NCBI RefSeq assembly: GCF_900120175.1
Contig: NZ_FQLF01000004.1
Location: forward strand, 310,001-374,000
Origin: Oceanicoccus sp. KOV_DT_Chl
GTDB lineage: Bacteria > Pseudomonadota > Gammaproteobacteria > Pseudomonadales > Dasaniaceae
Length of the DNA stretch: 64,000 nucleotides
Reading direction: 5' to 3'
In this document: positions 1-64,000 of the stretch, in pieces
Numbering within the stretch: the first letter of the stretch is position 1
Layout: every line of letters begins with the position of its first letter
Translations under genes and position numbers: made by a program
Notes under the pieces: generated by a model
Seen by the model: only the letters and a program-made list of their open reading frames with translations
What the model was told of the DNA's origin: nothing
The model's database searches: none

Positions 1-553
1 TGTCGCCAGTTTTTCTTCCATATGAGCTAGGTTTTGCGCCAACTCCTCTTTTTCACGCGCGCTTTTATCCAGCGCCTCAGCAGTAACAGCCAGCTCATTT
101 TGCAATGCCTGGCTTCCTTTTGAGTCAATATCGCCAGCGCCATCAGCTGCACGATCAGTATTTCCACCTGTCGCTATCGATAAACGAGGCTGTTCTGTTG
201 CAGCAACACTTGATCCCGGCTTCGATGCTGTCGCATCCAGCTGTGGAGCAACAGCATCATCCCCTTGGCGCCAAGCTCGATTCTGGCTGGCGACTTCACC
301 TACAGCCTGACGATCAGAAACAGATATCTCTTGAGCGGTTGGTAATCGCAATACCGAACCGGCCTTGAGTCGATTGATATTACCGTTGATAAAAGCATCC
401 GGGTTAAGCGCCTGAATACCTACCATCGTTTGTTGTACTGAGACCCCTTGAGCAGGACGACTCTTAACGGCTATTTCCCATAATGTATCGTCATTTTTAA
501 CCCGGTATTTCTCTCCAGCCGTTAATTCACCCTGTTGCAGAGTCTGCCGGGGG
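1..553 (-). CDS. fimV: FimV, LysM and coiled-coil part, runs off the window
   Basis: This is the continuation of fimV in another frame, open from the G-run at 549-553 to the window edge without its own start codon. It reads GELTAGEKYRVKNDDTLWEI, the start of a LysM peptidoglycan-binding module, followed by QTMVGIQALNPDAFINGNIN and KAGSVLRLPT, the rest of that module. A polar linker and the beginning of a Glu/Lys/Ala-rich coiled coil (ALDKSAREKEELAQNLAHME) follow, which is the usual FimV layout. Together with the preceding entry it represents one gene with a single-base deletion. The C-terminal membrane and cytoplasmic TPR parts lie outside the window. Confidence 0.8.
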
Positions 554-1058
554 AAGTTTGTACTGCTGGGCGGTTTGAAGATGAAGGGGTTACAGGTCTG
601 GCAGAAGCCTTAGAAGGAGCAGCTTGGGCCGCTTTTACTGGCGCGGCCTCACTATCACTGAATACGGGAAGGTCGAGAAGAACGGTATATTCGCGCATCA
701 GGCGACCGCTAGGCCAATGCGCTTCTATTAAGAAATTAAGATAAGGTTCAAGCACAGGTTCACGAGTAAAGACCTTAATTACACCGCCGCCTTTACCGTC
801 CATTACAACTTTGAACTTAAGGTTGGTTAGGAAGAACTCACGACTAACCCCGGCATTGGCAAAATCTGAATTACTGGCAAGTTTTACCTTAACCTGACTT
901 GGATCCAGATCTTCAGTATTTAATAAGCGAATTTCAGCATTTAATGGCTGGTTGAGCGCAGAGTTCAGGGAGAAATCCCCCATTCCCAATGCATTTACCA
1001 GGCCTGCCTGCAATGCCCCAATCGCTGCAATCGCTGCTGCAAGCTTATTACGTACCAT
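522..1058 (-). CDS. fimV: FimV N-terminal part (signal peptide and FimV N-terminal domain)
   Basis: This is the 5' part of a FimV-type inner-membrane/periplasmic protein, which in Pseudomonas organises the cell pole and type IV pili. The first 23 residues form a signal peptide ending VNALG. The following residues to about 130 match the FimV N-terminal domain (SALNQPLNAEIRLLN, then NFLIEAHWPSGRLMREYTVLLD). A low-complexity Pro/Ala/Ser linker follows. The frame ends in stop soon after a run of five G at 549-553. Adding one base there continues the protein into the LysM domain described in the next entry, so this stop is probably a sequence error. The gene lies downstream of asd, as in Pseudomonas. 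Recognition of FimV is firm; whether the break is real is not known. Confidence 0.85.
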   Translation of the reverse strand: MVRNKLAAAIAAIGALQAGLVNALGMGDFSLNSALNQPLNAEIRLLNTEDLDPSQVKVKLASNSDFANAGVSREFFLTNLKFKVVMDGKGGGVIKVFTREPVLEPYLNFLIEAHWPSGRLMREYTVLLDLPVFSDSEAAPVKAAQAAPSKASARPVTPSSSNRPAVQTSPGRLCNRVN

Positions 1059-1442
1059 ATTCCGTCCCTTCTTTACCGAGTGAATAAGCCGCTAATACAG
1101 CGACCCTAATCATGGGTTAAAATTTCGTTATAACTATTAGTTGTGCCAAGTCGCCACTGCCAGAGTAATTTTATTGTTACTTTAGACAAAAAATACACAA
1201 TCCCAAAGCTAGAATAGAGTTTTACTATTTCACGTAAGTATTAGTGAGAAATAGAGTTTTAGCAAGAATTCGGCCGATCATGGGGAATGATCGGCAGCTC
1301 TTTTATACTTTTTTTCAGACATGGCGCACAAATTGCCGTAAGTGTATTAATCAGACGCTTTATTATTGAGCCAATAAACAGCCCATAACCTAAATTGCAC
1401 ACTCAAGTAGCCGCTAAAATTAATAACGATTGACGCGTGCTG
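1059..1442. other. asd-fimV intergenic region with a hairpin
   Basis: About 380 bases separate asd from fimV. The region is A/T-rich and holds no credible gene. It must carry the fimV promoter on the minus strand, but I cannot single out -35/-10 boxes with confidence. A perfect 8-bp hairpin (GCCGATCA at 1273-1280, TGATCGGC at 1288-1295) is followed on the plus strand by two T runs (1301-1304 and 1309-1315). It resembles a terminator for plus-strand transcription, yet no plus-strand gene precedes it. On the minus strand no T tract follows it. Confidence 0.4.
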
Positions 1443-2554
1443 TTAACGCTCAATCAATATCCGCAGCATGCGACGCAGTGGCTCTGCCGCCCCCACAATA
1501 ACTGATCGCCAACGGTAAAGGCTGACAGGTACTCTGGCCCCATATTCATTTTACGTAAGCGCCCTACTGGCACATGCAGTGAACCGGTAACTGCTGTTGG
1601 AGTTAACTCCTGCAGCGAGAGATCACGCTGGTTAGGCACGACCTTAACCCAGTCATTCGCCTCGGCTAGCATGGATTCTATTTCATCCATCGGCAGATCG
1701 CGCTTCAACTTTACGGTTAACGCCTGGCTGTGACAGCGCATAGCCCCAATTCGCACACAAATACCGTCAACTGGCACGATATGCGTACGCCCAAGCAGCT
1801 TATTGGTCTCGGCCTGCCCCTTCCACTCTTCACGACTCTGGCCATTTTCAAGTTGGGTATCAATCCATGGAAGCAAGCTTCCGGCCAAAGGCGCACCAAA
1901 ATTATCAGTAGGGAAATCCCCGTCCCGCATAGTCGCAACTACTTTACGATCAATGTCGAGAATGGCGCTAGCAGGATCTGCCAGCTCACTGGTCACACTG
2001 GATTCTATGGCCCCCATTTGCGCAATCAACTCACGCATATTCTGGGCGCCAGCACCGCTGGCAGCCTGATAAGTCATTGCACTCATCCACTCAACCACGT
2101 CGTGCTTGAACAAACCGCCCATAGCCATCAGCATCAGGCTAACCGTGCAGTTACCACCAACAAAGTTTTTAACCCCATTATTCAAGCCGTCCTTGATGAT
2201 ATCCATATTGACAGGATCAAGGATGATCAATGCATCATCCGCCATCCGTAAACTCGAGGCTGCATCAATCCAATAACCATCCCAGCCATTACTGCGTAAC
2301 TGCGCAAATACTGATTTGGTATAGTCTCCACCCTGACAAGAGACAATCGCATCCAACTGGCTCAACGCCTTAATATCATTGGCATCGTGCAATGGCGCGA
2401 TGGCTTTACCAATATCAGGCCCCTGACCTCCAACGTTAGACGTGGTAAAGAAGATAGGCTCTTCAATAAAATCAAAGTCCCCTTCTGCCAGCATGCGCTC
2501 CATCAATACAGAACCAACCATGCCGCGCCAACCTACAAAACCTACTTTTTTCAT
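1443..2554 (-). CDS. asd: Aspartate-semialdehyde dehydrogenase
   Basis: The enzyme reduces aspartyl phosphate to aspartate semialdehyde with NADPH, the branch point to lysine/diaminopimelate, threonine and methionine. The N-terminus [20 protein letters not shown] is the nucleotide-binding loop. The catalytic cysteine lies in [16 protein letters not shown] near residue 135, and the acyl-binding part [15 protein letters not shown] follows. The uninterrupted frame stops at 1454 with an untypical tail after DQLLWG. A run of five C at 1490-1494 on the plus strand appears one base short; with six, the tail becomes [15 protein letters not shown], the family-typical end, and stops at 1443. It lies 32 bases behind leuB and belongs to the leu cluster in position. 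Identification is secure. Confidence 0.93.
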
Positions 2555-2586
2555 TACGTTACTCTCTTCCTTACACCTAAAGTTTT

Positions 2587-3666
2587 CTATAGTGCTGCGG
2601 CAACCGCATCACCCATTTCACTGGTACTGACTAAGGTAGTGCCAGCAGAATAAATATCGCCGGTTCGCAAACCCGCATCTAACACGCTACCGACAGCAGC
2701 TTCGATGGCATTGGCGGCCTCAATAGCGCCTAAAGAATACCGCAACATCATCGCTGCCGATAAAATCATCGCCAATGGATTCGCTTTACCTTGCCCAGCT
2801 ATATCGGGTGCCGAACCATGACAGGGTTCATACATGCCACGACCATTTTTATCCAGCGCCGCAGATGGCAACATACCAATCGAACCGGTCAACATAGCCG
2901 CCGCGTCTGAGAGGATATCGCCAAACATATTTCCGGTAACAATTACATCAAACTGTTTAGGCGCACGCACCAGTTGCATTGCCGCGTTATCCACATACAT
3001 ATGTGACAGCTCAACGTCTGGGTAGTCTGCCGCCATTTCCTGCATCACTTCGCGCCATAAAATAGTGGCTTCCAATACATTCGATTTGTCGACGGAACAT
3101 AATTTACCACCGCGCTTTTGCGCAGCTTCAAAGGCCATTTTACCGATGCGACGAATTTCAGACTCATTGTATTTGTAAGTGTTATAGCCCTCTCGCTCGC
3201 CGTTTTCTAATGTGCGAATACCGCGCGGCTCGCCAAAATAAATACCACCGGTTAATTCACGGACAATTAAAATATCGAGACCAGCTACCACTTCGGGCTT
3301 TAGCGAAGAGGCATCGGCAAGTTGTGGGTACAAAATAGCGGGACGTAAATTACCAAACAATTCCAGCGCCGAACGAAATTGCAACAAACCTTTTTCCGGG
3401 CGTAAATCACGGCCAACAGCATCCCACTTGGGGCCACCGATGGCAGCAAATAAAATAGCGTCGGAAGCTTTTGCTTTGTCAAGCGTTTCGGCAGGCATGG
3501 GTATGCCAGTAACATCAAGAGCAGCACCGCCTAACAACGCCTCATCAAATTCTATTCCCAAATCCATCCGCTGGTTCAGTACATCAAGCACCTTGCGGGT
3601 TTCTACGGTAATCTCAGGGCCAATACCATCACCGGAAATTACTAATACTTTTCTACTTACAGTCAC
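2587..3666 (-). CDS. leuB: 3-isopropylmalate dehydrogenase
   Basis: The enzyme carries out the NAD-dependent oxidative decarboxylation of 3-isopropylmalate, the third step of leucine synthesis. The 359-residue length is normal. Visible motifs are [12 protein letters not shown] at the N-terminus, [14 protein letters not shown], the substrate/metal part [30 protein letters not shown], and [20 protein letters not shown] in the nucleotide pocket. The start is a GTG at 3666 with an AGGTGG upstream. It follows leuD after a 112-base gap that holds a strong hairpin, so it may be partly uncoupled from leuCD. It is complete. Confidence 0.96.
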
Positions 3667-3730
3667 ATTGCCACCTATACTCAGTAAACACTTAATGTTA
3701 TGTGTTTATAAATTTTAAACTTCATAATAT

Positions 3731-3759
3731 GACAAAGGAGGCTTAAAGCCCCCTTTGTT
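3731..3759 (-). terminator. Hairpin between leuD and leuB
   Basis: An imperfect stem of about 12 pairs (ACAAAGG, one bulged A, GGCTT paired to AAGCC-CC-CCTTTGT) with a very short loop sits between leuD and leuB. On the minus strand it is not followed by a good T tract (GTCATATT), so it would be a weak terminator at best. It may instead lower leuB expression relative to leuCD or mark an mRNA processing end. This is inferred from base pairing alone. Confidence 0.4.
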
Positions 3760-3778
3760 TTACTATTGTTGCAGGTCG

Positions 3779-4426
3779 TTACTGACCGGCCCCAAACAAC
3801 CAGGGGGATTTTTTTTGCCACTCGGTTTCAAAGGTTTTAATAGCATCCGCATCTTGCAAGGTAATACCAATATCATCCAAACCATTTAGCAAACAGTGTT
3901 TGCGAAATCCATCGACTTCAAACGGGATTTCATCACCATTGGGTTTCCGAATAATTTGCGCCTGTAAATCGATGGTGAGCTTATAGCCCTCTTCTGCATA
4001 CATTTCCTGAAATAACTGATCTACAATAGCGGCATCTAACGCAATGGGTAACAATCCATTTTTAAAACAGTTGTTGAAGAAAATGTCAGCAAAGCTAGGC
4101 GCAATCAACGCACGAAAGCCATAATCCTCAATCGCCCAAGGCGCATGTTCACGGCTAGAACCGCAACCAAAATTATCACGGGCCAGCAATACTTCCGCAC
4201 CTTGATAACGATCGAAGTTTAACGGGAAGTCAGGGTTTTTTGGTCGTGATGAACAATCCATATCAGGCTGCCCTTCATCCAAATAGCGCAGCTCATCAAA
4301 CATAAAGGGACCAAAACCCGAACGCTTAATCGATTTAAGGAATTGCTTGGGCATAATCATATCGGTATCAACATTGGCGCGATCCATGGGTGCAACCAAG
4401 CCGGTAACTGTAGTAAAACTTTTCAT
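3779..4426 (-). CDS. leuD: 3-isopropylmalate dehydratase small subunit
   Basis: This small subunit joins LeuC to form isopropylmalate isomerase, which interconverts 2- and 3-isopropylmalate. Its 215 residues are the usual length. The aconitase swivel-domain signature [20 protein letters not shown] is present around residues 80-100, and the N-terminus [20 protein letters not shown] is typical. It starts 27 bases after the leuC stop, so the two are certainly co-transcribed. No abnormality is seen. Confidence 0.96.
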
Positions 4427-4453
4427 CGTTAATCTCTCTTCTTTGTGCGCTGA

Positions 4454-5875
4454 TTACATGACGTCGCGAACGTCAACAAAGTGACCGGCAATGGCTGCTG
4501 CTGCGGCCATTTCAGGACTAACCAAGTGGGTGCGCCCACCAAAGCCCTGGCGACCTTCAAAATTTCGGTTTGAAGTCGATGCACAGTGTTCCCCTGCCCC
4601 TAATTTGTCAGAATTCATAGCCAGACACATAGAGCAACTCGGTTCACGCCACTCCATACCCGCATCCAGAAAAACTTTATCAAGACCTTCCGCCTCAGCT
4701 TGCGCTTTGACCAAGCCCGACCCAGGCACAACTAATACGCGCTTAACATTGCTGGCGACTTTTTTACCCTTGGCAACTTTTGCCGCAGCTCGTAAATCTT
4801 CGATGCGGGAATTGGTACAGGAACCTATAAATACACAGTCGAGTTTAATGTCAGTAATTGACATGCCACCGGTTAAACCCATGTATTGCAAAGCACGCTC
4901 AGTGGCGGCTTTTTTCGCAGGATCAGCGATATCAGCAGGGTTAGGTACAATGCCATTAATACCGGTCACCATTTCCGGGGAATTACCCCATGTCACTTGC
5001 GGCACTATGCTTGAAGCATCAATAGTAACCACGCGATCAAAATGTGCACCGTCATCACTGTGTAAGGTCTTCCACCAGCTGACCGCCTTGTCCCAGTCGT
5101 CACCCTTGGGGCTAAAGGGACGCCCCTTTACATAGTCGATAGTGGTCTCATCAACCGCGACCATACCCACGCGAGCACCGCCTTCAATCGCCATATTACA
5201 AACCGTCATGCGGCCTTCAATCGACATATTACGGAACACACTGCCGGCAAACTCAATCGCATGGCCATTGCCACCCGCTGTTCCGATGGTGCCAATAATG
5301 GCAAGAATCACGTCTTTCGGGGTAACACCAGGGTTCAGCACACCATCGACATTGACCTGCATATTCTTCATTTTTTTCTGAATCAAACACTGGGTTGCCA
5401 GTGCATGCTCAACTTCAGAAGTACCAATACCATGTGCCAAAGCACCCAAGGCGCCATGGGTTGCGGTGTGAGAGTCGCCACAGACTACGGTCATGCCTGG
5501 CAATGTGGCACCCTGCTCAGGACCAATTACATGGACAATACCCTGACGAATATCGTTAATCTCAAACTCTGGAATACCAAATTCATCACAATTATCATCC
5601 AGGGTCTGAACTTGAATACGTGAGATATCCTCGACAATACCGGCAACACCGCCATCACGCTCAGATTTCAGCGAAGGTACATTGTGATCAGGGGTCGCCA
5701 AGTTGGCATCCGAGCGCCATAACTTGCGGCCTGCGAGACGCAACCCTTCAAAAGCCTGAGGGGACGTGACTTCATGGACTAATTGCCGGTCGATATAAAT
5801 CAACGCAGTACCATCGTCCCGCTGCTTGACCAAGTGGGCGTCCCACAATTTGTCATAGAGGGTTTTCGCGCTCAT
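4454..5875 (-). CDS. leuC: 3-isopropylmalate dehydratase large subunit
   Basis: This is the catalytic [4Fe-4S] subunit of isopropylmalate isomerase, second step of leucine synthesis. It has 473 residues, a normal length. The cluster ligands are visible as [10 protein letters not shown] near residue 345 and [10 protein letters not shown] near residue 408. [20 protein letters not shown] is the aconitase-fold signature. It is the first gene of the leuC-leuD-leuB-asd group and is read away from a LysR regulator 134 bases upstream, which probably controls it. The gene is intact. Confidence 0.97.
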
Positions 5876-6009
5876 AAGTTACCTCATTTGAATATGGCGT
5901 TTAAGTGGACGAATTTTAAGCGCGGCGCTAGAATAAAACAAATTCATATTATTCATAGATTGAATTCCATTAAGTAATTCATAGTAAAAAGGCAAGCAAA
6001 CAACCCACC
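5876..6009. promoter_or_regulatory. Divergent leuC/lysR control region
   Basis: This 134-base region must hold the promoters for leuC (minus) and the LysR gene (plus). The motif AATTCATA occurs at 5941 and again at 5976, with ATTCATAG in between at 5950. AATTCA at 5941-5946 and TGAATT at 5961-5966 form an interrupted dyad. Such A/T-rich partial dyads are the usual form of LysR operators, so this is a plausible binding region. No leader peptide rich in leucine codons is evident. Confidence 0.4.
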
Positions 6010-6885
6010 ATGGATACCCAAAACTTAAAGGCCTTTGTGGAAGTGGCCGAAACCAGCTCTTTTTCTCACGCCGCAGAAATACTGCACTTAACACAGCCAG
6101 CCGTCAGCAAGCGGATCGCAGCGCTTGAAAGCCAACTGGATTGCAAGCTCTTCGACCGCATCAATCGCACTGTACAGCTAACTGAAGCCGGCCATTCGCT
6201 GCTCCCCAAAGCCCGGCAAATCCTGCTGGCAGTGCAGGAGGCGAAACGCAGCATTGATGATTTACAGGGTGATATAAGTGGCCAGTTACGGATTGGTATC
6301 AGTCACCATATTGGCCTGCATCGTTTACCGCCCGTATTACAAGCCTTTACACGCCAACACCCCAATGTCCATTTTGATATAGATTTTATGGATTCCGAAG
6401 AGGCACATGAACAAGTGATGCATGGTCAGATTGAGCTAGGTGTAGTCACACTGGACCCGGCAGACAATAGCCCGTTACGCCGCCAGCCGGTCTGGCAAGA
6501 TAAATTACTGGTTACCGTATCGCCAGACCACCCACTGGCGCAATCAGGCCGTGCTGACATCACTACCCTCAGTCAATTTCCGGCAATCTTACCTGGCCTG
6601 AATACATACACTGGGCAAATTATAAAAGCATTATTTCAACAGCATTCGTTAAAGCTCGATGTCTCAATGGCAACAAACTATTTGGAAACGATAAAAATGA
6701 TGGTGTCGATAGGATTGGGCTGGAGTGTGCTGCCACACACGATGATTGATGACAGTCTTAAAGTATTAGACATTGATGATCTAAAATTACATCGAACGTT
6801 AGGTTATGTTGTGCATCCCAATCGCAGCCTTAGCAATGCGGCTAACGCCTTTGTTGAGGCGCTACAAGCCAATGGCGTCTCTTAA
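6010..6885 (+). CDS. LysR-family regulator divergent from leuC
   Basis: This 291-residue protein has the LysR winged helix-turn-helix at residues 1-60 (MDTQNLKAFVEVAETSSFSH, then LHLTQPAVSKRIAALE) and an effector-binding domain to the end (RIGISHHIGLHRLPP at about 90). It is read divergently from leuC, the classic arrangement of a LysR regulator and its target. A role in leucine biosynthesis control is therefore likely but inferred from position. Its 3' end overlaps the end of the kinase gene on the other strand by 24 bases. It is intact. Confidence 0.85.
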   Translation: MDTQNLKAFVEVAETSSFSHAAEILHLTQPAVSKRIAALESQLDCKLFDRINRTVQLTEAGHSLLPKARQILLAVQEAKRSIDDLQGDISGQLRIGISHHIGLHRLPPVLQAFTRQHPNVHFDIDFMDSEEAHEQVMHGQIELGVVTLDPADNSPLRRQPVWQDKLLVTVSPDHPLAQSGRADITTLSQFPAILPGLNTYTGQIIKALFQQHSLKLDVSMATNYLETIKMMVSIGLGWSVLPHTMIDDSLKVLDIDDLKLHRTLGYVVHPNRSLSNAANAFVEALQANGVS

Positions 6886-8665
6886 TGGCCCGAATAAATC
6901 CAGCAACCAGAAAATTTCAGCGACAAAAAACAATCCCGCTAAAATCAAGCCCGCTTTAGCCAGCCGATGCCACCGCTTATTGCCCCGATGAAGTTTATCC
7001 TGTGCAGGCTCGGCTTGTATTTTGATCGTTTCTTCTGTTTCGCAAAAGGTTTGTAACGCCACCCTTACCTGCTCAATGTTGCTGTAACGCTTATCAGGAT
7101 TTACCGCCAGCATCTTACTAACAATTTTCTCAAGCGGTCCAGGTAAAATACTTAACGCATCAATGTTCTTGATACCTTTTCCGTTCTGGAGAATTATTTC
7201 TCCAGTCAATAAGTGAAATAATACTGCACCCGCGGAAAAAATATCAGAGGCCACTGAGCACTGTTCATGCAGCGGTTGATACCAGTCGATGCCAGTACCG
7301 ACACTATGATCATCAAAACCAAAATCCGTCAGTTTTATATGCGTGGATGTCTCCACCAGAATATTACTGGGGCGAAGATTACCATGTAATAAGCCAAGTT
7401 GATGGGCTTCATGAAGGCCTTTGCATATTTGTTGGGCTAATAACAACCATCGATCCAATGAAAAGGCCTGGGTTAATCGTTCCTGCAAACTACCGCCAGT
7501 GACGTATTCCATCACTACAATAAACACACGGTCATTTCTTGCGGTGCCATGAATCCTTGCTATATGTGGATGCGATAATTTAGCTAAAGCAGTTGCCGTA
7601 ATATAAGCATTACCTTCATAAGCGATCTGTTGTTTTTTTACAACCAACCACTGTTGACGTTTTGGCTCGCTCACTAAGTAGCTGGCGCCAAATTGATTTT
7701 CTTTCAGCACATCAAGTAATTTGTAATTATCGGGTAACTGGTCGCGCTGGCGCTCTTTTCCCATAAGGGATTAGCTAAATGCTTACCTTGTAACAATAAC
7801 AGTAAGCGGCGCTCTACTTCCTCAGCAGATTGGGGTCGCTGTTTCAAATCAGTATGCAAACACTGCCTGATAATATCCATTAGCGCTTTGGCTAAATGCT
7901 GAGTCACTGACTTTTTCTCGTCAGGACGAAAACCTAAAAACAATTCATGCATCAAAACCCCAAGCGAATAAATATCACTGAGATAGCTTGCCTCGGCTTC
8001 CGGGTCAGCCTGCTCAGGCGACATATAAGCAGGGGTGCCCATAATCACAGACTGAGTTTGCTGGCCATTAGCATTAGCCAGCTTTTTGAAATAACCGGCA
8101 ATACCGAAATCAACCACCCGCACATGACCGTCATAATCAACCAAAATATTGGCAGGTTTAATATCACGGTGTACTACGCCATTACGGTGCGCATAGGACA
8201 AGGCTTTGCAGATTTGGACTACAATATCGAGTTTACGTGACAGGAAACATCAGCACGCTTTGTAATTGCGGTTAAAGTGATGCTTTTGACATACTGCATG
8301 ACAAAATAAGGGTGCGCTTGACCATCACTGTCTACCAATGTGCCCTGGTCATAGACCTGAATAATATTGGGATGATTGAGTCCGGCAACAAGTAAGGACT
8401 CCTGCTGAAACTGGGATTCTACAATGGGATCCGCCAATAGCGTGGTATTCAAGACTTTAATAGCCACTGGGCGATCAAGCGATTGCTGCACAGCAAGATA
8501 CACAACCGCCATGCCCCCTTCACCCAAGGGATTCTTTATCTGGTATCCAGGCAACTCTAGCGGAGGTATCGAAGACAAAAGCGACTCATATTTATCAATA
8601 GTTATTTTATGAGCTAAAGTATAGACGCTAGAACAAGCATTAATAATGCTATAGACAGTGACCAT
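6862..8665 (-). CDS. Tandem Ser/Thr kinase-pseudokinase with C-terminal membrane anchor (two frameshifts)
   Basis: Read as one gene, this encodes about 600 residues with two Hanks-type kinase domains. Domain 1 has every active-kinase element: glycine loop LGEGGMAVVYLA, VAIKVL lysine, HRDIKPANIL catalytic loop, DFGIAGYF and GTPAYMSPEQA. Domain 2 lacks the glycine loop (ENQFGASYLV) and has HGNLRPSNIL in place of HRDxKPxN, so the catalytic Asp is gone although DFG remains; it should be a pseudokinase. A single membrane helix near the end (LILAGLFFVAEIFWLLDLFG) anchors it with both domains in the cytoplasm. The frame breaks twice. Near 8243 one base is missing before SRKLDIVVQICKALSYAHRN; at the T4 run 7756-7759 one base seems missing between NPLWEK and ERQRDQLPDNYKLL. 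The second break could instead be two overlapping genes. A divergent FHA gene is the obvious partner. Confidence 0.8.
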
Positions 8666-8721
8666 TGCTAAATTTTCTGCTAAAAAGCATAGATAGAAAT
8701 AAGTAGCTACGGAGAATTACG

Positions 8722-9303
8722 TTGGCAATCCAAGAAGACAACCCGTTCAACCCTGCCAAAAGCAGTACTGCAATTTGGGAATTGGTCGCTGAGGGCGATT
8801 GGCTAGTAGGCCAACGATTTAGAATAAACGGCCACGCGGTGTTAGGTAGAGATGCCAGCTGCGATATCACTATACCCGGCACCCATTTATCCAGACGTCA
8901 TGCTGAGCTGGCGGTCAAAGGCAATAAGTTACAAATACGCGATCTGGGTTCATCTAATGGCACTTATGTCAACGATGTAAAAGTCATGGATTCAGAGTTA
9001 AAAACAGGAGACACCGTTCGCTTTGATGTATTACGCTTTCGTATTCAGGGGCCAGAGTCAGCGGAACTCGACAGCAACGCGACTATGATTAGAGAAGCCC
9101 TCCCTAAAAAACCAGTGACATCACCCAAGCCACGTCCTGATTCCAAAAACTGGAAAACCAAGCCGACCTCTGTTGGCAACCGCAGCACCACCGAGCAAAT
9201 GTCGACGGTTAAAAAAGCCAGCAATACACTATGGACTGCAATTATTGTCGTTATTGGTCTCGCCACAGTGGCGGGTATCGGTTTTTTAATCACCCAGTTA
9301 TAA
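8722..9303 (+). CDS. FHA-domain protein with C-terminal membrane anchor
   Basis: The 193-residue protein has a forkhead-associated domain at about residues 25-115, with GRDASCDITIPGTHLSRRHAEL and IRDLGSSNGTYVND carrying the phosphothreonine-binding Arg, Ser and Asn. A Ser/Thr/Lys-rich linker follows (residues 120-165), rich in possible phosphorylation sites, and then one membrane helix, TAIIVVIGLATVAGIGFLIT. It should sit in the cytoplasm tethered to the inner membrane. It is read divergently from the tandem kinase gene, 56 bases away, and both proteins are tail-anchored, so it is a likely substrate or reader of that kinase. The gene is intact. Confidence 0.85.
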   Translation: MAIQEDNPFNPAKSSTAIWELVAEGDWLVGQRFRINGHAVLGRDASCDITIPGTHLSRRHAELAVKGNKLQIRDLGSSNGTYVNDVKVMDSELKTGDTVRFDVLRFRIQGPESAELDSNATMIREALPKKPVTSPKPRPDSKNWKTKPTSVGNRSTTEQMSTVKKASNTLWTAIIVVIGLATVAGIGFLITQL

Positions 9304-9314
9304 CGATATTACTG

Positions 9315-9350
9315 CCATAAAAAAAGCCGCAATTGCGGCTTTTTTTATGG
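9315..9350. terminator. Bidirectional intrinsic terminator
   Basis: The core AGCCGC-AATT-GCGGCT (9325-9340) is flanked by seven A on one side and seven T on the other, and the whole stretch is symmetrical out to CCAT/ATGG. It lies between the convergent FHA gene and TonB-receptor gene and can stop both. Confidence 0.9.
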
Positions 9351-9365
9351 CTTGTAACTTACCAC

Positions 9366-11786
9366 CTAAAACCGGTAAACACCCTGCACCGCTACACTTT
9401 TACTGCGCTCGTAAAAAGCATACCGACTAGCCACATCAAAGGACGTACCTGCCAGCGGTGTTTGGTTACCATAGGTCATGATCTCCTCGTCAGTCAGGTT
9501 TTTACCTATCAAGGCCACCTCCCAATTGGCATTAATATCAGAAATGGCAATACGGGCATTGACTTTGACATAGCCATCCTGATCCATGCCAGGGTCAAGT
9601 GTTTGAGTGGGGTTGTAATCATCAGTAAAAATTAAATCCAGAGAACTACTCAACGTTAAAGAGTCGCCGATAGTAGTAAAATAATTACCGGTTAAACTAC
9701 CACTCCAGTCGGCGACGTATTGGTTAGTACGACCTTTATAGTCACAATTATTACCGCTGGGGGAATTAGGTGTTTCACCGAAATTACATTGGCCTTCAGC
9801 ATAATCAGTAAATTCAAAATCCAGATAAGCCAAGGACCCGGAAACAGTAAAGCTCTCGGTAACTCTCCAGCGGCCATCAAGCTCCAGGCCATAGGTTTCT
9901 GCCTCACCAGCGTTACCCACATTAAAGCCTAAAGTGCCGTCAAAGATACTGACTTGAAGATCTTCATACTCGGTATAGAAAAGCGCGACATTAAGTTCAG
10001 CGGCGCCATCCATCAGCGTTGTTTTTGCACCCAACTCAAAGCTTGTCGCTTTTTCATCTTCGTATTCAAAGGTACCTACATTAGGAAAATAACCGAAACC
10101 TGCAGCTGCCGCGGGAAATTCCGGGGGAGAACCTGCGGGGTCAGCATTTGAACGAGCATCAAATCCTCCTGACTTACTTCCCTGAGAAATATTGGCGTAC
10201 ATCATCATGTCTGGGTTGATGTCATATTCGACTAATATGGAGGGTGAAAAAGCCTGCTCATTACGACTGTCTTTTAAGTTATGCCGATCGACTTTAAAAA
10301 CCAATCCGTAAACTGCATCAACACCAAAAGGCTGTGCCGAAAATATAGAGCCATAATCAAACGGTAACTCATTGCCTTGTAGATCCGTGTAAGTTAATTC
10401 GCGGCTACCATCCTTTTCTTCTTCGGTATAACGGCCACCAAAAGTTAACCGCAAATCATCACGTACATTCCAGGTTGCTTGTAAAAATGCGGAATAAATA
10501 TCGGTATCGGTGGTGAACTCTCGAGGCACTGCCGTATTTACCAAGAGATCACCGGGCGTGATGTTAAACGCGGCAAAACCGGCATTAACTGCTGCAGGTA
10601 AAATACTATTGGAATCCAACGTGATACGGTCATTGAAAACCAACTCACTGGATTGATAATACAATCCACCGATATACTCCCAGGTTTCACCGACTGGAGA
10701 GGTAAAGCGAATCTCCTGACTAATTTGCTCATATTCTTCTTGTGAACGCAGTGAAAAAATAGTCGCGCCGGTGAAATCACAATCGCAGACTTCGTCATAC
10801 TCATATTCGAGTAATCCGGTGATAAAAGTCAGTGTCCCCTCGCCCAAGGCGTAATTTGCAGTAAAGGTGATACTATCCGTTTCATTTTCACTGCTATCAC
10901 CATTAGATGTACGTTTATAGTCTTGCTCATTATTTAAGACTGATGCATCAGCGCCAAAACCAGCAACCAGAAGCTGGCTATAGGTTAAATTGTTGGCACC
11001 GGGCTCTTCATTAACAATTTCAATTTGTCGACCGGTAACATCAAATTCACCATGTTCAACTTTCAGTGATAAATCTAAATTTTCATTTACGTCTAAAGCA
11101 AAAGCGAGACGAATAGTCTCTTCATCCCGTCCTGGCTCATCATCACCGCTAAAGATATTCTCCATATAACCGTCCATTTCACGGCTACGGTAGGCTAAGC
11201 GCGCACTTAAATTATCGGTAAGTCCCCCGTTGAGGACTAAATCAAAAATCTCTTCACCATGCTCTGGCTCATATAAAGCCGTCACCGAACCTTCAAATTC
11301 ACTGCTTGGCTTGGCGGTGATAATACTCAGAGCACCTGAAATACTATTTTTACCAAATAATATATTTTGCGGGCCTCTAAGCACCTCAACCCTTTCTAAA
11401 TCCAGAAAAGGAGCTCGGGATAATTGAGCACGACCGTAAGATACGCCATCTATATACATACCCGTAGATTGCTCAAAACCCTGATTAATCCCGGAACCAA
11501 TACCACGTATGTAAATATTGGTACCGATACCCGTTTCAGACATGGTGAGATTTGGCACATAAGCCTGCAAATCCTCAATCTTATCGATCCCCGCCTCCAT
11601 TAATTTCGAGCCAGAAACTGCAGAAACGGACACAGGTACGTCCTGCAAGCTTTCAGTACGAATTTGGGCCGTAACAAGAATCTCTTCAAGCACCAACTCC
11701 TCTGCAGTAAGCGGCGAGAATGGCGATAAAGATGAAAGTAGTGCAGCGGATACTAATGGAACGTAGTTACTTTTTTGACGACTCAT
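9366..11786 (-). CDS. TonB-dependent outer-membrane receptor
   Basis: This is an 806-residue outer-membrane receptor of the type with a plug domain and a 22-strand barrel. The chosen ATG at 11786 has GGGGGA before it and gives the signal peptide MSRQKSNYVPLVSAALLSSL; a longer frame reaches 11903 but lacks a credible site. The TonB box-like segment LEEILVTAQ opens the mature protein, the plug motifs include VPNLTMSETGIGTNIYIRGI and VEVLRGPQNILFGKNSISGA, and the C-terminus ends in aromatic VAVQGVYRF. The EEILVTAQ style is common in marine proteobacteria for receptors of unknown ligands. No transporter or hydrolase gene next to it reveals the substrate. The gene is intact. Confidence 0.9.
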   Translation of the reverse strand: MSRQKSNYVPLVSAALLSSLSPFSPLTAEELVLEEILVTAQIRTESLQDVPVSVSAVSGSKLMEAGIDKIEDLQAYVPNLTMSETGIGTNIYIRGIGSGINQGFEQSTGMYIDGVSYGRAQLSRAPFLDLERVEVLRGPQNILFGKNSISGALSIITAKPSSEFEGSVTALYEPEHGEEIFDLVLNGGLTDNLSARLAYRSREMDGYMENIFSGDDEPGRDEETIRLAFALDVNENLDLSLKVEHGEFDVTGRQIEIVNEEPGANNLTYSQLLVAGFGADASVLNNEQDYKRTSNGDSSENETDSITFTANYALGEGTLTFITGLLEYEYDEVCDCDFTGATIFSLRSQEEYEQISQEIRFTSPVGETWEYIGGLYYQSSELVFNDRITLDSNSILPAAVNAGFAAFNITPGDLLVNTAVPREFTTDTDIYSAFLQATWNVRDDLRLTFGGRYTEEEKDGSRELTYTDLQGNELPFDYGSIFSAQPFGVDAVYGLVFKVDRHNLKDSRNEQAFSPSILVEYDINPDMMMYANISQGSKSGGFDARSNADPAGSPPEFPAAAAGFGYFPNVGTFEYEDEKATSFELGAKTTLMDGAAELNVALFYTEYEDLQVSIFDGTLGFNVGNAGEAETYGLELDGRWRVTESFTVSGSLAYLDFEFTDYAEGQCNFGETPNSPSGNNCDYKGRTNQYVADWSGSLTGNYFTTIGDSLTLSSSLDLIFTDDYNPTQTLDPGMDQDGYVKVNARIAISDINANWEVALIGKNLTDEEIMTYGNQTPLAGTSFDVASRYAFYERSKSVAVQGVYRF

Positions 11787-11945
11787 ATTTTCCCCCAAAG
11801 AAATTATGAAACTTATTGTTATATCAGTCGAATAACCGACACTGACGACCTTACTCCTCATTCTAGTACTAATAAAGCAAGTGTAAATAACAAATCCAAG
11901 CAATTAAGGGTCACTTATTAGATCACTTGTGAATATCTCAGACAT

Positions 11946-12404
11946 TTAAAATATACCAAGTACCAGTCCGGCAGCCATTGCCTGACCTAACTCCTTGCAT
12001 TGCGAAAGCATATCAACTGATGCCTCTCCCTGCATTATTAAGGGTTCAGCGATTAATTTTAAAGGATAGCCTTTAGCAATGACCTGAATTTGGCGGGCAG
12101 CTCCCGAGCCATCATTGCCTGCGCTAATAAAAAATGCATAAGGTATATTTAGCTGATGAGCTTGCGTGGGGTAAAAACTGCGGTCAAAAAAGTCTTTTAA
12201 ACCGCCAGATAAATAACCCAAATTTTCAGGGCTGCCAAAAATCACACCATCCGCCCATAACAAATCCTTTGATGAGGCCTCCATTGCCCGTAACAGGCGG
12301 ATTTCTATGCCTTTTTCACAATTCGCACCCGTAGCAACAGCAGCGGCTAACTGCCGGGTATTACCCGACTGCGAATGATAAATAATAGCAAGCTTCTTAG
12401 TCAT
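11946..12404 (-). CDS. Flavodoxin-family FMN protein / NAD(P)H oxidoreductase
   Basis: The 152-residue protein starts KKLAIIYHSQSGNTRQLAAA, the FMN-phosphate loop of flavodoxins and WrbA-like proteins. WADGVIFGSPENLGYLSGGLKDFFDR is the second FMN-binding loop and AFFISAGNDGSGAARQIQVI the third. It is shorter than WrbA (about 200 residues), so a general flavodoxin-like reductase or electron carrier is the safest call. It begins 4 bases after the VanZ-like gene's stop, so the two form an operon. Confidence 0.8.
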   Translation of the reverse strand: MTKKLAIIYHSQSGNTRQLAAAVATGANCEKGIEIRLLRAMEASSKDLLWADGVIFGSPENLGYLSGGLKDFFDRSFYPTQAHQLNIPYAFFISAGNDGSGAARQIQVIAKGYPLKLIAEPLIMQGEASVDMLSQCKELGQAMAAGLVLGIF

Positions 12405-12408
12405 ATCA

Positions 12409-12786
12409 TCAAGTTCGACTTAGCCAGCCAGATAGATCTTTCCCTGAGCGCTTAATTAATTCATATCTTGTATATTGATATAATAATAGGCCAAACAAGT
12501 TTGCTACGAGATCAATGGCCGACCCTTCACGGTAAGGTAAAAATAATTGGATAAGCTCAATCAACACACCATAAGAAAATAACGGCAGCAATTTGGCTAA
12601 CCACATATGGCGGCTTGGGTAGCCAAGGTCTAATAGTACAAATAATACAAAGAACGCGACGCAGTGATTGGCTTTATCCCAACCCAAAGAAACTGTAGCC
12701 TGTTCTTGTGGCGCTAAAGCAAGAACAGTTATAGCAGTCAGGGCCAGTATAAATCCACAGCGAGAAAGGATAGAAATACTCAACAA
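12409..12786 (-). CDS. VanZ-like small membrane protein
   Basis: This 125-residue protein has about four hydrophobic helices and the VanZ-type motif DKANHCVAFFVLFVLLDLGY followed by LLPLFSYGVLIELIQLFLPYREGSAIDLVANLFG. Members of this family are membrane proteins of unclear function; only some are linked to glycopeptide resistance, and nothing here suggests that. The start is a TTG at 12786 (or the next TTG), with GGAG upstream; no ATG is available in a sensible place. It is the first gene of a pair with the flavodoxin-like gene. Confidence 0.7.
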   Translation of the reverse strand: MLSISILSRCGFILALTAITVLALAPQEQATVSLGWDKANHCVAFFVLFVLLDLGYPSRHMWLAKLLPLFSYGVLIELIQLFLPYREGSAIDLVANLFGLLLYQYTRYELIKRSGKDLSGWLSRT

Positions 12787-13269
12787 AAGATCTCCATAAA
12801 CAAGCAGTTAATATTATCTACGCCACAGCTAAAGACAATTGAAAAACCCGTTAAGCTCTCGATTATAACGATAACACTATGTGATTAAAAATAACTCACT
12901 ATAGTCTTGCCAATATTGTTAAGGTCACTTTGCATAAACAGCAGCTTATGTCTTACTCATAGCCACAGACATATAGGATACTTTTCAGTGCTTTAAAACA
13001 AGAAATAGCGTATCAAGCTTAAGTAAATACACAGAAATCTGTACTCCTTGTTGGTAGCTAACAGCGAGTGTTGGAGACAATAATATCGCAACATTTGCAG
13101 TTTAAACCTGATATCGCCAGAACATATGCCGAATGATCAAGATGAATCGGCTGACCAAAACAATGGCGCACGAATAGCCTATAACAGGCTGCCAAACCGA
13201 AAATTTCAACTATACTGATATTTTTTACCATTCATCCAATCCGATCCACCCTCAAATCAGCTAGGTCTC
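12787..13269. other. Intergenic region, no gene seen
   Basis: About 480 A/T-rich bases between the divergent VanZ-like gene and a small membrane-protein gene. No frame of useful length and no RNA gene is recognisable. A TATACT near 13212 could be the -10 box of the downstream plus-strand gene, but a good -35 box is not seen at the right distance. Confidence 0.4.
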
Positions 13270-13659
13270 ATGTCCAAAAAAAACAATAATATGGTGAAGA
13301 ATATCCTTATTGGGATAGTGATTGTATCGGTGCTAGTCGGTACTGGGTTGATATTGTATTTTTACCTTGGTGATACCAAACCCAAAACCTTCTACGTCCG
13401 CGACATCAATGATGCAACCTATGATTGCGAGGATAAAATTGTCAACAAATATGGCGATAAACTAGTAAGTAAGCATTACGACAATTTATCTTCCCGCTTT
13501 GAAGAGCAAAAAAATCAGTATCTAATCTACTACCGCATTAGCATCAAAGAAAAAGAAAACGGCCTACCCATGATCAATGACTATATGGCCAAGTGTGTTG
13601 TATGGGAAAAGCTAGGCTATGTCTCTGACTTCAGGGTTTACGAATTTTTAAAAGCCTAA
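13270..13659 (+). CDS. Small membrane-anchored hypothetical protein
   Basis: I do not recognise this 129-residue protein. It has a short lysine-rich N-terminus (SKKNNNMVKN), one membrane helix (ILIGIVIVSVLVGTGLILYFYL) and a soluble, charged C-terminal part of about 90 residues with two cysteines (YDCEDK and MAKCVVWEK), presumably in the periplasm where they could form a disulfide. Its base use resembles its neighbours. It is convergent with pepN, and a shared terminator hairpin covers both stops. No function can be given. Confidence 0.65.
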   Translation: MSKKNNNMVKNILIGIVIVSVLVGTGLILYFYLGDTKPKTFYVRDINDATYDCEDKIVNKYGDKLVSKHYDNLSSRFEEQKNQYLIYYRISIKEKENGLPMINDYMAKCVVWEKLGYVSDFRVYEFLKA

Positions 13660-13681
13660 CCTAATTCAGGCCAGGCTTTTT
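13650..13681. terminator. Bidirectional terminator between small membrane gene and pepN
   Basis: AAAAGCCT (13650-13657) pairs with AGGCTTTT (13673-13680), flanked by A on the left and T on the right. The hairpin overlaps both convergent stop codons and can serve both strands. The loop of 15 bases is long. Confidence 0.5.
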
Positions 13682-16322
13682 GATACTACCTCATAAACAT
13701 CGCTGGATAAATTTGGCGCTGCGAGAATTCTCTGTAATTCAGCTTTCATTAAATTGGCACTCTCAACGGTATACGTTTTCCATTTAGTCAGCGGCCCAAC
13801 CAAGCGTGACGCCACCTGCGGATTAAGCCCGTTTAAATGAATAATCTGGTCGGCAAGAAAAGCATAGCCTGCCCCATCCTGCTGATGAAAATTTACCGGG
13901 TTTTGACCACAAAATGCGCCAATCAATGCACGTACTTTATTGGGATTTTTGATATCAAAAGCCGGGTGTTCATTAGCTCGGTAACCCTGCCCAATGTACC
14001 CGGGGTTGCGCACGTAGCCTGCGCCATAAACCATTGGTTAACCACCAATGCTTCATGCTGCCAGCGCTGGTAAAAAACACCTAGCACTCTGGCCTTCTCA
14101 TGACCAAAAGAACTGTTTAGTAAAAAGCCAAAAGCTGCCAGCACATCCGTCATATTCTCTTCACGATCGAACTGTGCACTGCAGGCAGCCAACGCTTCAT
14201 CACTTTCTAGCAACATCAAATAGGCCAATGCGGTATTTTTTAAACTTCGCTCAGCAATTTGTTCTGCTGTAGGCTGGTAAGCCTGTCTGGAATCATTCGC
14301 ACGATAGGCCTGCCACAACTCCTGCTCTAGCTGTTCGGCTATCGTCAAGCGAGCAAAGGTACGCGCATGATAGATTGCATGTACATCGGCAGGGGATGAA
14401 ATTTCAGCCAGATAGGCCTCTGTTGGTAATTGCAGCATCAAGGCAACCATTGCCTTATCAAGCGTATCATCAATTAAAATCGCCCGATAAGCGTCAATTA
14501 ATCGAGAGTCACAATTAAGTTCCCGTCCAGCTTGATAATCGCTAACCAAATCATTAATTATCTGAACACCCAATTGCTGGGCCGCATCCCAGCGTATAAA
14601 TCCGTCACTATCATGGTTCATTAAAAACATTAAATCATCGCGGCTATAATCAAATGCCAACTTAACTGGCGCTGAAAAGCCACGTAGTAAACTGGGGACG
14701 GGACGCTCAATGACGTTGTTAAAGATAAACTGTTGATTCGCCTCAGTGACATCAAGAACCAACTCGGTATTATCACTGCTTTCAACATTAGCCGCAGTAC
14801 CAGCCAGCTCCAGGCGCAAGGCACCTGCCTCACCTAATAAGGCCATTGCCAGTGGAATATGGAAAGGTTGCTTCTCCGTTTCACCCGCTAACAAAGGGCA
14901 GTTCTGCGCAACATCCAGCGTATAGGTTTGGGCATGCTCATCGTAGTGACCTGAGATCGTCAGCCGTGGAGTACCCGCCTGACTGTACCAACGCCTAAAT
15001 TGTTTCAAGTCCTTGCCTGATGCATCTTCCATCGCTTTAACAAAATCTTCACAGGTTACGGCCTGTCCATCATGGCGATCAAAATACAGATCTGAACCTT
15101 TACGGAAATTTTCTGGCCCCAGCAAATTGGCTATCATCCTGACAACCTCGGCGCCTTTTTCATAAATCGTCACGGTATAAAAATTGGAAATTTCCATAAA
15201 CGACTCAGGCCGTACCGGGTGTGCCATCGGTCCACCGTCTTCAGCAAACTGTATGGAGCGCAGCATTGATACATCTTCCACTCGCTTAACCGTACGCGAC
15301 CCCATATCGGCAGAAAATTCAGTGTCTCGATAGACGGTGAAGCCTTCTTTTAAACTAAGCTGAAACCAATCTCGACAGGTCACCCGATTGCCGGACCAGT
15401 TATGGAAATACTCATGGGCAACCACACCCTCTACCCGTTGAAACCCGGCATCGGTAGTGGTTTCGGGTTTAGCTAATACACAGGAAGTATTAAAAATATT
15501 GAGACTTTTGTTCTCCATAGCGCCCATATTAAAATCATCAACGGCTACAATGTTGAATATGTTCAAGTCGTATTCGCGACCATAGACTTCTTCGTCCCAT
15601 CGCATCGACGCTTTTAGTGAAGTCATTGCATGCTCGCACTTATCGAGATCCTTAGCTTCAACAAATATTCTCAATGTGACATGTTGATCGGAAGCGGTGG
15701 TAAAATAATCCTCAGTAAATGCCAAATCCCCAGCAACTAATGCAAATAAATAGGCAGGTTTTTTAAAGGGGTCATCCCACTTCACCCAGTGGCGGTTATT
15801 GTCCAGCTCGCCACTAGCCACCTGATTTCCATTTGACAGTAATACCGGATACCGTTTCTTATCAGCCTCTATAGTGGTAGTAAATACCGACATAACATCA
15901 GGCCGATCAAGATAGTAGGTAATTTTTCTGAAACCTTCTGCCTCACACTGAGTGCAAAACATCGTCTGGGACTTATATAAGCCTTCTAATGATGTGTTTT
16001 CCTGCGGTTTTATTTCGGTAGTACAGGTCAACGTAAAGTGGTCGGGAACTGAATGAATTACTAGTGATTCTGCAGTGACCACGAAGCGATCTGCTGCTAA
16101 TAACACACCGTCGATTTTTATTGATTGTAAAACCAGGTCCTGCCCGTGCAGTTCTAATGGTACGCTATTATCAGCAGCATCAGGATTGCGATGCAACAAT
16201 AATGTTGACGTTACCACAGTCAAACTCTCATCCAGAGAAAAGTGCAAATCCGTTTTTTCAATTAAGAAATCAGGAACCTTATAGTCTTTTAAATAAATAG
16301 TGTGCGGTTGCGCATCACGCAT
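13666..16322 (-). CDS. pepN: Aminopeptidase N (one frameshift)
   Basis: This is an M1-family zinc aminopeptidase of about 885 residues (E. coli PepN has 870), cytoplasmic, removing N-terminal residues from peptides. The exopeptidase motif [12 protein letters not shown] and the zinc site [20 protein letters not shown] with the third ligand in [13 protein letters not shown] are all present. The frame breaks at about 13967-13969: the upstream frame ends in a stray tail after VTELMN, and with one extra base the reading is [20 protein letters not shown], as in the family, through to the end at 13666. I take this as a one-base sequence deletion. It is probably the first gene on its strand here, with DUF2797 and DUF1315 genes upstream. 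Confidence 0.92.
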
Positions 16323-16364
16323 TTTGTATGCTCCAAAAATTAACTTTGTATAATTATTATAAAA

Positions 16365-17207
16365 TCAGTGTGTACTGAACTCGATATGATAAGCGCCAAA
16401 TTTTCTAATATTCAATACGCCCACGTCGAGGATAAGATATTGGCCTTTTATTCCTTTCAACACGCCCTCAATAAGAGGTTGCTTGTCAAAATTCAGTGAA
16501 ATCACTTTGCTGGGAAATTCTGCTACTGGAAAGTCGAATTCATAAGCCTGGGCATCATCGATTGATTGTATCGCTTGCAAACCATACTGTTGCTGCAACT
16601 CTGCAATGGATGCTGCGCATTCTTGTTGTAGGCGATTCTTCTCAGCAACTAAATCAATAAACTCAACATCACCCTTTAACATCTTGCGCCAATTGGTTTT
16701 GTCTGCAACATGATTTTTAAACACCACTTCAACCAAGCCAGATAGACGTCGAGTTGAAACTCGATAGATCGGCAACGCCTGAATAGCACCTTGATCAATC
16801 CAGCGGGTAGGCACCTGAGTGCCGCGTGTGATACCCACCTTAATACCTGAAGAATTAGCAAGATAAACAACATGATCAATCATGCAATTGGCTTCCCCCC
16901 ACTCTGGCTCACGGCATGTGCCGTGTTCATAGTGGCATTTTTCAGGGCTCATTATGCAAGTATCACATTGTGCCAGTTTGGTGAAACAAGGATAGCAGTA
17001 GCCTTGATTAAAACTCTTTTTAGTATTGCGTCCGCAATGATTACATTGAATAGCACCGGTATAGTGTAACTTGATGGATTTACCAATAAGTTCATTTAAT
17101 GGCACCAGCTGGTCACTCAGTGGCAACTGATAAAGTACTTGATTATCACTCTCCCCGGCCATAGCCACTTGCATTTTACGTAGGTTACCAGCGATTAGAT
17201 CAGACAA
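16365..17207 (-). CDS. DUF2797 family protein
   Basis: This 280-residue protein matches the DUF2797 family known from gammaproteobacteria. It has a cysteine-rich, probably zinc-binding section (CNHCGRNTKKSFNQGYCYPC, then CDTCIMSPEKCHYEHGTC) at residues 55-98, followed by VVYLANSSGIKVGITRGTQV and PTRWIDQGA, a segment resembling a GIY-YIG-type fold. Function is unknown. The start is a TTG at 17207 with GGAG upstream; an ATG 12 codons later is the alternative. It is in line with DUF1315 upstream and pepN downstream. Confidence 0.8.
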   Translation of the reverse strand: MSDLIAGNLRKMQVAMAGESDNQVLYQLPLSDQLVPLNELIGKSIKLHYTGAIQCNHCGRNTKKSFNQGYCYPCFTKLAQCDTCIMSPEKCHYEHGTCREPEWGEANCMIDHVVYLANSSGIKVGITRGTQVPTRWIDQGAIQALPIYRVSTRRLSGLVEVVFKNHVADKTNWRKMLKGDVEFIDLVAEKNRLQQECAASIAELQQQYGLQAIQSIDDAQAYEFDFPVAEFPSKVISLNFDKQPLIEGVLKGIKGQYLILDVGVLNIRKFGAYHIEFSTH

Positions 17208-17246
17208 TTGAAAACTCCGGTGAAATTTTATAAATCAGGTTTACTT

Positions 17247-17519
17247 TTAGTGCCATTTTAGAGGAGTGTCGGCATCAGCATCGGGAGAAGCGTCATCCCC
17301 GCACTGCTCTCCTTCAGCCTTGCTGCCACGATCTATATAACCCACGCGTTGTTCCTCAGGAAGAAAGCGCTGTTCGTAATTAATCACTGCTTCCATACAT
17401 AATTCTTTTTGCTCTTGTGTCAGGGCTTTACCATCAGGCCATTTTCCAATTTCTATGGCCTTCTTTAAACTGGCATGAATGTCCGGCGTAAGGTTGTTAA
17501 TTAATTGTTCAAAATTCAT
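17247..17519 (-). CDS. DUF1315 family protein (YeaC-like)
   Basis: A 90-residue protein matching the YeaC/DUF1315 family: MNFEQLINNLTPDIHASLKK, then EIGKWPDGKALTQEQKELCM and NYEQRFLPEEQRVGYIDRGS. The family has no known function. I start it at the ATG at 17519 because the longer frame to 17621 overlaps the rhomboid gene and its extra residues do not look like the family. The C-terminal tail is acidic. It lies between the rhomboid and DUF2797 genes. Confidence 0.75.
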   Translation of the reverse strand: MNFEQLINNLTPDIHASLKKAIEIGKWPDGKALTQEQKELCMEAVINYEQRFLPEEQRVGYIDRGSKAEGEQCGDDASPDADADTPLKWH

Positions 17520-17583
17520 GTCGTACTCTGCATTCGTATTAAAAAGATAGTATTCAGGTTCTTGCATTGAACCAACCATAAAG

Positions 17584-18453
17584 CTAGTTCTGAATCTGCT
17601 GATCGGCAGAAAACTTATCAATCAGAGCCGCGCCTAACCCCATCAAACAGCCCATAATTAAACCGCCTAAATGGGCAACATTGGCGATTTTACCAGCCCC
17701 AAGCATGCCGGCAAAACCGGCAAAACCCAACACCATCATCCCTAAAGAAAAATATAAAATTACGTTTGGGATTTGCAAATTTTTAGCTGGCCTTAATAGA
17801 CTCCAAATCCAGCCGTACCCGAGCAAGCCATAGACTACACCCGACATGCCTCCAAATATTGACACCTCGGCATACTTGGCTTGAAGTATGTTAGACCCTA
17901 AACCGATAACCATAGTGATGCCCAGCATTCTAACACTGCCCTGAAGCAACTCAATGCGCTGGCCAACGAACCACAACAAACACATATTAAAAGCGATGTG
18001 CATTAATCCAAAATGTAGAAAGATAGGGGTAATCAAGCGCCAATACTGCCCTTCAGGAATACTAAAGACTACATACTGTCTCACTCGATCGAAATCGAAA
18101 AAAGTAAAATATTTGACTAGATCATAATCACGATCGAAGGAAACAATAAGAAAGCCAACAATACTCAGGGCAATAAAAACGATCGTTACAGGTAAGTGTT
18201 GAAAAAGCTTACTGGCGATTACAGCGGCCTCAGGTTTTGGTGGTAAATTAATCGCTGGTAATTCTTCCACACCATCTTGCCATTGTTGATAGATGTCGTG
18301 AACCTGGGCTGCCACCGTTTTATCGCCGACCAACAACAGGCGGCGCCCCTCACTCTCTATTACGCGATGCGCAACACCCTGCTGCCACAGGTACTGGCTA
18401 AATGCCTGAAGGTCCTCGTCCAGTCCGACATTAACTACGACAATTTCACCCAT
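17584..18453 (-). CDS. glpG: Rhomboid intramembrane serine protease
   Basis: This 290-residue protein has a cytoplasmic N-terminal domain (residues 1-80, VNVGLDEDLQAFSQYLWQQG, like the GlpG N-domain) and six membrane helices. The catalytic serine is in FGGMSGVVYGLLGYG and the catalytic histidine in NVAHLGGLIMGCLMG; HFGLMHIAFNMCLLWFVGQR carries the conserved HxxxN of helix 2. It cleaves membrane proteins within the bilayer; native substrates are unknown. I use the ATG at 18453 rather than the GTG two codons earlier. It is intact. Confidence 0.9.
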   Translation of the reverse strand: MGEIVVVNVGLDEDLQAFSQYLWQQGVAHRVIESEGRRLLLVGDKTVAAQVHDIYQQWQDGVEELPAINLPPKPEAAVIASKLFQHLPVTIVFIALSIVGFLIVSFDRDYDLVKYFTFFDFDRVRQYVVFSIPEGQYWRLITPIFLHFGLMHIAFNMCLLWFVGQRIELLQGSVRMLGITMVIGLGSNILQAKYAEVSIFGGMSGVVYGLLGYGWIWSLLRPAKNLQIPNVILYFSLGMMVLGFAGFAGMLGAGKIANVAHLGGLIMGCLMGLGAALIDKFSADQQIQN

Positions 18454-18477
18454 ATTCACTACTCAACATCAGGAATT

Positions 18478-19482
18478 CTATAACTCGAGCGTTTCATTAC
18501 CATGCACCCAAGTAAATTTGTTAGCAGTTAAGTGTTGCTCACCATCCATGCGATAAGCCACTAATCGCCCATTTTTTACCGCACTATAATCAAGACAAGC
18601 AACATTGGGAGTGAGTGGCGCAGGATCACCACTTTGCCAATAATGCCCAATAAACAAAGGGCGCTGATGCTTATCATAGTATGGAATCTGTTGTATTTCG
18701 GCTGCACTTAACAATGTCTTAGCAACCGTTGATGACAAAGCATCGGGTTGAAATTCTACATCACCGTAAGTACGGGGGTTTTTAACCCAATACTTAGCCC
18801 TAAAAGCGCGGCGCGTATATCCATCCTGCCCGATCATCGATAAATTATCAGGCAGCATTAAGCTAACACCGCGAACCGTTCGACTCATAAAACGTCCTGC
18901 AAAATTTTTATAATCCTGGGATTTAAGCAAAAATGCATGATCTATCGTTGCATCAGGTCGCTGTAATAAAAATTCATCGATAAGCTGCTGATCCCAACAG
19001 GCATGAACAACCCTGAAACTTTCGAACTCTAAAAACAATGGCCATTGGTAGATCCACTGCAAAGTATCACTCCAGTCTCCAGGGTGATTTGCGTATTGAT
19101 CCAGAGTCTGCTGAATCGAATGGGTATGGCTTTCGGTGTGTTCTCGTAAATAGGTTTTATTACTATTGCCGGGTGCCAATGTTGTATAGCCCAAGGCATT
19201 ATATTCATGATTACCCATAACAATTTGAGCGCTTCCACTCTCAACCATTTCTCTAATTATCAGCATTGCCTCGCGAATCTTCGGGCCACGATCGAGAATA
19301 TCGCCCATAAAAATGATTTGTCTAGGCCGGGACGGATTGGAAAATTGATAGGCTCCTCGCTGCTTACTGTAACCCAGCAAGGTGAGTAGTTTTACTAAAC
19401 TGTCCGCACAGCCATGCACATCTCCGATGAGATCATAACCAGCAAAGTGTCTGTCACTATTAAGAGGTTCAGCAGCAGTCAT
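18478..19482 (-). CDS. Metallophosphoesterase, PP1/ApaH-like
   Basis: A calcineurin-type phosphatase of about 334 residues. The metal-binding motifs are present in order: YDLIGDVHGCADSL near residue 17, IIFMGDILDRGPKIREAM near residue 55 and IVMGNHEYNALGY near residue 90, with HACWDQQ and LFIGHYWQSGDP carrying later ligands. This is the arrangement of PrpA/ApaH-type protein phosphatases and dinucleotide hydrolases; the substrate cannot be told. The ATG at 19482 is preferred over a TTG upstream. The gene is 24 bases upstream of the rhomboid gene on the same strand. Confidence 0.85.
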   Translation of the reverse strand: MTAAEPLNSDRHFAGYDLIGDVHGCADSLVKLLTLLGYSKQRGAYQFSNPSRPRQIIFMGDILDRGPKIREAMLIIREMVESGSAQIVMGNHEYNALGYTTLAPGNSNKTYLREHTESHTHSIQQTLDQYANHPGDWSDTLQWIYQWPLFLEFESFRVVHACWDQQLIDEFLLQRPDATIDHAFLLKSQDYKNFAGRFMSRTVRGVSLMLPDNLSMIGQDGYTRRAFRAKYWVKNPRTYGDVEFQPDALSSTVAKTLLSAAEIQQIPYYDKHQRPLFIGHYWQSGDPAPLTPNVACLDYSAVKNGRLVAYRMDGEQHLTANKFTWVHGNETLEL

Positions 19483-19554
19483 AATCAACGCCTAATACAA
19501 CAGAAATCGAAAATACAAACTCCGCGTCATACTTCAATGGATAACCTGACCTTA

Positions 19555-20403
19555 TTACCAACTGATCACCGAGCCATCAATATGATTTAGCATCTTTCCA
19601 TTGTCTTGTAGTTTAAGCTCGGCAATAACATTAACCATATTACTAACACTTTCTTCAGGCTGGATGGAACCAGGCATAAATCGGCCGAAAAAACCCATGG
19701 TATTCACTGTCCCGGGAGATAATAAAGTGAGAATAATACCGCGCTTTTCTGTCTCAAAAGCGAGCGTATACATATACATATTAAGTGCAGCCTTGCTAGC
19801 CCTGTAGCTGTACATCATTGCGGCCTCAGGACTCTCGGCAAAAGAACCTGCTTTGCTAGAAATGACGATAATCTTTTTTTGTTGAGATGCTTCAACATGT
19901 GGCATAAATGCTTGCGCCATTTTCAGTGGGCCCATAGCATTAACATCAAAACTTAACCGGGCCATGTTTAAATCGACACCATCGAGCGACCTGAATGCGG
20001 AAAGATACTTTGGCGTAATAGCAGCATTATTCATTAGAATATCAATCGCTTGTGATTGATATTTTTGAGCCAATTCATCAATGCGCTGGTGATCAGTGAC
20101 ATCCAGTTGCTCGATAACAATATTGTTATTGTTGCTGGCTAGTGCATTTAACTCATCAGCCTCAGCTGGTTTTCTAGCAGTAGCTATCACTTTCCACTGC
20201 AGCTGGCTATACTGCCTTACAAACTCAAGGCCGATACCTCGGTTAGCCCCTGTAATCAGAATAGTAGATTGGTACGTTTCATTTCCAGCATCAGGCCAGC
20301 CAGTCACGGGCATCAGTATCGCGAAAGTAAAAACAAGCCGTATAAAAATCTGCACATCAAACCCCAATCTATTATGTCTGAACGTAGACGTATGCGACGC
20401 CAC
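19555..20403 (-). CDS. Short-chain dehydrogenase with N-terminal hydrophobic segment
   Basis: The 282-residue protein has a Rossmann nucleotide loop ILITGANRGIGLEFVRQY, the NNAA motif and the catalytic YRASK of classical short-chain dehydrogenases. It starts at a GTG (20403) with a weak ribosome site and carries a hydrophobic stretch (IFIRLVFTFAILMPVTG) before the enzyme part, which is unusual for a cytoplasmic SDR and could be a signal or membrane anchor; an internal ATG at that stretch is possible. It resembles C-factor/sniffer-type SDRs. The substrate is unknown. nadK lies just upstream, 24 bases away. Confidence 0.8.
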   Translation of the reverse strand: MASHTSTFRHNRLGFDVQIFIRLVFTFAILMPVTGWPDAGNETYQSTILITGANRGIGLEFVRQYSQLQWKVIATARKPAEADELNALASNNNNIVIEQLDVTDHQRIDELAQKYQSQAIDILMNNAAITPKYLSAFRSLDGVDLNMARLSFDVNAMGPLKMAQAFMPHVEASQQKKIIVISSKAGSFAESPEAAMMYSYRASKAALNMYMYTLAFETEKRGIILTLLSPGTVNTMGFFGRFMPGSIQPEESVSNMVNVIAELKLQDNGKMLNHIDGSVISW

Positions 20404-20426
20404 TGTAAAAGTTACAATTAATCTCT

Positions 20427-21302
20427 CTATACCAGTGCACTGCCCCAGCCCAGCTTATCGCGGCAACTGGCATAAAAACTATGATCTACCGGATGGATTA
20501 ACTTCAATTTATGCCGCTTTTTATTAATAAAAATGGTGTCGCCAGGTTCCGCAGTAATAATGACCTGTCCATCGCAGGTAACCGGGGGATGAATCGCATT
20601 CCTGCCATTCACTTCAATCCGTATTTCACTATTGCCATCGATAACAATTGGCCGGCTACTTAAGGTATGAGGAAACATAGGTACTAGAACCACAGCGTCC
20701 AGTTTTGGATGCATAATGGGACCGCCGCCCGATAGCGAGTAGGCGGTTGAGCCTGTCGGGGTAGAAACAATCAAGCCATCAGAACGTTGCCGATACACAA
20801 ACTCATTATCAACATACAAGTCAAATTCAATCATTTGCGCTGATGTGCCTGAGTTAACCACTACATCGTTTAAAGCTTCTGCGCGGCCGATTGTTTCCGC
20901 ACCACGCTTGACCACAGCATTTAACAAGAAGCGTTTATCGAGCACATAGTGTCCATCCAGCACATTGCCGACATTTTGTTCCAGCTCATCAGGTAAAATG
21001 TCGGTCAAAAACCCCAGCCGCCCACGATTAATACCTAATACTGGAACATTGTGCCTGGCAAGCATCCTTGCTGCACCGAGCAAACTGCCATCACCACCTA
21101 ACACAATAATCAAATCACAACTTTCACCAAGCTGGGTACGGTTGCAAATAGGGAGTTGAGTATTGGGAAGCAACGATGCAATTTTTTCACTCAGTAGCAC
21201 CTTTACGGACCGCTTCTTTAAAAAGCGGGTAAGCACTTTGAGGGATTCACCCACCGCATCGCTTTCACGACCAATAATACCAATTGTTTTAAATTCACCC
21301 AT
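20427..21302 (-). CDS. nadK: NAD kinase
   Basis: The enzyme phosphorylates NAD to NADP. The family motif LIIVLGGDGSLLGAARML lies near residue 65, with NRGRLGFLTDI after it and DGLIVSTPTGSTAYSLSGGG near residue 180 containing the conserved NAD-binding GSTAY. Its 291 residues are typical for E. coli-type enzymes. I start at the ATG at 21302; a TTG three codons upstream is less likely. The gene is read divergently from the DUF1853 gene, an arrangement with about 90 bases of shared upstream sequence. It is intact. Confidence 0.96.
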   Translation of the reverse strand: MGEFKTIGIIGRESDAVGESLKVLTRFLKKRSVKVLLSEKIASLLPNTQLPICNRTQLGESCDLIIVLGGDGSLLGAARMLARHNVPVLGINRGRLGFLTDILPDELEQNVGNVLDGHYVLDKRFLLNAVVKRGAETIGRAEALNDVVVNSGTSAQMIEFDLYVDNEFVYRQRSDGLIVSTPTGSTAYSLSGGGPIMHPKLDAVVLVPMFPHTLSSRPIVIDGNSEIRIEVNGRNAIHPPVTCDGQVIITAEPGDTIFINKKRHKLKLIHPVDHSFYASCRDKLGWGSALV

Positions 21303-21390
21303 AGCGATCAAATCTGCTGTTATAGTTGCCCGCAGTATACTTAATTTTCAACTTGAGCAGAACCAGCAGCCGCCCTGCTGAGTAAAATCT

Positions 21391-22350
21391 ATGCAAACAA
21401 TCCCCTTTTTCAAGCAACAAGTGGTACGGGACTTAGCCTGGGCATGCTTTGGTGCAAATTTAATCAATGATTTTAGCTTCGCAAGCGATGACAAACCTAT
21501 TAGTAGCGGTAACTTCGAGCTAACAGAGCAACGCATCCATTGGCTTCGGCAGCTGGACAAAGAGCCAAGCCCACTGTTCGAATATCTTGCGACATTAAAA
21601 AGCCAGCGACTGGGCATTTACTTTGAAGCTTTATGGCAGTTTTTTCTTCAGCAAGACACTAACCTTAATCTGATAGCTCATAATTTACCTATCTATCGCG
21701 ACAAAAAAACTTATGGTGAATTCGACATTATCTACCAGAATAAGACCACAAAAGAATTTACTCATTTGGAGCTTTCTACCAAATATTATCTTAATAGCTC
21801 GTTAATAACTCTGGACCAAGCAGCCGAATGCTCGGCTGAACTTAAGCATTGGCTAGGGCCAAATGCCAATGACCGTCTTGATAAAAAAGTTAATCGATTA
21901 TTGGATCACCAGATAACACTGTCCCAACTTGATGAAGGCAAATTTGTACTGAAGCAACATGGCGCGGAAAAATTACTGCAAAGTATCATTATCAAAGGCA
22001 CGTTGTTTTATCCACAACTACATCAACCAACCCCGAACCATCAAAAAATCACCTTGGCAGAAAACCATCACCAGGGGCGCTGGTACCCATTGACAGAATT
22101 TATAGAATTAGATTTGTCATCTGCTTACTGGATAGTGCTGGAAAAATCACTTTGGATAAGTCCGGCATGGGTAGAATTGAAAAATACAGAAAAGTTAATG
22201 AATAGCAATCAATTAAAAGCAGTATTACTTGAGTATTTTCAACAACAGCAGCGTCCATTAATGCTCTGCCTGATGCAGGAATGCACAGGGGGTTATAATG
22301 AAGAACAGCGATTTATGATCACTAATGATCAGTGGCCACTATTTGAGTGA
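21391..22350 (+). CDS. DUF1853 family protein
   Basis: A 319-residue protein that fits DUF1853. The diagnostic region is YRDKKTYGEFDIIYQNKTTK with HLELSTKYYLN after it (residues 100-135), a pattern of acidic and lysine residues reminiscent of PD-(D/E)xK nuclease-like folds (GEFDII...LELSTKY). LGPNANDRLDKKVNRLLDHQ follows. I infer a possible nuclease-fold origin, but the family has no established function. It ends 5 bases before the stop of the convergent cyclic-nucleotide/rhodanese gene. Confidence 0.8.
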   Translation: MQTIPFFKQQVVRDLAWACFGANLINDFSFASDDKPISSGNFELTEQRIHWLRQLDKEPSPLFEYLATLKSQRLGIYFEALWQFFLQQDTNLNLIAHNLPIYRDKKTYGEFDIIYQNKTTKEFTHLELSTKYYLNSSLITLDQAAECSAELKHWLGPNANDRLDKKVNRLLDHQITLSQLDEGKFVLKQHGAEKLLQSIIIKGTLFYPQLHQPTPNHQKITLAENHHQGRWYPLTEFIELDLSSAYWIVLEKSLWISPAWVELKNTEKLMNSNQLKAVLLEYFQQQQRPLMLCLMQECTGGYNEEQRFMITNDQWPLFE

Positions 22351-22355
22351 AACTA

Positions 22356-23462
22356 CTAACTATTGAGCCCTGAACTGAATTGTTCCTGTTGCTGCCGACT
22401 AAGGTTCGCTACGCCATCACTTAATACCGCTGCATCAAACCCATCTTGCCCCAATAAATGGGCAGCGGCTGAACTACGGCGACCACTGTTACAATAAATT
22501 AAATAACGTTTTGCTTGATCTAGCATGCGGGATTTAAGCTTTAGTAAATCCAACGGCATGTTAATCGCGCCTGCACGATGACCTTGCTCAAATTCATCCT
22601 GTGTTCTGACATCAATCCACTGGGCAGGCTCTGTAATGGTAGTTATAGCTTGGTCAAAACTTAACCCCTGAGTTAACGGTGGTTTCAGCAACAAAAAGAA
22701 ATCCTGCTTATCCAATCGCATCAAGACACCATTACTTCTCATCACAATCGTCGCATTACGCGGCTTATCACCGACCAATGCATCTTCACCAAAACAACGC
22801 CCCACACCTAACTCAGCAACAAGCTCGGAATGGTGGTTTTCTGCTTGAGCCTGAAAAACTTCAGCGACCCCCTCCTTAATAAAATAGCAACAATCCCCCA
22901 GCTCACCCTGACGCAAAATAGTTTCGCCCGATGCAACATATTGGGCTTCAAACTTACTCAATACACTTCGAATATTCATCGGTGGGACTTTGTAAAAGAA
23001 ATTGGAATTTAACAGTGTCAGCATCCAATCAGCGTCTTCATCCAAATCCCTCTGTGCAGCAATATCCAGAGTGATATAACGTGACGCTTGATCCCACGCT
23101 AACATGGCATCCAGCTGATCACTATCAAATCGCATCAAGCTACAATCTGTCAGCGTTTTTGCACTATGACGACGGGGTTGAAAATGGGTTAATGGGTAGC
23201 GACAAATTGGATTGTCAGCAGTTAATATCGTCGATAACCCAGAATCATCAGTCAGCGATATTTCACCACTGAGCAAGTACACATGTTTGCTGTCAAAATC
23301 ATTGTGATCAAATAATAATTGGCCAGGGCAGACAGACTCTATAAATTGATCACGCAACAAGGTATTCAGGTGATCGACAGTGAGTGCATTCACTGGAACC
23401 AGCGTTTGTAATAAGCGCTGGGCTATTGCATGTGTTGCTGTAACCGGACTGTACTCATTCAT
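22356..23462 (-). CDS. Double cyclic-nucleotide-binding domain protein with C-terminal rhodanese
   Basis: This 368-residue protein appears to have a degenerate first cNMP-type domain (residues 25-120), a better second one (residues 150-260: GETILRQGELGDCCYFIKEG and GVGRCFGEDALVGDKPRNAT with the FGE...RNA phosphate-binding cassette), and a rhodanese domain (residues 280-360: WIDVRTQDEFEQGHRAGAIN, YLIYCNSGRRSSAAAHLL). The rhodanese loop has the active cysteine. No DNA-binding helix is seen, so this is a sensor/sulfurtransferase-type protein rather than a CRP regulator. Its partner or target is unknown. It is followed by no obvious operon mate; the PLP enzyme gene lies 26 bases upstream. Confidence 0.82.
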   Translation of the reverse strand: MNEYSPVTATHAIAQRLLQTLVPVNALTVDHLNTLLRDQFIESVCPGQLLFDHNDFDSKHVYLLSGEISLTDDSGLSTILTADNPICRYPLTHFQPRRHSAKTLTDCSLMRFDSDQLDAMLAWDQASRYITLDIAAQRDLDEDADWMLTLLNSNFFYKVPPMNIRSVLSKFEAQYVASGETILRQGELGDCCYFIKEGVAEVFQAQAENHHSELVAELGVGRCFGEDALVGDKPRNATIVMRSNGVLMRLDKQDFFLLLKPPLTQGLSFDQAITTITEPAQWIDVRTQDEFEQGHRAGAINMPLDLLKLKSRMLDQAKRYLIYCNSGRRSSAAAHLLGQDGFDAAVLSDGVANLSRQQQEQFSSGLNS

Positions 23463-23488
23463 TATTGTTAAATTCCTTACTAATGAGG

Positions 23489-24448
23489 CTACGCTAATAA
23501 TTTAGCAGCTACAGGTCTTTGGCGTTGACCTTTAAAACCGCGCGCACCTTGCAGACCGCCAGTATGGATTGCCACCACTCTAAGTCCCTTGGGCAATAAA
23601 GATGTGCGCTGACTCAACAGCTGAAATAAACCATAAAACATCTTGCCACTATAGACCGGATCAAGCGGTATGCCATGTTGATCAAAAAAATCAGCGATAA
23701 ACGATATCAGTGCCTGGCTGGTTTTAGCATAGCCGCCATGATGAAATTCATGCAATATTTGCCAGCAATGTATTGGCTTTACCATTACAGCCTCAATATA
23801 GCGCTGACACTCCAACTCAAGATACTGGCTATTTTTTAATACTGAAATACCTATTACTTGTTTATCAGCAGGCACTGCAGCAGCAATACCTGCCAGTGTA
23901 GCAGCGGTACCGCATGGAACGACAATAGCATCATACTCCCGATCGATTTGCTGATGAATATGCTCAACAATCTCCATGCAGCCCTTAACACCTAACAGAT
24001 TACTACCGCCCTCTGGAATGATATAGGCGTTTTGATAAGCTTCACGCAATGCATCCGGCAATAGCCTAATAAAGTTTGTCGTTGACTTTAGTCGATAATC
24101 TTCACGAGAAAGGTAATGTAATTGCATGCCGGCATCAACTGCGTCCTGGAGGGTAGAATTAAGCGGATAATGCTCCTCACCACGAATAAACCCCATCGTA
24201 CTGAAACCATAATACTGACCAGCTTTGGCTACCGCGTGAATATGATTTGAAAAAGCACCACCAAAACTGACTAAGCGGCTAAATCCCTGTGACCTGGCGG
24301 CTTCAAGATTAAGTTTCAACTTAAAATATTTATTACCTGAAAGCTGCGGTGAATATTGATCTAGACGTAAAACCTGCAAATCAATCCCGGACTGACTAAG
24401 CCTTTTATCATTAATACGCTGCAAGGGCGCGAACAGGGGCAAAGACAT
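23489..24448 (-). CDS. PLP-dependent enzyme, ACC deaminase/D-cysteine desulfhydrase family
   Basis: About 319 residues. The PLP lysine is expected in LSGNKYFKLKLNLEAARSQG near residue 38, followed by LVSFGGAFSNHIHAVAKAG, a characteristic motif of this tryptophan-synthase-beta-like family, and IVVPCGTAATLAGIAAA, which would hold the phosphate-binding loop. Members act on D-cysteine or 1-aminocyclopropane-1-carboxylate; which applies cannot be told from sequence. I use the ATG at 24448, 4 bases after the stop of the coiled-coil gene, so the two are translationally close. Confidence 0.85.
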   Translation of the reverse strand: MSLPLFAPLQRINDKRLSQSGIDLQVLRLDQYSPQLSGNKYFKLKLNLEAARSQGFSRLVSFGGAFSNHIHAVAKAGQYYGFSTMGFIRGEEHYPLNSTLQDAVDAGMQLHYLSREDYRLKSTTNFIRLLPDALREAYQNAYIIPEGGSNLLGVKGCMEIVEHIHQQIDREYDAIVVPCGTAATLAGIAAAVPADKQVIGISVLKNSQYLELECQRYIEAVMVKPIHCWQILHEFHHGGYAKTSQALISFIADFFDQHGIPLDPVYSGKMFYGLFQLLSQRTSLLPKGLRVVAIHTGGLQGARGFKGQRQRPVAAKLLA

Positions 24449-24452
24449 TGAA

Positions 24453-25820
24453 CTAGTTAACTGGCTCACGAACTTTAAGCAGCTCGGATAAAGCAGCAGA
24501 AGCACGACTATGATTTACGCAGCGATCATTTTCACCACAAACAAAACGCTGAGGTGTTTTAACTCTAGGAATCGATGAGCCGCAGGCTTCGCCACGATCA
24601 TTTATATGATTGCATTGAGGCTTATTATAGTGTGCAAGCCATTGTTGGTAGTGATTGACATCCAGGCCCGTTTTCTCAGCATAATAAGCTAAGGGAGAAT
24701 CTAAATATTGGGACATTTCAGCCATCGACAAGGTGATCTGATCCAGTCCGATTTGATAAGCTACAAAGCTAACACCCTTATCATTCATTGTTTGTAATAA
24801 ACGATCACCACCATTAGCCAGCTGTTGTTTTTGTTGGCGCAACAAAGTTATTTCATCATTTAACCGCTTAACCTGTTCATCGCGATAGAATAATTCCACT
24901 TCACGCATTTCTAACATTTGCTGCATTTCTGCAGTGGCGGTTTCAATTCTCGCGGACATCTCCAACTCAAACTTTTGCTCTAGCTCCTTAATATGGTCAT
25001 CAGCCATTTCCTTATTACTCAGCACTTGTTGTTGATAATCGTGCCGTGTTTCATGCAATGTATCTGCCTGTTGCTGCTGGGCTTTTTTCAGCTGCAAATT
25101 TTTATGCTTCTCTTCTAAAAATAATTGTTTGGTTGTTTCCAGTGTCTCTGTTACTTCTGCTAGCTGTTGCTGAAAGCGACGCTGCTGAGTTTCTATAAAT
25201 GATTTCGCTTCAGATTTAAGTGAGTCAATACGTAATTTATGCTCTTGCACCAATGCTGCTATTCGGGCTTCCGATTGCTCTTTTAATCGCTTTTGTTGTT
25301 TAGCCTGCTCCTGCTCACCATTATTGTCTCGCGGTACTATCTTGGGCGCGTCCTTTTCAACGGGTGTTGGTGCTATTACCACATCAAAACCTAATCGGTT
25401 TTTTGCTATAACATTGACTAACTGAGGAAAGGTTTTACTAGCACTACTATCATCAATAACCGGGTCCCAAAGCGCCCGCTGATGCCAGGCCACTGAACAC
25501 TGGCTGCGGCACGATAACTTAATCGGACCAGCGCCCAAATCAGGGCCGGGGCCAGCTTGATCTGCCAGGTGCTGTAAAGGTAAGTTCCAGCTGGAATCGG
25601 CATAACCCTCAGCAGTAAAATTGAGGTAGAAAAAAACAGCAGCGCGGATCTGCAAGTGATGATTGATACGAAGATAGACGGCGGCTACTTGCTGGGCCTT
25701 AAATTCGTCAATAGCCACCACATGATCAAGAATTGCTTCAAATTCAGGGTAAAGCATTTCCTTAGCCACGCCATGCTGACCCATAAATAGTATAGCTTCA
25801 TAGCTGACTTGATTAGCCAC
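24453..25820 (-). CDS. Large coiled-coil hypothetical protein with C-terminal cysteine cluster
   Basis: I do not recognise a named family. The protein of about 455 residues has a globular N-terminal part (1-165), a long Gln/Glu/Lys-rich coiled coil (about 175-340, e.g. RIAALVQEHKLRIDSLKSEA and QQLAEVTETLETTKQLFLEE), and a C-terminal part with cysteines and histidines (CNHINDRGEACGSS and FVCGENDRCVNHS) that could bind zinc. No signal peptide or membrane segment is seen. The start is uncertain: GTG at 25820 or TTG at 25826. It is coupled to the PLP-enzyme gene downstream, but a functional link is not obvious. Confidence 0.7.
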   Translation of the reverse strand: MANQVSYEAILFMGQHGVAKEMLYPEFEAILDHVVAIDEFKAQQVAAVYLRINHHLQIRAAVFFYLNFTAEGYADSSWNLPLQHLADQAGPGPDLGAGPIKLSCRSQCSVAWHQRALWDPVIDDSSASKTFPQLVNVIAKNRLGFDVVIAPTPVEKDAPKIVPRDNNGEQEQAKQQKRLKEQSEARIAALVQEHKLRIDSLKSEAKSFIETQQRRFQQQLAEVTETLETTKQLFLEEKHKNLQLKKAQQQQADTLHETRHDYQQQVLSNKEMADDHIKELEQKFELEMSARIETATAEMQQMLEMREVELFYRDEQVKRLNDEITLLRQQKQQLANGGDRLLQTMNDKGVSFVAYQIGLDQITLSMAEMSQYLDSPLAYYAEKTGLDVNHYQQWLAHYNKPQCNHINDRGEACGSSIPRVKTPQRFVCGENDRCVNHSRASAALSELLKVREPVN

Positions 25821-26383
25821 TGGCAAAACCTTTTGCCTGATTGTTAAAAACCGACTGTTTAAACACTAAACACCCCAAAATATATCCTAACAAGAGGATA
25901 GACCGTAATAGGCAGGAGTGTAAGCTGATAAATGGTATTTGCTGTGAACCAATCTACACTTCAGTAGCTTACAGGCCTCGCGATTGAGCTGTAAAGTCTT
26001 TGCTAAGCTTGGACTAGAGTGCAACATGATTGTTTAAGCCATCAACAATTCCAGCCCAAAAATGCATCGACGGTCTTAATCACCCAGATTGATAAAGCCA
26101 TGACCGCGCTACTGGATGACCGGGATATCTAAACTTTCAACTACCCCGTCAGAATCACCAATCAGCCGGTGTCTATAGCTTGATAAGGATAACGGCGTGG
26201 CGATATTCAGAGGGGTAATTAAATATTGGAAAGAGGCTAGAGCAAAACAAACATAAAGGGAAAACTGATGTGGCAGCTATGGCCAGATGGGCACAACATC
26301 AAGCGGTAATAAAAAGAGGCCCACTAGACAAGCTGCTTAATTTAAAGGGGGCATCCTTGGTCAAATTAAGCTTGGCTATCGAA
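25821..26383. other. Intergenic region, no gene seen
   Basis: About 560 bases between the coiled-coil gene and a small gene. Short frames occur on both strands but none has a ribosome site or family-like sequence. No tRNA, repeat or clear terminator was recognised. The stretch 26100-26340 looks like eroded coding sequence by its base pattern, but I cannot name a source. Confidence 0.35.
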
Positions 26384-26566
26384 TTAACTCTTTGCAGTAG
26401 ATTTATTGCCGAGCGTAATATGCTTGTTCGGTGCCATTGACAGCTGGCCACTGACTCCGGTTTCAATGTGCTCAATCTCACCACCAGATTTAAGGAATTC
26501 TTTAATTTGATTGTCGATAGAACGTGAAGTTTCAGTTTCTGCTGTGTTTTTCTTGGCTTTAGCCAT
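26384..26566 (-). CDS. Small conserved-looking hypothetical protein
   Basis: This 60-residue protein begins MAKAKKNTAETETSRSIDNQ and continues IKEFLKSGGEIEHIETGVSG. The pattern of a basic N-terminus, a short amphipathic helix and a GGxIExIxxGxSG motif resembles a group of small proteins seen in Pseudomonas-like bacteria, but I cannot give it a reliable name. The ATG at 26566 is preceded by AAGG about 10 bases upstream. It stands alone between two long spacers. Existence is likely, function unknown. Confidence 0.6.
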   Translation of the reverse strand: MAKAKKNTAETETSRSIDNQIKEFLKSGGEIEHIETGVSGQLSMAPNKHITLGNKSTAKS

Positions 26567-26862
26567 CGTTAGTGCCTGCCTTAAGGAGTCATTGTATAAA
26601 GTTCAAAATCGCAGCCATTGTACAGGAATATGTTGACAATTGCTTCAGAAGATTTATACCCCAAGATGATGCCAGTTGCATCGAATCAAAATTAGCTATG
26701 GTATTTACGGACTGACAGTCTTATTTAGCTCTCGTACAGCGCGCCCTTGTTCAGAAAGGATGCTGGACTAACGTTGTTGATTATTAGACACGGAAAACAG
26801 TACATAAATGCCGTCGAAAGTATCAAAATAACAATATTACGTTTTGGTCACTTAAAAGTTAG

Positions 26863-27633
26863 TTACAGTTGAATTTTAGGGACAGGAATATTCGGGCGTA
26901 TTTCCAGTAAATCTACAGCAACGCCAGCGGGATAAGACAGGCAGTTAAGTACCGCTTGCGCAACATGCTCCGTTTCCATTCCGGTATCCATAGTAGTGCC
27001 GACTTTGTGCCAGGCCTGAATGCCTGCTGTCAGTAAAGCCTCATCCCAACCGCTAGAAAAATCTGTCCAGGCTGCCCCGGGGCGAATACAGGTTACACCA
27101 ATCCCATCCTCTTGAAGCTCGGTTCGTAAATCGCGAGTGAATCGTTCCACCGCCGCTTTGGTAGCGGCATAAATCGACAGGTGCAGCATCTCGTCGTAAT
27201 GCCAGGCACTGGCGGAAGAAATATTGATAATACGCGGATTATCCTCACCCCGAAGCAAGGGAATAGAGGTCTGACAACAAAGCACAGTACCAATAAAGTT
27301 CGTATTTATTTGCAAGTGTAAGTCGTCAGCCCGAATACTTTCAACGCTACCTGGACGTGCTACACCGGCATTATTAATCACTCCATTCAAGCTGCCAAAG
27401 TGATTCTTTATATGAGCAAATGCATGTTGTAATTGCTTGGCATCAGTCACATCACAAGCAATACCCATCGCACAATCAGTAGCAAGACCTGAGACCACCT
27501 GCTGTAGCTGCTCATCGTTGCGCGCTAACATTCCAATATTGGCGCCTGCCGCAAGCAATGCTTTGCTTATTGCCAAGCCAAACCCTTTAGAGGCACCCGT
27601 AATGATATAGGTTTTATTGGTTAGTACTGACAT
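26863..27633 (-). CDS. Short-chain dehydrogenase/reductase
   Basis: A 256-residue classical SDR with the nucleotide loop YIITGASKGFGLAISKAL, NNAGVARPG, catalytic serine in IINISSASAWHYDEM and the YAATK motif. I use the ATG at 27633 because the longer frame adds 17 untypical residues. The substrate is unknown. It is read divergently from the double-MarR gene, about 220 bases away, so that regulator may control it, possibly together with the fatty-acid-hydroxylase gene on the other side. Confidence 0.85.
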   Translation of the reverse strand: MSVLTNKTYIITGASKGFGLAISKALLAAGANIGMLARNDEQLQQVVSGLATDCAMGIACDVTDAKQLQHAFAHIKNHFGSLNGVINNAGVARPGSVESIRADDLHLQINTNFIGTVLCCQTSIPLLRGEDNPRIINISSASAWHYDEMLHLSIYAATKAAVERFTRDLRTELQEDGIGVTCIRPGAAWTDFSSGWDEALLTAGIQAWHKVGTTMDTGMETEHVAQAVLNCLSYPAGVAVDLLEIRPNIPVPKIQL

Positions 27634-27857
27634 TAGCTGACTCCACACACTGGATTTAGTATTTATTTCTAAGCTGCTTAGCATATGACAATGTCATGCA
27701 ATTATGATATCAGCTAGATCTGGCCAGCAGATAGTAAATGCAGCAAGACCAACAAGTCAATTTGTATTGACTGATTTTGTACTTGTATTTACTATTGGCC
27801 AATGAATGATATACAGGCAGTCCACAACCCCCTCGCTGGCACCAGTATCGCTACAAT

Positions 27858-28877
27858 ATGCCGCGACAAATAATTGAAATATCCAGATATATGCAGACTG
27901 AAATAATGCAGTCACTTATTCAACAGTGCGGCCATAAGGGGTTAAGGCTAAGCTTTGAGCCCTTTATTAGTTTAGTGGATAAAAACGGGTGCCGACCAAG
28001 TGAACTCGCCACTTTATTAAATATCAGTAAGCAAGCCTGTAACCAGAGTATTAACGAGATAGAAATTAAAGGGTATCTATATCGTCAGCCAGACCCAGCA
28101 GATGGCCGCGGAAAAATTCTTAAGTTAACGCCACAAGGTATACGCCTAAAAAAAGATGGCATGGCGGCAGCCGCTGCATTGCAGCAGCAGTTTGCAAATC
28201 ATCTTGGGCAACAGGCAATAAGTGAATTAACCCATATCCTGTTCATGCTGATGACAAGCCTGGGTATTGACCAACAACGCATTAGCGGACGTCAACACAA
28301 TACCCCTGCTATTCTTGCAACGTTATTACCCGGCTTAAGTAACCATATTATGCAACGGCTGATGCAGCTGACCATAGAACAAGGGCATCCACAATTAAAA
28401 TTATCACACGGCCAGGTGTTCACTTTAATTAGTAATGGTGGCCGCCGTATTCAAGATATTGCTGCCATCAACAATGTCAGTAAACAATCAATTAGTGCAA
28501 TAGCAGCGGAGCTGGTTACATTAGGCTACATCCAACGCATCACACTCCCTCACGATGCAAGACAACAGCTATTAACACTGACAACCCAAGGCGAATTGCT
28601 GATAGAAGATTCAGTACAGTCAGTCAAAGAATTAGAGCAGGATTTTATTGATATTTTGGGTAACAAAAATTTTATAAAATTAAAGTCATTAGTCGCTAAT
28701 TTACATAAGGCCCTGAACATAGAGCCGACGCGTTACAGTGATAACAGCGCACTATTAGCCTTAGCGGCAAAGCTTAGACATCAATTAAGCGCTGACGATT
28801 GTTTAAGACTGGCGCAGTTGCTTAGCCAACAAGACGCTGCCACAACACACGCTATTAAAGCTACCGCTCCACATTAA
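27858..28877 (+). CDS. Tandem MarR-family regulator (two winged-helix domains fused)
   Basis: The 339-residue protein carries two MarR-type winged helix-turn-helix units in one chain. The first covers about residues 10-135 (PSELATLLNISKQACNQSIN, EIKGYLYRQPDPADGRGKIL), the second about residues 165-290 (IQDIAAINNVSKQSISAIAA, LVTLGYIQRITLPHDARQQL). Both keep the recognition helix and the Asp/Arg wing. MarR proteins normally work as homodimers of about 150 residues; this fusion would be a covalent pseudo-dimer. It lies divergent to an SDR gene and 23 bases ahead of a fatty-acid-hydroxylase gene, its likely targets. Confidence 0.85.
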   Translation: MPRQIIEISRYMQTEIMQSLIQQCGHKGLRLSFEPFISLVDKNGCRPSELATLLNISKQACNQSINEIEIKGYLYRQPDPADGRGKILKLTPQGIRLKKDGMAAAAALQQQFANHLGQQAISELTHILFMLMTSLGIDQQRISGRQHNTPAILATLLPGLSNHIMQRLMQLTIEQGHPQLKLSHGQVFTLISNGGRRIQDIAAINNVSKQSISAIAAELVTLGYIQRITLPHDARQQLLTLTTQGELLIEDSVQSVKELEQDFIDILGNKNFIKLKSLVANLHKALNIEPTRYSDNSALLALAAKLRHQLSADDCLRLAQLLSQQDAATTHAIKATAPH

Positions 28878-28900
28878 AAATAAAGGGTGAAAATACAACT

Positions 28901-29602
28901 ATGAATTATGACTGGCTTGCAACCCTTTGTTTTGTTATACCGCTAATAGCAATCACAATGATTGGACGTACCCTGTTGTTTTCTATTCCCGCATTAGCAA
29001 ACACGCGGCAATTGAATCATGCGGAAGATAAAAAGCGTAAAGCGCAGGAGAAATACCCCCCTATTATTAAAAGGAATAATCTTATCGGCCTTGTTAGCAA
29101 CCTGATCTTTTTTATTGCTGTTACGCCTTTTTTTGTCACCCTGCAAACGCAGTCAGTAACAAAAATCTTAATCGATTCTGTTTTAATACTAATGATTTAT
29201 GATTTTTTTTATTACCTAATGCACCGCTTTCTGTTTCACGGCCAAGGTTATTTTCGGCGGGTACACGCCTTACATCACCAGGCTCGTAGCCCCACCACCC
29301 ATATCGATGCCTATTACGTACATCCAGTGGAAACGTTTATGGGGATAGCGTTATTTATGTTGACTATTGTAGGCTTGGGTCTCTTTCTAGGCCCGTATCA
29401 CTCAGCAACGCTGGTGATTGTTTTTTTGATTTTCACTCAGCTCAATACAGTCAACCACACCCATGTTGATCTGCAGTATTTTCCATTTAAAACGCTCAGC
29501 TGGATTACAGCAAAACATTCGGTACATCACGAAAACATGCACAAAGGGAATTACGCAACTATCACATTGCTGTACGACAAATTATTCGGAACGTTTGAAT
29601 AG
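28901..29602 (+). CDS. Fatty acid hydroxylase/sterol desaturase superfamily protein
   Basis: A 233-residue integral membrane di-iron enzyme. The histidine clusters are MHRFLFH, RRVHALHHQARS, NTVNHTHVD and AKHSVHHENMHKGNY, the spacing of the family. About four membrane helices are visible. Members hydroxylate or desaturate lipids, carotenoids or sterols; the substrate cannot be given. It starts 23 bases after the MarR-type gene's stop with a possible AAAGGGTGAAA ribosome site, so the two are an operon. Confidence 0.87.
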   Translation: MNYDWLATLCFVIPLIAITMIGRTLLFSIPALANTRQLNHAEDKKRKAQEKYPPIIKRNNLIGLVSNLIFFIAVTPFFVTLQTQSVTKILIDSVLILMIYDFFYYLMHRFLFHGQGYFRRVHALHHQARSPTTHIDAYYVHPVETFMGIALFMLTIVGLGLFLGPYHSATLVIVFLIFTQLNTVNHTHVDLQYFPFKTLSWITAKHSVHHENMHKGNYATITLLYDKLFGTFE

Positions 29603-29690
29603 CCGGACGGGTTGATACGAATGATCAAATAAAATAAAACAGAAAGGTTTTGGCAGGGGCAGCAATATGGCTATACCCCCGTCGCTTTAA

Positions 29691-29894
29691 TTAGCGGTTA
29701 CCACTGGCCTCGCCAGCTACACCTGCCATTTTTTCTTGCTGAATACGTTGATAGATCTCCTCGCGGTGAACCTCAACTTCTCTAGGAGCAGCAATCCCCA
29801 ATCGAACCTGGTTACCCTGTACTTCAAGGACAGTGATTTTAACATCGTCTCCGATAATCACAGTTTCACCAATTCTTCTCGTTAGTATTAACAC
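29691..29894 (-). CDS. csrA: Carbon storage regulator CsrA
   Basis: A 67-residue CsrA/Rsm[21 protein letters not shown], then [27 protein letters not shown]. These contain the RNA-binding strands beta-1 and beta-5 with Leu4 and Arg44. CsrA dimers bind GGA motifs in mRNA leaders and repress or stabilise them. The start is GTG at 29894 with AGAGGG before it. A palindrome matching the one in the luxI promoter region lies 80-99 bases upstream, so quorum-sensing control of csrA is plausible (see findings). The gene is intact. Confidence 0.95.
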
Positions 29895-29973
29895 GGCACC
29901 CTCTTTACATAAATTTACAAAGCAGAAATTACTATTATTCTACAACGATAGTGGCAGGCTTTAAATATATAAC

Positions 29974-29993
29974 AACTACCTAGAGGGGTAGTT
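29974..29993. promoter_or_regulatory. Lux-box-like palindrome upstream of csrA
   Basis: AACTACC (29974-29980) and GGTAGTT (29987-29993) form a perfect 7-bp dyad with a 6-base spacer (TAGAGG), 20 bases in all. It lies just past the luxR stop codon and about 80 bases ahead of csrA. The identical arms occur in the luxR-luxI spacer. Lux boxes are about 20 bases, so the shape fits. It might instead be a terminator hairpin for plus-strand reads, since TTTT follows, but no plus-strand gene precedes it. Confidence 0.6.
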
Positions 29994-29994
29994 T

Positions 29995-30834
29995 TTACAA
30001 AAAATGTTGGTTTCGTGCAAGCCTAGCCAGCTGATGACCCGAAACCTTAGGAAGATTAAATTTCTTTCTGATATTCTTTAAATGCACTTTGATGTTATCA
30101 ACAGTACAACTTTTAAGTTCAGCAATCTGTTTTTGGCCAGCACTGGGGTTTTCAAAAAATAACCTTAATACCTCCGCTTCAGCTTTACTCAAAGACGGCG
30201 ATTTAATATCAGCCGGGTTTTGCCCCGCGTCTTTACAAGACTCACAGTCATATAAAGAGTTAATTATGTCCCCCAACAATAAAGCACCTGCCCTAACCTC
30301 ACGCCAATCGACTTTGTTGCTTGTATTCTCAGGCGTAGCAAAACTTAAATCGCTGATATAAATATCATTGGCAATTTGCAGAAAAATACCGCTATAGATA
30401 CCGTGCTGTGCGGCTTCAGAATACACATTCATCGCCCGTTGCAAGTATTCCTTCTCGCCTAGATTGTCCACATTAATCGGTTTGGCCAGCGCTTTATCGA
30501 TCAGTTCCGACCAATAGCCATGGTCAATATATTCAGGTGAATCCGAATCGCTGGTGAAGCGGATAACGGGATCAAACAGATAATGACGCTCAGCAATATA
30601 ACGTGAGTCCCATGCCACCGGAAAATTACTCAAATAAAAGCCCGGTGAAATCATCGAGTTAATCGCCATGCCCTTCAAGCGAAAAGCAAACCGATAGTAT
30701 CGAAACCCCAGTGAAGCTGCTGCACGCTCAATGGTCTGTTGTAAGCGATTGATACATTCCGGGTCATTCGCACCTCTGGTGCAGCCGCCAGGCGCAATAT
30801 CCTCAACAATCAGATCTATAAACTGGCTCTTCAC
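29995..30834 (-). CDS. LuxR-type quorum-sensing regulator
   Basis: About 279 residues. The N-terminal autoinducer-binding domain shows SNFPVAWDSRYIAERHYLFD followed by PVIRF, matching the conserved Trp, Tyr and Asp-Pro of acyl-homoserine-lactone receptors. The C-terminal LuxR helix-turn-helix is LSKAEAEVLRLFFENPSAGQ and CTVDNIKVHLKNIRKKFNLP. I choose GTG at 30834, which has AGGAG five bases upstream, over GTG at 30852. It is read divergently from a LuxI-type synthase gene, the usual cognate pair. Palindromic sites lie on both sides of the gene. Confidence 0.85.
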   Translation of the reverse strand: MKSQFIDLIVEDIAPGGCTRGANDPECINRLQQTIERAAASLGFRYYRFAFRLKGMAINSMISPGFYLSNFPVAWDSRYIAERHYLFDPVIRFTSDSDSPEYIDHGYWSELIDKALAKPINVDNLGEKEYLQRAMNVYSEAAQHGIYSGIFLQIANDIYISDLSFATPENTSNKVDWREVRAGALLLGDIINSLYDCESCKDAGQNPADIKSPSLSKAEAEVLRLFFENPSAGQKQIAELKSCTVDNIKVHLKNIRKKFNLPKVSGHQLARLARNQHFL

Positions 30835-30859
30835 GCCCACTCCTACCCGCACAACACCA

Positions 30860-30879
30860 AACTACCCCAAAAGGTAGTT
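30860..30879. promoter_or_regulatory. Lux-box-like palindrome in the luxR-luxI spacer
   Basis: AACTACC (30860-30866) and GGTAGTT (30873-30879) with spacer CCAAAA make a 20-base palindrome between the divergent LuxR and LuxI genes. It is centred about 75 bases ahead of the luxI start and lies 25 bases ahead of the luxR start. Position and size are those of a lux box; binding of this LuxR is inferred. Confidence 0.7.
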
Positions 30880-30943
30880 TTATTCTTCGCCAATAGCTTA
30901 ACTTAAATGGGCTCAATTCTGAGCAATCATTTAAGGAGTTACT

Positions 30944-31624
30944 ATGAAGCACTTACAAACCCGGCTCTACATCGCAACCCAAACCCCCGTTCACCTTAAA
31001 CAACAATACGGCCAACTTCGCTATCAATGCTTTGACCCTGATGATCCCTATGTGAATATGAACCATCAACAGCAAATAGAGTTAGATCACTTCGATCAAC
31101 AGCCATCAACCATTTATATCATGATAACTGAAACCACTGCCAAAGGTCAGGACTCCCTTATCAGTGCCGTTAGATTTTTACCCACAATCTACGATTATGA
31201 ACTGGAAGCTAGTAGCTATCAGTACCTGACACATGGTACCAAGCTGCCAAAATCACCGACTATTTGGGAGAGCTCTCGCTGGGTCGGTAAAAGCAGCCGC
31301 ACCCGGCTAGGACAACTCAGCACCGGCCTACTTAGCGTTGCAATGTATGAATTAGCGCAACAGAAAGCATTCAGTGCGATTATTGGCGTAATTACTAGTA
31401 AGGCAAAACGCTGGATGAATGCCAGGGAACTGAACACCAGGCAGACGTCCGAACTGTATCGTAGCGAGCGGGATAATACCGACTTAATGATTCAGACAAC
31501 AACAATTGATATTTCAATGTATCAAATGGGCATGACAATGTTGCAATCAGCCATGGGCAACAAAGTTGAACTCATCAGAACGCTGGCAGTCCAGGATGAC
31601 TACCTTGAAGAAGGCGTGGTATAG
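30944..31624 (+). CDS. LuxI-family acyl-homoserine-lactone synthase
   Basis: A 226-residue protein with the conserved residues of LuxI enzymes in order: R26 and F30 (LRYQCF), E46, D48 and D51 (ELDHFD), R77 in ISAVRFLP, and the WESSRWV motif near residue 107, equivalent to the catalytic E and R of WExSRF. It would make an acyl-homoserine lactone from S-adenosylmethionine and acyl-ACP. The C-terminal third diverges from well-known members, so the acyl chain cannot be guessed. AAGGAG lies five bases before the ATG. It is divergent to its likely cognate LuxR. Confidence 0.82.
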   Translation: MKHLQTRLYIATQTPVHLKQQYGQLRYQCFDPDDPYVNMNHQQQIELDHFDQQPSTIYIMITETTAKGQDSLISAVRFLPTIYDYELEASSYQYLTHGTKLPKSPTIWESSRWVGKSSRTRLGQLSTGLLSVAMYELAQQKAFSAIIGVITSKAKRWMNARELNTRQTSELYRSERDNTDLMIQTTTIDISMYQMGMTMLQSAMGNKVELIRTLAVQDDYLEEGVV

Positions 31625-31801
31625 GCACTCGCCAGAGCAATGCTCAACGACTGACCATTGCTCTGCCCCCCCTAAAAATCCGCTGGCCAACTCTACAATT
31701 AGAAACCGACAAATTAATTAATAGATGTTAAGAAGACAGGCTCAGCTGCACCGTGCATCATTCATGATTGATATTGCGATAATACTTTAAAGGGAATACA
31801 C

Positions 31802-32277
31802 ATGAGCGAACAACCCATCAAGCCCTATAGCGCCAAACAAGAAAAATTCGGGACTTGGATTATTAATAAAATCGGCCGCTGGCAAACAACTATTTATGAA
31901 CTTACAGGTGGCCGGGTATGGAACAAATTTCTGGGCTCGCCCGTCGCAATCCTTACTACCGTCGGCCGCAAAAGTGGTATTGAAAGAAAAATCCCGCTGC
32001 TATTTTTAATGCACGGCGAAGAAGTGGTCATGACAGCATCCAAAGGGGCATGTCAAAATTACCCCTGTGGTACTTCAACTTAAAAGCCAAGCCGGAAGCT
32101 CAAATTCAAATTGGCAGCGTTAAAAAAACCTACACCATGCGCGAAGCCAATGAGCAAGAAGAACAATTACTATGGCCGCAACTGGAAGATATGTATGCAG
32201 ACTATAAAGAGTATCGCGCGCGCACCGAGGGCGTACGCAGAATACCGGTACTTATTTTTACCCCTTTAGGCACTTAG
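31802..32277 (+). CDS. Deazaflavin-type nitroreductase family protein (one frameshift)
   Basis: About 158 residues of the DUF385/deazaflavin-dependent nitroreductase-like family. The first part reads GSPVAILTTVGRKSGIERKI and PLLFLMHGEEVVMTASKGG, the second SKLPLWYFNLKAKPEAQIQI and EGVRRIPVLIFT. They lie in different frames; one extra G in the G4 run at 32045-32048 joins them as KGGMSKLPLWYFNL, the family-typical sequence. A flavin or F420-type cofactor is expected from the fold; true F420 use is unlikely to be provable here. Stand-alone gene between luxI and the tRNA group. Confidence 0.78.
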
Positions 32278-32469
32278 AGTAAGAAATCTGACGCGAGCAG
32301 CTGATGTCATGCTGTTTGCAATGAGTTAGCCTATGTGCATCACCCTCAGCCTAAAGCAACTTACGCCGCCACAGCTGTGGGGATTGCCAGGCTCACCCGG
32401 ACAGCAGGCTGAAAACGACCAAAAACAATAACTTATTGCAGCTTTTTAACCCTGTCACGATGTCTTTTC

Positions 32470-32497
32470 TTGACACTTCGAATGCACCCATTAGAAT
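32470..32497 (+). promoter_or_regulatory. Promoter of the tRNA operon
   Basis: A consensus TTGACA (32470-32475) is separated by 16 bases from TAGAAT (32492-32497), five of six matches to TATAAT. A GC-rich discriminator (AGGCGC) follows, as at stable-RNA promoters subject to stringent control. The first tRNA begins about 70 bases downstream. Confidence 0.8.
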
Positions 32498-32565
32498 AGG
32501 CGCTCTTTTCGGGAAGGCCACAGGCAATACGCCAAGCCAAACCAGAAAGACTTGTTATAGATTAA

Positions 32566-32641
32566 GCGGGAATAGCTCAGTTGGTAGAGCGGTACCTTGC
32601 CAAGGTACAGGTCGCCAGTTCGAACCTGGTTTCCCGCTCCA
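32566..32641 (+). tRNA. tRNA-Gly (GCC)
   Basis: A 76-base cloverleaf with CCA encoded: acceptor GCGGGAA pairs with TTCCCGC, the D-arm is AGCTCAGTTGGTAGAGC, the anticodon loop is TTGCCAA giving GCC, and the T-arm contains GTTCGAA. First gene of a Gly-Cys-Leu cluster. Confidence 0.96.
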
Positions 32642-32692
32642 ATAATTAACAAGCGCAGTAAAGGCACCGTTAAGTTGCCAGAGTAAGATCAA

Positions 32693-32766
32693 GGCGCGGT
32701 GGCAGAGTGGTCATGCAGCTGACTGCAACTCAGTGTACGCCGGTTCGATTCCGACCCGCGCCTCCA
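32693..32766 (+). tRNA. tRNA-Cys (GCA)
   Basis: A 74-base cloverleaf including CCA: acceptor GGCGCGG pairs with CCGCGCC, the anticodon loop CTGCAAC gives GCA, and the T-arm is GGTTCGATTCC. It follows tRNA-Gly by about 50 bases. Confidence 0.95.
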
Positions 32767-32827
32767 TTTACTGACTGACCGCTCAGTAAATAACACGGCT
32801 ACCGCCGTGTATAAACAACCCCTCGAT

Positions 32828-32914
32828 GCCCGGGTGGTGAAATCGGTAGACACACAAGACTTAAAATCTTGCGCTTGCAAGAGCGTGCCGGTTCAAGTCC
32901 GGCCCCGGGCACCA
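32828..32914 (+). tRNA. tRNA-Leu (TAA)
   Basis: An 87-base tRNA with long variable arm and CCA: acceptor GCCCGGG pairs with CCCGGGC, the anticodon loop ACTTAAAAT gives TAA, and the T-arm is GGTTCAAGTCC. Last of the three tRNAs. Its 3' end is partly repeated 178 bases downstream. Confidence 0.96.
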
Positions 32915-33089
32915 CTTAATTCTCACAGTTTAAATCCCCTCCTCCACACAACTTAGTACTGCGATACTAGGACTTGAATCGGTGAGGTTCACAAATTGCG
33001 CAGGCAATTTGGACGAGGAGCAAAGCGACGATGCCCCGCAGGGGTGAAAACAGCCCTTAGGTTGTTTTTATCAACTCCGGCCCCGGGCA
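32898..33089 (+). repeat. Duplicated tRNA-Leu 3' end with hairpin-rich spacer
   Basis: TCCGGCCCCGGGCA occurs at 32898-32911 (end of tRNA-Leu) and again at 33076-33089. The spacer contains consecutive small inverted repeats: AAATTGC/GCAATTT, CCCCGCAGGGG and AACAGCC-CTTA-GGTTGTT. This may be a scar of an element that used the tRNA 3' end as attachment site, or a partial tRNA-derived repeat. The second copy lacks the rest of a tRNA. Confidence 0.6.
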
Positions 33090-33714
33090 AAACTTTCCAG
33101 ATTAGTGCTCACTAACATAATGTTTTATGTAGACCCAATGTAGACAGGGCTGACATAAACAAACATCCTTCAGAATCCAAAAATCAACCCTGTACACCTT
33201 CAGCTAAACCCTCCAAAAGCTTGATATCACAAGCCCGTAACTGTTCGCGCCATTACCCAAAGCCGCCATCAGATATTCAATCAAGGCCCTACCCAACAGA
33301 CAGCACCAGTTTTTGCCCTTTTTCACTCCAGATCAGTAGCCTACGGCCTTATATCACTGGATATGGTTAACTTAAGTGTTTGATTTAACAAGAATCTGAT
33401 TTATGATCAAGGGAATGGATTTGGATAATAAGAATAGAAATAAGGCTCACTATCTAAGCACACACTCCCCTTCCATTTTAATAACACATTGATTTCTGAT
33501 GGTTTTTCTCAGCGCTTTATTTTTTTGGTTCCGGGATAATGCGCCATTGAGATATAGCGACTGGGGCTTATGAATAAACTGTTATGAGTGCGGGTAGCCC
33601 AAGATGCTTCATTATTCGTAGCTTCCGCGCAGATATAAATCAACGAAAAACTAGAGATTCATAAAAATTATTATAATTTAAAAAAATCATTTAATATTAC
33701 AAGGAGTACTACCC
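33090..33714. other. Long intergenic stretch at the edge of the accessory region
   Basis: Some 620 bases without a credible gene. TGTAGAC occurs twice (33126 region and shortly after), which is the sort of short repeat seen near tRNA-borne integrases, but no integrase remnant can be read. The final 60 bases are strongly A/T-rich and end with AAGGAG for the following gene. No promoter boxes stand out. Confidence 0.35.
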
Positions 33715-34251
33715 ATGCTGAAACAAACCCTCGTATTAGCGACTCTGGCATTGTCTTTGTCAGCTAATGCTACTCTTATCACTATTGAACACAATATTAC
33801 TAATCTTCCATATAGTGGTTACGTCCCAATTGATCTCGATGCTGACGGGAATACTGACATAAACCTCGCGTCAAACCGTTATGCAAATGTATTTAACTTA
33901 GATACAAGATTCAGCAGGTCATACTCACTAATTGGCGATGAAATTAACGCTGATACTGAATGGTGGTCAGGAAATTATTGGCCTAGCCCTAACGGTTATG
34001 TACAGGATGACCTTTTATATCTAGCTGTGCGTAATACAACCATTGGGGACTATTTTGGTTACATGACCTATGACTATTACTCAGCATCGAATACTGTCTC
34101 TCTTAGGTCTTTCACATATGATAATTCTGGATTACCTATAATTGTCGGCGCAAGTGCCGTTCCAGAACCATCTACAATTGCACTTCTTTGTGTAGGGCTC
34201 TTAGGCCTAGGATGGAGAAGAGGGAATAGCTTTACCAACAGCAACTCATAA
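33715..34251 (+). CDS. Secreted PEP-CTERM protein
   Basis: A 178-residue exported protein. Residues 1-19 are a signal peptide (LKQTLVLATLALSLSANA). The middle is rich in Asn, Asp, Ser and Tyr, as in extracellular polymer-associated proteins. The C-terminus is a PEP-CTERM sorting tag: AVPEPSTIALLCVGLLGLGW followed by RR. Such tags are cut by exosortase; no exosortase gene is in the window. A good AAGGAG precedes the ATG. Its stop codon overlaps the start of an attC-like site, so it may be an integron cassette gene. Function unknown. Confidence 0.85.
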   Translation: MLKQTLVLATLALSLSANATLITIEHNITNLPYSGYVPIDLDADGNTDINLASNRYANVFNLDTRFSRSYSLIGDEINADTEWWSGNYWPSPNGYVQDDLLYLAVRNTTIGDYFGYMTYDYYSASNTVSLRSFTYDNSGLPIIVGASAVPEPSTIALLCVGLLGLGWRRGNSFTNSNS

Positions 34252-34306
34252 CAAAAAAGCGCAAGCGGGACAAAGTGCTGCGCACTTCGCCCCTTCGCTT
34301 GGCGTT
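34246..34306 (+). repeat. Integron attC-like recombination site, split by an IS
   Basis: The stretch starts with TCATAAC (R''-like, ending AAC) overlapping the stop of the preceding gene. An imperfect foldback follows: GCGCAAGCGGGACAAAGTGC against GCACTTCGCCCCTTCGCTTG and then GCGTT. The arms match with extrahelical bases, as attC sites require. The expected right core GTTRRRY is interrupted: GTT at 34304-34306 abuts the IS left end, and GTTAAGT resumes at 36068-36074. Restored, the core is GTTAAGT, a perfect GTTRRRY. No integron integrase is in the window. Confidence 0.65.
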
Positions 34307-36067
34307 GAGGCTGTAGAAAAACCCTAAAAAATTCATTTTCCTTCGAGATTCATAGCCTTTATTGTTTTAAAATAACCCCATCAGCCCCTTAGTGGATTTT
34401 ATGATGGCGCGTTATAAAGATTACGACCTTAATCAAAGCAAATTTATTCCTATTGTTTTTTCTGAGCAGATAACACCTGGTACTTTCGAATACACGGTCA
34501 GTTTTTTAGTGGATGAACATCTCAATATGGAGGTGTTTGATGAGCGCTATAAAAACGATGAGGTTGGCCGGCCAGCCTATGACCCAGCATTGCTGCTGAA
34601 GGTTATTCTATCTGCTTACGCACGGGGGCTTACCTCCAGTCGCGATATTGAAGCGCTGTGCAATGAAAACGTTGTGTTCATGGCGTTGTCAGCTGACACA
34701 CATCCTCATTTCACTACCATTGCAAAATTTATTGCGCAGATGAGTGATGTGATTCAACCACTTTTCACTGAAGTATTGATGGTCTGTGATGATCAGGGAT
34801 TAATTGGCGGCAATTTGTTCGCCATCGACGGGTGTAAAATGCCCTCAAACGCTTCCTAAGAACATTCGGGCACGCATGCGGAGTTAAATAAAAAACATAA
34901 GAAGATTGATAGAGCCGTTAGGCGAATGCTCGCTAAGCATCGAGAAGAGGATGCCGTTAGCCAGAGCAATGACCATACACGCCGCGCTGCAGAAGAAAAA
35001 AATATTGAAGCACTACGAAAGGCGTCGCGTAAGATAAAAAAGCATTTAGAGACCACGGATGATCGCCGTGGTATCAACGGGAAAATTGTTAAGAGTAATA
35101 TTACCGATAATGAAAGTGCCAAAATGCTGACTTCTCATGGGGTTTTGCAGGGGTATAATGGTGTTGCTGCTGCCGATGATAAGCATCAGGTAATTGTTGG
35201 CGCAGCGGCCTTTGGTCAGGGTCCAGAGAATAATTTACTTCAACCAATGATAGAAATCGTTGCAAGTAATTTGGGTGAAAGCTATACCCATAGCACTAAG
35301 GTGACTGCCGATTCCGGCTTCCATTGCAAAGACAGTGTTGAATATTGTTTTGATCAAAACGTTGATGCGTATTTAGCCGATGGTAATTTCAGAAAGCGAG
35401 ACCCCCGTTTTATTGATAGAGACCGCTACCAGCCGAAAAACAGGAAAGCCAAATGGTTTAAGGCTGAAGACTTTGACTATGATCCGGTAACACAGCGCTG
35501 TCGCTGCCCAGCGGGTAATGCTATGTGGCCTAGTGGTAAGCGAATTATAGAAGGCAATGAGTACGCATCCTTTACCGGCTATCTAAATAAGTGCAGTGGT
35601 TGCCCGCTGCAAAAGCAATGCATGAGGCGACCGGCAACAGTCTGTGGGCGGCAAGTATCGATTAAGCTGGGGCGGCAGAAAAATAAAAGCGTCAGCAGTA
35701 TCGATAGAATGAAAGCGAAAATCGATAGTGATGAAGGTCGACATATTTACTGCAAGCGACTGGGTACTATTGAGCCGGTATTTGGCAATATCAATACGAC
35801 AAAACGGCTGAGTCGATTTAGTTTACGAGGTAAAGCCAAGGTTAATGCACAGTGGCTGATGTATTGTATGGTACACAATATTGAGAAGATCCAGCGTTAC
35901 GGCAACAGGGTCTAAATACTGGCCATATAAGACTGAATCGGGCATGATTAGTCTATCAAAATAAAGGAAGGTTTGTTTTTAGTCCTTAAAAATAAGCGGT
36001 AGGGAAATATTCAGATTGTTAGTTAATATCCTCTTCTGCTGCTCTATTGGGATTAATCTACAGCCTC
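34307..36067 (+). mobile_element. IS1182-family insertion sequence
   Basis: An element of 1,761 bases. Its ends are the inverted repeat GAGGCTGTAGA (34307-34317) and TCTACAGCCTC (36057-36067), with further partial match inward (AAAACCC against TTAATCCC). GTT flanks both sides (34304-34306 and 36068-36070) as a possible 3-base target duplication. The single gene inside is a DDE transposase with an internal stop. It is inserted in the core of an attC-like site. Confidence 0.8.
34401..35915 (+). pseudogene. IS1182-family transposase with an internal stop
   Basis: Both parts lie in one frame and together make about 504 residues, typical of IS1182-type DDE transposases. The N-part is MARYKDYDLNQSKFIPIVFS through FAIDGCKMPSNAS, then a TAA at 34857-34859, then EHSGTHAELNKKHKKIDRAV and onward. 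In relatives the stop position is a lysine (SANASKEWSG), so AAA to TAA is the simplest cause. The C-terminal part has a cysteine cluster (CRCPAGN and CSGCPLQKQCMRRP) and ends RYGNRV. The element is probably immobile unless the stop is read through or is a sequence error. The start is one of two ATGs at 34401/34404. Confidence 0.82.
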
Positions 36068-36231
36068 GTTAAGTGCGAATGAGTTTTTATTTATTTTATG
36101 ACCTGAATATCAATATGCTTTTTAGGTATTATAAATTTGATAAATATTTGAACACGGCTATCATAAAGGCCGCTTTCAACCTGAATATCGAGAGCTAAGA
36201 CGATAATAAAATACAAGGGAGATTTGTTATT

Positions 36232-36741
36232 ATGAAAAATATTATCTGTACACTTGGAGCAGTAGCGCCGCTGCTGCTATCTAGCCCTGTCTTGCGGGCG
36301 GAAATTATCCCTGTAAACGTTGAAATAGGGGCAACCACAACTATGGCTGCAGTGGAAGACTTGTTCGGCACCGGTGCCGGCACCTATGACTCATTGACAG
36401 GGGCTATAGAGTTTTCAGGGAGCTGGGATAGCCTAACTACAACAGCAAGTGCTGAGTGGGTAATTAATGAATTGACCGGAACAATAAACTACTCATCATG
36501 TGAGCTCGCTATACTTCCAGGTATAGGTATAGACTGCGGAGCCCCTTTGGGGGAGCTGCCAATTGATGTCGTGCTGAATACGGTTGATAGTACTGGTAAT
36601 GGAGACATTCATTATTGGGCTGCGGGTGGAAATAGCTACAAAATGTTCATGAGTGTAACTTCTGTCCCGTTGCCGGCTACAGCTTGGCTGTTTGGGTCCT
36701 CTGTACTTGCGTTGCTGGGGGTTAAGCGGGCACGCCTCTAG
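36232..36741 (+). CDS. Secreted protein with PEP-CTERM-type (VPLPA) tag
   Basis: A 169-residue exported protein with a signal peptide of about 22 residues (KNIICTLGAVAPLLLSSPVL) and a C-terminal sorting tag SVPLPATAWLFGSSVLALLG followed by basic VKRARL, the VPLPA variant of PEP-CTERM. The middle contains two cysteines (SSCELA and IDCGAP). It is not similar to the PEP-CTERM protein on the other side of the IS apart from the tag type. AAGGGAG lies before the ATG. It begins about 160 bases past the reconstituted attC-like core, so it may be the next cassette or resident DNA. Confidence 0.8.
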   Translation: MKNIICTLGAVAPLLLSSPVLRAEIIPVNVEIGATTTMAAVEDLFGTGAGTYDSLTGAIEFSGSWDSLTTTASAEWVINELTGTINYSSCELAILPGIGIDCGAPLGELPIDVVLNTVDSTGNGDIHYWAAGGNSYKMFMSVTSVPLPATAWLFGSSVLALLGVKRARL

Positions 36742-36831
36742 TTAAAGAAAAAATAATCCTAATAAAAAGCTAGTTCATTGATGGGGGCCATGCTTTACAA
36801 AGTGCAGAAAACACTTAATCGGGTAAAATTA

Positions 36832-37619
36832 AAGGGGTCGTAACGAATATTTTTTAATCAGCTTTAACTGGCCTACCCCGCAGCCCCCGCCCAACCTTTC
36901 GGCCTAATGCAGCTTCAATTTCTTCTTTAAACCGGTTATTCCCTGTAGGCAAGTTTTGCTTTACTGACTGGTGAATAAAGTGAACATCATATTCAGTAGT
37001 TGGTATAGAGAATAACTCTCTATAGCTTTGTAATCGCTCAAATTCCGTGAGACCAACGGACTGATAAATACTGTGCGGTATAACCAAGTCATCAACCTCA
37101 CCCCAGGCATTACAGCGATAACTAGACCACGGGTACTCGTCCGGTGTATTCACCATTCCAGCTACAACAGGATTCAATTCAACATATCTGTAACACGCTA
37201 ACAAATACTGTTCAGCATCCACCAAACTGCCCTTATGACGCCCTTCCCACAAAGTGCCACTACGCTGGTATGTTTTATTTATGTATTGGACGTATTGGCG
37301 GCCAGTGTGCTGAATAATGCGAGAAATACTATCTTTTTCAGTGGGCGTAATTATTAAATGGACATGATTTGTCATCAAGCAGTAGGCATGTAACTGCCCA
37401 CCATATCGACGCAACCCTTCCCCTAAAATATGCTTGTAGTAAAAGTAATCGTCATCTGAAAAAAAACAGGCATTACGATTATTACCACGTTGAACGATAT
37501 GGGCTGGTACGCCCGGTAGGTACATCCGAATTTTTCTAGGCATTGCGAAATCCTTTTCACAAAAAAGCACATTACACGAAGGCAAATAACTGATCAAATA
37601 ATATTCGTTACGACCCCTT
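36832..37619 (-). mobile_element. RAYT unit with terminal inverted repeats
   Basis: A 788-base unit. Its left end at 36832 and the reverse complement of its right end at 37619 both begin AAGGGGTCGTAACGAATATT; the match runs to about 30 bases with two mismatches. ATTA abuts both ends (36828-36831 and 37620-37623), like a target duplication, which is unusual for this transposase class. The left repeat overlaps the transposase stop codon. The unit is compact and looks recently moved. Confidence 0.75.
36854..37543 (-). CDS. REP-associated tyrosine transposase (RAYT, Y1 family)
   Basis: A 229-residue single-strand transposase of the Y1/IS200-like class. MPRKIRMYLPGVPAHIVQRG is the RAYT N-terminus, the HUH metal site is MTNHVHLIITPTE, and the nucleophile tyrosine lies in GRQYVQYINKTYQRSG. 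RYVELNPVVAGMV and YPWSSYRCN are further family motifs, and the C-terminus ends GRKVGRGLRGRPVKAD. I start at the ATG at 37543; the longer frame to 37651 crosses the terminal repeat. RAYTs mobilise REP/REPIN repeats. The gene is intact and flanked by inverted repeats. Confidence 0.9.
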   Translation of the reverse strand: MPRKIRMYLPGVPAHIVQRGNNRNACFFSDDDYFYYKHILGEGLRRYGGQLHAYCLMTNHVHLIITPTEKDSISRIIQHTGRQYVQYINKTYQRSGTLWEGRHKGSLVDAEQYLLACYRYVELNPVVAGMVNTPDEYPWSSYRCNAWGEVDDLVIPHSIYQSVGLTEFERLQSYRELFSIPTTEYDVHFIHQSVKQNLPTGNNRFKEEIEAALGRKVGRGLRGRPVKAD

Positions 37620-37720
37620 ATTACGGCTCGTCGCCTTCCGACCCAGTACACTTTTAAATTTCTTCTTTGTACCGATTATTTCCCAAAAAGAAGATGTCTT
37701 GCCTTTTGCTTTAACAATGA
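37620..37720 (-). pseudogene. Decayed 3' end of another RAYT gene
   Basis: Read on the minus strand, 37720-37620 gives KRQDIFFLGNNRYKEEI in one frame and, after a shift, KSVLGRKATSRNKG in another. This matches the C-terminal end of RAYT proteins (compare PTGNNRFKEEIEAALGRKVG in the intact neighbour). The intact RAYT unit begins exactly where the remnant stops, so it may have inserted into or beside an older copy. An open frame covering 37608-37826 mixes these pieces and is not a real gene. Confidence 0.5.
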
Positions 37721-37822
37721 GACTAACTCTAAAATAATAGCCAAAATTTTTCATGCTATATCCACCATTTTTAAAGCCGGTCCGCAAGGGCAAAGGGCAA
37801 GACACAGCCCTCTTCTCTTCTA

Positions 37823-38527
37823 TCACCCAGTAAAAACCCCAGCCATTCTTGAACCTGCTGGTGGCTCAGGATTAAACTTACCCGCATCCGCAAAGGCTTG
37901 CAAAAAAGCAGGCCGCTTGGATATTAATGATAAATAAGCACTAAACGCCTTATCATTACACATACCGTACATTTTCGCCCACATCACATTGTGACCCATA
38001 ATAATATCTGCTGCGGTAAAATGTTCGCCACAAATATAAGCATGCTTGTTCAGGCGTTTAATAAGCTGGGGCTCGACTTCAGTAGTAAATTTATGGCGAT
38101 AACGCGCTGAACTGGGTTGATCTATTTCACTGGGTGGTAACACATGCTCATGAATACGAATTTGCCAGAGCATCATATCGATAGCGCTGGCAGCAAAGAA
38201 TAGCATTTGCTGATAGTCGGCACGCTCTATAGAAAAACTGTTGGCTGCGGGTGCCAGATTTTTTTGCGGAAAAGCATCAGCAAGAAAACTGACGATGGCA
38301 CCGCTTTCCAGCATCTGCTTCACCTCGCCGTTAGCAAAGATGATTTCAAGTGTCGGTACTGAGTGGTTCGGGTTTATTTGCATATAGTCTTGGTGATATT
38401 GCTCGCCATCGTAGAGAGAAACCACTTCAACCTCAAAGTTATCACCAATCGTTTCATGAAGCGCCCATTTTACCCGAGCGCTTCGAGTGGCCGGATAGTG
38501 GTAAAGTTTTAGATGTTTAAAATCCAT
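37823..38527 (-). CDS. Glutathione S-transferase family protein
   Basis: A 234-residue GST with an N-terminal thioredoxin-like domain (KLYHYPATRSARVKWALHET, then PNHSVPTLEI with the cis-proline and LESGAIVSFLAD as the glutathione gamma-glutamyl site) and an alpha-helical C-terminal domain (HAYICGEHFTAADIIMGHNV, containing the conserved N-capping box). The start ATG at 38527 is convincing. The substrate is unknown. A LysR-family regulator on the same strand lies 38 bases upstream. Confidence 0.87.
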   Translation of the reverse strand: MDFKHLKLYHYPATRSARVKWALHETIGDNFEVEVVSLYDGEQYHQDYMQINPNHSVPTLEIIFANGEVKQMLESGAIVSFLADAFPQKNLAPAANSFSIERADYQQMLFFAASAIDMMLWQIRIHEHVLPPSEIDQPSSARYRHKFTTEVEPQLIKRLNKHAYICGEHFTAADIIMGHNVMWAKMYGMCNDKAFSAYLSLISKRPAFLQAFADAGKFNPEPPAGSRMAGVFTG

Positions 38528-38565
38528 AGTTATATACCTTGCTAATAGTGTTTATATACAATCGG

Positions 38566-39422
38566 TTAATCGAGATGTAGGTTTTCTGCCATAAAACGCA
38601 TAAAAGTGGTAACCCGCTCGCTATTGCGTAGGTCGCGATGGGTGAGCATCCAGAGTGGATATGTAGCGATAATTTCTCCATCGAACAGCTCGACCAGACT
38701 TTTATGTTGTGCGGCTTCATGACTGGACATAAAACCAACACCTATACCACTGAGGATGGCGCTAACGACATCTGGCATGTGCGGAGTACGGAATACAATT
38801 CGTGGATTAAGTATGTTGTCTTTAACCCAATTAGACGCAGGAACGCTTTTGGGTCTCTGCCATTGTATCCAGTCATAGTCTTTGCTGGTGTGATTTTTGG
38901 GCAACTGCTTTAGGTAGTGTTTACTGGCATAGGCTTTTGCTTTAACTGTGCCGATTAAGCGGCCAACCAGCAGCTCTGGTGGTTGTTCGGAAAACCGCAA
39001 AACAATATCCACTTCTTGCTGAGCCAAGTTATGCGCCGCCATGGTACTTTGGATTTCCAACGTTATATCGGGATGCTGGCGTTTAAACTCGGCATACAAA
39101 GGATAGATATTCAATATGCCTATCTCTGGTTGTGAGATACGTAGCTTACCCTGTGTGACATCATGATGGCCTTCGGCCTGTGATAATAGCTGGTCAATAT
39201 TTATTTCTATCGATTGTCCGTTTTCGTAGAGCTGCTCACCTGCCGCTGTTAGCTCGTAACCACGCTGGAGCTTTTTAAACAGCTTGCTGCCAAGTATGGT
39301 TTCAAATTGTTCAATACGCCTGAGTACCGTGGAGTGACTAACGTTAAGTTCACGCGCAGCCCGGATACGGTGCCTTGACGTGCTACGGCCAGAAAATAGC
39401 GAAGGTTTTCCCAGTCTCTCAC
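38566..39422 (-). CDS. LysR-family regulator (one frameshift)
   Basis: About 285 residues once corrected. The true start is GTG at 39422 with AAGGAG before it: MRDWENLRYFLAVARQGTVS. One G is missing in the run at 39360-39362 (plus strand CCC). Restored, the helix-turn-helix reads GAARELNVSHSTVLRRIEQF, standard for the family. The effector domain runs through VDIVLRFSEQPPELLVGRLI and GIGVGFMSSHEAAQHKSLVE to the end. It resembles the subgroup that controls adjacent GST or oxidoreductase genes; the GST gene downstream is a likely target. It is divergent to the next small exported protein. Confidence 0.8.
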
Positions 39423-39574
39423 CGACGGTCTCCTTGTTAAGGTGAAATTATCGAACCATTTAGTTAATAAGATCAATGTTTATAAACAGACAATAGTTGT
39501 TGAGTTATGTGCAATTTACGACAGAGCTATTGAGCCATAGAATAACGCCACATTCAATGAAGAAGGACTTTGAT

Positions 39575-39985
39575 ATGAAAAACATAATGATTGCTTGCAC
39601 ACTGTTTATGACCAGCGTCTTGAGTACTGCGGTGACTGCCAGTGAGACTGGTCAAACACTTGATCAAACAATGCAACCCAACCTGGTTATTTATCGTGAT
39701 ACGGATCGTTCAGCGATAAGTTACCGGGTCATGGTTGACGGTAAGCGTGTAGGAAAGCTGAGTAAGCGCGCGGTGATCGGACTCAAACTTGAAGAGGGAG
39801 AGCATGTTATTTCTGCGACTGATTCCAAGCGTACCAAGCTAAAGGTGGTGGTTGCTGCCGGTGCAGTGACCTATGTCAGTGGTGATATTGATAAGAAACA
39901 TCGCCTATCATTACAAAAAGTCGAGCCTAGTACTGATGCGGTTGCTGCTCTGGCTCCCGAAATGATAATGGCGCAAATAAACTAA
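39575..39985 (+). CDS. Exported hypothetical protein
   Basis: A 136-residue protein with a signal peptide (MKNIMIACTLFMTSVLSTAV, cut after TAS) and a small beta-rich domain: VIYRDTDRSAISYRVMVDGK, LKLEEGEHVISATDSKRTKL and VTYVSGDIDKKHRLSLQKVE. The shape resembles small DUF2846-like or PEGA-like domains in which a polypeptide loop binds, but I do not recognise it firmly. AAGGA lies before the ATG; the longer frame from 39497 is not needed. Divergent from the LysR gene. Confidence 0.65.
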   Translation: MKNIMIACTLFMTSVLSTAVTASETGQTLDQTMQPNLVIYRDTDRSAISYRVMVDGKRVGKLSKRAVIGLKLEEGEHVISATDSKRTKLKVVVAAGAVTYVSGDIDKKHRLSLQKVEPSTDAVAALAPEMIMAQIN

Positions 39986-39999
39986 AGAAAAATCCACTT

Positions 40000-40082
40000 A
40001 ACCGGAGACAGATTACACTGTATATGCTGCAGGCACACCATTAAGCAATACAGTAACTGCCAACTGTGGTCTGTCCTTGGTT
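40000..40082. repeat. MITE-like repeat, copy 1
   Basis: An 83-base repeat with imperfect inverted ends, AACCGGAGACAG at 40000 and CTGTCCTTGGTT at 40071-40082 (9 of 12 pairs). The right half (CAGGCA...AACTGTGGTCTGTCC) aligns without gaps and about 80% identity to copy 2. The two copies stand on either side of the acyltransferase gene. They look like REPIN-type non-autonomous elements that a RAYT could mobilise. Confidence 0.65.
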
Positions 40083-40089
40083 TTCCATA

Positions 40090-41253
40090 TCAATAGCATT
40101 CCCGAGAATACCGCCGCCCGTTCAACAAGGCACCTATTGCCGTACTCCGAACAGCATAGTGGTAGCTCAAAAGACAAGCCCCAAAAGTGCCACTAACAAC
40201 CACTAAAAATTTAATTTCAGCTGCCACTACCCAATCATGCATTAATAGCGCTATCGCAATCATCGGCACAGAATGAAAAATAAATATCCAATAAGCACTA
40301 TCAGAAAAGTAACGCACCCATGGATGGTGGCGAGTAAAATATCGACAGAAAAGCCCTACTAAGCCAAACATAAAAAACACCATCGAGAAGCCATTACCTA
40401 ATGACAACACTAGGTGCCAACTTGAATAGTTTGCATCACCCATTTCACCTTGCTTTAGGAAGGCCAATAAGCCTATTAACAAACACATTATGGCCATGGC
40501 TAACAACCACCATGAGCGTTTTACCAGCACAGCGATATCGCCTTGTCGCTGAAACAAAAACCAGCCCATTAAAAAACATAAACCAAAGTAGGCATAGACA
40601 GTCGCAAGAGGTATAAAACCCAATGCACCACTGATACGACCAGAATAACTACTGCTACCGATCACAGCCAACCATAAGGCTACAACACAAATGGTCAGGG
40701 GCGAATACACCGGCAGTCGCCCCAACCAACCTGCTTTCAAAGCTGCAGTAAATACTCTTATATAGGGACTTAAATACAACAATAGCGCCGCAGTGACGAC
40801 ATACATCATCAAATAATACAAAAACCATAGGTTATGTGTGTTATTCCAAAGCGCACTTTGTGGTTCGACCAGTGCAGGATCGAAACCCCACTCGCCCTTC
40901 ACCATTATATGTACCGCCATAATTCGCAACGTGGACATTGAGATAGCCAGTAACGGTAGAAAAATAACAAATGGCAATAACAATCGCTTACGTCGATTCA
41001 GCAACATGCCGGACAAACCGCTACGTGATACCAGCAATGCAGTAAAGAACCCTGACAGTAAAAAGAAAGTGGGCATTCTAAAAGTGTTAATAAAGATCAG
41101 TAGCGCATCCATACTAATTGAGCGTGATAGGTCCCAATAATAATCAACAAACGGCATTGTGGTATAGAGCTGGGCAGTGTGCAGCAGCACGCCCAGACTC
41201 ATCATTAGCGCGCGCAAAAAATCCAATCCATGCAAACGCTGGCTATTGTTCAT
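40090..41253 (-). CDS. Acyltransferase 3 family membrane protein
   Basis: A 387-residue integral membrane protein with about ten hydrophobic helices. The N-terminus RLHGLDFLRALMMSLGVLLH contains the conserved Arg and His of acyltransferase-3 proteins, and RMPTFFLLSGFFTALLVSR plus PFVIFLPLLAI continue the family pattern. Such enzymes add acyl groups to sugars, LPS or glucans (OpgC type). The acceptor is unknown. Flanked by two copies of a MITE-like repeat, which may have helped it move or simply mark a permissive region. Intact. Confidence 0.85.
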   Translation of the reverse strand: MNNSQRLHGLDFLRALMMSLGVLLHTAQLYTTMPFVDYYWDLSRSISMDALLIFINTFRMPTFFLLSGFFTALLVSRSGLSGMLLNRRKRLLLPFVIFLPLLAISMSTLRIMAVHIMVKGEWGFDPALVEPQSALWNNTHNLWFLYYLMMYVVTAALLLYLSPYIRVFTAALKAGWLGRLPVYSPLTICVVALWLAVIGSSSYSGRISGALGFIPLATVYAYFGLCFLMGWFLFQRQGDIAVLVKRSWWLLAMAIMCLLIGLLAFLKQGEMGDANYSSWHLVLSLGNGFSMVFFMFGLVGLFCRYFTRHHPWVRYFSDSAYWIFIFHSVPMIAIALLMHDWVVAAEIKFLVVVSGTFGACLLSYHYAVRSTAIGALLNGRRYSRECY

Positions 41254-41443
41254 TATTGATGGTCTCTAAAAATAGTATTTAACAAGAAAGAGTTCTGGAA
41301 CCTAGCATAGGTGCTATAACGTGTTGGAGCTTGCTGATTATGAAAATCCGTCAGTTATTTTTGAAAAATTACTAGATAAAACGATAGTTAACAAACAGCG
41401 TAGCTCTGATTCCTGCTATCAATTAACCGGTTTGATTAAAATT

Positions 41444-41517
41444 AACCGGGGACACACACTTTCACAGGCATACTTTTCAGCAATATAGTCACTGAAAACT
41501 GTGGTCTGTCCCCGGTT
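41444..41517. repeat. MITE-like repeat, copy 2
   Basis: A 74-base repeat with perfect 11-base inverted ends, AACCGGGGACA (41444-41454) and TGTCCCCGGTT (41507-41517). AATTAACCGG also occurs just outside at 41421. Its right half matches copy 1 at 40000-40082 at about 80% identity. The end sequence is of the kind found next to RAYT-type transposases. Confidence 0.7.
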
Positions 41518-41536
41518 TTCTGTGGTTTTGCCTGCA

Positions 41537-41569
41537 TAAAAAAAGCTCGTCATTTAAACGAGCTTTTTT
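41537..41569. terminator. Bidirectional intrinsic terminator
   Basis: AAGCTCGT (41543-41550) pairs perfectly with ACGAGCTT (41558-41565), flanked by seven A on the left and six T on the right. It stops the cysteine-rich lipoprotein gene on the minus strand and can act on the plus strand too. Confidence 0.88.
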
Positions 41570-41591
41570 CAATAACTAGCGAACAGCTAAA

Positions 41592-42932
41592 CTAAGGCAA
41601 GGTCGCATCGTTAGGGCAGCTTTCTGTTCCTATCATGGTGTAATCATCCAACAGATTGGTTTGGAAAATATTAGCAAGGGCGCTTTCCAATGCTGCGAGT
41701 TCTGCACTATCCATGGACGATAGAGACTGGCGAGTAAGAATTAGCGTGCCATAATCATGGCATATGTCGTCCGTACCAACAGAACAAACATGCATAACCA
41801 TTACATTCGGAGTGACATAATAAGGGTTATACCGCTCTCTATAGCCAGCCCAATTTTCATAAACAAGCTCCAGATACCCTTCAGGAGAGCGTGTAAATAG
41901 ACCGTCATTGATTGCAATTCTTGTTTCGCCTTCAAACGTAATAGGATGAGAACCTTCAACATCGATTTCAGTTGCATTCAATGCGGTGAAATTGAATTGC
42001 TGACAATCATCATAGAGTACATAGTCATAGCCTTTGATTGCCGATACCCACCAAATCCCATCAATATTACCGACTGTAGCGTGCTCTGCTTCAGGCAGCT
42101 GACACAGTGGTAGATCAGGGAACTCTACAAAGGCACAACCGTTGCCAAGAGCACAAGAGGACAGCGAATCAATGACCGGAGACTGATAAAAAGCACCGCA
42201 CTCTGTTGGACAAAGCATGCTGTCCTCTCCACAGTTCTCCATACAGGATAACCATCCACTACATTCGGGATCGCCAAGACAACCGAGAACATCAGTCTGA
42301 CAGTAGGCAAACACACACTGCTGCAAATCGCCTGGTGGGGTACCGGTTACAAATAGCTCCACATTATCATTAACACCATCTTTATCAGTATCCGCATTAC
42401 CGTGGCTAGTCCCGTACAGTTTTTCTGACTCGTCACATATCGTGTCACCATCTGAGTCTATTTCATCATCACGACAAAGATGCATTTCAGGCACTGTGGC
42501 AATAATGTATTTTTTACCATTTTCGTTATTGGTATAGCTTTCATATTGGGGCGCATGATGAAGCAAGATGTCCTGATAACCACTTTTTGAAATAGCGAAT
42601 TTTATCGTTTTATCAGGGTTTTCTTGCGGCACATACAGCGCCATCGCATCTTCAGGCGCAGCCACCTCTGCATACGGGTCATATACGTAATGCCCATTAC
42701 TATTGGTGGTAGCCTTATAGCCTGTATATACGTCACTACCTACTACCACTTGGGCCTGATTTGCCGCACAACCTGCACCAGAGCATTCAGATATAGCAAC
42801 TACATCCACATCCTGGATTACATTGCCGGCAGAATCTGTGATCTTACCGACAACACAACCCTGGATAGAGATGACAAAGAACAACATGGTTAAAATTGAC
42901 CCAATGGGTCGACGCCTTCTATTATTTTTCAT
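41592..42932 (-). CDS. Cysteine-rich exported lipoprotein with calcium-type repeat segment
   Basis: A 446-residue protein. After a basic start (KNNRRRRPIGS) and hydrophobic stretch comes a probable lipobox, SIQGC, near residue 25. The next part (GKITDSAGNVIQDVDVVAIS) is like a carboxypeptidase-regulatory/Ig-like domain. Residues about 155-200 carry thrombospondin-type-3-like Asp repeats (DSDGDTICDESE, NADTDKDGVNDNVE), which usually bind calcium. The middle holds a dense cysteine section (CVFAYCQTDVLGCLGDPECS, CMENCGEDSMLCPTEC) that should form disulfides. It is likely surface- or periplasm-exposed. Function unknown. Confidence 0.75.
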   Translation of the reverse strand: MKNNRRRRPIGSILTMLFFVISIQGCVVGKITDSAGNVIQDVDVVAISECSGAGCAANQAQVVVGSDVYTGYKATTNSNGHYVYDPYAEVAAPEDAMALYVPQENPDKTIKFAISKSGYQDILLHHAPQYESYTNNENGKKYIIATVPEMHLCRDDEIDSDGDTICDESEKLYGTSHGNADTDKDGVNDNVELFVTGTPPGDLQQCVFAYCQTDVLGCLGDPECSGWLSCMENCGEDSMLCPTECGAFYQSPVIDSLSSCALGNGCAFVEFPDLPLCQLPEAEHATVGNIDGIWWVSAIKGYDYVLYDDCQQFNFTALNATEIDVEGSHPITFEGETRIAINDGLFTRSPEGYLELVYENWAGYRERYNPYYVTPNVMVMHVCSVGTDDICHDYGTLILTRQSLSSMDSAELAALESALANIFQTNLLDDYTMIGTESCPNDATLP

Positions 42933-43850
42933 AAGAGCCTCGTTTTTATAGTTTTTGATTGCAGTGGTTTATGTCTAGCCACCACCGGTGACTATTTGTG
43001 TGTCAATGACACGCGAGGACACAATTGCTGTAATGGCAATATATGGAAGCCTTTAGCCAGCAAGGGCTAGAGGCTTTTTCAGCATGAGGCAGTAATCTTC
43101 GCAGCTGTATTTATTGTGTTATTTATTTTTATAGGCAGACTATCCACTAATAAAAAGAATCAGTCAATACTGTTTTTTAAAATATTTCATATTTATTAAA
43201 ATAAATCTGCATACGTAGCACTGATCATTGGAATTCACTGCAAATACGAATAACAGAAGCATGGCGACTAACAAAACCGGATATATAAACGGAATAAATA
43301 AAAATTATCTAATTCCAAAAATGAATTAAATGAAAATTATATAAAAATGGAATTCCCTGTTTTAATCATTTAAATCCACTGTGGGTATACGATACTGAAA
43401 GCTTGGAAAGAAGAATTTTCAAGGAATAGCGATTATCCTGGCGGTTGAAAAACCAAGCTTGGCAGGGTAGCTAAACACAATCTTTGTAAGCTTGCTTGCA
43501 AAGCAGGCTGCAGATGGTTTAATACTTTTGATAATGCAGAGGCATTCACAAAATATGAGTACAGGTTAGGATATTACCTGAGCACCATTTGTTGAACGTT
43601 AGAGAAATTTATTCAGAATTGATTAAATCAGAATAATCTGTTGTTCAAACTTTACTAATTGAGTGGCAAAAAAGCCTATAAAGAGAACGAATCAAGAATA
43701 ATGATGCTTACTGATTAAAACTTGCTTTTTACCTATATGTAGAAGTTGAGTTCCAAACTAGCTACGCCCGATTCTTTTGATTATCCAGTACCGCCTATCC
43801 AGCAAGAAAAAACAGGCAATATCGTCACAACTCTAGCTTAGACTAAACCC
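42933..43850. other. Long A/T-rich intergenic region
   Basis: About 920 bases between the lipoprotein gene and the GNAT gene. No frame has coding character or a ribosome site. The stretch 43130-43380 is very A/T-rich. No RNA gene or known repeat was recognised. It could be an eroded region or hold long regulatory sequence for the lipoprotein gene. Confidence 0.4.
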
Positions 43851-43895
43851 CAAGACTATACCTAAGCCGCAAGACTATACCTAAGCCGCAAGACT
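43851..43895. repeat. 19-base tandem repeat at the end of the GNAT gene
   Basis: CAAGACTATACCTAAGCCG occurs at 43851-43869 and 43870-43888, with seven more bases of a third copy. The repeat covers the last codons and stop of the GNAT gene. Nineteen is not a multiple of three, so each copy gained or lost changes the reading of the C-terminus. Confidence 0.9.
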
Positions 43896-44296
43896 TGCTG
43901 CCCTGTCGGCTGATGGAGTTTCTCTTCCATAAATTTAAAACCATACCGCGCATAAAATTTTCGACCAATCACATTTTCTTTAAACACTTCCACTTCAAGA
44001 TCACCGTGCAGCGATTGCGCTTTATCCATTAGCGCTTTACCTATGCCTTTACCATGACATTCAGGCTGTAGAAAGATCGCACCCACTTCATTTCCCATCA
44101 GTGCGATAAAGCCTTTAACCTCGTCATCGATAACAGCCACCCAGGTGTCTGTATTGGGAAGGTAAATGTCAGCGACATTTTTGCGCTCCTGCGCGATGAA
44201 ATCATCAGTCATAAATTGATGAGCCATGCGGGTTGATACTTCCCAGGAATCCAGTACTGGCTGCAGGTCTGCAGCCTTGTATTGTCGTATTATCAT
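43862..44296 (-). CDS. GNAT-family N-acetyltransferase
   Basis: A 144-residue GNAT. The acetyl-CoA loop is EVGAIFLQPECHGKGIGKAL near residue 90, with WVAVIDDEVKGFIALMGNEV before and FYARYGFKFMEEK after it. It resembles the YjgM/PhnO-like small acetyltransferases annotated as putative N-acetyltransferases. The substrate is unknown. Its C-terminal end (RLRYSLAA) lies in a 19-base tandem repeat, so its last residues may vary between strains. Confidence 0.85.
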   Translation of the reverse strand: MIIRQYKAADLQPVLDSWEVSTRMAHQFMTDDFIAQERKNVADIYLPNTDTWVAVIDDEVKGFIALMGNEVGAIFLQPECHGKGIGKALMDKAQSLHGDLEVEVFKENVIGRKFYARYGFKFMEEKLHQPTGQQVLRLRYSLAA

Positions 44297-44437
44297 TATT
44301 GACCTTGAGTGTTATATTCTGTCGATTAACTTTGACCATAATCTACCATTACGTTCTCTTCATATTGATGCACGAGACACGAGACACAGCATTTTGATAG
44401 ACTGCTAAACCAAACTTCCCTGCACAGGCCTCTAATA

Positions 44438-46832
44438 ATGAAAACAATTACGCTGCTCATCATTTGTCTATTCTTGCTACCCGCCTGTCACAACAACAGT
44501 AACAGTAAAAATGATCGCTATGAAGCTGAAATTGTCTGGACGGAATATGGTATCCCCCATATCACCGCAAAAGACTGGGGTGGATTAGGTTATGGCTATG
44601 GCTATGCCTTCTCGCAGGAAAATTACTGTGTATTGATGCAAGAGATCGTCCGTGCCAACGGTAATTCAGCGCGCTACCTTGAGGACGGTGACCTTGATAA
44701 AGACTATGTGTGGAAGTTTATCAATAATGATGAGCGGATTAATGCTGTTCTCATTGCCAGCTTTTCAGATCAGCTCAACCAATTACTTAATGGTTACGTT
44801 GCCGGTGTAAACCGTTACTTTAAGGAAACCGGCGTCGACAACCTTGCCGAAGGTGAGGAAGGCTGCCGTGGGGCAAGTTACGCCAGAACCATTAACCAAG
44901 CGGATGTTGTGAAGTTCCTGCATAAACTGATGCTGAGAGCCAGTACCGACCCCTTGGCCGATTACATCGTTGCCGCGACACCACCTGCGTCAGTGGTTAC
45001 AACTGATGCAGCCAAAGCAACTACCCTACTCGCCCAAATCGACCCCAAAACGCTAGCCACCAAGCTAGGGATGCCCTCTCCCGAACAACTTGGCAGTAAT
45101 GCCTATGCCATCGGTGCGGATGCCAGCGCTACCGGCGCTGGCATTTTATTCGGCAACCCTCACTTCCCGTGGCAAGGTTCCAACCGTTTTTATATGAGCC
45201 ATATGACCATACCCGGCGAATATGATGTCTCTGGTGGATCCCTGTTTGGTGTACCAGCTATTTTAATCGGTTTTAATCGTGACTTGGCCTGGAGTCATAC
45301 CGTTTCAACCGGGCAACGGTTTACTTTTTATGAGCTTACCCTGAACCCGGGCAACCCACTGCAATATGACTATGATGGTGAATGGCTGGATCTGGAAGCA
45401 GTAACGGTTTCCGCTGACAGCCTTAGCAGCACGGGTGACGTGGTAAGTTCAGAGCACACCTTTTACCTTAGCCGTTTTGGTCCGGTATTAGACCTCGGCG
45501 GTGTCAGCAGCGTACTGGCGGGCTGGCCAAATTTTGCTGGTACCGTAATGGCATACCGCGATGCTAATCTGGAAAATTTTCGGGGTTTTGACCAATGGAT
45601 TGGCATGGGCCAAGCGACCAACCTGGAAGAATTTACCAATGAACTTAAAGCAATAGGTATCCCTTGGGTCAACACGATTGCCGCAGACCGTTATGGCGAT
45701 GCACTTTACGCCGACATTTCTGCTGTACCGCATGTTACCCAACAAAAACTGAATAGCTGTGTCACCGGCACCATTGCTCAACTGTTAACTCAGGGCGGCT
45801 TCACTACGCTGGACGGTTCAACCTCTGACTGTGAATGGGGCAATGATGCGGGTGCACCAGAGGGTGTGTTTGGCTTTGATAGCCTCCCCCAAATTGCAAA
45901 CCCGGGAGTACGGCGCCAACGCTAACGACAGCTATTGGCTACCCAACCCCAGAAACTTAACCACCGGTTTTTCACCGATTATCGGCAAGGAAGAAATTGA
46001 GCAATCGCTGCGGACACGGCTGACCTTTACCCAAGCCGAACAGCGGCTCGCTGCTACCGATGGACTTGGCACTAGCCCTACGTTCACTGCCGAGCAAGTA
46101 AAACAAATCTCTTATAGTGCACGAAACTATGCTGCCGAACTGGTGCTAGAAGACCTGATAACACTCTGTAGTGCCGTTAGTGATTGGTCAACTTACAGCG
46201 CTAATCCCAGCTCCGTAGCAGAAGCATGTAGCTTGTTGGCGAGTTGGGATGGTCGTCATACGATTGAAAGTACCGGCGGCCATATCTTTACCGAGTTTTG
46301 GCGCATTGCCCGTGAACTGGATGACTTATGGCAAATACCGTTCAACCCGGCTGACCCTGTTAATACGCCCAACTCGTTAAATACCGCGGACTCAACGGTG
46401 GCCGAAGATTTACGTCAGGCGCTAGCCGATGGCGTTGCCGTGCTGACTAACGCCGGAATTGCACTTGACCAACCCTGGGGTGACGTTCAGTTCGATGAAA
46501 AAAACGGGGAGCGGATTCCTATTCATGGCGGCTCTGGCGGCATGCTATTCAGTGTTATCACTTCAAGCCTGGTAGACGGTGAAGGTTATTCTAATATTCG
46601 CCACGGCAATAGCTATATGCAGACGGTCACCTGGGATGAAACCGATTGTCCCGATGCCAGCGCTATTTTAACCTACTCACAATCTACTGACCCCGCCTCT
46701 GATCACTTTGCCGACGCCACCAAACTCTATAGCCAATCTGGCTGGATCGATATGGCGTTTTGTACAGCGGATGTTGAAGCAAAAGAATTACGTAGGGAAA
46801 CTATCACCAATTTCACAACCGGACGACCTTAG
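44438..46832 (+). CDS. Penicillin-acylase/acyl-homoserine-lactone-acylase family lipoprotein (one frameshift)
   Basis: About 798 residues of an N-terminal nucleophile hydrolase. Residues 1-17 form a signal with lipobox LLPAC, so the protein is probably lipid-anchored in the periplasm or outer membrane. EIVWTEYGIPHITAKDWGGL is the A-chain start; the self-cleavage site and catalytic serine are expected at GSNAYAIGADASATGAGILF, followed by NPHFPWQGSNRFYMSHMTIP. One surplus base at the CCCGGG at 45901-45906 breaks the frame; with it removed the sequence reads LPQIANREYGANANDSYWLP, as in relatives. The class includes beta-lactam acylases, aculeacin A acylase and quorum-quenching acylases. Substrate not provable. 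Confidence 0.83.
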
Positions 46833-46842
46833 GCTGATAAAC

Positions 46843-46875
46843 TTTCTCATCATTAAACTTTTTAGTGATGAGAAA
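46843..46875 (+). terminator. Possible terminator of the acylase gene
   Basis: TTTCTCATCA (46843-46852) pairs with TGATGAGAAA (46866-46875), a ten-base stem with a 13-base loop, 10 bases past the stop. No T tract follows, so efficiency would be low unless Rho helps. Confidence 0.4.
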
Positions 46876-46960
46876 TACTAACTATCGACACGAGTATTAT
46901 CACAAAATAACTATATGCAGGTTTGCTAATTAATTTCTACACAGCCGCAATTTATTATAA

Positions 46961-47344
46961 CTAAACGCACTCCTGACTAAGCCAAATTTCGGCCGCATCA
47001 GTTGTAGCAAACATACCCATGGACCACGTAGCACCACCGGCTTCCTCCATAGTCATCTGATACATTGAAGACAAGCCGTATAAATCCTCACTTGTTGATA
47101 CCATGGCACAACGTAGATTTGGATTACTTCGGGCCGCACCAACACCAAAAGCAGCAACACGTTCAATATCAGGTATAGACACGTCAATCTTTTCTACGTC
47201 CTCCATATTAAAAGTCATAAACTTTAACTCATCGAAGCGAGCATCAGCATGTATCAATTGATTAGCGCGCAGCAATTCGCTACCGGAAACACTGCCGGAG
47301 CAAATACAACGAACAAACTGATGGCCCCACTCTAAAATAAACAT
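46961..47344 (-). CDS. Small hypothetical protein
   Basis: A 127-residue cytoplasmic protein from the ATG at 47344; a longer frame to 47377 is less likely. It reads FILEWGHQFVRCICSGSVSG, then LIHADARFDELKFMTFNMED and IERVAAFGVGAARSNPNLRC. The alternation of strands and helices is faintly like SpoIIAA/STAS-type folds, but I do not recognise the family. It is convergent with the acylase gene and divergent to the TonB receptor. Function unknown. Confidence 0.6.
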   Translation of the reverse strand: MFILEWGHQFVRCICSGSVSGSELLRANQLIHADARFDELKFMTFNMEDVEKIDVSIPDIERVAAFGVGAARSNPNLRCAMVSTSEDLYGLSSMYQMTMEEAGGATWSMGMFATTDAAEIWLSQECV

Positions 47345-47656
47345 CACGATATTCCTCGTTATTATAATTAACTCCACGACAACTATAATTACTAGACCAA
47401 AGTTAAAGCATTAGTATGAACACCTATATTGGTAAAATTCACACTAGCGACTCTTTAACTTTAACCAAACTGATTAGCCCGAAGCATCTATCTGCGCAGC
47501 CACCAATATAACGCTGTACTTTGGATAATAAACAAGGATAAAACACCAAAACATGGGCAAGGAAACTACAAACTACACTGTAGAAGTAAAAAATAGGCTA
47601 CTCTATTAGGAGATTGCGGTTACATTGGTTTTTTTCAATTTTTTGGACCTACACGA

Positions 47657-49582
47657 ATGCACCAAAGAATCAGAGTTAAAGCATGTATTTTAATCGGATT
47701 GGCTTCTCATGTTGCCACTGGACAAGCAGAAGAAGACCTTTTTGATCTAAGCTTGCAAGAACTATTGCAGGTCGAAGTGACCATCGCCTCTCGTACCAGC
47801 CAACCTTTTCTTAATACTAGCGCCGCAGTAACCGTCATCAACCAGGATCAAATTCAAAATAGTGGTTTCACCCAATTGCCCGACATTCTTCGACTAGTCC
47901 CCGGCCTCCATGTCGGACGTGCCGATAGCAATAAATGGTGGGTTTCGATCAGAGGATTTGGTAATCGATTCAATGGCAAACTTCAGGTAATGATTGATGG
48001 TCGTAATATCTTTACGCCACTGTTCTCAGGTACCTACTGGGAGCATCATGTGCCACCATTGAAGGACATTGAGAAAATTGAGGTTATACGAGGTCCCGGC
48101 GGAGCCTCTTGGGGCAGCAATGCCAACAATGGTGTCATCAACATCATTACTAAACACAGCAGCAAAACATTAGGCACTCATGTCTCGGCCATCGCCGGGG
48201 ACAATGAAGTCGAAAAATCAGGTTTGATTAGGCAAGGCTTCAGCTTCGATAATATTGAAGGCCGCGTCTATTTACAGAAAACCAGACACGCGGGTGGTGA
48301 ACTTACCGATATCAATCAAGTAACAAATCTAGGTTTACGCGCTGGTGACTCTGGAGAGGATAAATGGGACCACGATCTTGTTGGCTTCCGTCTGGATTCA
48401 AAGATAAACGATCAGACGCTAACACTTACTGGTGAGATTTTTGACGCCGAGTATGATCAAACGCGAATAACAGGCTTCGCAATGAATACGCCTGTCGCAG
48501 ATACTATTTCATCAGATGGACATTACCTACAAGCACAGTGGAATCTGCCTCTTGATAATAATGACAACCTCTTTATAAGCGCAACCACACAAAGCACCAA
48601 TAGGAAAGATGGCAGCCTTGGAGAAAAAAGAACATCTCGAGAGTTATCTGCTCAGTACGAAAGAGAAATAGGCCAGCATAATTTATTAACTGGATATTCT
48701 TATATCCACTCAAAAGATGAAACGGAAAAATTGAGTACAGTGGTTTTTATTCCCGCTAATAAAACGCTGCAATATCATGGTATTTTTATTCAGGATTCCT
48801 ATCACTTTCTGGACGGTAAGGCCAATATCACAGCGGGCTTACGCTTAGATAATAATGAATATACTCACTGGGAACACCAACCCACGTTGAGAGCCCTTTA
48901 TCAAATAGACAACAATAACCGGGTCTGGGCTGCATTATCACGCTCAGTCAATATACCTGGCAGAGCTGACGCTGAATTTGGACAGCAGTTTGGCTCAACA
49001 TTTATTCCCTTTGGTAATAGTAACGCTGTGGCTGAAACAGTAGAAGCCTTTGAGCTGGGTTATCGATATTCAAAAGATACTATGCTTTTTGAAGCCACGG
49101 CTTTCTATAACCAATATGACCACCTTCACCAGGACGAAAATAGTAAAGGTCAAAAATCCGACCTTTATGGCTTTGAACTAAATTTAACGAAATATATAAC
49201 GCCAGGCCTGAGCGCAGCCTTGCAGTATTCTTTTCATGATAATGATGATAGGAATTCAACCCCCAACTCATTTAATCAATCAGGTATTGATAATGTAAAA
49301 CAGCTTTCAGGCGCTCAATTACACTGGAGTGTTAACGAACAATTACAGGTTAATTTTTCTGCATTTTATAATACCGATGTACTACCAGAAAGCAGCAATG
49401 ACGCCTTTTCCAGTAATATGAAAGTAGATGCTAATATTCAATATCGCTTCAATAAAAATCTAAACATTATTTTGGCAGGCCAAAACCTACTGGATGACGC
49501 AGATACACAAGTGATAGACACTACGCGCCTTAACACCGGCGTAACCCGAGCCTATTACATTAAGGCAGAAATCGATTGGTAG
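47657..49582 (+). CDS. TonB-dependent receptor, short (BtuB/colicin I-like) type
   Basis: A 641-residue outer-membrane receptor. A signal peptide (to about ATGQA) is followed by DLFDLSLQELLQVEVTIASR and the plug domain: DQIQNSGFTQLPDILRLVPG, WWVSIRGFGNRFNGKLQVMI, and IEVIRGPGGASWGSNANNGV. The barrel ends in YYIKAEIDW with the aromatic C-terminus. The shorter length groups it with BtuB/CirA-like receptors rather than the 800-residue receptor at 9.4 kb. No cobalamin riboswitch is visible upstream. Ligand unknown. Intact. Confidence 0.9.
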   Translation: MHQRIRVKACILIGLASHVATGQAEEDLFDLSLQELLQVEVTIASRTSQPFLNTSAAVTVINQDQIQNSGFTQLPDILRLVPGLHVGRADSNKWWVSIRGFGNRFNGKLQVMIDGRNIFTPLFSGTYWEHHVPPLKDIEKIEVIRGPGGASWGSNANNGVINIITKHSSKTLGTHVSAIAGDNEVEKSGLIRQGFSFDNIEGRVYLQKTRHAGGELTDINQVTNLGLRAGDSGEDKWDHDLVGFRLDSKINDQTLTLTGEIFDAEYDQTRITGFAMNTPVADTISSDGHYLQAQWNLPLDNNDNLFISATTQSTNRKDGSLGEKRTSRELSAQYEREIGQHNLLTGYSYIHSKDETEKLSTVVFIPANKTLQYHGIFIQDSYHFLDGKANITAGLRLDNNEYTHWEHQPTLRALYQIDNNNRVWAALSRSVNIPGRADAEFGQQFGSTFIPFGNSNAVAETVEAFELGYRYSKDTMLFEATAFYNQYDHLHQDENSKGQKSDLYGFELNLTKYITPGLSAALQYSFHDNDDRNSTPNSFNQSGIDNVKQLSGAQLHWSVNEQLQVNFSAFYNTDVLPESSNDAFSSNMKVDANIQYRFNKNLNIILAGQNLLDDADTQVIDTTRLNTGVTRAYYIKAEIDW

Positions 49583-49858
49583 CTGAAGGCAGCCTACCTT
49601 CAAGACACTTATGAAACACTCAACTTCATTTCAACTTCATTAAGGGTCAATTTTTCTAAACCACAGCGAATGCCCTTTTTGCATATGGACAAGTAAACAA
49701 TCATGCCCAAAACATTTTTCCTTCATCAGTAAGAGTATTGCACCCTTTTTCTACGAATACTGATAATATGCCAACCGGTTTATGACTGTAATGTCGATTA
49801 TAGCAGCCTTGGTCGTAAGCAAGCCTTCAAACACAAACAAGCACCAGGTATCAACATC

Positions 49859-50197
49859 ATGAGCAATGAAATTATTAGAAATAAGCGCCTTCGTAAAAAA
49901 CTTTATCTGGAAGAATATGCGATTATGGGCTTTGAATTTTCATGCAAAATAATTTTAGACACTGAAGCTGACTATGATCAGTTTTTTGATAGCTTTGCGG
50001 ATAAAGTGGAAGAGTTAAATCTAGTAGTGAGTGTTGATGGCGATGATAATGAATTTGAAGGTTTTGTTACCTCTGCCTATCGCTATGGTTCAGCGACCGA
50101 GACAGATCGAAAAGCTATTGAAGAAATACTGAAATCTTATAAAAATATAACGGATGTCAATACCGGCGAATTAGTCGATGTCTTTTATGGTGCTTAG
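49859..50197 (+). CDS. yggL: YggL-family ribosome-associated protein
   Basis: A 112-residue DUF469 protein. NKRLRKKLYLEEYAIMGFEF near the start matches the conserved RLRKKxxxxEF.xxGF of YggL, followed by DQFFDSFADKVEELNLVVSV, DNEFEGFVTSAYRYGSATET and ELVDVFYGA. YggL associates with 50S ribosomal subunits. It is convergent with yibL, another ribosome-associated gene, 19 bases apart. Confidence 0.87.
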   Translation: MSNEIIRNKRLRKKLYLEEYAIMGFEFSCKIILDTEADYDQFFDSFADKVEELNLVVSVDGDDNEFEGFVTSAYRYGSATETDRKAIEEILKSYKNITDVNTGELVDVFYGA

Positions 50198-50216
50198 ACA
50201 TTCAGGTCTTTGCTCC

Positions 50217-50573
50217 CTAGAATTTCTTGGGGGCAAAACCAGTTACCGCACTGACACCCATCTCACGCCCCAATGCCGTCATTGGGTGCACAACGACTAG
50301 GCCACGCACTGATTTTTTTAATTTCCCCATGTCCGCCTGTTCTGCCTTGGTCAGCACACGGTTAAATGCCAGATTTTTTACCGCAGCACTTTTACTCCCG
50401 ACTTCCTTCTCCAGTCGCCCCTTTAAACTGGCAATATGCTTGCTAACGGCAGTTATATCATCGGTGAACTTGGTGATATTAAGTTGATCCTGACGCTGTT
50501 CAGCCGCTGCCAGCTTCACCCGAAACTTGTCGAGTTTATTATTACTTTTCTGCAATTCTTGTTTGATATTCAT
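50217..50573 (-). CDS. yibL: YibL ribosome-associated protein
   Basis: A 118-residue DUF2810 protein. The C-terminal half, KAEQADMGKLKKSVRGLVVV followed by HPMTALGREMGVSAVTGFAP, is nearly identical to E. coli YibL, and the N-terminal half is a coiled coil (KLAAAEQRQDQLNITKFTDD). YibL has been found with ribosomes. It is intact, reads from ATG 50573, and is convergent to yggL. Confidence 0.9.
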   Translation of the reverse strand: MNIKQELQKSNNKLDKFRVKLAAAEQRQDQLNITKFTDDITAVSKHIASLKGRLEKEVGSKSAAVKNLAFNRVLTKAEQADMGKLKKSVRGLVVVHPMTALGREMGVSAVTGFAPKKF

Positions 50574-50584
50574 AGGCTAGCTCT

Positions 50585-50616
50585 AAAAAAGAAATGGATC
50601 GGTTGTTCAGCCGATC
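50585..50616 (-). terminator. Terminator of pgsA-uvrC transcript
   Basis: On the minus strand GATCGG and CCGATC arms (50597-50602 and 50611-50616) form a 6-pair stem with an 8-base loop, followed after a few bases by a run of six T (A at 50585-50590). It lies about 70 bases past the pgsA stop and directly ahead of yibL. Confidence 0.6.
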
Positions 50617-50683
50617 GAAAAATTTAACATAGGGCGCGCAGGAGAATAACGGGCAATATGACTCAACTATTCAATAAATAAAC

Positions 50684-51244
50684 TTACGACTTACCGAGCC
50701 CAAACTCAGGCCAGGCTGCACGTAAATACACGAACATAGACCACAGTGTGAGCAGCGCCGCAAGGTACATCAGCACCACACCTAATTCCAATAAAAAACC
50801 GGTGGTATCAGGCGGCACTGCTGCTAGCAAAACCGTAATCGAGAGCATTTGAAATACTGTTTTTACTTTACCAATGTAGGACACAGAGACATTGGTGCGC
50901 TTACCCAGCTCGGCCATCCATTCCCGCAGGGCGGAAATAACAATTTCACGACCGATAATGACCATGGCCGGCAAGGTAAACCACCACACTTGATAGCGTT
51001 CAACCAACAGCACCAGGGCAATGGCCACCATTAATTTATCAGCCACCGGGTCCAGAAAAGCACCAAAGGGCGTGCTCTGATCCAGCTTTCTGGCGAGGTA
51101 ACCATCCAGCCAATCGGTAATACCGGCCAGTGCAAAAATCACAGAACAAGCGATAAAACTCCACTGATATTCTAAATAAAACACCAATACCAGCACAGGA
51201 ATCAGCACGATACGTAATAGCGTAAGGAGATTTGGGATATTCAT
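50684..51244 (-). CDS. pgsA: CDP-diacylglycerol-glycerol-3-phosphate 3-phosphatidyltransferase
   Basis: This 186-residue inner-membrane enzyme makes phosphatidylglycerol phosphate. The CDP-alcohol phosphotransferase motif is [20 protein letters not shown] followed by AFLDPVADK, with all aspartates. [20 protein letters not shown] is the usual start. Together with uvrC it forms the conserved uvrC-pgsA pair, 33 bases apart. Intact. Confidence 0.96.
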
Positions 51245-51277
51245 TAATCATCTGCGGTTATTTTTACAGCAGGGATT

Positions 51278-53177
51278 CTAACCATTCTGGAGCGCCGCCA
51301 CTATATCCAATGCTAATTTTTCACTAATTCCGGGTAATTTGGTTAAATCTTCAACACTTGCGGCACTGACACCCTGCCATCCGCCAAAATGACGTAACAA
51401 TTCACGTCGACGCTTAGGTCCAACGCCGGGTATACCCTCAAGCGGTGACTCACGGCGCTTTTTATCCCGCCGCTGCTTATGACCGGTGATGGCAAACCGA
51501 TGGGATTCGTCACGAATATGCTGAATCAGATGTAAGGCCGATGAATCAGAGGGCATTACAAATTCTTTACCGGTATCGGCTCGGTACAGCACCTCAAACC
51601 CCGCTTTGCGGGTGGTCCCTTTGGCGACCCCACTACCAGCAACTCGGTAATCTGTAATTCTTCCAACACTTCAACGGCCTGTTTAACCTGACCTTTACCG
51701 CCGTCGATAAATAAAATATCGGGTAACTGGCCATCACCGGATTTGATCCTGGTATAACGGCGACTTAATGCCTGATGCATAGCCGCATAATCATCGCCAG
51801 CGGTAATATCTTCGATATTAAATCGACGATAATCGGATTTAAGCGGGCCATTGGTATCAAATACCACACAGGAAGCCACCGTTGCCTCACCACTACTGTG
51901 GCTGATATCAAAACATTCTAATCGTTGCGGAATTTCAGCCAGCAGCAGAACATCTTGCAACGCTTCAAAACGTTGATAGATCGTTTGCTTATTGGCCAGA
52001 TGGCTGGTGAGATTCTGTTTGGCCGTTTCGGCTGCCAGCTTTAACCACTTGGCACGATTACTACGCACACTGCTACTGACACTGACTTTACGACCAGCCA
52101 CCCGGTTAATGCCTCCACCAAGGGTGCGCTATCGATAGCGTGACTCAGTACCACTTCCCTCGGCAAACTATTTTCAGCGGTCGCGCGGGCATTGCCGGAT
52201 AAATAATACTGGGCTAAAAATGCTTCCAGTATTTGCGCCTCGTCTTCATCCAAATACACTTTCGGAAAATAGCTTTTACTCCCCAGCACCCGACCACCAC
52301 GAACAAACAACAATTGAATACAAACGGCGCCAGCAGTAAATTCACAGGCGGCAATATCGATATCGCCCTGCTCACCTTCGATATATTGACTGGCTTGTAC
52401 TTGCTGAAGGTATTGGATTTTATCACGGCACTCTGCCGCTTCTTCAAAGGCCAGCTCTGCCGATGCGCGTTCCATTTGATCAGCGAGTTCTTTAATCAAT
52501 GTTTGATTTTTGCCTTCTAAAAACATGACTGTATGTCGTACCGACTGCTGGTATTCTTCTACAGATATTTTATTGACGCAGGGCGCGGTACAACGATTAA
52601 TTTGATGCTGCAAACATGGGCGTGAGCGATTGCTATAAAAACTGTCGTCGCACTGGCGAACCTTGAAAACTTTTTGTAAAAAATTCAAACTTTCCTTAAC
52701 TGCACCGGCGCTTGGATAAGGTCCAAAATAACGACCTTTCGATTTTTTAGCACCGCGATGAATAGACAGCTGTGGAAATTCATGTTGAGTAGATAAATAA
52801 ATATGCGGGTAGGATTTATCGTCGCGGAGCAAAATATTATAGGGCGGGCGCTGCTGCTTAATCAGGTTGTGTTCTAACAGCAAAGCTTCAGCTTCAGTGT
52901 TGGTTACGGTCACTTCGATGGCGGCAATTTTTGTTACTAACGCCGCCGTTTTAATCGCCAAGCCCTGTTTGCGAAAATAACTTGCCAGACGATTCTTAAG
53001 ATTTTTAGCTTTGCCGGTATAAAGAATTTTGCCTTCGGCGTCATACATCTGGTAGATGCCGGGTTTCTGGGTGACGGAAGCTAAAAAGGTTTTGTGATCA
53101 AACAGAAGTTTTTTGTCAACCTTATCATTGTTGACGGTCTCTGCCGGCACGGTTTTGTCTGTAATTTTTTTAGTCAT
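51278..53177 (-). CDS. uvrC: Excinuclease ABC subunit C (two frameshifts)
   Basis: UvrC makes both incisions in nucleotide excision repair. About 633 residues when joined. The GIY-YIG nuclease domain is at the N-terminus ([30 protein letters not shown]), a UVR motif follows ([20 protein letters not shown]), then the RNase-H-like domain ([36 protein letters not shown]) and the helix-hairpin-helix end ([20 protein letters not shown]). Two one-base losses break it: at 52101-52105, and in the C4 run at 51628-51631, where restoration gives [20 protein letters not shown]. The ATG at 53177 suits the 8-base gap after alkB; a longer frame overlaps alkB. Confidence 0.93.
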
Positions 53178-53185
53178 AGCCGCAC

Positions 53186-53788
53186 TCAAACAATGCGGCG
53201 AAATGTTAGATTGATACGAGCGCCGACCTGGCCAGACGTTTTCGCCACTTGATGCTGCCAATAACGTTGCGTTGTACCCGCCATCAACAATAAAGAACCA
53301 CCGGCCAAATCAATATGTATTGGCGCAAATTGTTTTAATGATTTATGCCGCAGCGAAAACTGGCGACTGGCGCCAAAACTCAAAGAGGCAATAACAGGAT
53401 TAACACCCAATTCTTTTTCATCATCGCTATGCCAAGCGACACTGTCATTGCCGTCGCGATAATAATTGGCCAGCACACTATTAAATTGTTCGCCGGTAAA
53501 ATCTTCTAGCTGTTGCTTGAGTGCTAGTAATAACGGCTGCCAGGGCCGGGGCTGCAACGCCAAGCCCGAATACCCGTAGTGCGCATCAACATCCCCATAC
53601 CAGGCATTGAGCCGTGGGATTTTTACTCGCCGACCGTACATTTTGATAGTATCTTGCCGCCATTCAAGTTGGGCTAACAACTGTTGATAGATCAGGGCTT
53701 GCTCGGCAATGAAATTATCCGTGTAGTGCAGCTCGGCATCAGGCAGATCAAACTGGGAATTATCAGTCGCAAACAAACTGGGCTGCAT
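53186..53788 (-). CDS. alkB: AlkB-like 2OG-Fe(II) DNA/RNA demethylase
   Basis: A 200-residue dioxygenase of the AlkB group. The Fe ligands are in VAWHSDDEKELG (HxD) and the distal His in RYWQHQVAKTSG; the 2-oxoglutarate-binding RxNLTFR is at the end (ARINLTFRRIV). NSVLANYYRDGNDSVAWHSD and ASLSFGASRQFSLRHKS are family-typical. It resembles the ALKBH2/3-like bacterial subgroup, which repairs alkylated bases. It lies between murB and uvrC, 2 bases past murB's opposite end in an apparent operon. Confidence 0.88.
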   Translation of the reverse strand: MQPSLFATDNSQFDLPDAELHYTDNFIAEQALIYQQLLAQLEWRQDTIKMYGRRVKIPRLNAWYGDVDAHYGYSGLALQPRPWQPLLLALKQQLEDFTGEQFNSVLANYYRDGNDSVAWHSDDEKELGVNPVIASLSFGASRQFSLRHKSLKQFAPIHIDLAGGSLLLMAGTTQRYWQHQVAKTSGQVGARINLTFRRIV

Positions 53789-53790
53789 CG

Positions 53791-54852
53791 TTAGCTACTC
53801 ACCATTGCCATGGAGGGCTGATCACCAATTATCGCCGGCTCTATTTCCAGTATCACACCAAAACGTTGTTGAATATCGGCCTGAACCTGCTTAGCAAACG
53901 CCAATACCTGCGCACCACTAGCCATCGTTTTACCATCACCCACATTAATTAATACCAGTGCCTGTTGTTGATGCATTGCCACCAGGCCACACTGTTTTCC
54001 TTTCCACCCCGCATGCTCTAACAACCACCCCGCCGCAAGTTTAACACTGCCATCATCTTGTGGATAATGTACCAACGCTGGCAGCTGATCTACTAATTGC
54101 TGAGCCTGCTGCTGACTCACAATGGGGTTTTTAAAAAAACTGCCCGCATTGGGTAATACCACAGGGTCGGGTAATTTACTTTGGCGAATAGCGATAACCG
54201 CTGCAGCGATCTGTCTAGCAGTGGGTGCTGTTAACGACTGCTGCTGCAAGTACTGGCGTAACGCAGCATAACTGGTAGTTACCCTGGGCTCTGTATGTAA
54301 GCGCAACGCAACCGAAGTCACTATAAACTGGTTTTTTAATGCATGTTTAAAAATGCTGTCACGGTAGGCAAACTGGCATTCGGCTTTAGATAAAGTGCGC
54401 CAACATTGTTGCTGGATATCCCAGCCGTGTAAGTGCGCAAACACCTGCGTAAACTCAACGCCGTAAGCGCCTATATTTTGAATCGGCGCGGCCCCGACTG
54501 AACCTGGAATTAACGCAAGATTTTCCAGGCCGTTATAACCTCGCTCTAAACACCACATCACCAAATCGTGCCAGTTTTCACCGGCAGCAGCGGTCACAAT
54601 GATTGAATCATCCAATGCTTCGGCAGCAATACCATGAAGACTTATCTTAATCACCAGGCCGGGAAAATCCTGCCGTAAAACGATATTGCTGCCACCACCC
54701 AACACCAGTACTGGTAGTTGCTGTTGCTCAGCAAAGGCTAAATACTCAGGCAGCGCTTCAGCTTTATCAAGCTCGACAAAGTATCGCGCATTCACTGCAA
54801 TGGCCAATGTGTTATAAGGCTGCAGCGACACCTGCTGTTGCAACGCTTTCAT
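53791..54852 (-). CDS. murB: UDP-N-acetylenolpyruvoylglucosamine reductase
   Basis: This FAD enzyme reduces UDP-GlcNAc-enolpyruvate to UDP-MurNAc in peptidoglycan synthesis. 353 residues, the E. coli-type (type I) length. LPVLVLGGGSNIVLRQDFPG and LALIPGSVGAAPIQNIGAYG are FAD-binding motifs; the catalytic serine lies in LPNAGSFFKNPIVS and the C-terminal Glu in EIEPAIIGDQP. It starts immediately after the phosphatase gene's stop codon. Intact. Confidence 0.96.
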   Translation of the reverse strand: MKALQQQVSLQPYNTLAIAVNARYFVELDKAEALPEYLAFAEQQQLPVLVLGGGSNIVLRQDFPGLVIKISLHGIAAEALDDSIIVTAAAGENWHDLVMWCLERGYNGLENLALIPGSVGAAPIQNIGAYGVEFTQVFAHLHGWDIQQQCWRTLSKAECQFAYRDSIFKHALKNQFIVTSVALRLHTEPRVTTSYAALRQYLQQQSLTAPTARQIAAAVIAIRQSKLPDPVVLPNAGSFFKNPIVSQQQAQQLVDQLPALVHYPQDDGSVKLAAGWLLEHAGWKGKQCGLVAMHQQQALVLINVGDGKTMASGAQVLAFAKQVQADIQQRFGVILEIEPAIIGDQPSMAMVSS

Positions 54853-55341
54853 TTAATCCTGTACCAACTGATGGTCGTTAATAATTTGTTGCAATAACGC
54901 GCTACTCGCTTGCTCTATTAAATCCAGCACTGTTTGAAAACCATCCCCGGCACCATAGTATGGATCTGGCACTTCGGCGACGGCGACATCCCCATAACTC
55001 AGCAATAATGAAAGTGACGCACGACTATCATTAGGCTGTAAGGTTTGCAAATCACTTAAGTTACTATTATCCATTGCCAAAATATAATCAAAGTCGTAAA
55101 AATCCTGAGCGCATACTTGTCTGGCACGCAAAGCCGATAAATCATAGCCACGTGTCGCAGCGGCTTTCACAGAACGCTGATCCGGCGCTTTACCGACATG
55201 CCAGTCGCCCGTGCCCGCTGAGTCCACACTGATCACATGCTCTAGCTTACTGGCTCGTATGTGTTGCTGAAACACCCCGTGCGCAGTGGGTGAACGACAA
55301 ATATTCCCCAGACAAACAAACAGTACGTTAATTCGAGGCAT
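54853..55341 (-). CDS. Low-molecular-weight protein tyrosine phosphatase
   Basis: A 162-residue LMW-PTP with the P-loop VLFVCLGNICRSPTAHGVFQ and the general acid aspartate in VPDPYYGAGDGFQTVLDLIE. The gene order kdsB-ptp-murB is the same as in Pseudomonas. Cellular substrates are unknown. Stop and murB start codon are adjacent. Confidence 0.92.
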   Translation of the reverse strand: MPRINVLFVCLGNICRSPTAHGVFQQHIRASKLEHVISVDSAGTGDWHVGKAPDQRSVKAAATRGYDLSALRARQVCAQDFYDFDYILAMDNSNLSDLQTLQPNDSRASLSLLLSYGDVAVAEVPDPYYGAGDGFQTVLDLIEQASSALLQQIINDHQLVQD

Positions 55342-55351
55342 TGACTATATC

Positions 55352-56107
55352 CTAAGAAAAAAGTGCGCGCACCGCTTGCAAGTCCTGTTCGGTATCTACC
55401 CCGGCAGGAATCGATTGGCAGGCGGGTTTGGCAACGATGATGGCGCCATTTTCCAACGCACGTAGCTGCTCCAGCTTTTCTGTTCGCTCCAACGGGCTGA
55501 CTGGCCACTCCACGAACTGATGCAATAACCCGACCCGGTAAGCGTAAATACCAATGTGGCGATAATAGTTTACGCCGTCAGGAAGTTGTTCGTTGTCGCC
55601 ATTAAATCCATCGCGGTACCAAGGTATAGGCGCGCGGGAAAAATACAAAGCGCGACCATGACAATCCATAGTGACTTTCACTGCATTGGGGTTAAATACC
55701 GTATCAATATCAGTAATAGGTTCTACCAAAGTCGAAATCGCCGCTTGCGCATCAGCGGCCAAATCGGCAGCCACTTGATTGATGACCGCAGGGGGAATCA
55801 GTGGTTCATCACCTTGTACATTCACCACAATATGATCACTCGAGAAACCTAATTGAGTGACCACTTCCTGCAGGCGATCAGTACCGGATTCATGAGTAAG
55901 CGATGTCATACACACCTCTGCACCAAAAGCCAGAGCAACCTCAGCAATACGTTGATCATCAGTGGCAATGATCACCCGTTCGGCGGCACTTTTACAGGCT
56001 TGCTCATAGACGCGTTGCACCATAGGTTTGCCAGCAATATCTGCCAACGGTTTTGCCGGTAAGCGACTGGAGGCATAGCGGGATGGAATAATGACACTAA
56101 AGCTCAT
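55352..56107 (-). CDS. kdsB: 3-deoxy-manno-octulosonate cytidylyltransferase
   Basis: It activates Kdo with CTP for lipopolysaccharide inner-core synthesis. 251 residues; [20 protein letters not shown] is the nucleotide-binding start, and [20 protein letters not shown] and [20 protein letters not shown] are typical. Its ATG overlaps the lpxK stop (ATGA type), so it is translationally coupled to lpxK. Intact. Confidence 0.97.
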
Positions 56108-57150
56108 TCGGGCTCCTTGTTAACAGCAGCAAGCCGTTTAAGGGTTGCGACCACATCAGTTAGCAACTCACCCTCAATGTTCGCACTCACTGGTAAATAC
56201 CAGCTATTGGATGTACGCGGTAAGCAACGAATTTTTACCGCGTCTTTCTCCGTCATAATAATTGCCAGATCATCATCAAACTGTAGGTCAGTTTCTACAA
56301 AGGGATGATGATCAGCAAAACAATGTTCTGTTGGATCAAAGTCTAATTGTTTTAAGCTGGTAAAAAAACGTTGGGGGTTACCAATGCCGGCAATGGCATG
56401 TACCTGTTTATTGCCCGACCATTCATTGGCAGCAATGGTTGTGTCGCCATTTAATGCGTGAAGGCTCGCAGGGATTAATCGCATAACGCTAGAGCTGACT
56501 GCAGCAGGTAAGGGAACTGGGCGCCCATTACAAACCACATGATTGACAGTGGTTAATCGCGCCAGTGACTCCCGTAGCGGGCCGGCCGGTAATAACAACT
56601 GATTAGCAAAACCCCGCACTCCCATCTACCACTACAATTTCATAATCACGCTGCAAGGCATAATGCTGCAGTCCATCATCGCTGATAATCACATCGCAAC
56701 TATGCGCAGCTAATAAAGCGGTGACCGCTTGCTGCCGGTTGCCATCAATCACGACTGGCACCTTAGCACGCAAGGCAATTAACAACGCTTCATCACCACT
56801 GTGTTGCACCGGGCTCTCAGCAGTGACGGTATAAGGATAATGAGGTGCTTGACTACCATAGCCGCGACTAATAACACCCGGACTAAAGCCTGCCTGTTGA
56901 AGCGCTTCAACTAATGCGATAACCATCGGTGTTTTACCCGTCCCCCCTACCGTTATATTGCCGACCACAATCAAGGTACCGGTGGACGGAAGGAAGCCAA
57001 CAAACCGCGCTGATATAAATGACGCCGCACACCGGACATCAGCTGATAAAGTAAACTCAGAGGTGTCAGCAGTAACAGCCATGGCGACCTCTGATACCAG
57101 GCACGCACCAGAAAATGCTCGCGGCTATTTTCTGCTGAAGATTTTGCCAC
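56104..57150 (-). CDS. lpxK: Tetraacyldisaccharide 4'-kinase (two frameshifts)
   Basis: LpxK phosphorylates the lipid A disaccharide at the 4' position. The true N-terminus reads from GTG 57150: [20 protein letters not shown] and a membrane segment [19 protein letters not shown], then a one-base loss at 56975-56976 changes frame into [20 protein letters not shown], the Walker [21 protein letters not shown] follows. A surplus base at 56608-56615 then separates this from [20 protein letters not shown] to the end. About 348 residues when repaired, normal length. It follows exbD by 10 bases and overlaps kdsB. Confidence 0.9.
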
Positions 57151-57160
57151 GCTGATTACC

Positions 57161-57580
57161 CTACTCGCCTGCAGGCTTTTTAGTGGTCAAACTGAGATGA
57201 GAAAAACCCAACTGCCCCGCTACATCCATCGCGGTAATAACCGCTTGATGAGGCGTTTTCGCATCAGCAGTAATGGTTAAAGGTAAACTGAAATCGCCAG
57301 CAGCCACTTCTTTCAATGCGGCGGCGATAATATCTTTTTTACTGGACACCAAACTATTGCCATTCACCACATACTGGCCATTGGCATCAATAATAATTTC
57401 AATCTGTTGTGGCTGATCAGTGGACTCTTCGCCGGTGGCTTCAGGTAGATCCAGGCTCAGATGGGTCTCTTTAGTAAACGTGGTAGAGACCATGAAAAAG
57501 ATCAACAACAAAAACACCACATCGATCAGTGGCGTTAAGTTGACGGTGACTTCTTCACCTTTTTGTCGTCGAAATTGCAC
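57161..57580 (-). CDS. ExbD/TolR-family protein
   Basis: A 139-residue membrane protein with one N-terminal helix (VNLTPLIDVVFLLLIFFMVS) that carries the conserved aspartate for proton use, and a periplasmic domain. It pairs with the ExbB/TolQ-like protein encoded just upstream. In Pseudomonas the same comEC-exbB-exbD-lpxK order occurs. The start is GTG at 57580. Confidence 0.9.
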   Translation of the reverse strand: MQFRRQKGEEVTVNLTPLIDVVFLLLIFFMVSTTFTKETHLSLDLPEATGEESTDQPQQIEIIIDANGQYVVNGNSLVSSKKDIIAAALKEVAAGDFSLPLTITADAKTPHQAVITAMDVAGQLGFSHLSLTTKKPAGE

Positions 57581-57594
57581 GTATTTTGTGTCCG

Positions 57595-58221
57595 TTAACT
57601 GGATTTGATATCGACTTTGCGTTCGCCATGAAGAGCATCCACCAACTTAATAGTTTCCTGCTCCAACGTTACAACAACGTTATCAATACGACGGGAATAA
57701 AACCGGTGCATAATCAATGCCGGGATCGCGACACTCAAACCCGCCGCCGTGGTAATCAGCGCCTCTGAAATACCACCAGCCAATACACCGGCATTGCCGG
57801 TACCTTGCAACATGATCTCGGTGAATACTTTAATCATGCCGATGACCGTACCTAACAAGCCCAGTAAAGGCGCAACCGCCGCGATGGTACCCAACGTATT
57901 GAGGTAGCGTTCCAGATCATGGACTACATGACTGGCCGCCTCCTGAATACTTTCTTTCATGACGTCACGACCATGGCGTGAATTACTCAGGCCAGCAGCC
58001 AATATACGGCCCAATGGCGAAGACTGTTTTAACTCTCGCAATTTATCAGCGGTCACCTGATTATTTTTGATCCAGCCCCAGACTTGGGCCAGAAGGTGTG
58101 GAGGTGCAATTTTTGCCGGATTAAGAGCCAGATAGCGTTCAATACAAATCGCCACTGCGGCTATCGAACAAAGCATGATCGGCAGCATTAACCAGCCACC
58201 CGCCTTTATCAGTTCAAACAC
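57595..58221 (-). CDS. ExbB/TolQ-family proton channel protein
   Basis: A 208-residue MotA/TolQ/ExbB-type protein with three membrane helices: WLMLPIMLCSIAAVAICIE, LGTIAAVAPLLGLLGTVIGM and LITTAAGLSVAIPALIMH. The last two carry the threonines of the ion channel. With the ExbD-like partner it probably powers a TonB or other envelope process; since it sits in the lpxK cluster, a role in envelope transport is likely but not shown. GTG start at 58221 with GGGAG upstream. Confidence 0.9.
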   Translation of the reverse strand: MFELIKAGGWLMLPIMLCSIAAVAICIERYLALNPAKIAPPHLLAQVWGWIKNNQVTADKLRELKQSSPLGRILAAGLSNSRHGRDVMKESIQEAASHVVHDLERYLNTLGTIAAVAPLLGLLGTVIGMIKVFTEIMLQGTGNAGVLAGGISEALITTAAGLSVAIPALIMHRFYSRRIDNVVVTLEQETIKLVDALHGERKVDIKSS

Positions 58222-58348
58222 TCACGTTCTCCCATTTTCGTCTGCTAAGACAATTACTTAGCCACGCTTTCTTATGCACTTATTGAACTGCATTATACTG
58301 ACCAGCCAAGGAAAAACTATCGACTATAGCTAATTTGTTGACAAGTTT

Positions 58349-60663
58349 TTAATCACTATCAACTGGTGCCAACCAATAACGTCGTCGCTGCTGCCGATAA
58401 GCACTCGGTATCAGTAATTTCCCCTGCCTAACAGTAAATGTGAGTGCGCCAGTCTGATGACTAATCAACGTGTTGCTGTCCACTTGCTGGTAGCGTTGTT
58501 GGATATCTGGCCGCGGGTGCGAAAACTGATTGCGATAGCCACTGCTAAAAACCACATACTCAGCAGCCACTGACTTTACCCAAGGCCATGACGAGGAACT
58601 ATGACTGCCGTGATGGGGTGCAATCAGTACGTTACTGGCTAATTGGGGACCGAGATTATGTACCATGAGCGTCTCTACGGACTGCTCGATATCTCCGGCT
58701 AATAAAAAGCCGATTTGCTGACTGCTAATCTTTAACACGCAAGAGCGGTTGTTACTGCGAGCATAAGTCGTATCAGTTTGAGGATGTAACACCGCATAAT
58801 CGATACCATCCCACTGCCATTGCTGACCTGCCAGACAAGGCAAAACACCGTATTGCTGATAGGGCAAAGGATCACCCATCATCACCTGATCAACCGTGAA
58901 CTGATCCCGCAAGGACAGCCAGTTACCGGCATGATCATTATCGTTGTGACTGATGACTAAAGTATTGATCGTCTCCACGCCACGCTGCAGTAAAAAAGGT
59001 TGAACGACCGCTGTCACCATCGAGAAATCGTCACTGAATTTGGCACCCACATCATAAACCAACACATGCTCGCGACTGATCACTACAATGGCCAGCCCCT
59101 GGCCAACGTCCAACACGGTCAGCTCTAGATCACCCGCGCCATGAGCGGTGACTGATAAGCAAACAACGGTATGAGTAATAACAAACCTAACCATTTTAAC
59201 GGCAGGCCTTTAGGCAGCAACAGCACCATTGCCCCTACTAGCGCCATACATTTCACCATCAATGGTTTAGCGCTAATCGTCAGCACACCAACACCAGCAA
59301 CCTCATGCAAATAGGATAAACCCTGCAAACTGATAGCTAAAACCCGATCCAATTGTTGCCACAACCACTGCGCAGCACTTTCACTAAAAAAGGCGAGCAC
59401 AGCTGCCACTAAATCCAAGGGCACGATTAAAATGCTGAACACCGGCAACAACAGACTATTTGCAACTGGTGATAGCAACGTTATTTGACCAAAGCACATT
59501 GCCAACACCGGTATTAAGCCAATGAAAACGGCGTACTGGGCAAGCATCCATTGGCGACTTTGGGTCTTACTCTGCCGTCTTCCGGTACTGGCATACAAGA
59601 TGGCACCCACTGCAACAAAGGACAGCCAAAACGACACAGTGATGACTGCTAAGGGGTCTAATAATAAACAGAGCAATAACGCCAATGCCAAGCCGGCCAG
59701 TGGTGAAATATGCCGCTGGCGAATCACACACAACAATACCACCGCAATCATCAATAATGCGCGCTGAGTGGGTAAGGTAAAACCCGCAGCGAGTGCATAA
59801 AGTAACGCTACCGATATAGCGAGCCAGGCGGCGCCAACATGGGCACGACAATTTGGCAGAGAGATCACCAGCAAGCAACGGCTTATTAAAAATACCAGAC
59901 CAGTCACCATGCCCACATGCAGGCCGGAGATCACCATCAAATGCGTCGTCCCTGTTGCCGCGAATAATTGCCACTGACCAGAGCCGATATCGCGCTTATC
60001 GCCGATCAACAGCGCCTTCAACAAGTGGCTATGGGGCAAATTGGGTAAGCTATCCATATAATTGGCGACCCGCCAACGCCATCGATCAACACCCCATTGA
60101 TCATCTGCAAGCAGCCGAATCTGATGCGATGGCCGCACATAACCGGTGGCGCCAATCCCCTGCTGGATTAACCAACTTTGATAATCAAAACCGCCGGGAT
60201 TACTGGTGCCATAAGGCCGCTTAAGTGTTACTAACAAACGCCAATGCTGACCAGGTTTGAGTGGCTGCGGCGCACCATACCATTTCAACCGCACGCGCTT
60301 TAGGCGGTGAGCGCAATCACCTGCAGGGCTAATACAGCGATGGTCAGTAACATTCAAATCAAATTGCTGGAATGACTGACCTCGACTCATGCCAGACGTT
60401 GGTAAGCCACTGATCCGCCCTTGCAACCAAATGGGCTGTTGTTCTAATTCTATAGGCAGCTGTTGAGCCAACAGTTGATGACCGTAATACCCACCCCAAT
60501 TGATTCCTAACAAGACCAGCAATAGCCACCGCCAGTGCTTAAGCCAACAGGTTAACAAGACGCTAACCAGTAGCGCCAATAACAGATACCATTGCGGGGG
60601 TAATTCGGGCAACAACGAGACTGCAGCAATGCCAACCGACACTGCCATCATCCATGACAACAT
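58349..60663 (-). CDS. comEC: ComEC/Rec2 DNA-uptake channel (one frameshift)
   Basis: About 771 residues. The N-terminal part has hydrophobic helices and an OB-like domain (LEQQPIWLQGRISGLPTSGM), the Competence membrane domain is SHLLKALLIGDKRDIGSGQW and GTTHLMVISGLHVGMVTGLV, and the C-terminal metallo-beta-lactamase-like domain begins ELTVLDVGQGLAIVVISREH with NTLVISHNDNDHAGNWLSLR and VLIAPHHGSHSSSSWPW. In natural transformation ComEC forms the inner-membrane channel. One base is missing at 59133-59135 between SPLMARG and DLELTVLDVG; fixed, it reads straight through. The locus is conserved with exbB-exbD-lpxK downstream. Confidence 0.92.
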
Positions 60664-60835
60664 TAGAATTATTCCTTTAACATTAGCTGGCTACAATTAA
60701 CCGGCTTTGTACTTTACATTTTATAATCGTAATTAATAGTAACGGCAACTTAACAGGGTCGCTAGTAGAGAAGGCTGACAATTCCGTGCATAATGCGCGG
60801 CTGCTAATACTTAAATCACTGAGTAATTGCCATTA

Positions 60836-61360
60836 ATGGCTCGCAAATTCATCAAACGCTATATGCCAGATCCCGAGTGGATCAAGCAACAGAAGTCGCT
60901 GCAATTACTGGGTAACTGGATACATGACCCCAATATTTGGCATTTAACTCGCCACTCGGTTTCTATGGCGTGCTTTATTGGGCTGTTTGTCGCCTTTATT
61001 CCGTTACCTACACAAATGCTAATAGCCGCTCTCGCGGCAGTATTGATGCGAGCCAATTTAGCCATCGCGACTATTTTAGTCTGGGTGAGCAACCCGGTCA
61101 CGATGCCGGCGCTATTCTATCTAGCGTATAAAGTGGGCGCTGCGGTCATGGATAGACCGGAACAGCAATTTGTTTTTGAACTGTCATGGCAATGGCTCAC
61201 TACCGAGATTGGCTATACGTGGCAGCCGTTTCTGTTAGGGTGTTTACTCTGCGGACTATTTTCAGGTTTAGCGGGTTCGGCCTTTGTACGTTATGCCTGG
61301 CGCCAGCACACTATTCGTCGCTGGCATGAACGCCGTCTAAAAAGACAGAAAAAAAGCTAG
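60836..61360 (+). CDS. DUF2062 membrane protein
   Basis: A 174-residue protein with DUF2062: basic N-terminus (MARKFIKRYMPDPEWIKQQK), helices around CFIGLFVAFIPLPTQMLIAA LAAVLMRANL, AIATILVWVSNPVTMPALFY and the C-terminal WQPFLLGCLLCGLFSGLAG, and a basic tail. Function unknown; homologues lie next to comEC or lol genes in other gammaproteobacteria. I start at ATG 60836, three codons inside a TTG-initiated frame. Convergent with lolE-like gene, 4 bases apart. Confidence 0.85.
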   Translation: MARKFIKRYMPDPEWIKQQKSLQLLGNWIHDPNIWHLTRHSVSMACFIGLFVAFIPLPTQMLIAALAAVLMRANLAIATILVWVSNPVTMPALFYLAYKVGAAVMDRPEQQFVFELSWQWLTTEIGYTWQPFLLGCLLCGLFSGLAGSAFVRYAWRQHTIRRWHERRLKRQKKS

Positions 61361-61364
61361 ATGT

Positions 61365-62636
61365 TTACTCGTAGCGCAGCGCATCTGCCGGCTGTACGCG
61401 AGATGCTCGCCACGCCGGGTAGACCGTCGCCAACACACTCATCACAAACGCCGTAGCAGACACCGCAATGACATCCTGGATGCGTAAATCTGATGGTAAA
61501 TAATCGATGGGGTAAACGTCGGAATTCAAAAACTGGACTCCTAGCAACGTCTGTAGTGCCGCCACAATCTCAGTAATAGATATAGCCAATAACACACCCA
61601 GTATGCATCCGATACCGGTGCCGATTAACGCGATTAATGTTCCCTGCACCATAAACACCGCCATTACACCTGACGGGCTTGCACCAGCGGTACGTAAAAT
61701 GGCAATCTCACCACGCTTATCCGTCACGATCATTATCAGCGCCGACACTACATTAAATGCCGCCACCGCGATAATGGTAACCAGCATCAAACCCACCAAT
61801 TGTTTTGATAATTGAATAGCAGAATATAAATTACCATGTGTGCGAGTCCAGTCACGAGTGGTAAAACCATAAGGTATATTCTGACTTAACTCCCAAGCGA
61901 TGCGTGGCGCTTCAAAGGTATCCGTGACAGTCACCCGCAAACCCTGTTGCCGTTGCTGCGGCGGTATTAATGAAATAGCGCGATGCAAAGAGATCAGTGC
62001 GACTGATTGGTCCAATTCGGTACCGGTGGTAAAAATATCGGCTACAGTCAGTTGAACAAAACTTGGATTGAGTCGACCGCTGTCGGTTTCCTGCGGAACC
62101 ATTACACTGACAGTGTCGCCAACACTAACACCCACCCGCTTGGCCAGCGCTGCGCCTAATAAAATACCCGGGCTAAGCCGTTCTGTACTATCTTGTAAAT
62201 TATCTAGCGCAGTATTGTCGACATAGTCCGCCAGAATCGAGACCGACTTTTCACGCTCAGGATTAATGCCGTAAATTAAAACACCCTCTACATTAGTTCC
62301 TCGCAGTAACATCGCATTCAATTGTACAAAAGGCGCAACCGCTTGCACCTGTGGATGATGCATAATTTTATTTTCAATTTGCTTCCAACTGGCCTGTTGC
62401 TCTACGGATGTATCTTGCACTTGATAACTGGTGATGTTGATATGCGGCACCAAACCTAAAATTTTGTTGCGCATTTCCCGGTCAAAACCATTCATTACTG
62501 ATAGCACCAAAATCAACAAAGCCACACCCAAAGCCATGCCCATCATCGATACTAACGAAATAAAGGAGACTAGCTGGCTTCGTCTACGAGCACCGGCGTA
62601 ACGGATACCAATAAATAAGGGATAGGGATTAAACAC
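61365..62636 (-). CDS. Lipoprotein-releasing ABC transporter permease (LolC/LolE family)
   Basis: A membrane permease of about 423 residues that, with LolD, releases outer-membrane lipoproteins to LolA. FNPYPLFIGIRYAGARRRSQ at the start, MMGMALGVALLILVLSVMNG, a large periplasmic domain, and the C-terminal IVAALQTLLGVQFLNSDVYP, then YPAWRASRVQPADALRYE (the family-typical ALRYE end). The start is GTG at 62636 or the TTG two codons before, overlapping the lolD stop. Partner permease gene lies upstream (lolC-lolD-lolE order). Confidence 0.92.
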   Translation of the reverse strand: MFNPYPLFIGIRYAGARRRSQLVSFISLVSMMGMALGVALLILVLSVMNGFDREMRNKILGLVPHINITSYQVQDTSVEQQASWKQIENKIMHHPQVQAVAPFVQLNAMLLRGTNVEGVLIYGINPEREKSVSILADYVDNTALDNLQDSTERLSPGILLGAALAKRVGVSVGDTVSVMVPQETDSGRLNPSFVQLTVADIFTTGTELDQSVALISLHRAISLIPPQQRQQGLRVTVTDTFEAPRIAWELSQNIPYGFTTRDWTRTHGNLYSAIQLSKQLVGLMLVTIIAVAAFNVVSALIMIVTDKRGEIAILRTAGASPSGVMAVFMVQGTLIALIGTGIGCILGVLLAISITEIVAALQTLLGVQFLNSDVYPIDYLPSDLRIQDVIAVSATAFVMSVLATVYPAWRASRVQPADALRYE

Positions 62637-62638
62637 GT

Positions 62639-63325
62639 TCAAGCATCCTGCAATTTGCCATCAACAAGCGACAACTGTCTATCCATTTGCGCAGCCAATG
62701 CCAAGTCATGAGTAACTATAATAAAACTGGTTTGTAACTGCTGGTTGAGCTCTTTCATTAAGTCATGGATAGCGTTAGCGGTATGATGATCGAGGTTACC
62801 GGTCGGCTCATCCAGCATCACGCACTGTGGCTCAGTGACTAATGCGCGGGCAATTGCAACTCGCTGGCGCTCACCACCGGAGAGTTCTCCCGGCTTATGT
62901 TCCAATCTTGCCGACAACCCTACCCGCGCCAACATCGCGCTGGCTTTTTGTTCTATCAATGAAGATTTTTCACCGCGTATCAATAGCGGAATAGCAACAT
63001 TTTCCAATGCTGTGAACTCTCCCAATAGATGATGAAACTGATAAACAAAACCCAAATAGCGGTTACGTAATTCTCCTCGCTGTTTTTCCGACAGCGTACT
63101 TAAATCTTTACCGGCAACAAATACCTGACCCGTGCTGGGCAAATCCAAACCGCCCAACATATTGAGCAAGGTCGATTTACCCGCACCGGAAGCACCGACA
63201 ATAGCGACGCGCTCACCGGCATTAATGTTGAGATTGATGCCCGCCAACACGTGTAAATCCTGCGGGCCTTGTCGATACGTTTTATGCAGATCTACACACT
63301 GCAATACCGCTGCTGAATTATTCAA
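62639..63325 (-). CDS. lolD: Lipoprotein-releasing ABC transporter ATPase
   Basis: A 228-residue ATPase. Walker A is [20 protein letters not shown], the signature [20 protein letters not shown], Walker [13 protein letters not shown], and [20 protein letters not shown] is the LolD Q-loop motif. The start is a TTG at 63325. It is flanked by two LolC/E permease genes on the same strand. Confidence 0.96.
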
Positions 63326-63373
63326 AATATCTATCTCTTTAAAGTATGCATAACACTAACTGCTACCCATCCG

Positions 63374-64000
63374 TTATTCATATCTAAGGGCTTCTGCAGG
63401 ATGCACTTTTGCTGCACGCGTTGCCGGATATATCGTGGCTAGAAAGCTGAGCACTAAACCACAGCCAGCAACCATTAACACATCTGACCATACCAACACA
63501 GAAGGTATCCGGCTAATAAAATACACATCCGGATTGAACACATGACCACCCAGAGTGGTTTCCAACCACACCACTACATTACCCACATTCAGCGCTAACG
63601 GTATGCCTAAGCCGATTCCAATAGCGATACCGGATAATCCAACCACCGTCCCCTGAATCATAAATATTTTTAAAATTGTGGCCGGTGATGCCCCCATGGT
63701 TCTGAGCACAGCAATGTCTGAGCGCTTGTCGGCAACCATCATGCTGAGAATGGAAACAATATTAAAAGCAGCAATAAACACGATGATCAACAGCAATAAA
63801 GCCACCATGGTTTTCTCCATCGCCACTGCTTTAAATAAGCTACCCTGGGTTTCACTCCAGGCCGTGGCCGATGAGTTTTCAGGCATCAGCTGTAAGACGT
63901 CATCCAAATAGCTATTTACCGCCATCAAGTCATCAAACTGCAGACGTAGACCTTGTACATCCGTACCCATTTGAAATAATTTCTGGCCATCAGCTAAATG
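63374..64000 (-). CDS. LolC/LolE-family permease, C-terminal part
   Basis: The frame is open to the window edge, so only the last 209 or so residues are present. It has the ABC permease C-terminal features: MVALLLLIIVFIAAFNIVSI, DIAVLRTMGASPATILKIFM, FLATIYPATRAAKVHPAEAL and the ALRYE end. The order permease-LolD-permease shows this is the LolC partner. An internal ATG at 63970 is not the true start. Confidence 0.93.
   Translation of the reverse strand, partial: HLADGQKLFQMGTDVQGLRLQFDDLMAVNSYLDDVLQLMPENSSATAWSETQGSLFKAVAMEKTMVALLLLIIVFIAAFNIVSILSMMVADKRSDIAVLRTMGASPATILKIFMIQGTVVGLSGIAIGIGLGIPLALNVGNVVVWLETTLGGHVFNPDVYFISRIPSVLVWSDVLMVAGCGLVLSFLATIYPATRAAKVHPAEALRYE

Follow-up and report, generated by a model that had tools for sequence, protein, structure and literature searches.

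In Oceanicoccus sp. KOV_DT_Chl, the genes csrA, luxR and luxI were identified side by side in the window, the 64,000-nucleotide stretch of contig NZ_FQLF01000004.1 that was analyzed (Table 1). The luxR and csrA genes are both located on the minus strand and are separated by a gap of approximately 100 bp, and luxI is transcribed from the plus strand. The palindrome AACTACC-N6-GGTAGTT was present twice, just as the sequence-only reading had claimed. The two copies are 886 bp apart, each lies in a gap of the luxR locus, and they match at 14/14 arm positions. The csrA-side copy is located 1 bp from the luxR stop codon and 79 bp from the GTG of csrA. The centre of the luxI-side copy is about 75 bp from the ATG of luxI and about 36 bp from the likely start of luxR, GTG 30834, which has AGGAG ahead of it.

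Table 1. Genes, palindromes and promoter-like elements of the csrA-luxR-luxI locus (window coordinates)
Feature	Position	Strand	Remarks
csrA	29691..29894	-	67 aa, GTG start; PF02599 E=1.3e-26; TIGR00202 over cut-off
-10-like TAGAAT (csrA)	29937..29942	-	31 bp past csrA-side box; box centre at about -53; 5/6 to TATAAT; consensus match only
Weak -10-like CACTAT (csrA)	29948..29953	-	20 bp past box; box centre at about -42.5; 3/6, class-II spacing
csrA-side candidate lux box AACTACCCCTCTAGGTAGTT	29974..29993	-	Arms match exactly; only one other exact genomic site
luxR	29995..30834	-	279 aa when started at GTG 30834; reading frame open as far as 30852; PF03472 (signal-binding domain) and PF00196 (HTH)
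luxI-side lux box AACTACCCCAAAAGGTAGTT, probable	30860..30879	+	Palindrome shared with the luxR-luxI gaps of G037 and G027; G069 has a co-varied form
-10-like TTAAAT (luxI)	30903..30908	+	23 bp past box; 4/6
luxI	30944..31624	+	226 aa; PF00765 E=8.3e-8; synthase of a rare divergent subfamily

The window LuxR contained an Autoind_bind domain (PF03472, 48 bits, 1.1e-12) and a LuxR-type HTH domain (PF00196, 23.7 bits), both over the cut-off. Inspection of the alignments indicated that the ligand pocket was kept (W75, Y79, D88, P89, W108 and G149); we take these residues to correspond to W57, Y61, D70, P71, W85 and G113 in TraR numbering. By its domains and pocket residues the protein is an AHL-type regulator, and it is predicted to bind an AHL. 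The window LuxI scored 32.4 bits with Autoind_synth (PF00765, cut-off 24) and displayed conserved residues of the catalytic core (R26, D48, D51, R77, E109 and R112), the usual Trp34 not being evident. The nearest solved relatives by profile were RhlR, SdiA and LasR for LuxR, and LasI (1ro5) for LuxI. The identity of both proteins to characterized members was low, and LuxR was only distantly related to any characterized LuxR-type protein.

The window CsrA displayed a full-length domain (profile positions 1-53 of 53), with the motifs MLILTRR and VHREEIY in its translation. The RNA-binding residues of CsrA/RsmA are Leu4 and Arg44, and both were found in the window protein. Six csrA-like genes were detected in the genome. 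The sixth (G000:C2:153748-153900) shares only approximately 48% identity with the window CsrA; it is interrupted by an in-frame TAA inside the matching region and is possibly decayed.

Scanning of the whole 4.8-Mb genome identified no exact copies of the palindrome other than these two and no one-mismatch sites. By arithmetic, about 0.02 exact matches would be expected in 4.8 Mb by chance, and the occurrence of two exact copies exceeds this by far. Within the window, two sites with at most two mismatches were observed and 0.19 were expected from dinucleotide shuffles. The 17 two-mismatch sites in the genome were rejected as LuxR targets and regarded as background, since the total with at most two mismatches (19) was below that of a reversed-pattern control (54).

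The LuxR subfamily was rare. Using a LuxR profile, members were found in 4 of the 391 genomes of the order, including the genome under study, and in none of 369 further genomes of the class. The three relatives, G027, G037 and G069, each encode a divergent luxR-luxI pair, and the comparison thus comprised four loci. The luxR-luxI gap of G037 contained AACTACCAAACATGATAGTT, which matched 13/14 arm positions (0/5000 Markov shuffles), and that of G027 contained TACTACCCCTAGGGGTAGTA, matching 12/14 (P=0.0008, shuffles). The gap of G069 contained TACTATCTATATGGATAGTA, in which the palindrome has become TACTATC-N6-GATAGTA (P=0.036 when tested against the consensus). The sites were seen before these tests and those on the gaps behind luxR, given below, were made, and all of these P values therefore serve as guides. 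A -10-like hexamer matching at 4/6 positions was located 21 bp past the box in the relatives (23 bp in the window). No AACTACC-type box was detected ahead of luxI in 14 other luxI-bearing neighbourhoods of the order, and the luxI-side palindrome is therefore specific to the subfamily. All luxI-bearing members that were located have it between luxR and luxI, and it is thus very probably the lux box of this subfamily. The earlier proposal that both palindromes are lux boxes for the window LuxR is thus well supported by the comparison with relatives, and both are predicted to be bound by it.

A second box was located behind luxR in three of the four subfamily loci: before csrA in the window, before a second luxR in G069 and before an ORF-less stretch in G037. 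In G027, the second copy was found past luxI instead. The second box of G037, situated 40 bp past the luxR stop, matched 12/14 arm positions (P=0.0001 in the gap concerned). That of G069 was located 140 bp past the luxR1 stop and was identical at 18/20 positions to the luxI-side box of the same locus. Both G069 boxes have drifted from the AACTACC form and yet agree with each other; both sites thus changed together, and such joint drift would be the outcome expected from co-evolution with one binding protein. The best -10 within the next 50 bp of the second box in G037 and G069 was found 20 or 21 bp away and matched at 5/6 positions (TAGAAT, TATAAA). The second box is therefore placed near -42.5, at class-II activator spacing.

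A point against reading the csrA-side palindrome as an operator is that it could form a 7-bp hairpin (about -8 kcal/mol) directly past the luxR stop. The palindrome might then act as an intrinsic terminator for luxR, or terminate transcription in both directions, and would resemble the luxI-side box by coincidence. In line with this, the G069 counterpart is flanked by A5 and T8. However, what follows on the luxR strand is GTTATATATT instead of a T tract, and G-C pairs number only three in the stem. Nor would a terminator have to match the luxI box in both arms, and a match of at least 13/14 would occur by chance in this 100-bp gap with a probability of 5e-5. Moreover, both G069 sites shifted to ACTATC together, and G037 has a strong terminator further on, separate from its box. 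Since the hairpin on the luxR strand is without a T tract and has no need to resemble the luxI box, we consider a terminator very unlikely.

The reading that we prefer, with a probability of about 0.6, is that LuxR together with its signal activates both luxI and csrA. Both palindromes would be operators of LuxR, whose gene lies between them. Once loaded with the acyl-homoserine-lactone that LuxI produces, LuxR would bind the luxI-side box and switch on luxI, giving positive feedback, and the same complex would bind the csrA-side box and switch on this csrA paralogue. Since the genome has no further exact or one-mismatch site, CsrA and its action on mRNAs would be the main route by which the density signal is passed on. 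Predicted in this scheme are the binding of LuxR, the identity of its ligand, the positive rather than negative sign of the control and the consequences of CsrA action downstream. It can reasonably be inferred that the quorum signal controls csrA, the direction of this control being the most doubtful point. Ahead of csrA, the hexamer with class-II spacing (CACTAT) is weak, the better TAGAAT lies 11 bp further, and a box at about -53 is unusual; the box of the lux operon is at -42.5 (PMC3376562). With five other csrA-like genes present, total CsrA may change little. If the reading is true, a quorum circuit with two exact genomic sites, one at its own synthase gene and one at the gene of a global RNA-binding regulator, would offer a very compact means of translating cell density into broad control at the post-transcriptional level.

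Direct regulation of a csrA homologue by LuxR-type proteins has been described before: in Pectobacterium, ExpR1 and ExpR2 bind the rsmA promoter and activate it, and rsmA is described as their only known direct target (PMC3376562, PMC5442451). The sequence-only reading had regarded direct LuxR control of csrA as undescribed. This does not hold in general and applies to the arrangement only, namely csrA behind luxR with the same box as luxI; a csrA gene adjacent to luxR was not found described in the open-access literature. The ExpR1/ExpR2-rsmA systems of P. carotovorum and P. wasabiae resemble the window in that a LuxR-type receptor controls transcription of a csrA homologue directly, as is predicted for the window, and in that the ExpR operator is 20 bp long. 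They differ in that no lux-box-like element was reported in the rsmA promoter region, whereas the csrA-side site copies the luxI-side box arm for arm, and csrA in the window is the adjacent gene behind luxR.

ExpR acts at rsmA without AHL and is released by AHL (PMC3376562, PMC5442451). LuxR could likewise act in the opposite sense at the csrA-side box, repressing csrA with the signal or activating it only without the signal. ExpR1 and ExpR2 activate rsmA only without AHL, and a box at about -53 from the better -10 is not at the classical activator position; both are consistent with such a sense of control. On the other hand, luxI makes use of this box in the divergent arrangement typical of activation by the signal, and class-II activator spacing was observed for the second boxes in the relatives. 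The window LuxR is also distant from all characterized LuxR-type proteins, with no particular tie to the ExpR group. Control in the opposite sense thus appears unlikely, and activation by LuxR with its signal is preferred.

Divergent luxR-luxI genes and an intervening 20-bp inverted repeat are shared by the window and the LuxR/LuxI system of Vibrio fischeri, where the repeat is centred at -42.5; in the window it would likewise occupy the activator position. The V. fischeri system differs by having one lux box, which drives the lux operon, whereas a second copy precedes csrA in the window. The intervening regulators named in the available portion of a survey of luxR-luxI arrangements were rsaL, rsaM and mupX, not csrA (PMC3386692). 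RsaL/RsaM-type accessory regulators, which that survey covers, are like the window csrA in being encoded by small genes embedded at a luxR-luxI locus. They differ in sitting between luxR and luxI and feeding back on the synthase.

With LuxI scans and the LuxR profile, the csrA-luxR-luxI order was not found in any relative among the 391 genomes of the order, the 369 genomes of the class, the family of G027, plasmids, phages and viral contigs. Across these sets, the subfamily was detected only in G027, G037 and G069, and csrA was absent from the retrieved stretches around their loci. The csrA-side box is therefore without a direct phylogenetic footprint, as no relative with csrA in that position was found. 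The closest relatives of the window csrA, with 85% identity over the full length, were detected in three congeners. Judged from inspected translations, these genes have an NmrA-like oxidoreductase gene on one side and a sigma/anti-sigma-like pair on the other; in none of the three was luxR, luxI or the box found near csrA. The DNA similarity to the congener csrA extends through the coding sequence and ends at the start codon, and the ribosome-binding site and promoter differ. Thus, the window csrA has a different, lux-box-bearing upstream region. The comparison with these sister species suggests how the wiring originated: a csrA that stands alone elsewhere has a new box-bearing upstream region here, either through a move of the gene or through insertion of the luxR-luxI block.

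Alternatively, csrA might be co-transcribed with luxR across the 100-bp gap and simply follow luxR levels, the second box being of little consequence. The two genes are on the same strand with a short gap, and a convincing terminator was not seen between them. Co-transcription nevertheless explains neither the exact second box nor the fact that two relatives also have one behind luxR, followed there by other sequence. We therefore regard this explanation as distinctly improbable, and a LuxR-responsive box in front of csrA is preferred.

A second luxR-luxI locus was identified in the same genome, which encodes two LuxR proteins with a signal-binding domain (L025, G000:C2:122000-140000; 6104-6286, 8427-9137 and 9578-10207). 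Here a csrA gene is located on the luxR side, 2.1 kb past luxR2 with a carboxylesterase-like gene between them, and the AACTACC box is absent. This locus was rejected as support, since it has no box and no csrA was present near luxI in 14 luxI2-like neighbourhoods.

A broader proposal is put forward tentatively, with somewhat less than even probability. The direct LuxR regulon would consist of luxI and one csrA paralogue, making quorum sensing an almost wholly post-transcriptional relay, and the box behind luxR would be an output slot of the subfamily taking different regulators (csrA, a second luxR or a putative sRNA). In G037, the second box is followed by TAGAAT at 20 bp and then by about 75 nt, at the end of which is a hairpin of very high stability that has UCUCCUUA as its loop and a T tract (L048 9455-9590, fold -37 kcal/mol). 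This ORF-less, terminator-bounded stretch may encode a quorum-controlled sRNA; no Rfam match was obtained for the candidate (L048/L049). The sRNAs Lrs1 and RhlS of Pseudomonas aeruginosa are described, in the available portions of the respective reports, as quorum-sensing-controlled non-coding outputs of a luxR-luxI system (PMC11949849, PMC6786874). To the extent of those portions, the G037 candidate is similar in being a non-coding output tied to such a system, whereas the window has csrA in the corresponding place.

An exact box was also found in G069 between a subfamily luxR without luxI and a response regulator gene, which is followed by a histidine kinase gene (L051 10420-10439). Another signalling output may be under control of the box at this site. 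The G027 genome contained 20 ACTACC-N6-GGTAGT palindromes against four in the control (L078, L079, L080, L083 and others), some of them on the promoter side of genes and others, at gene ends, resembling terminators or repeats. These were not counted as evidence of a genome-wide regulon because several of the gene-end sites have T tracts and UUCG-like loops and are terminator-like.

No composition break was seen around the csrA-luxR-luxI locus, and no Rfam match was obtained in the window stretch. A tRNA Gly-Cys-Leu cluster (32566-32914) is located about 1 kb past luxI; tRNA clusters are typical insertion places of islands. A gene encoding a 339-aa protein with two tandem MarR domains (27858-28877) is divergent from a short-chain dehydrogenase gene. 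Past luxI, a nitroreductase-like gene (31802-32277) is split into two overlapping frames by an apparent frameshift, and a homologue is located near a luxR of the same subfamily in G027 (L035 3171-3785).
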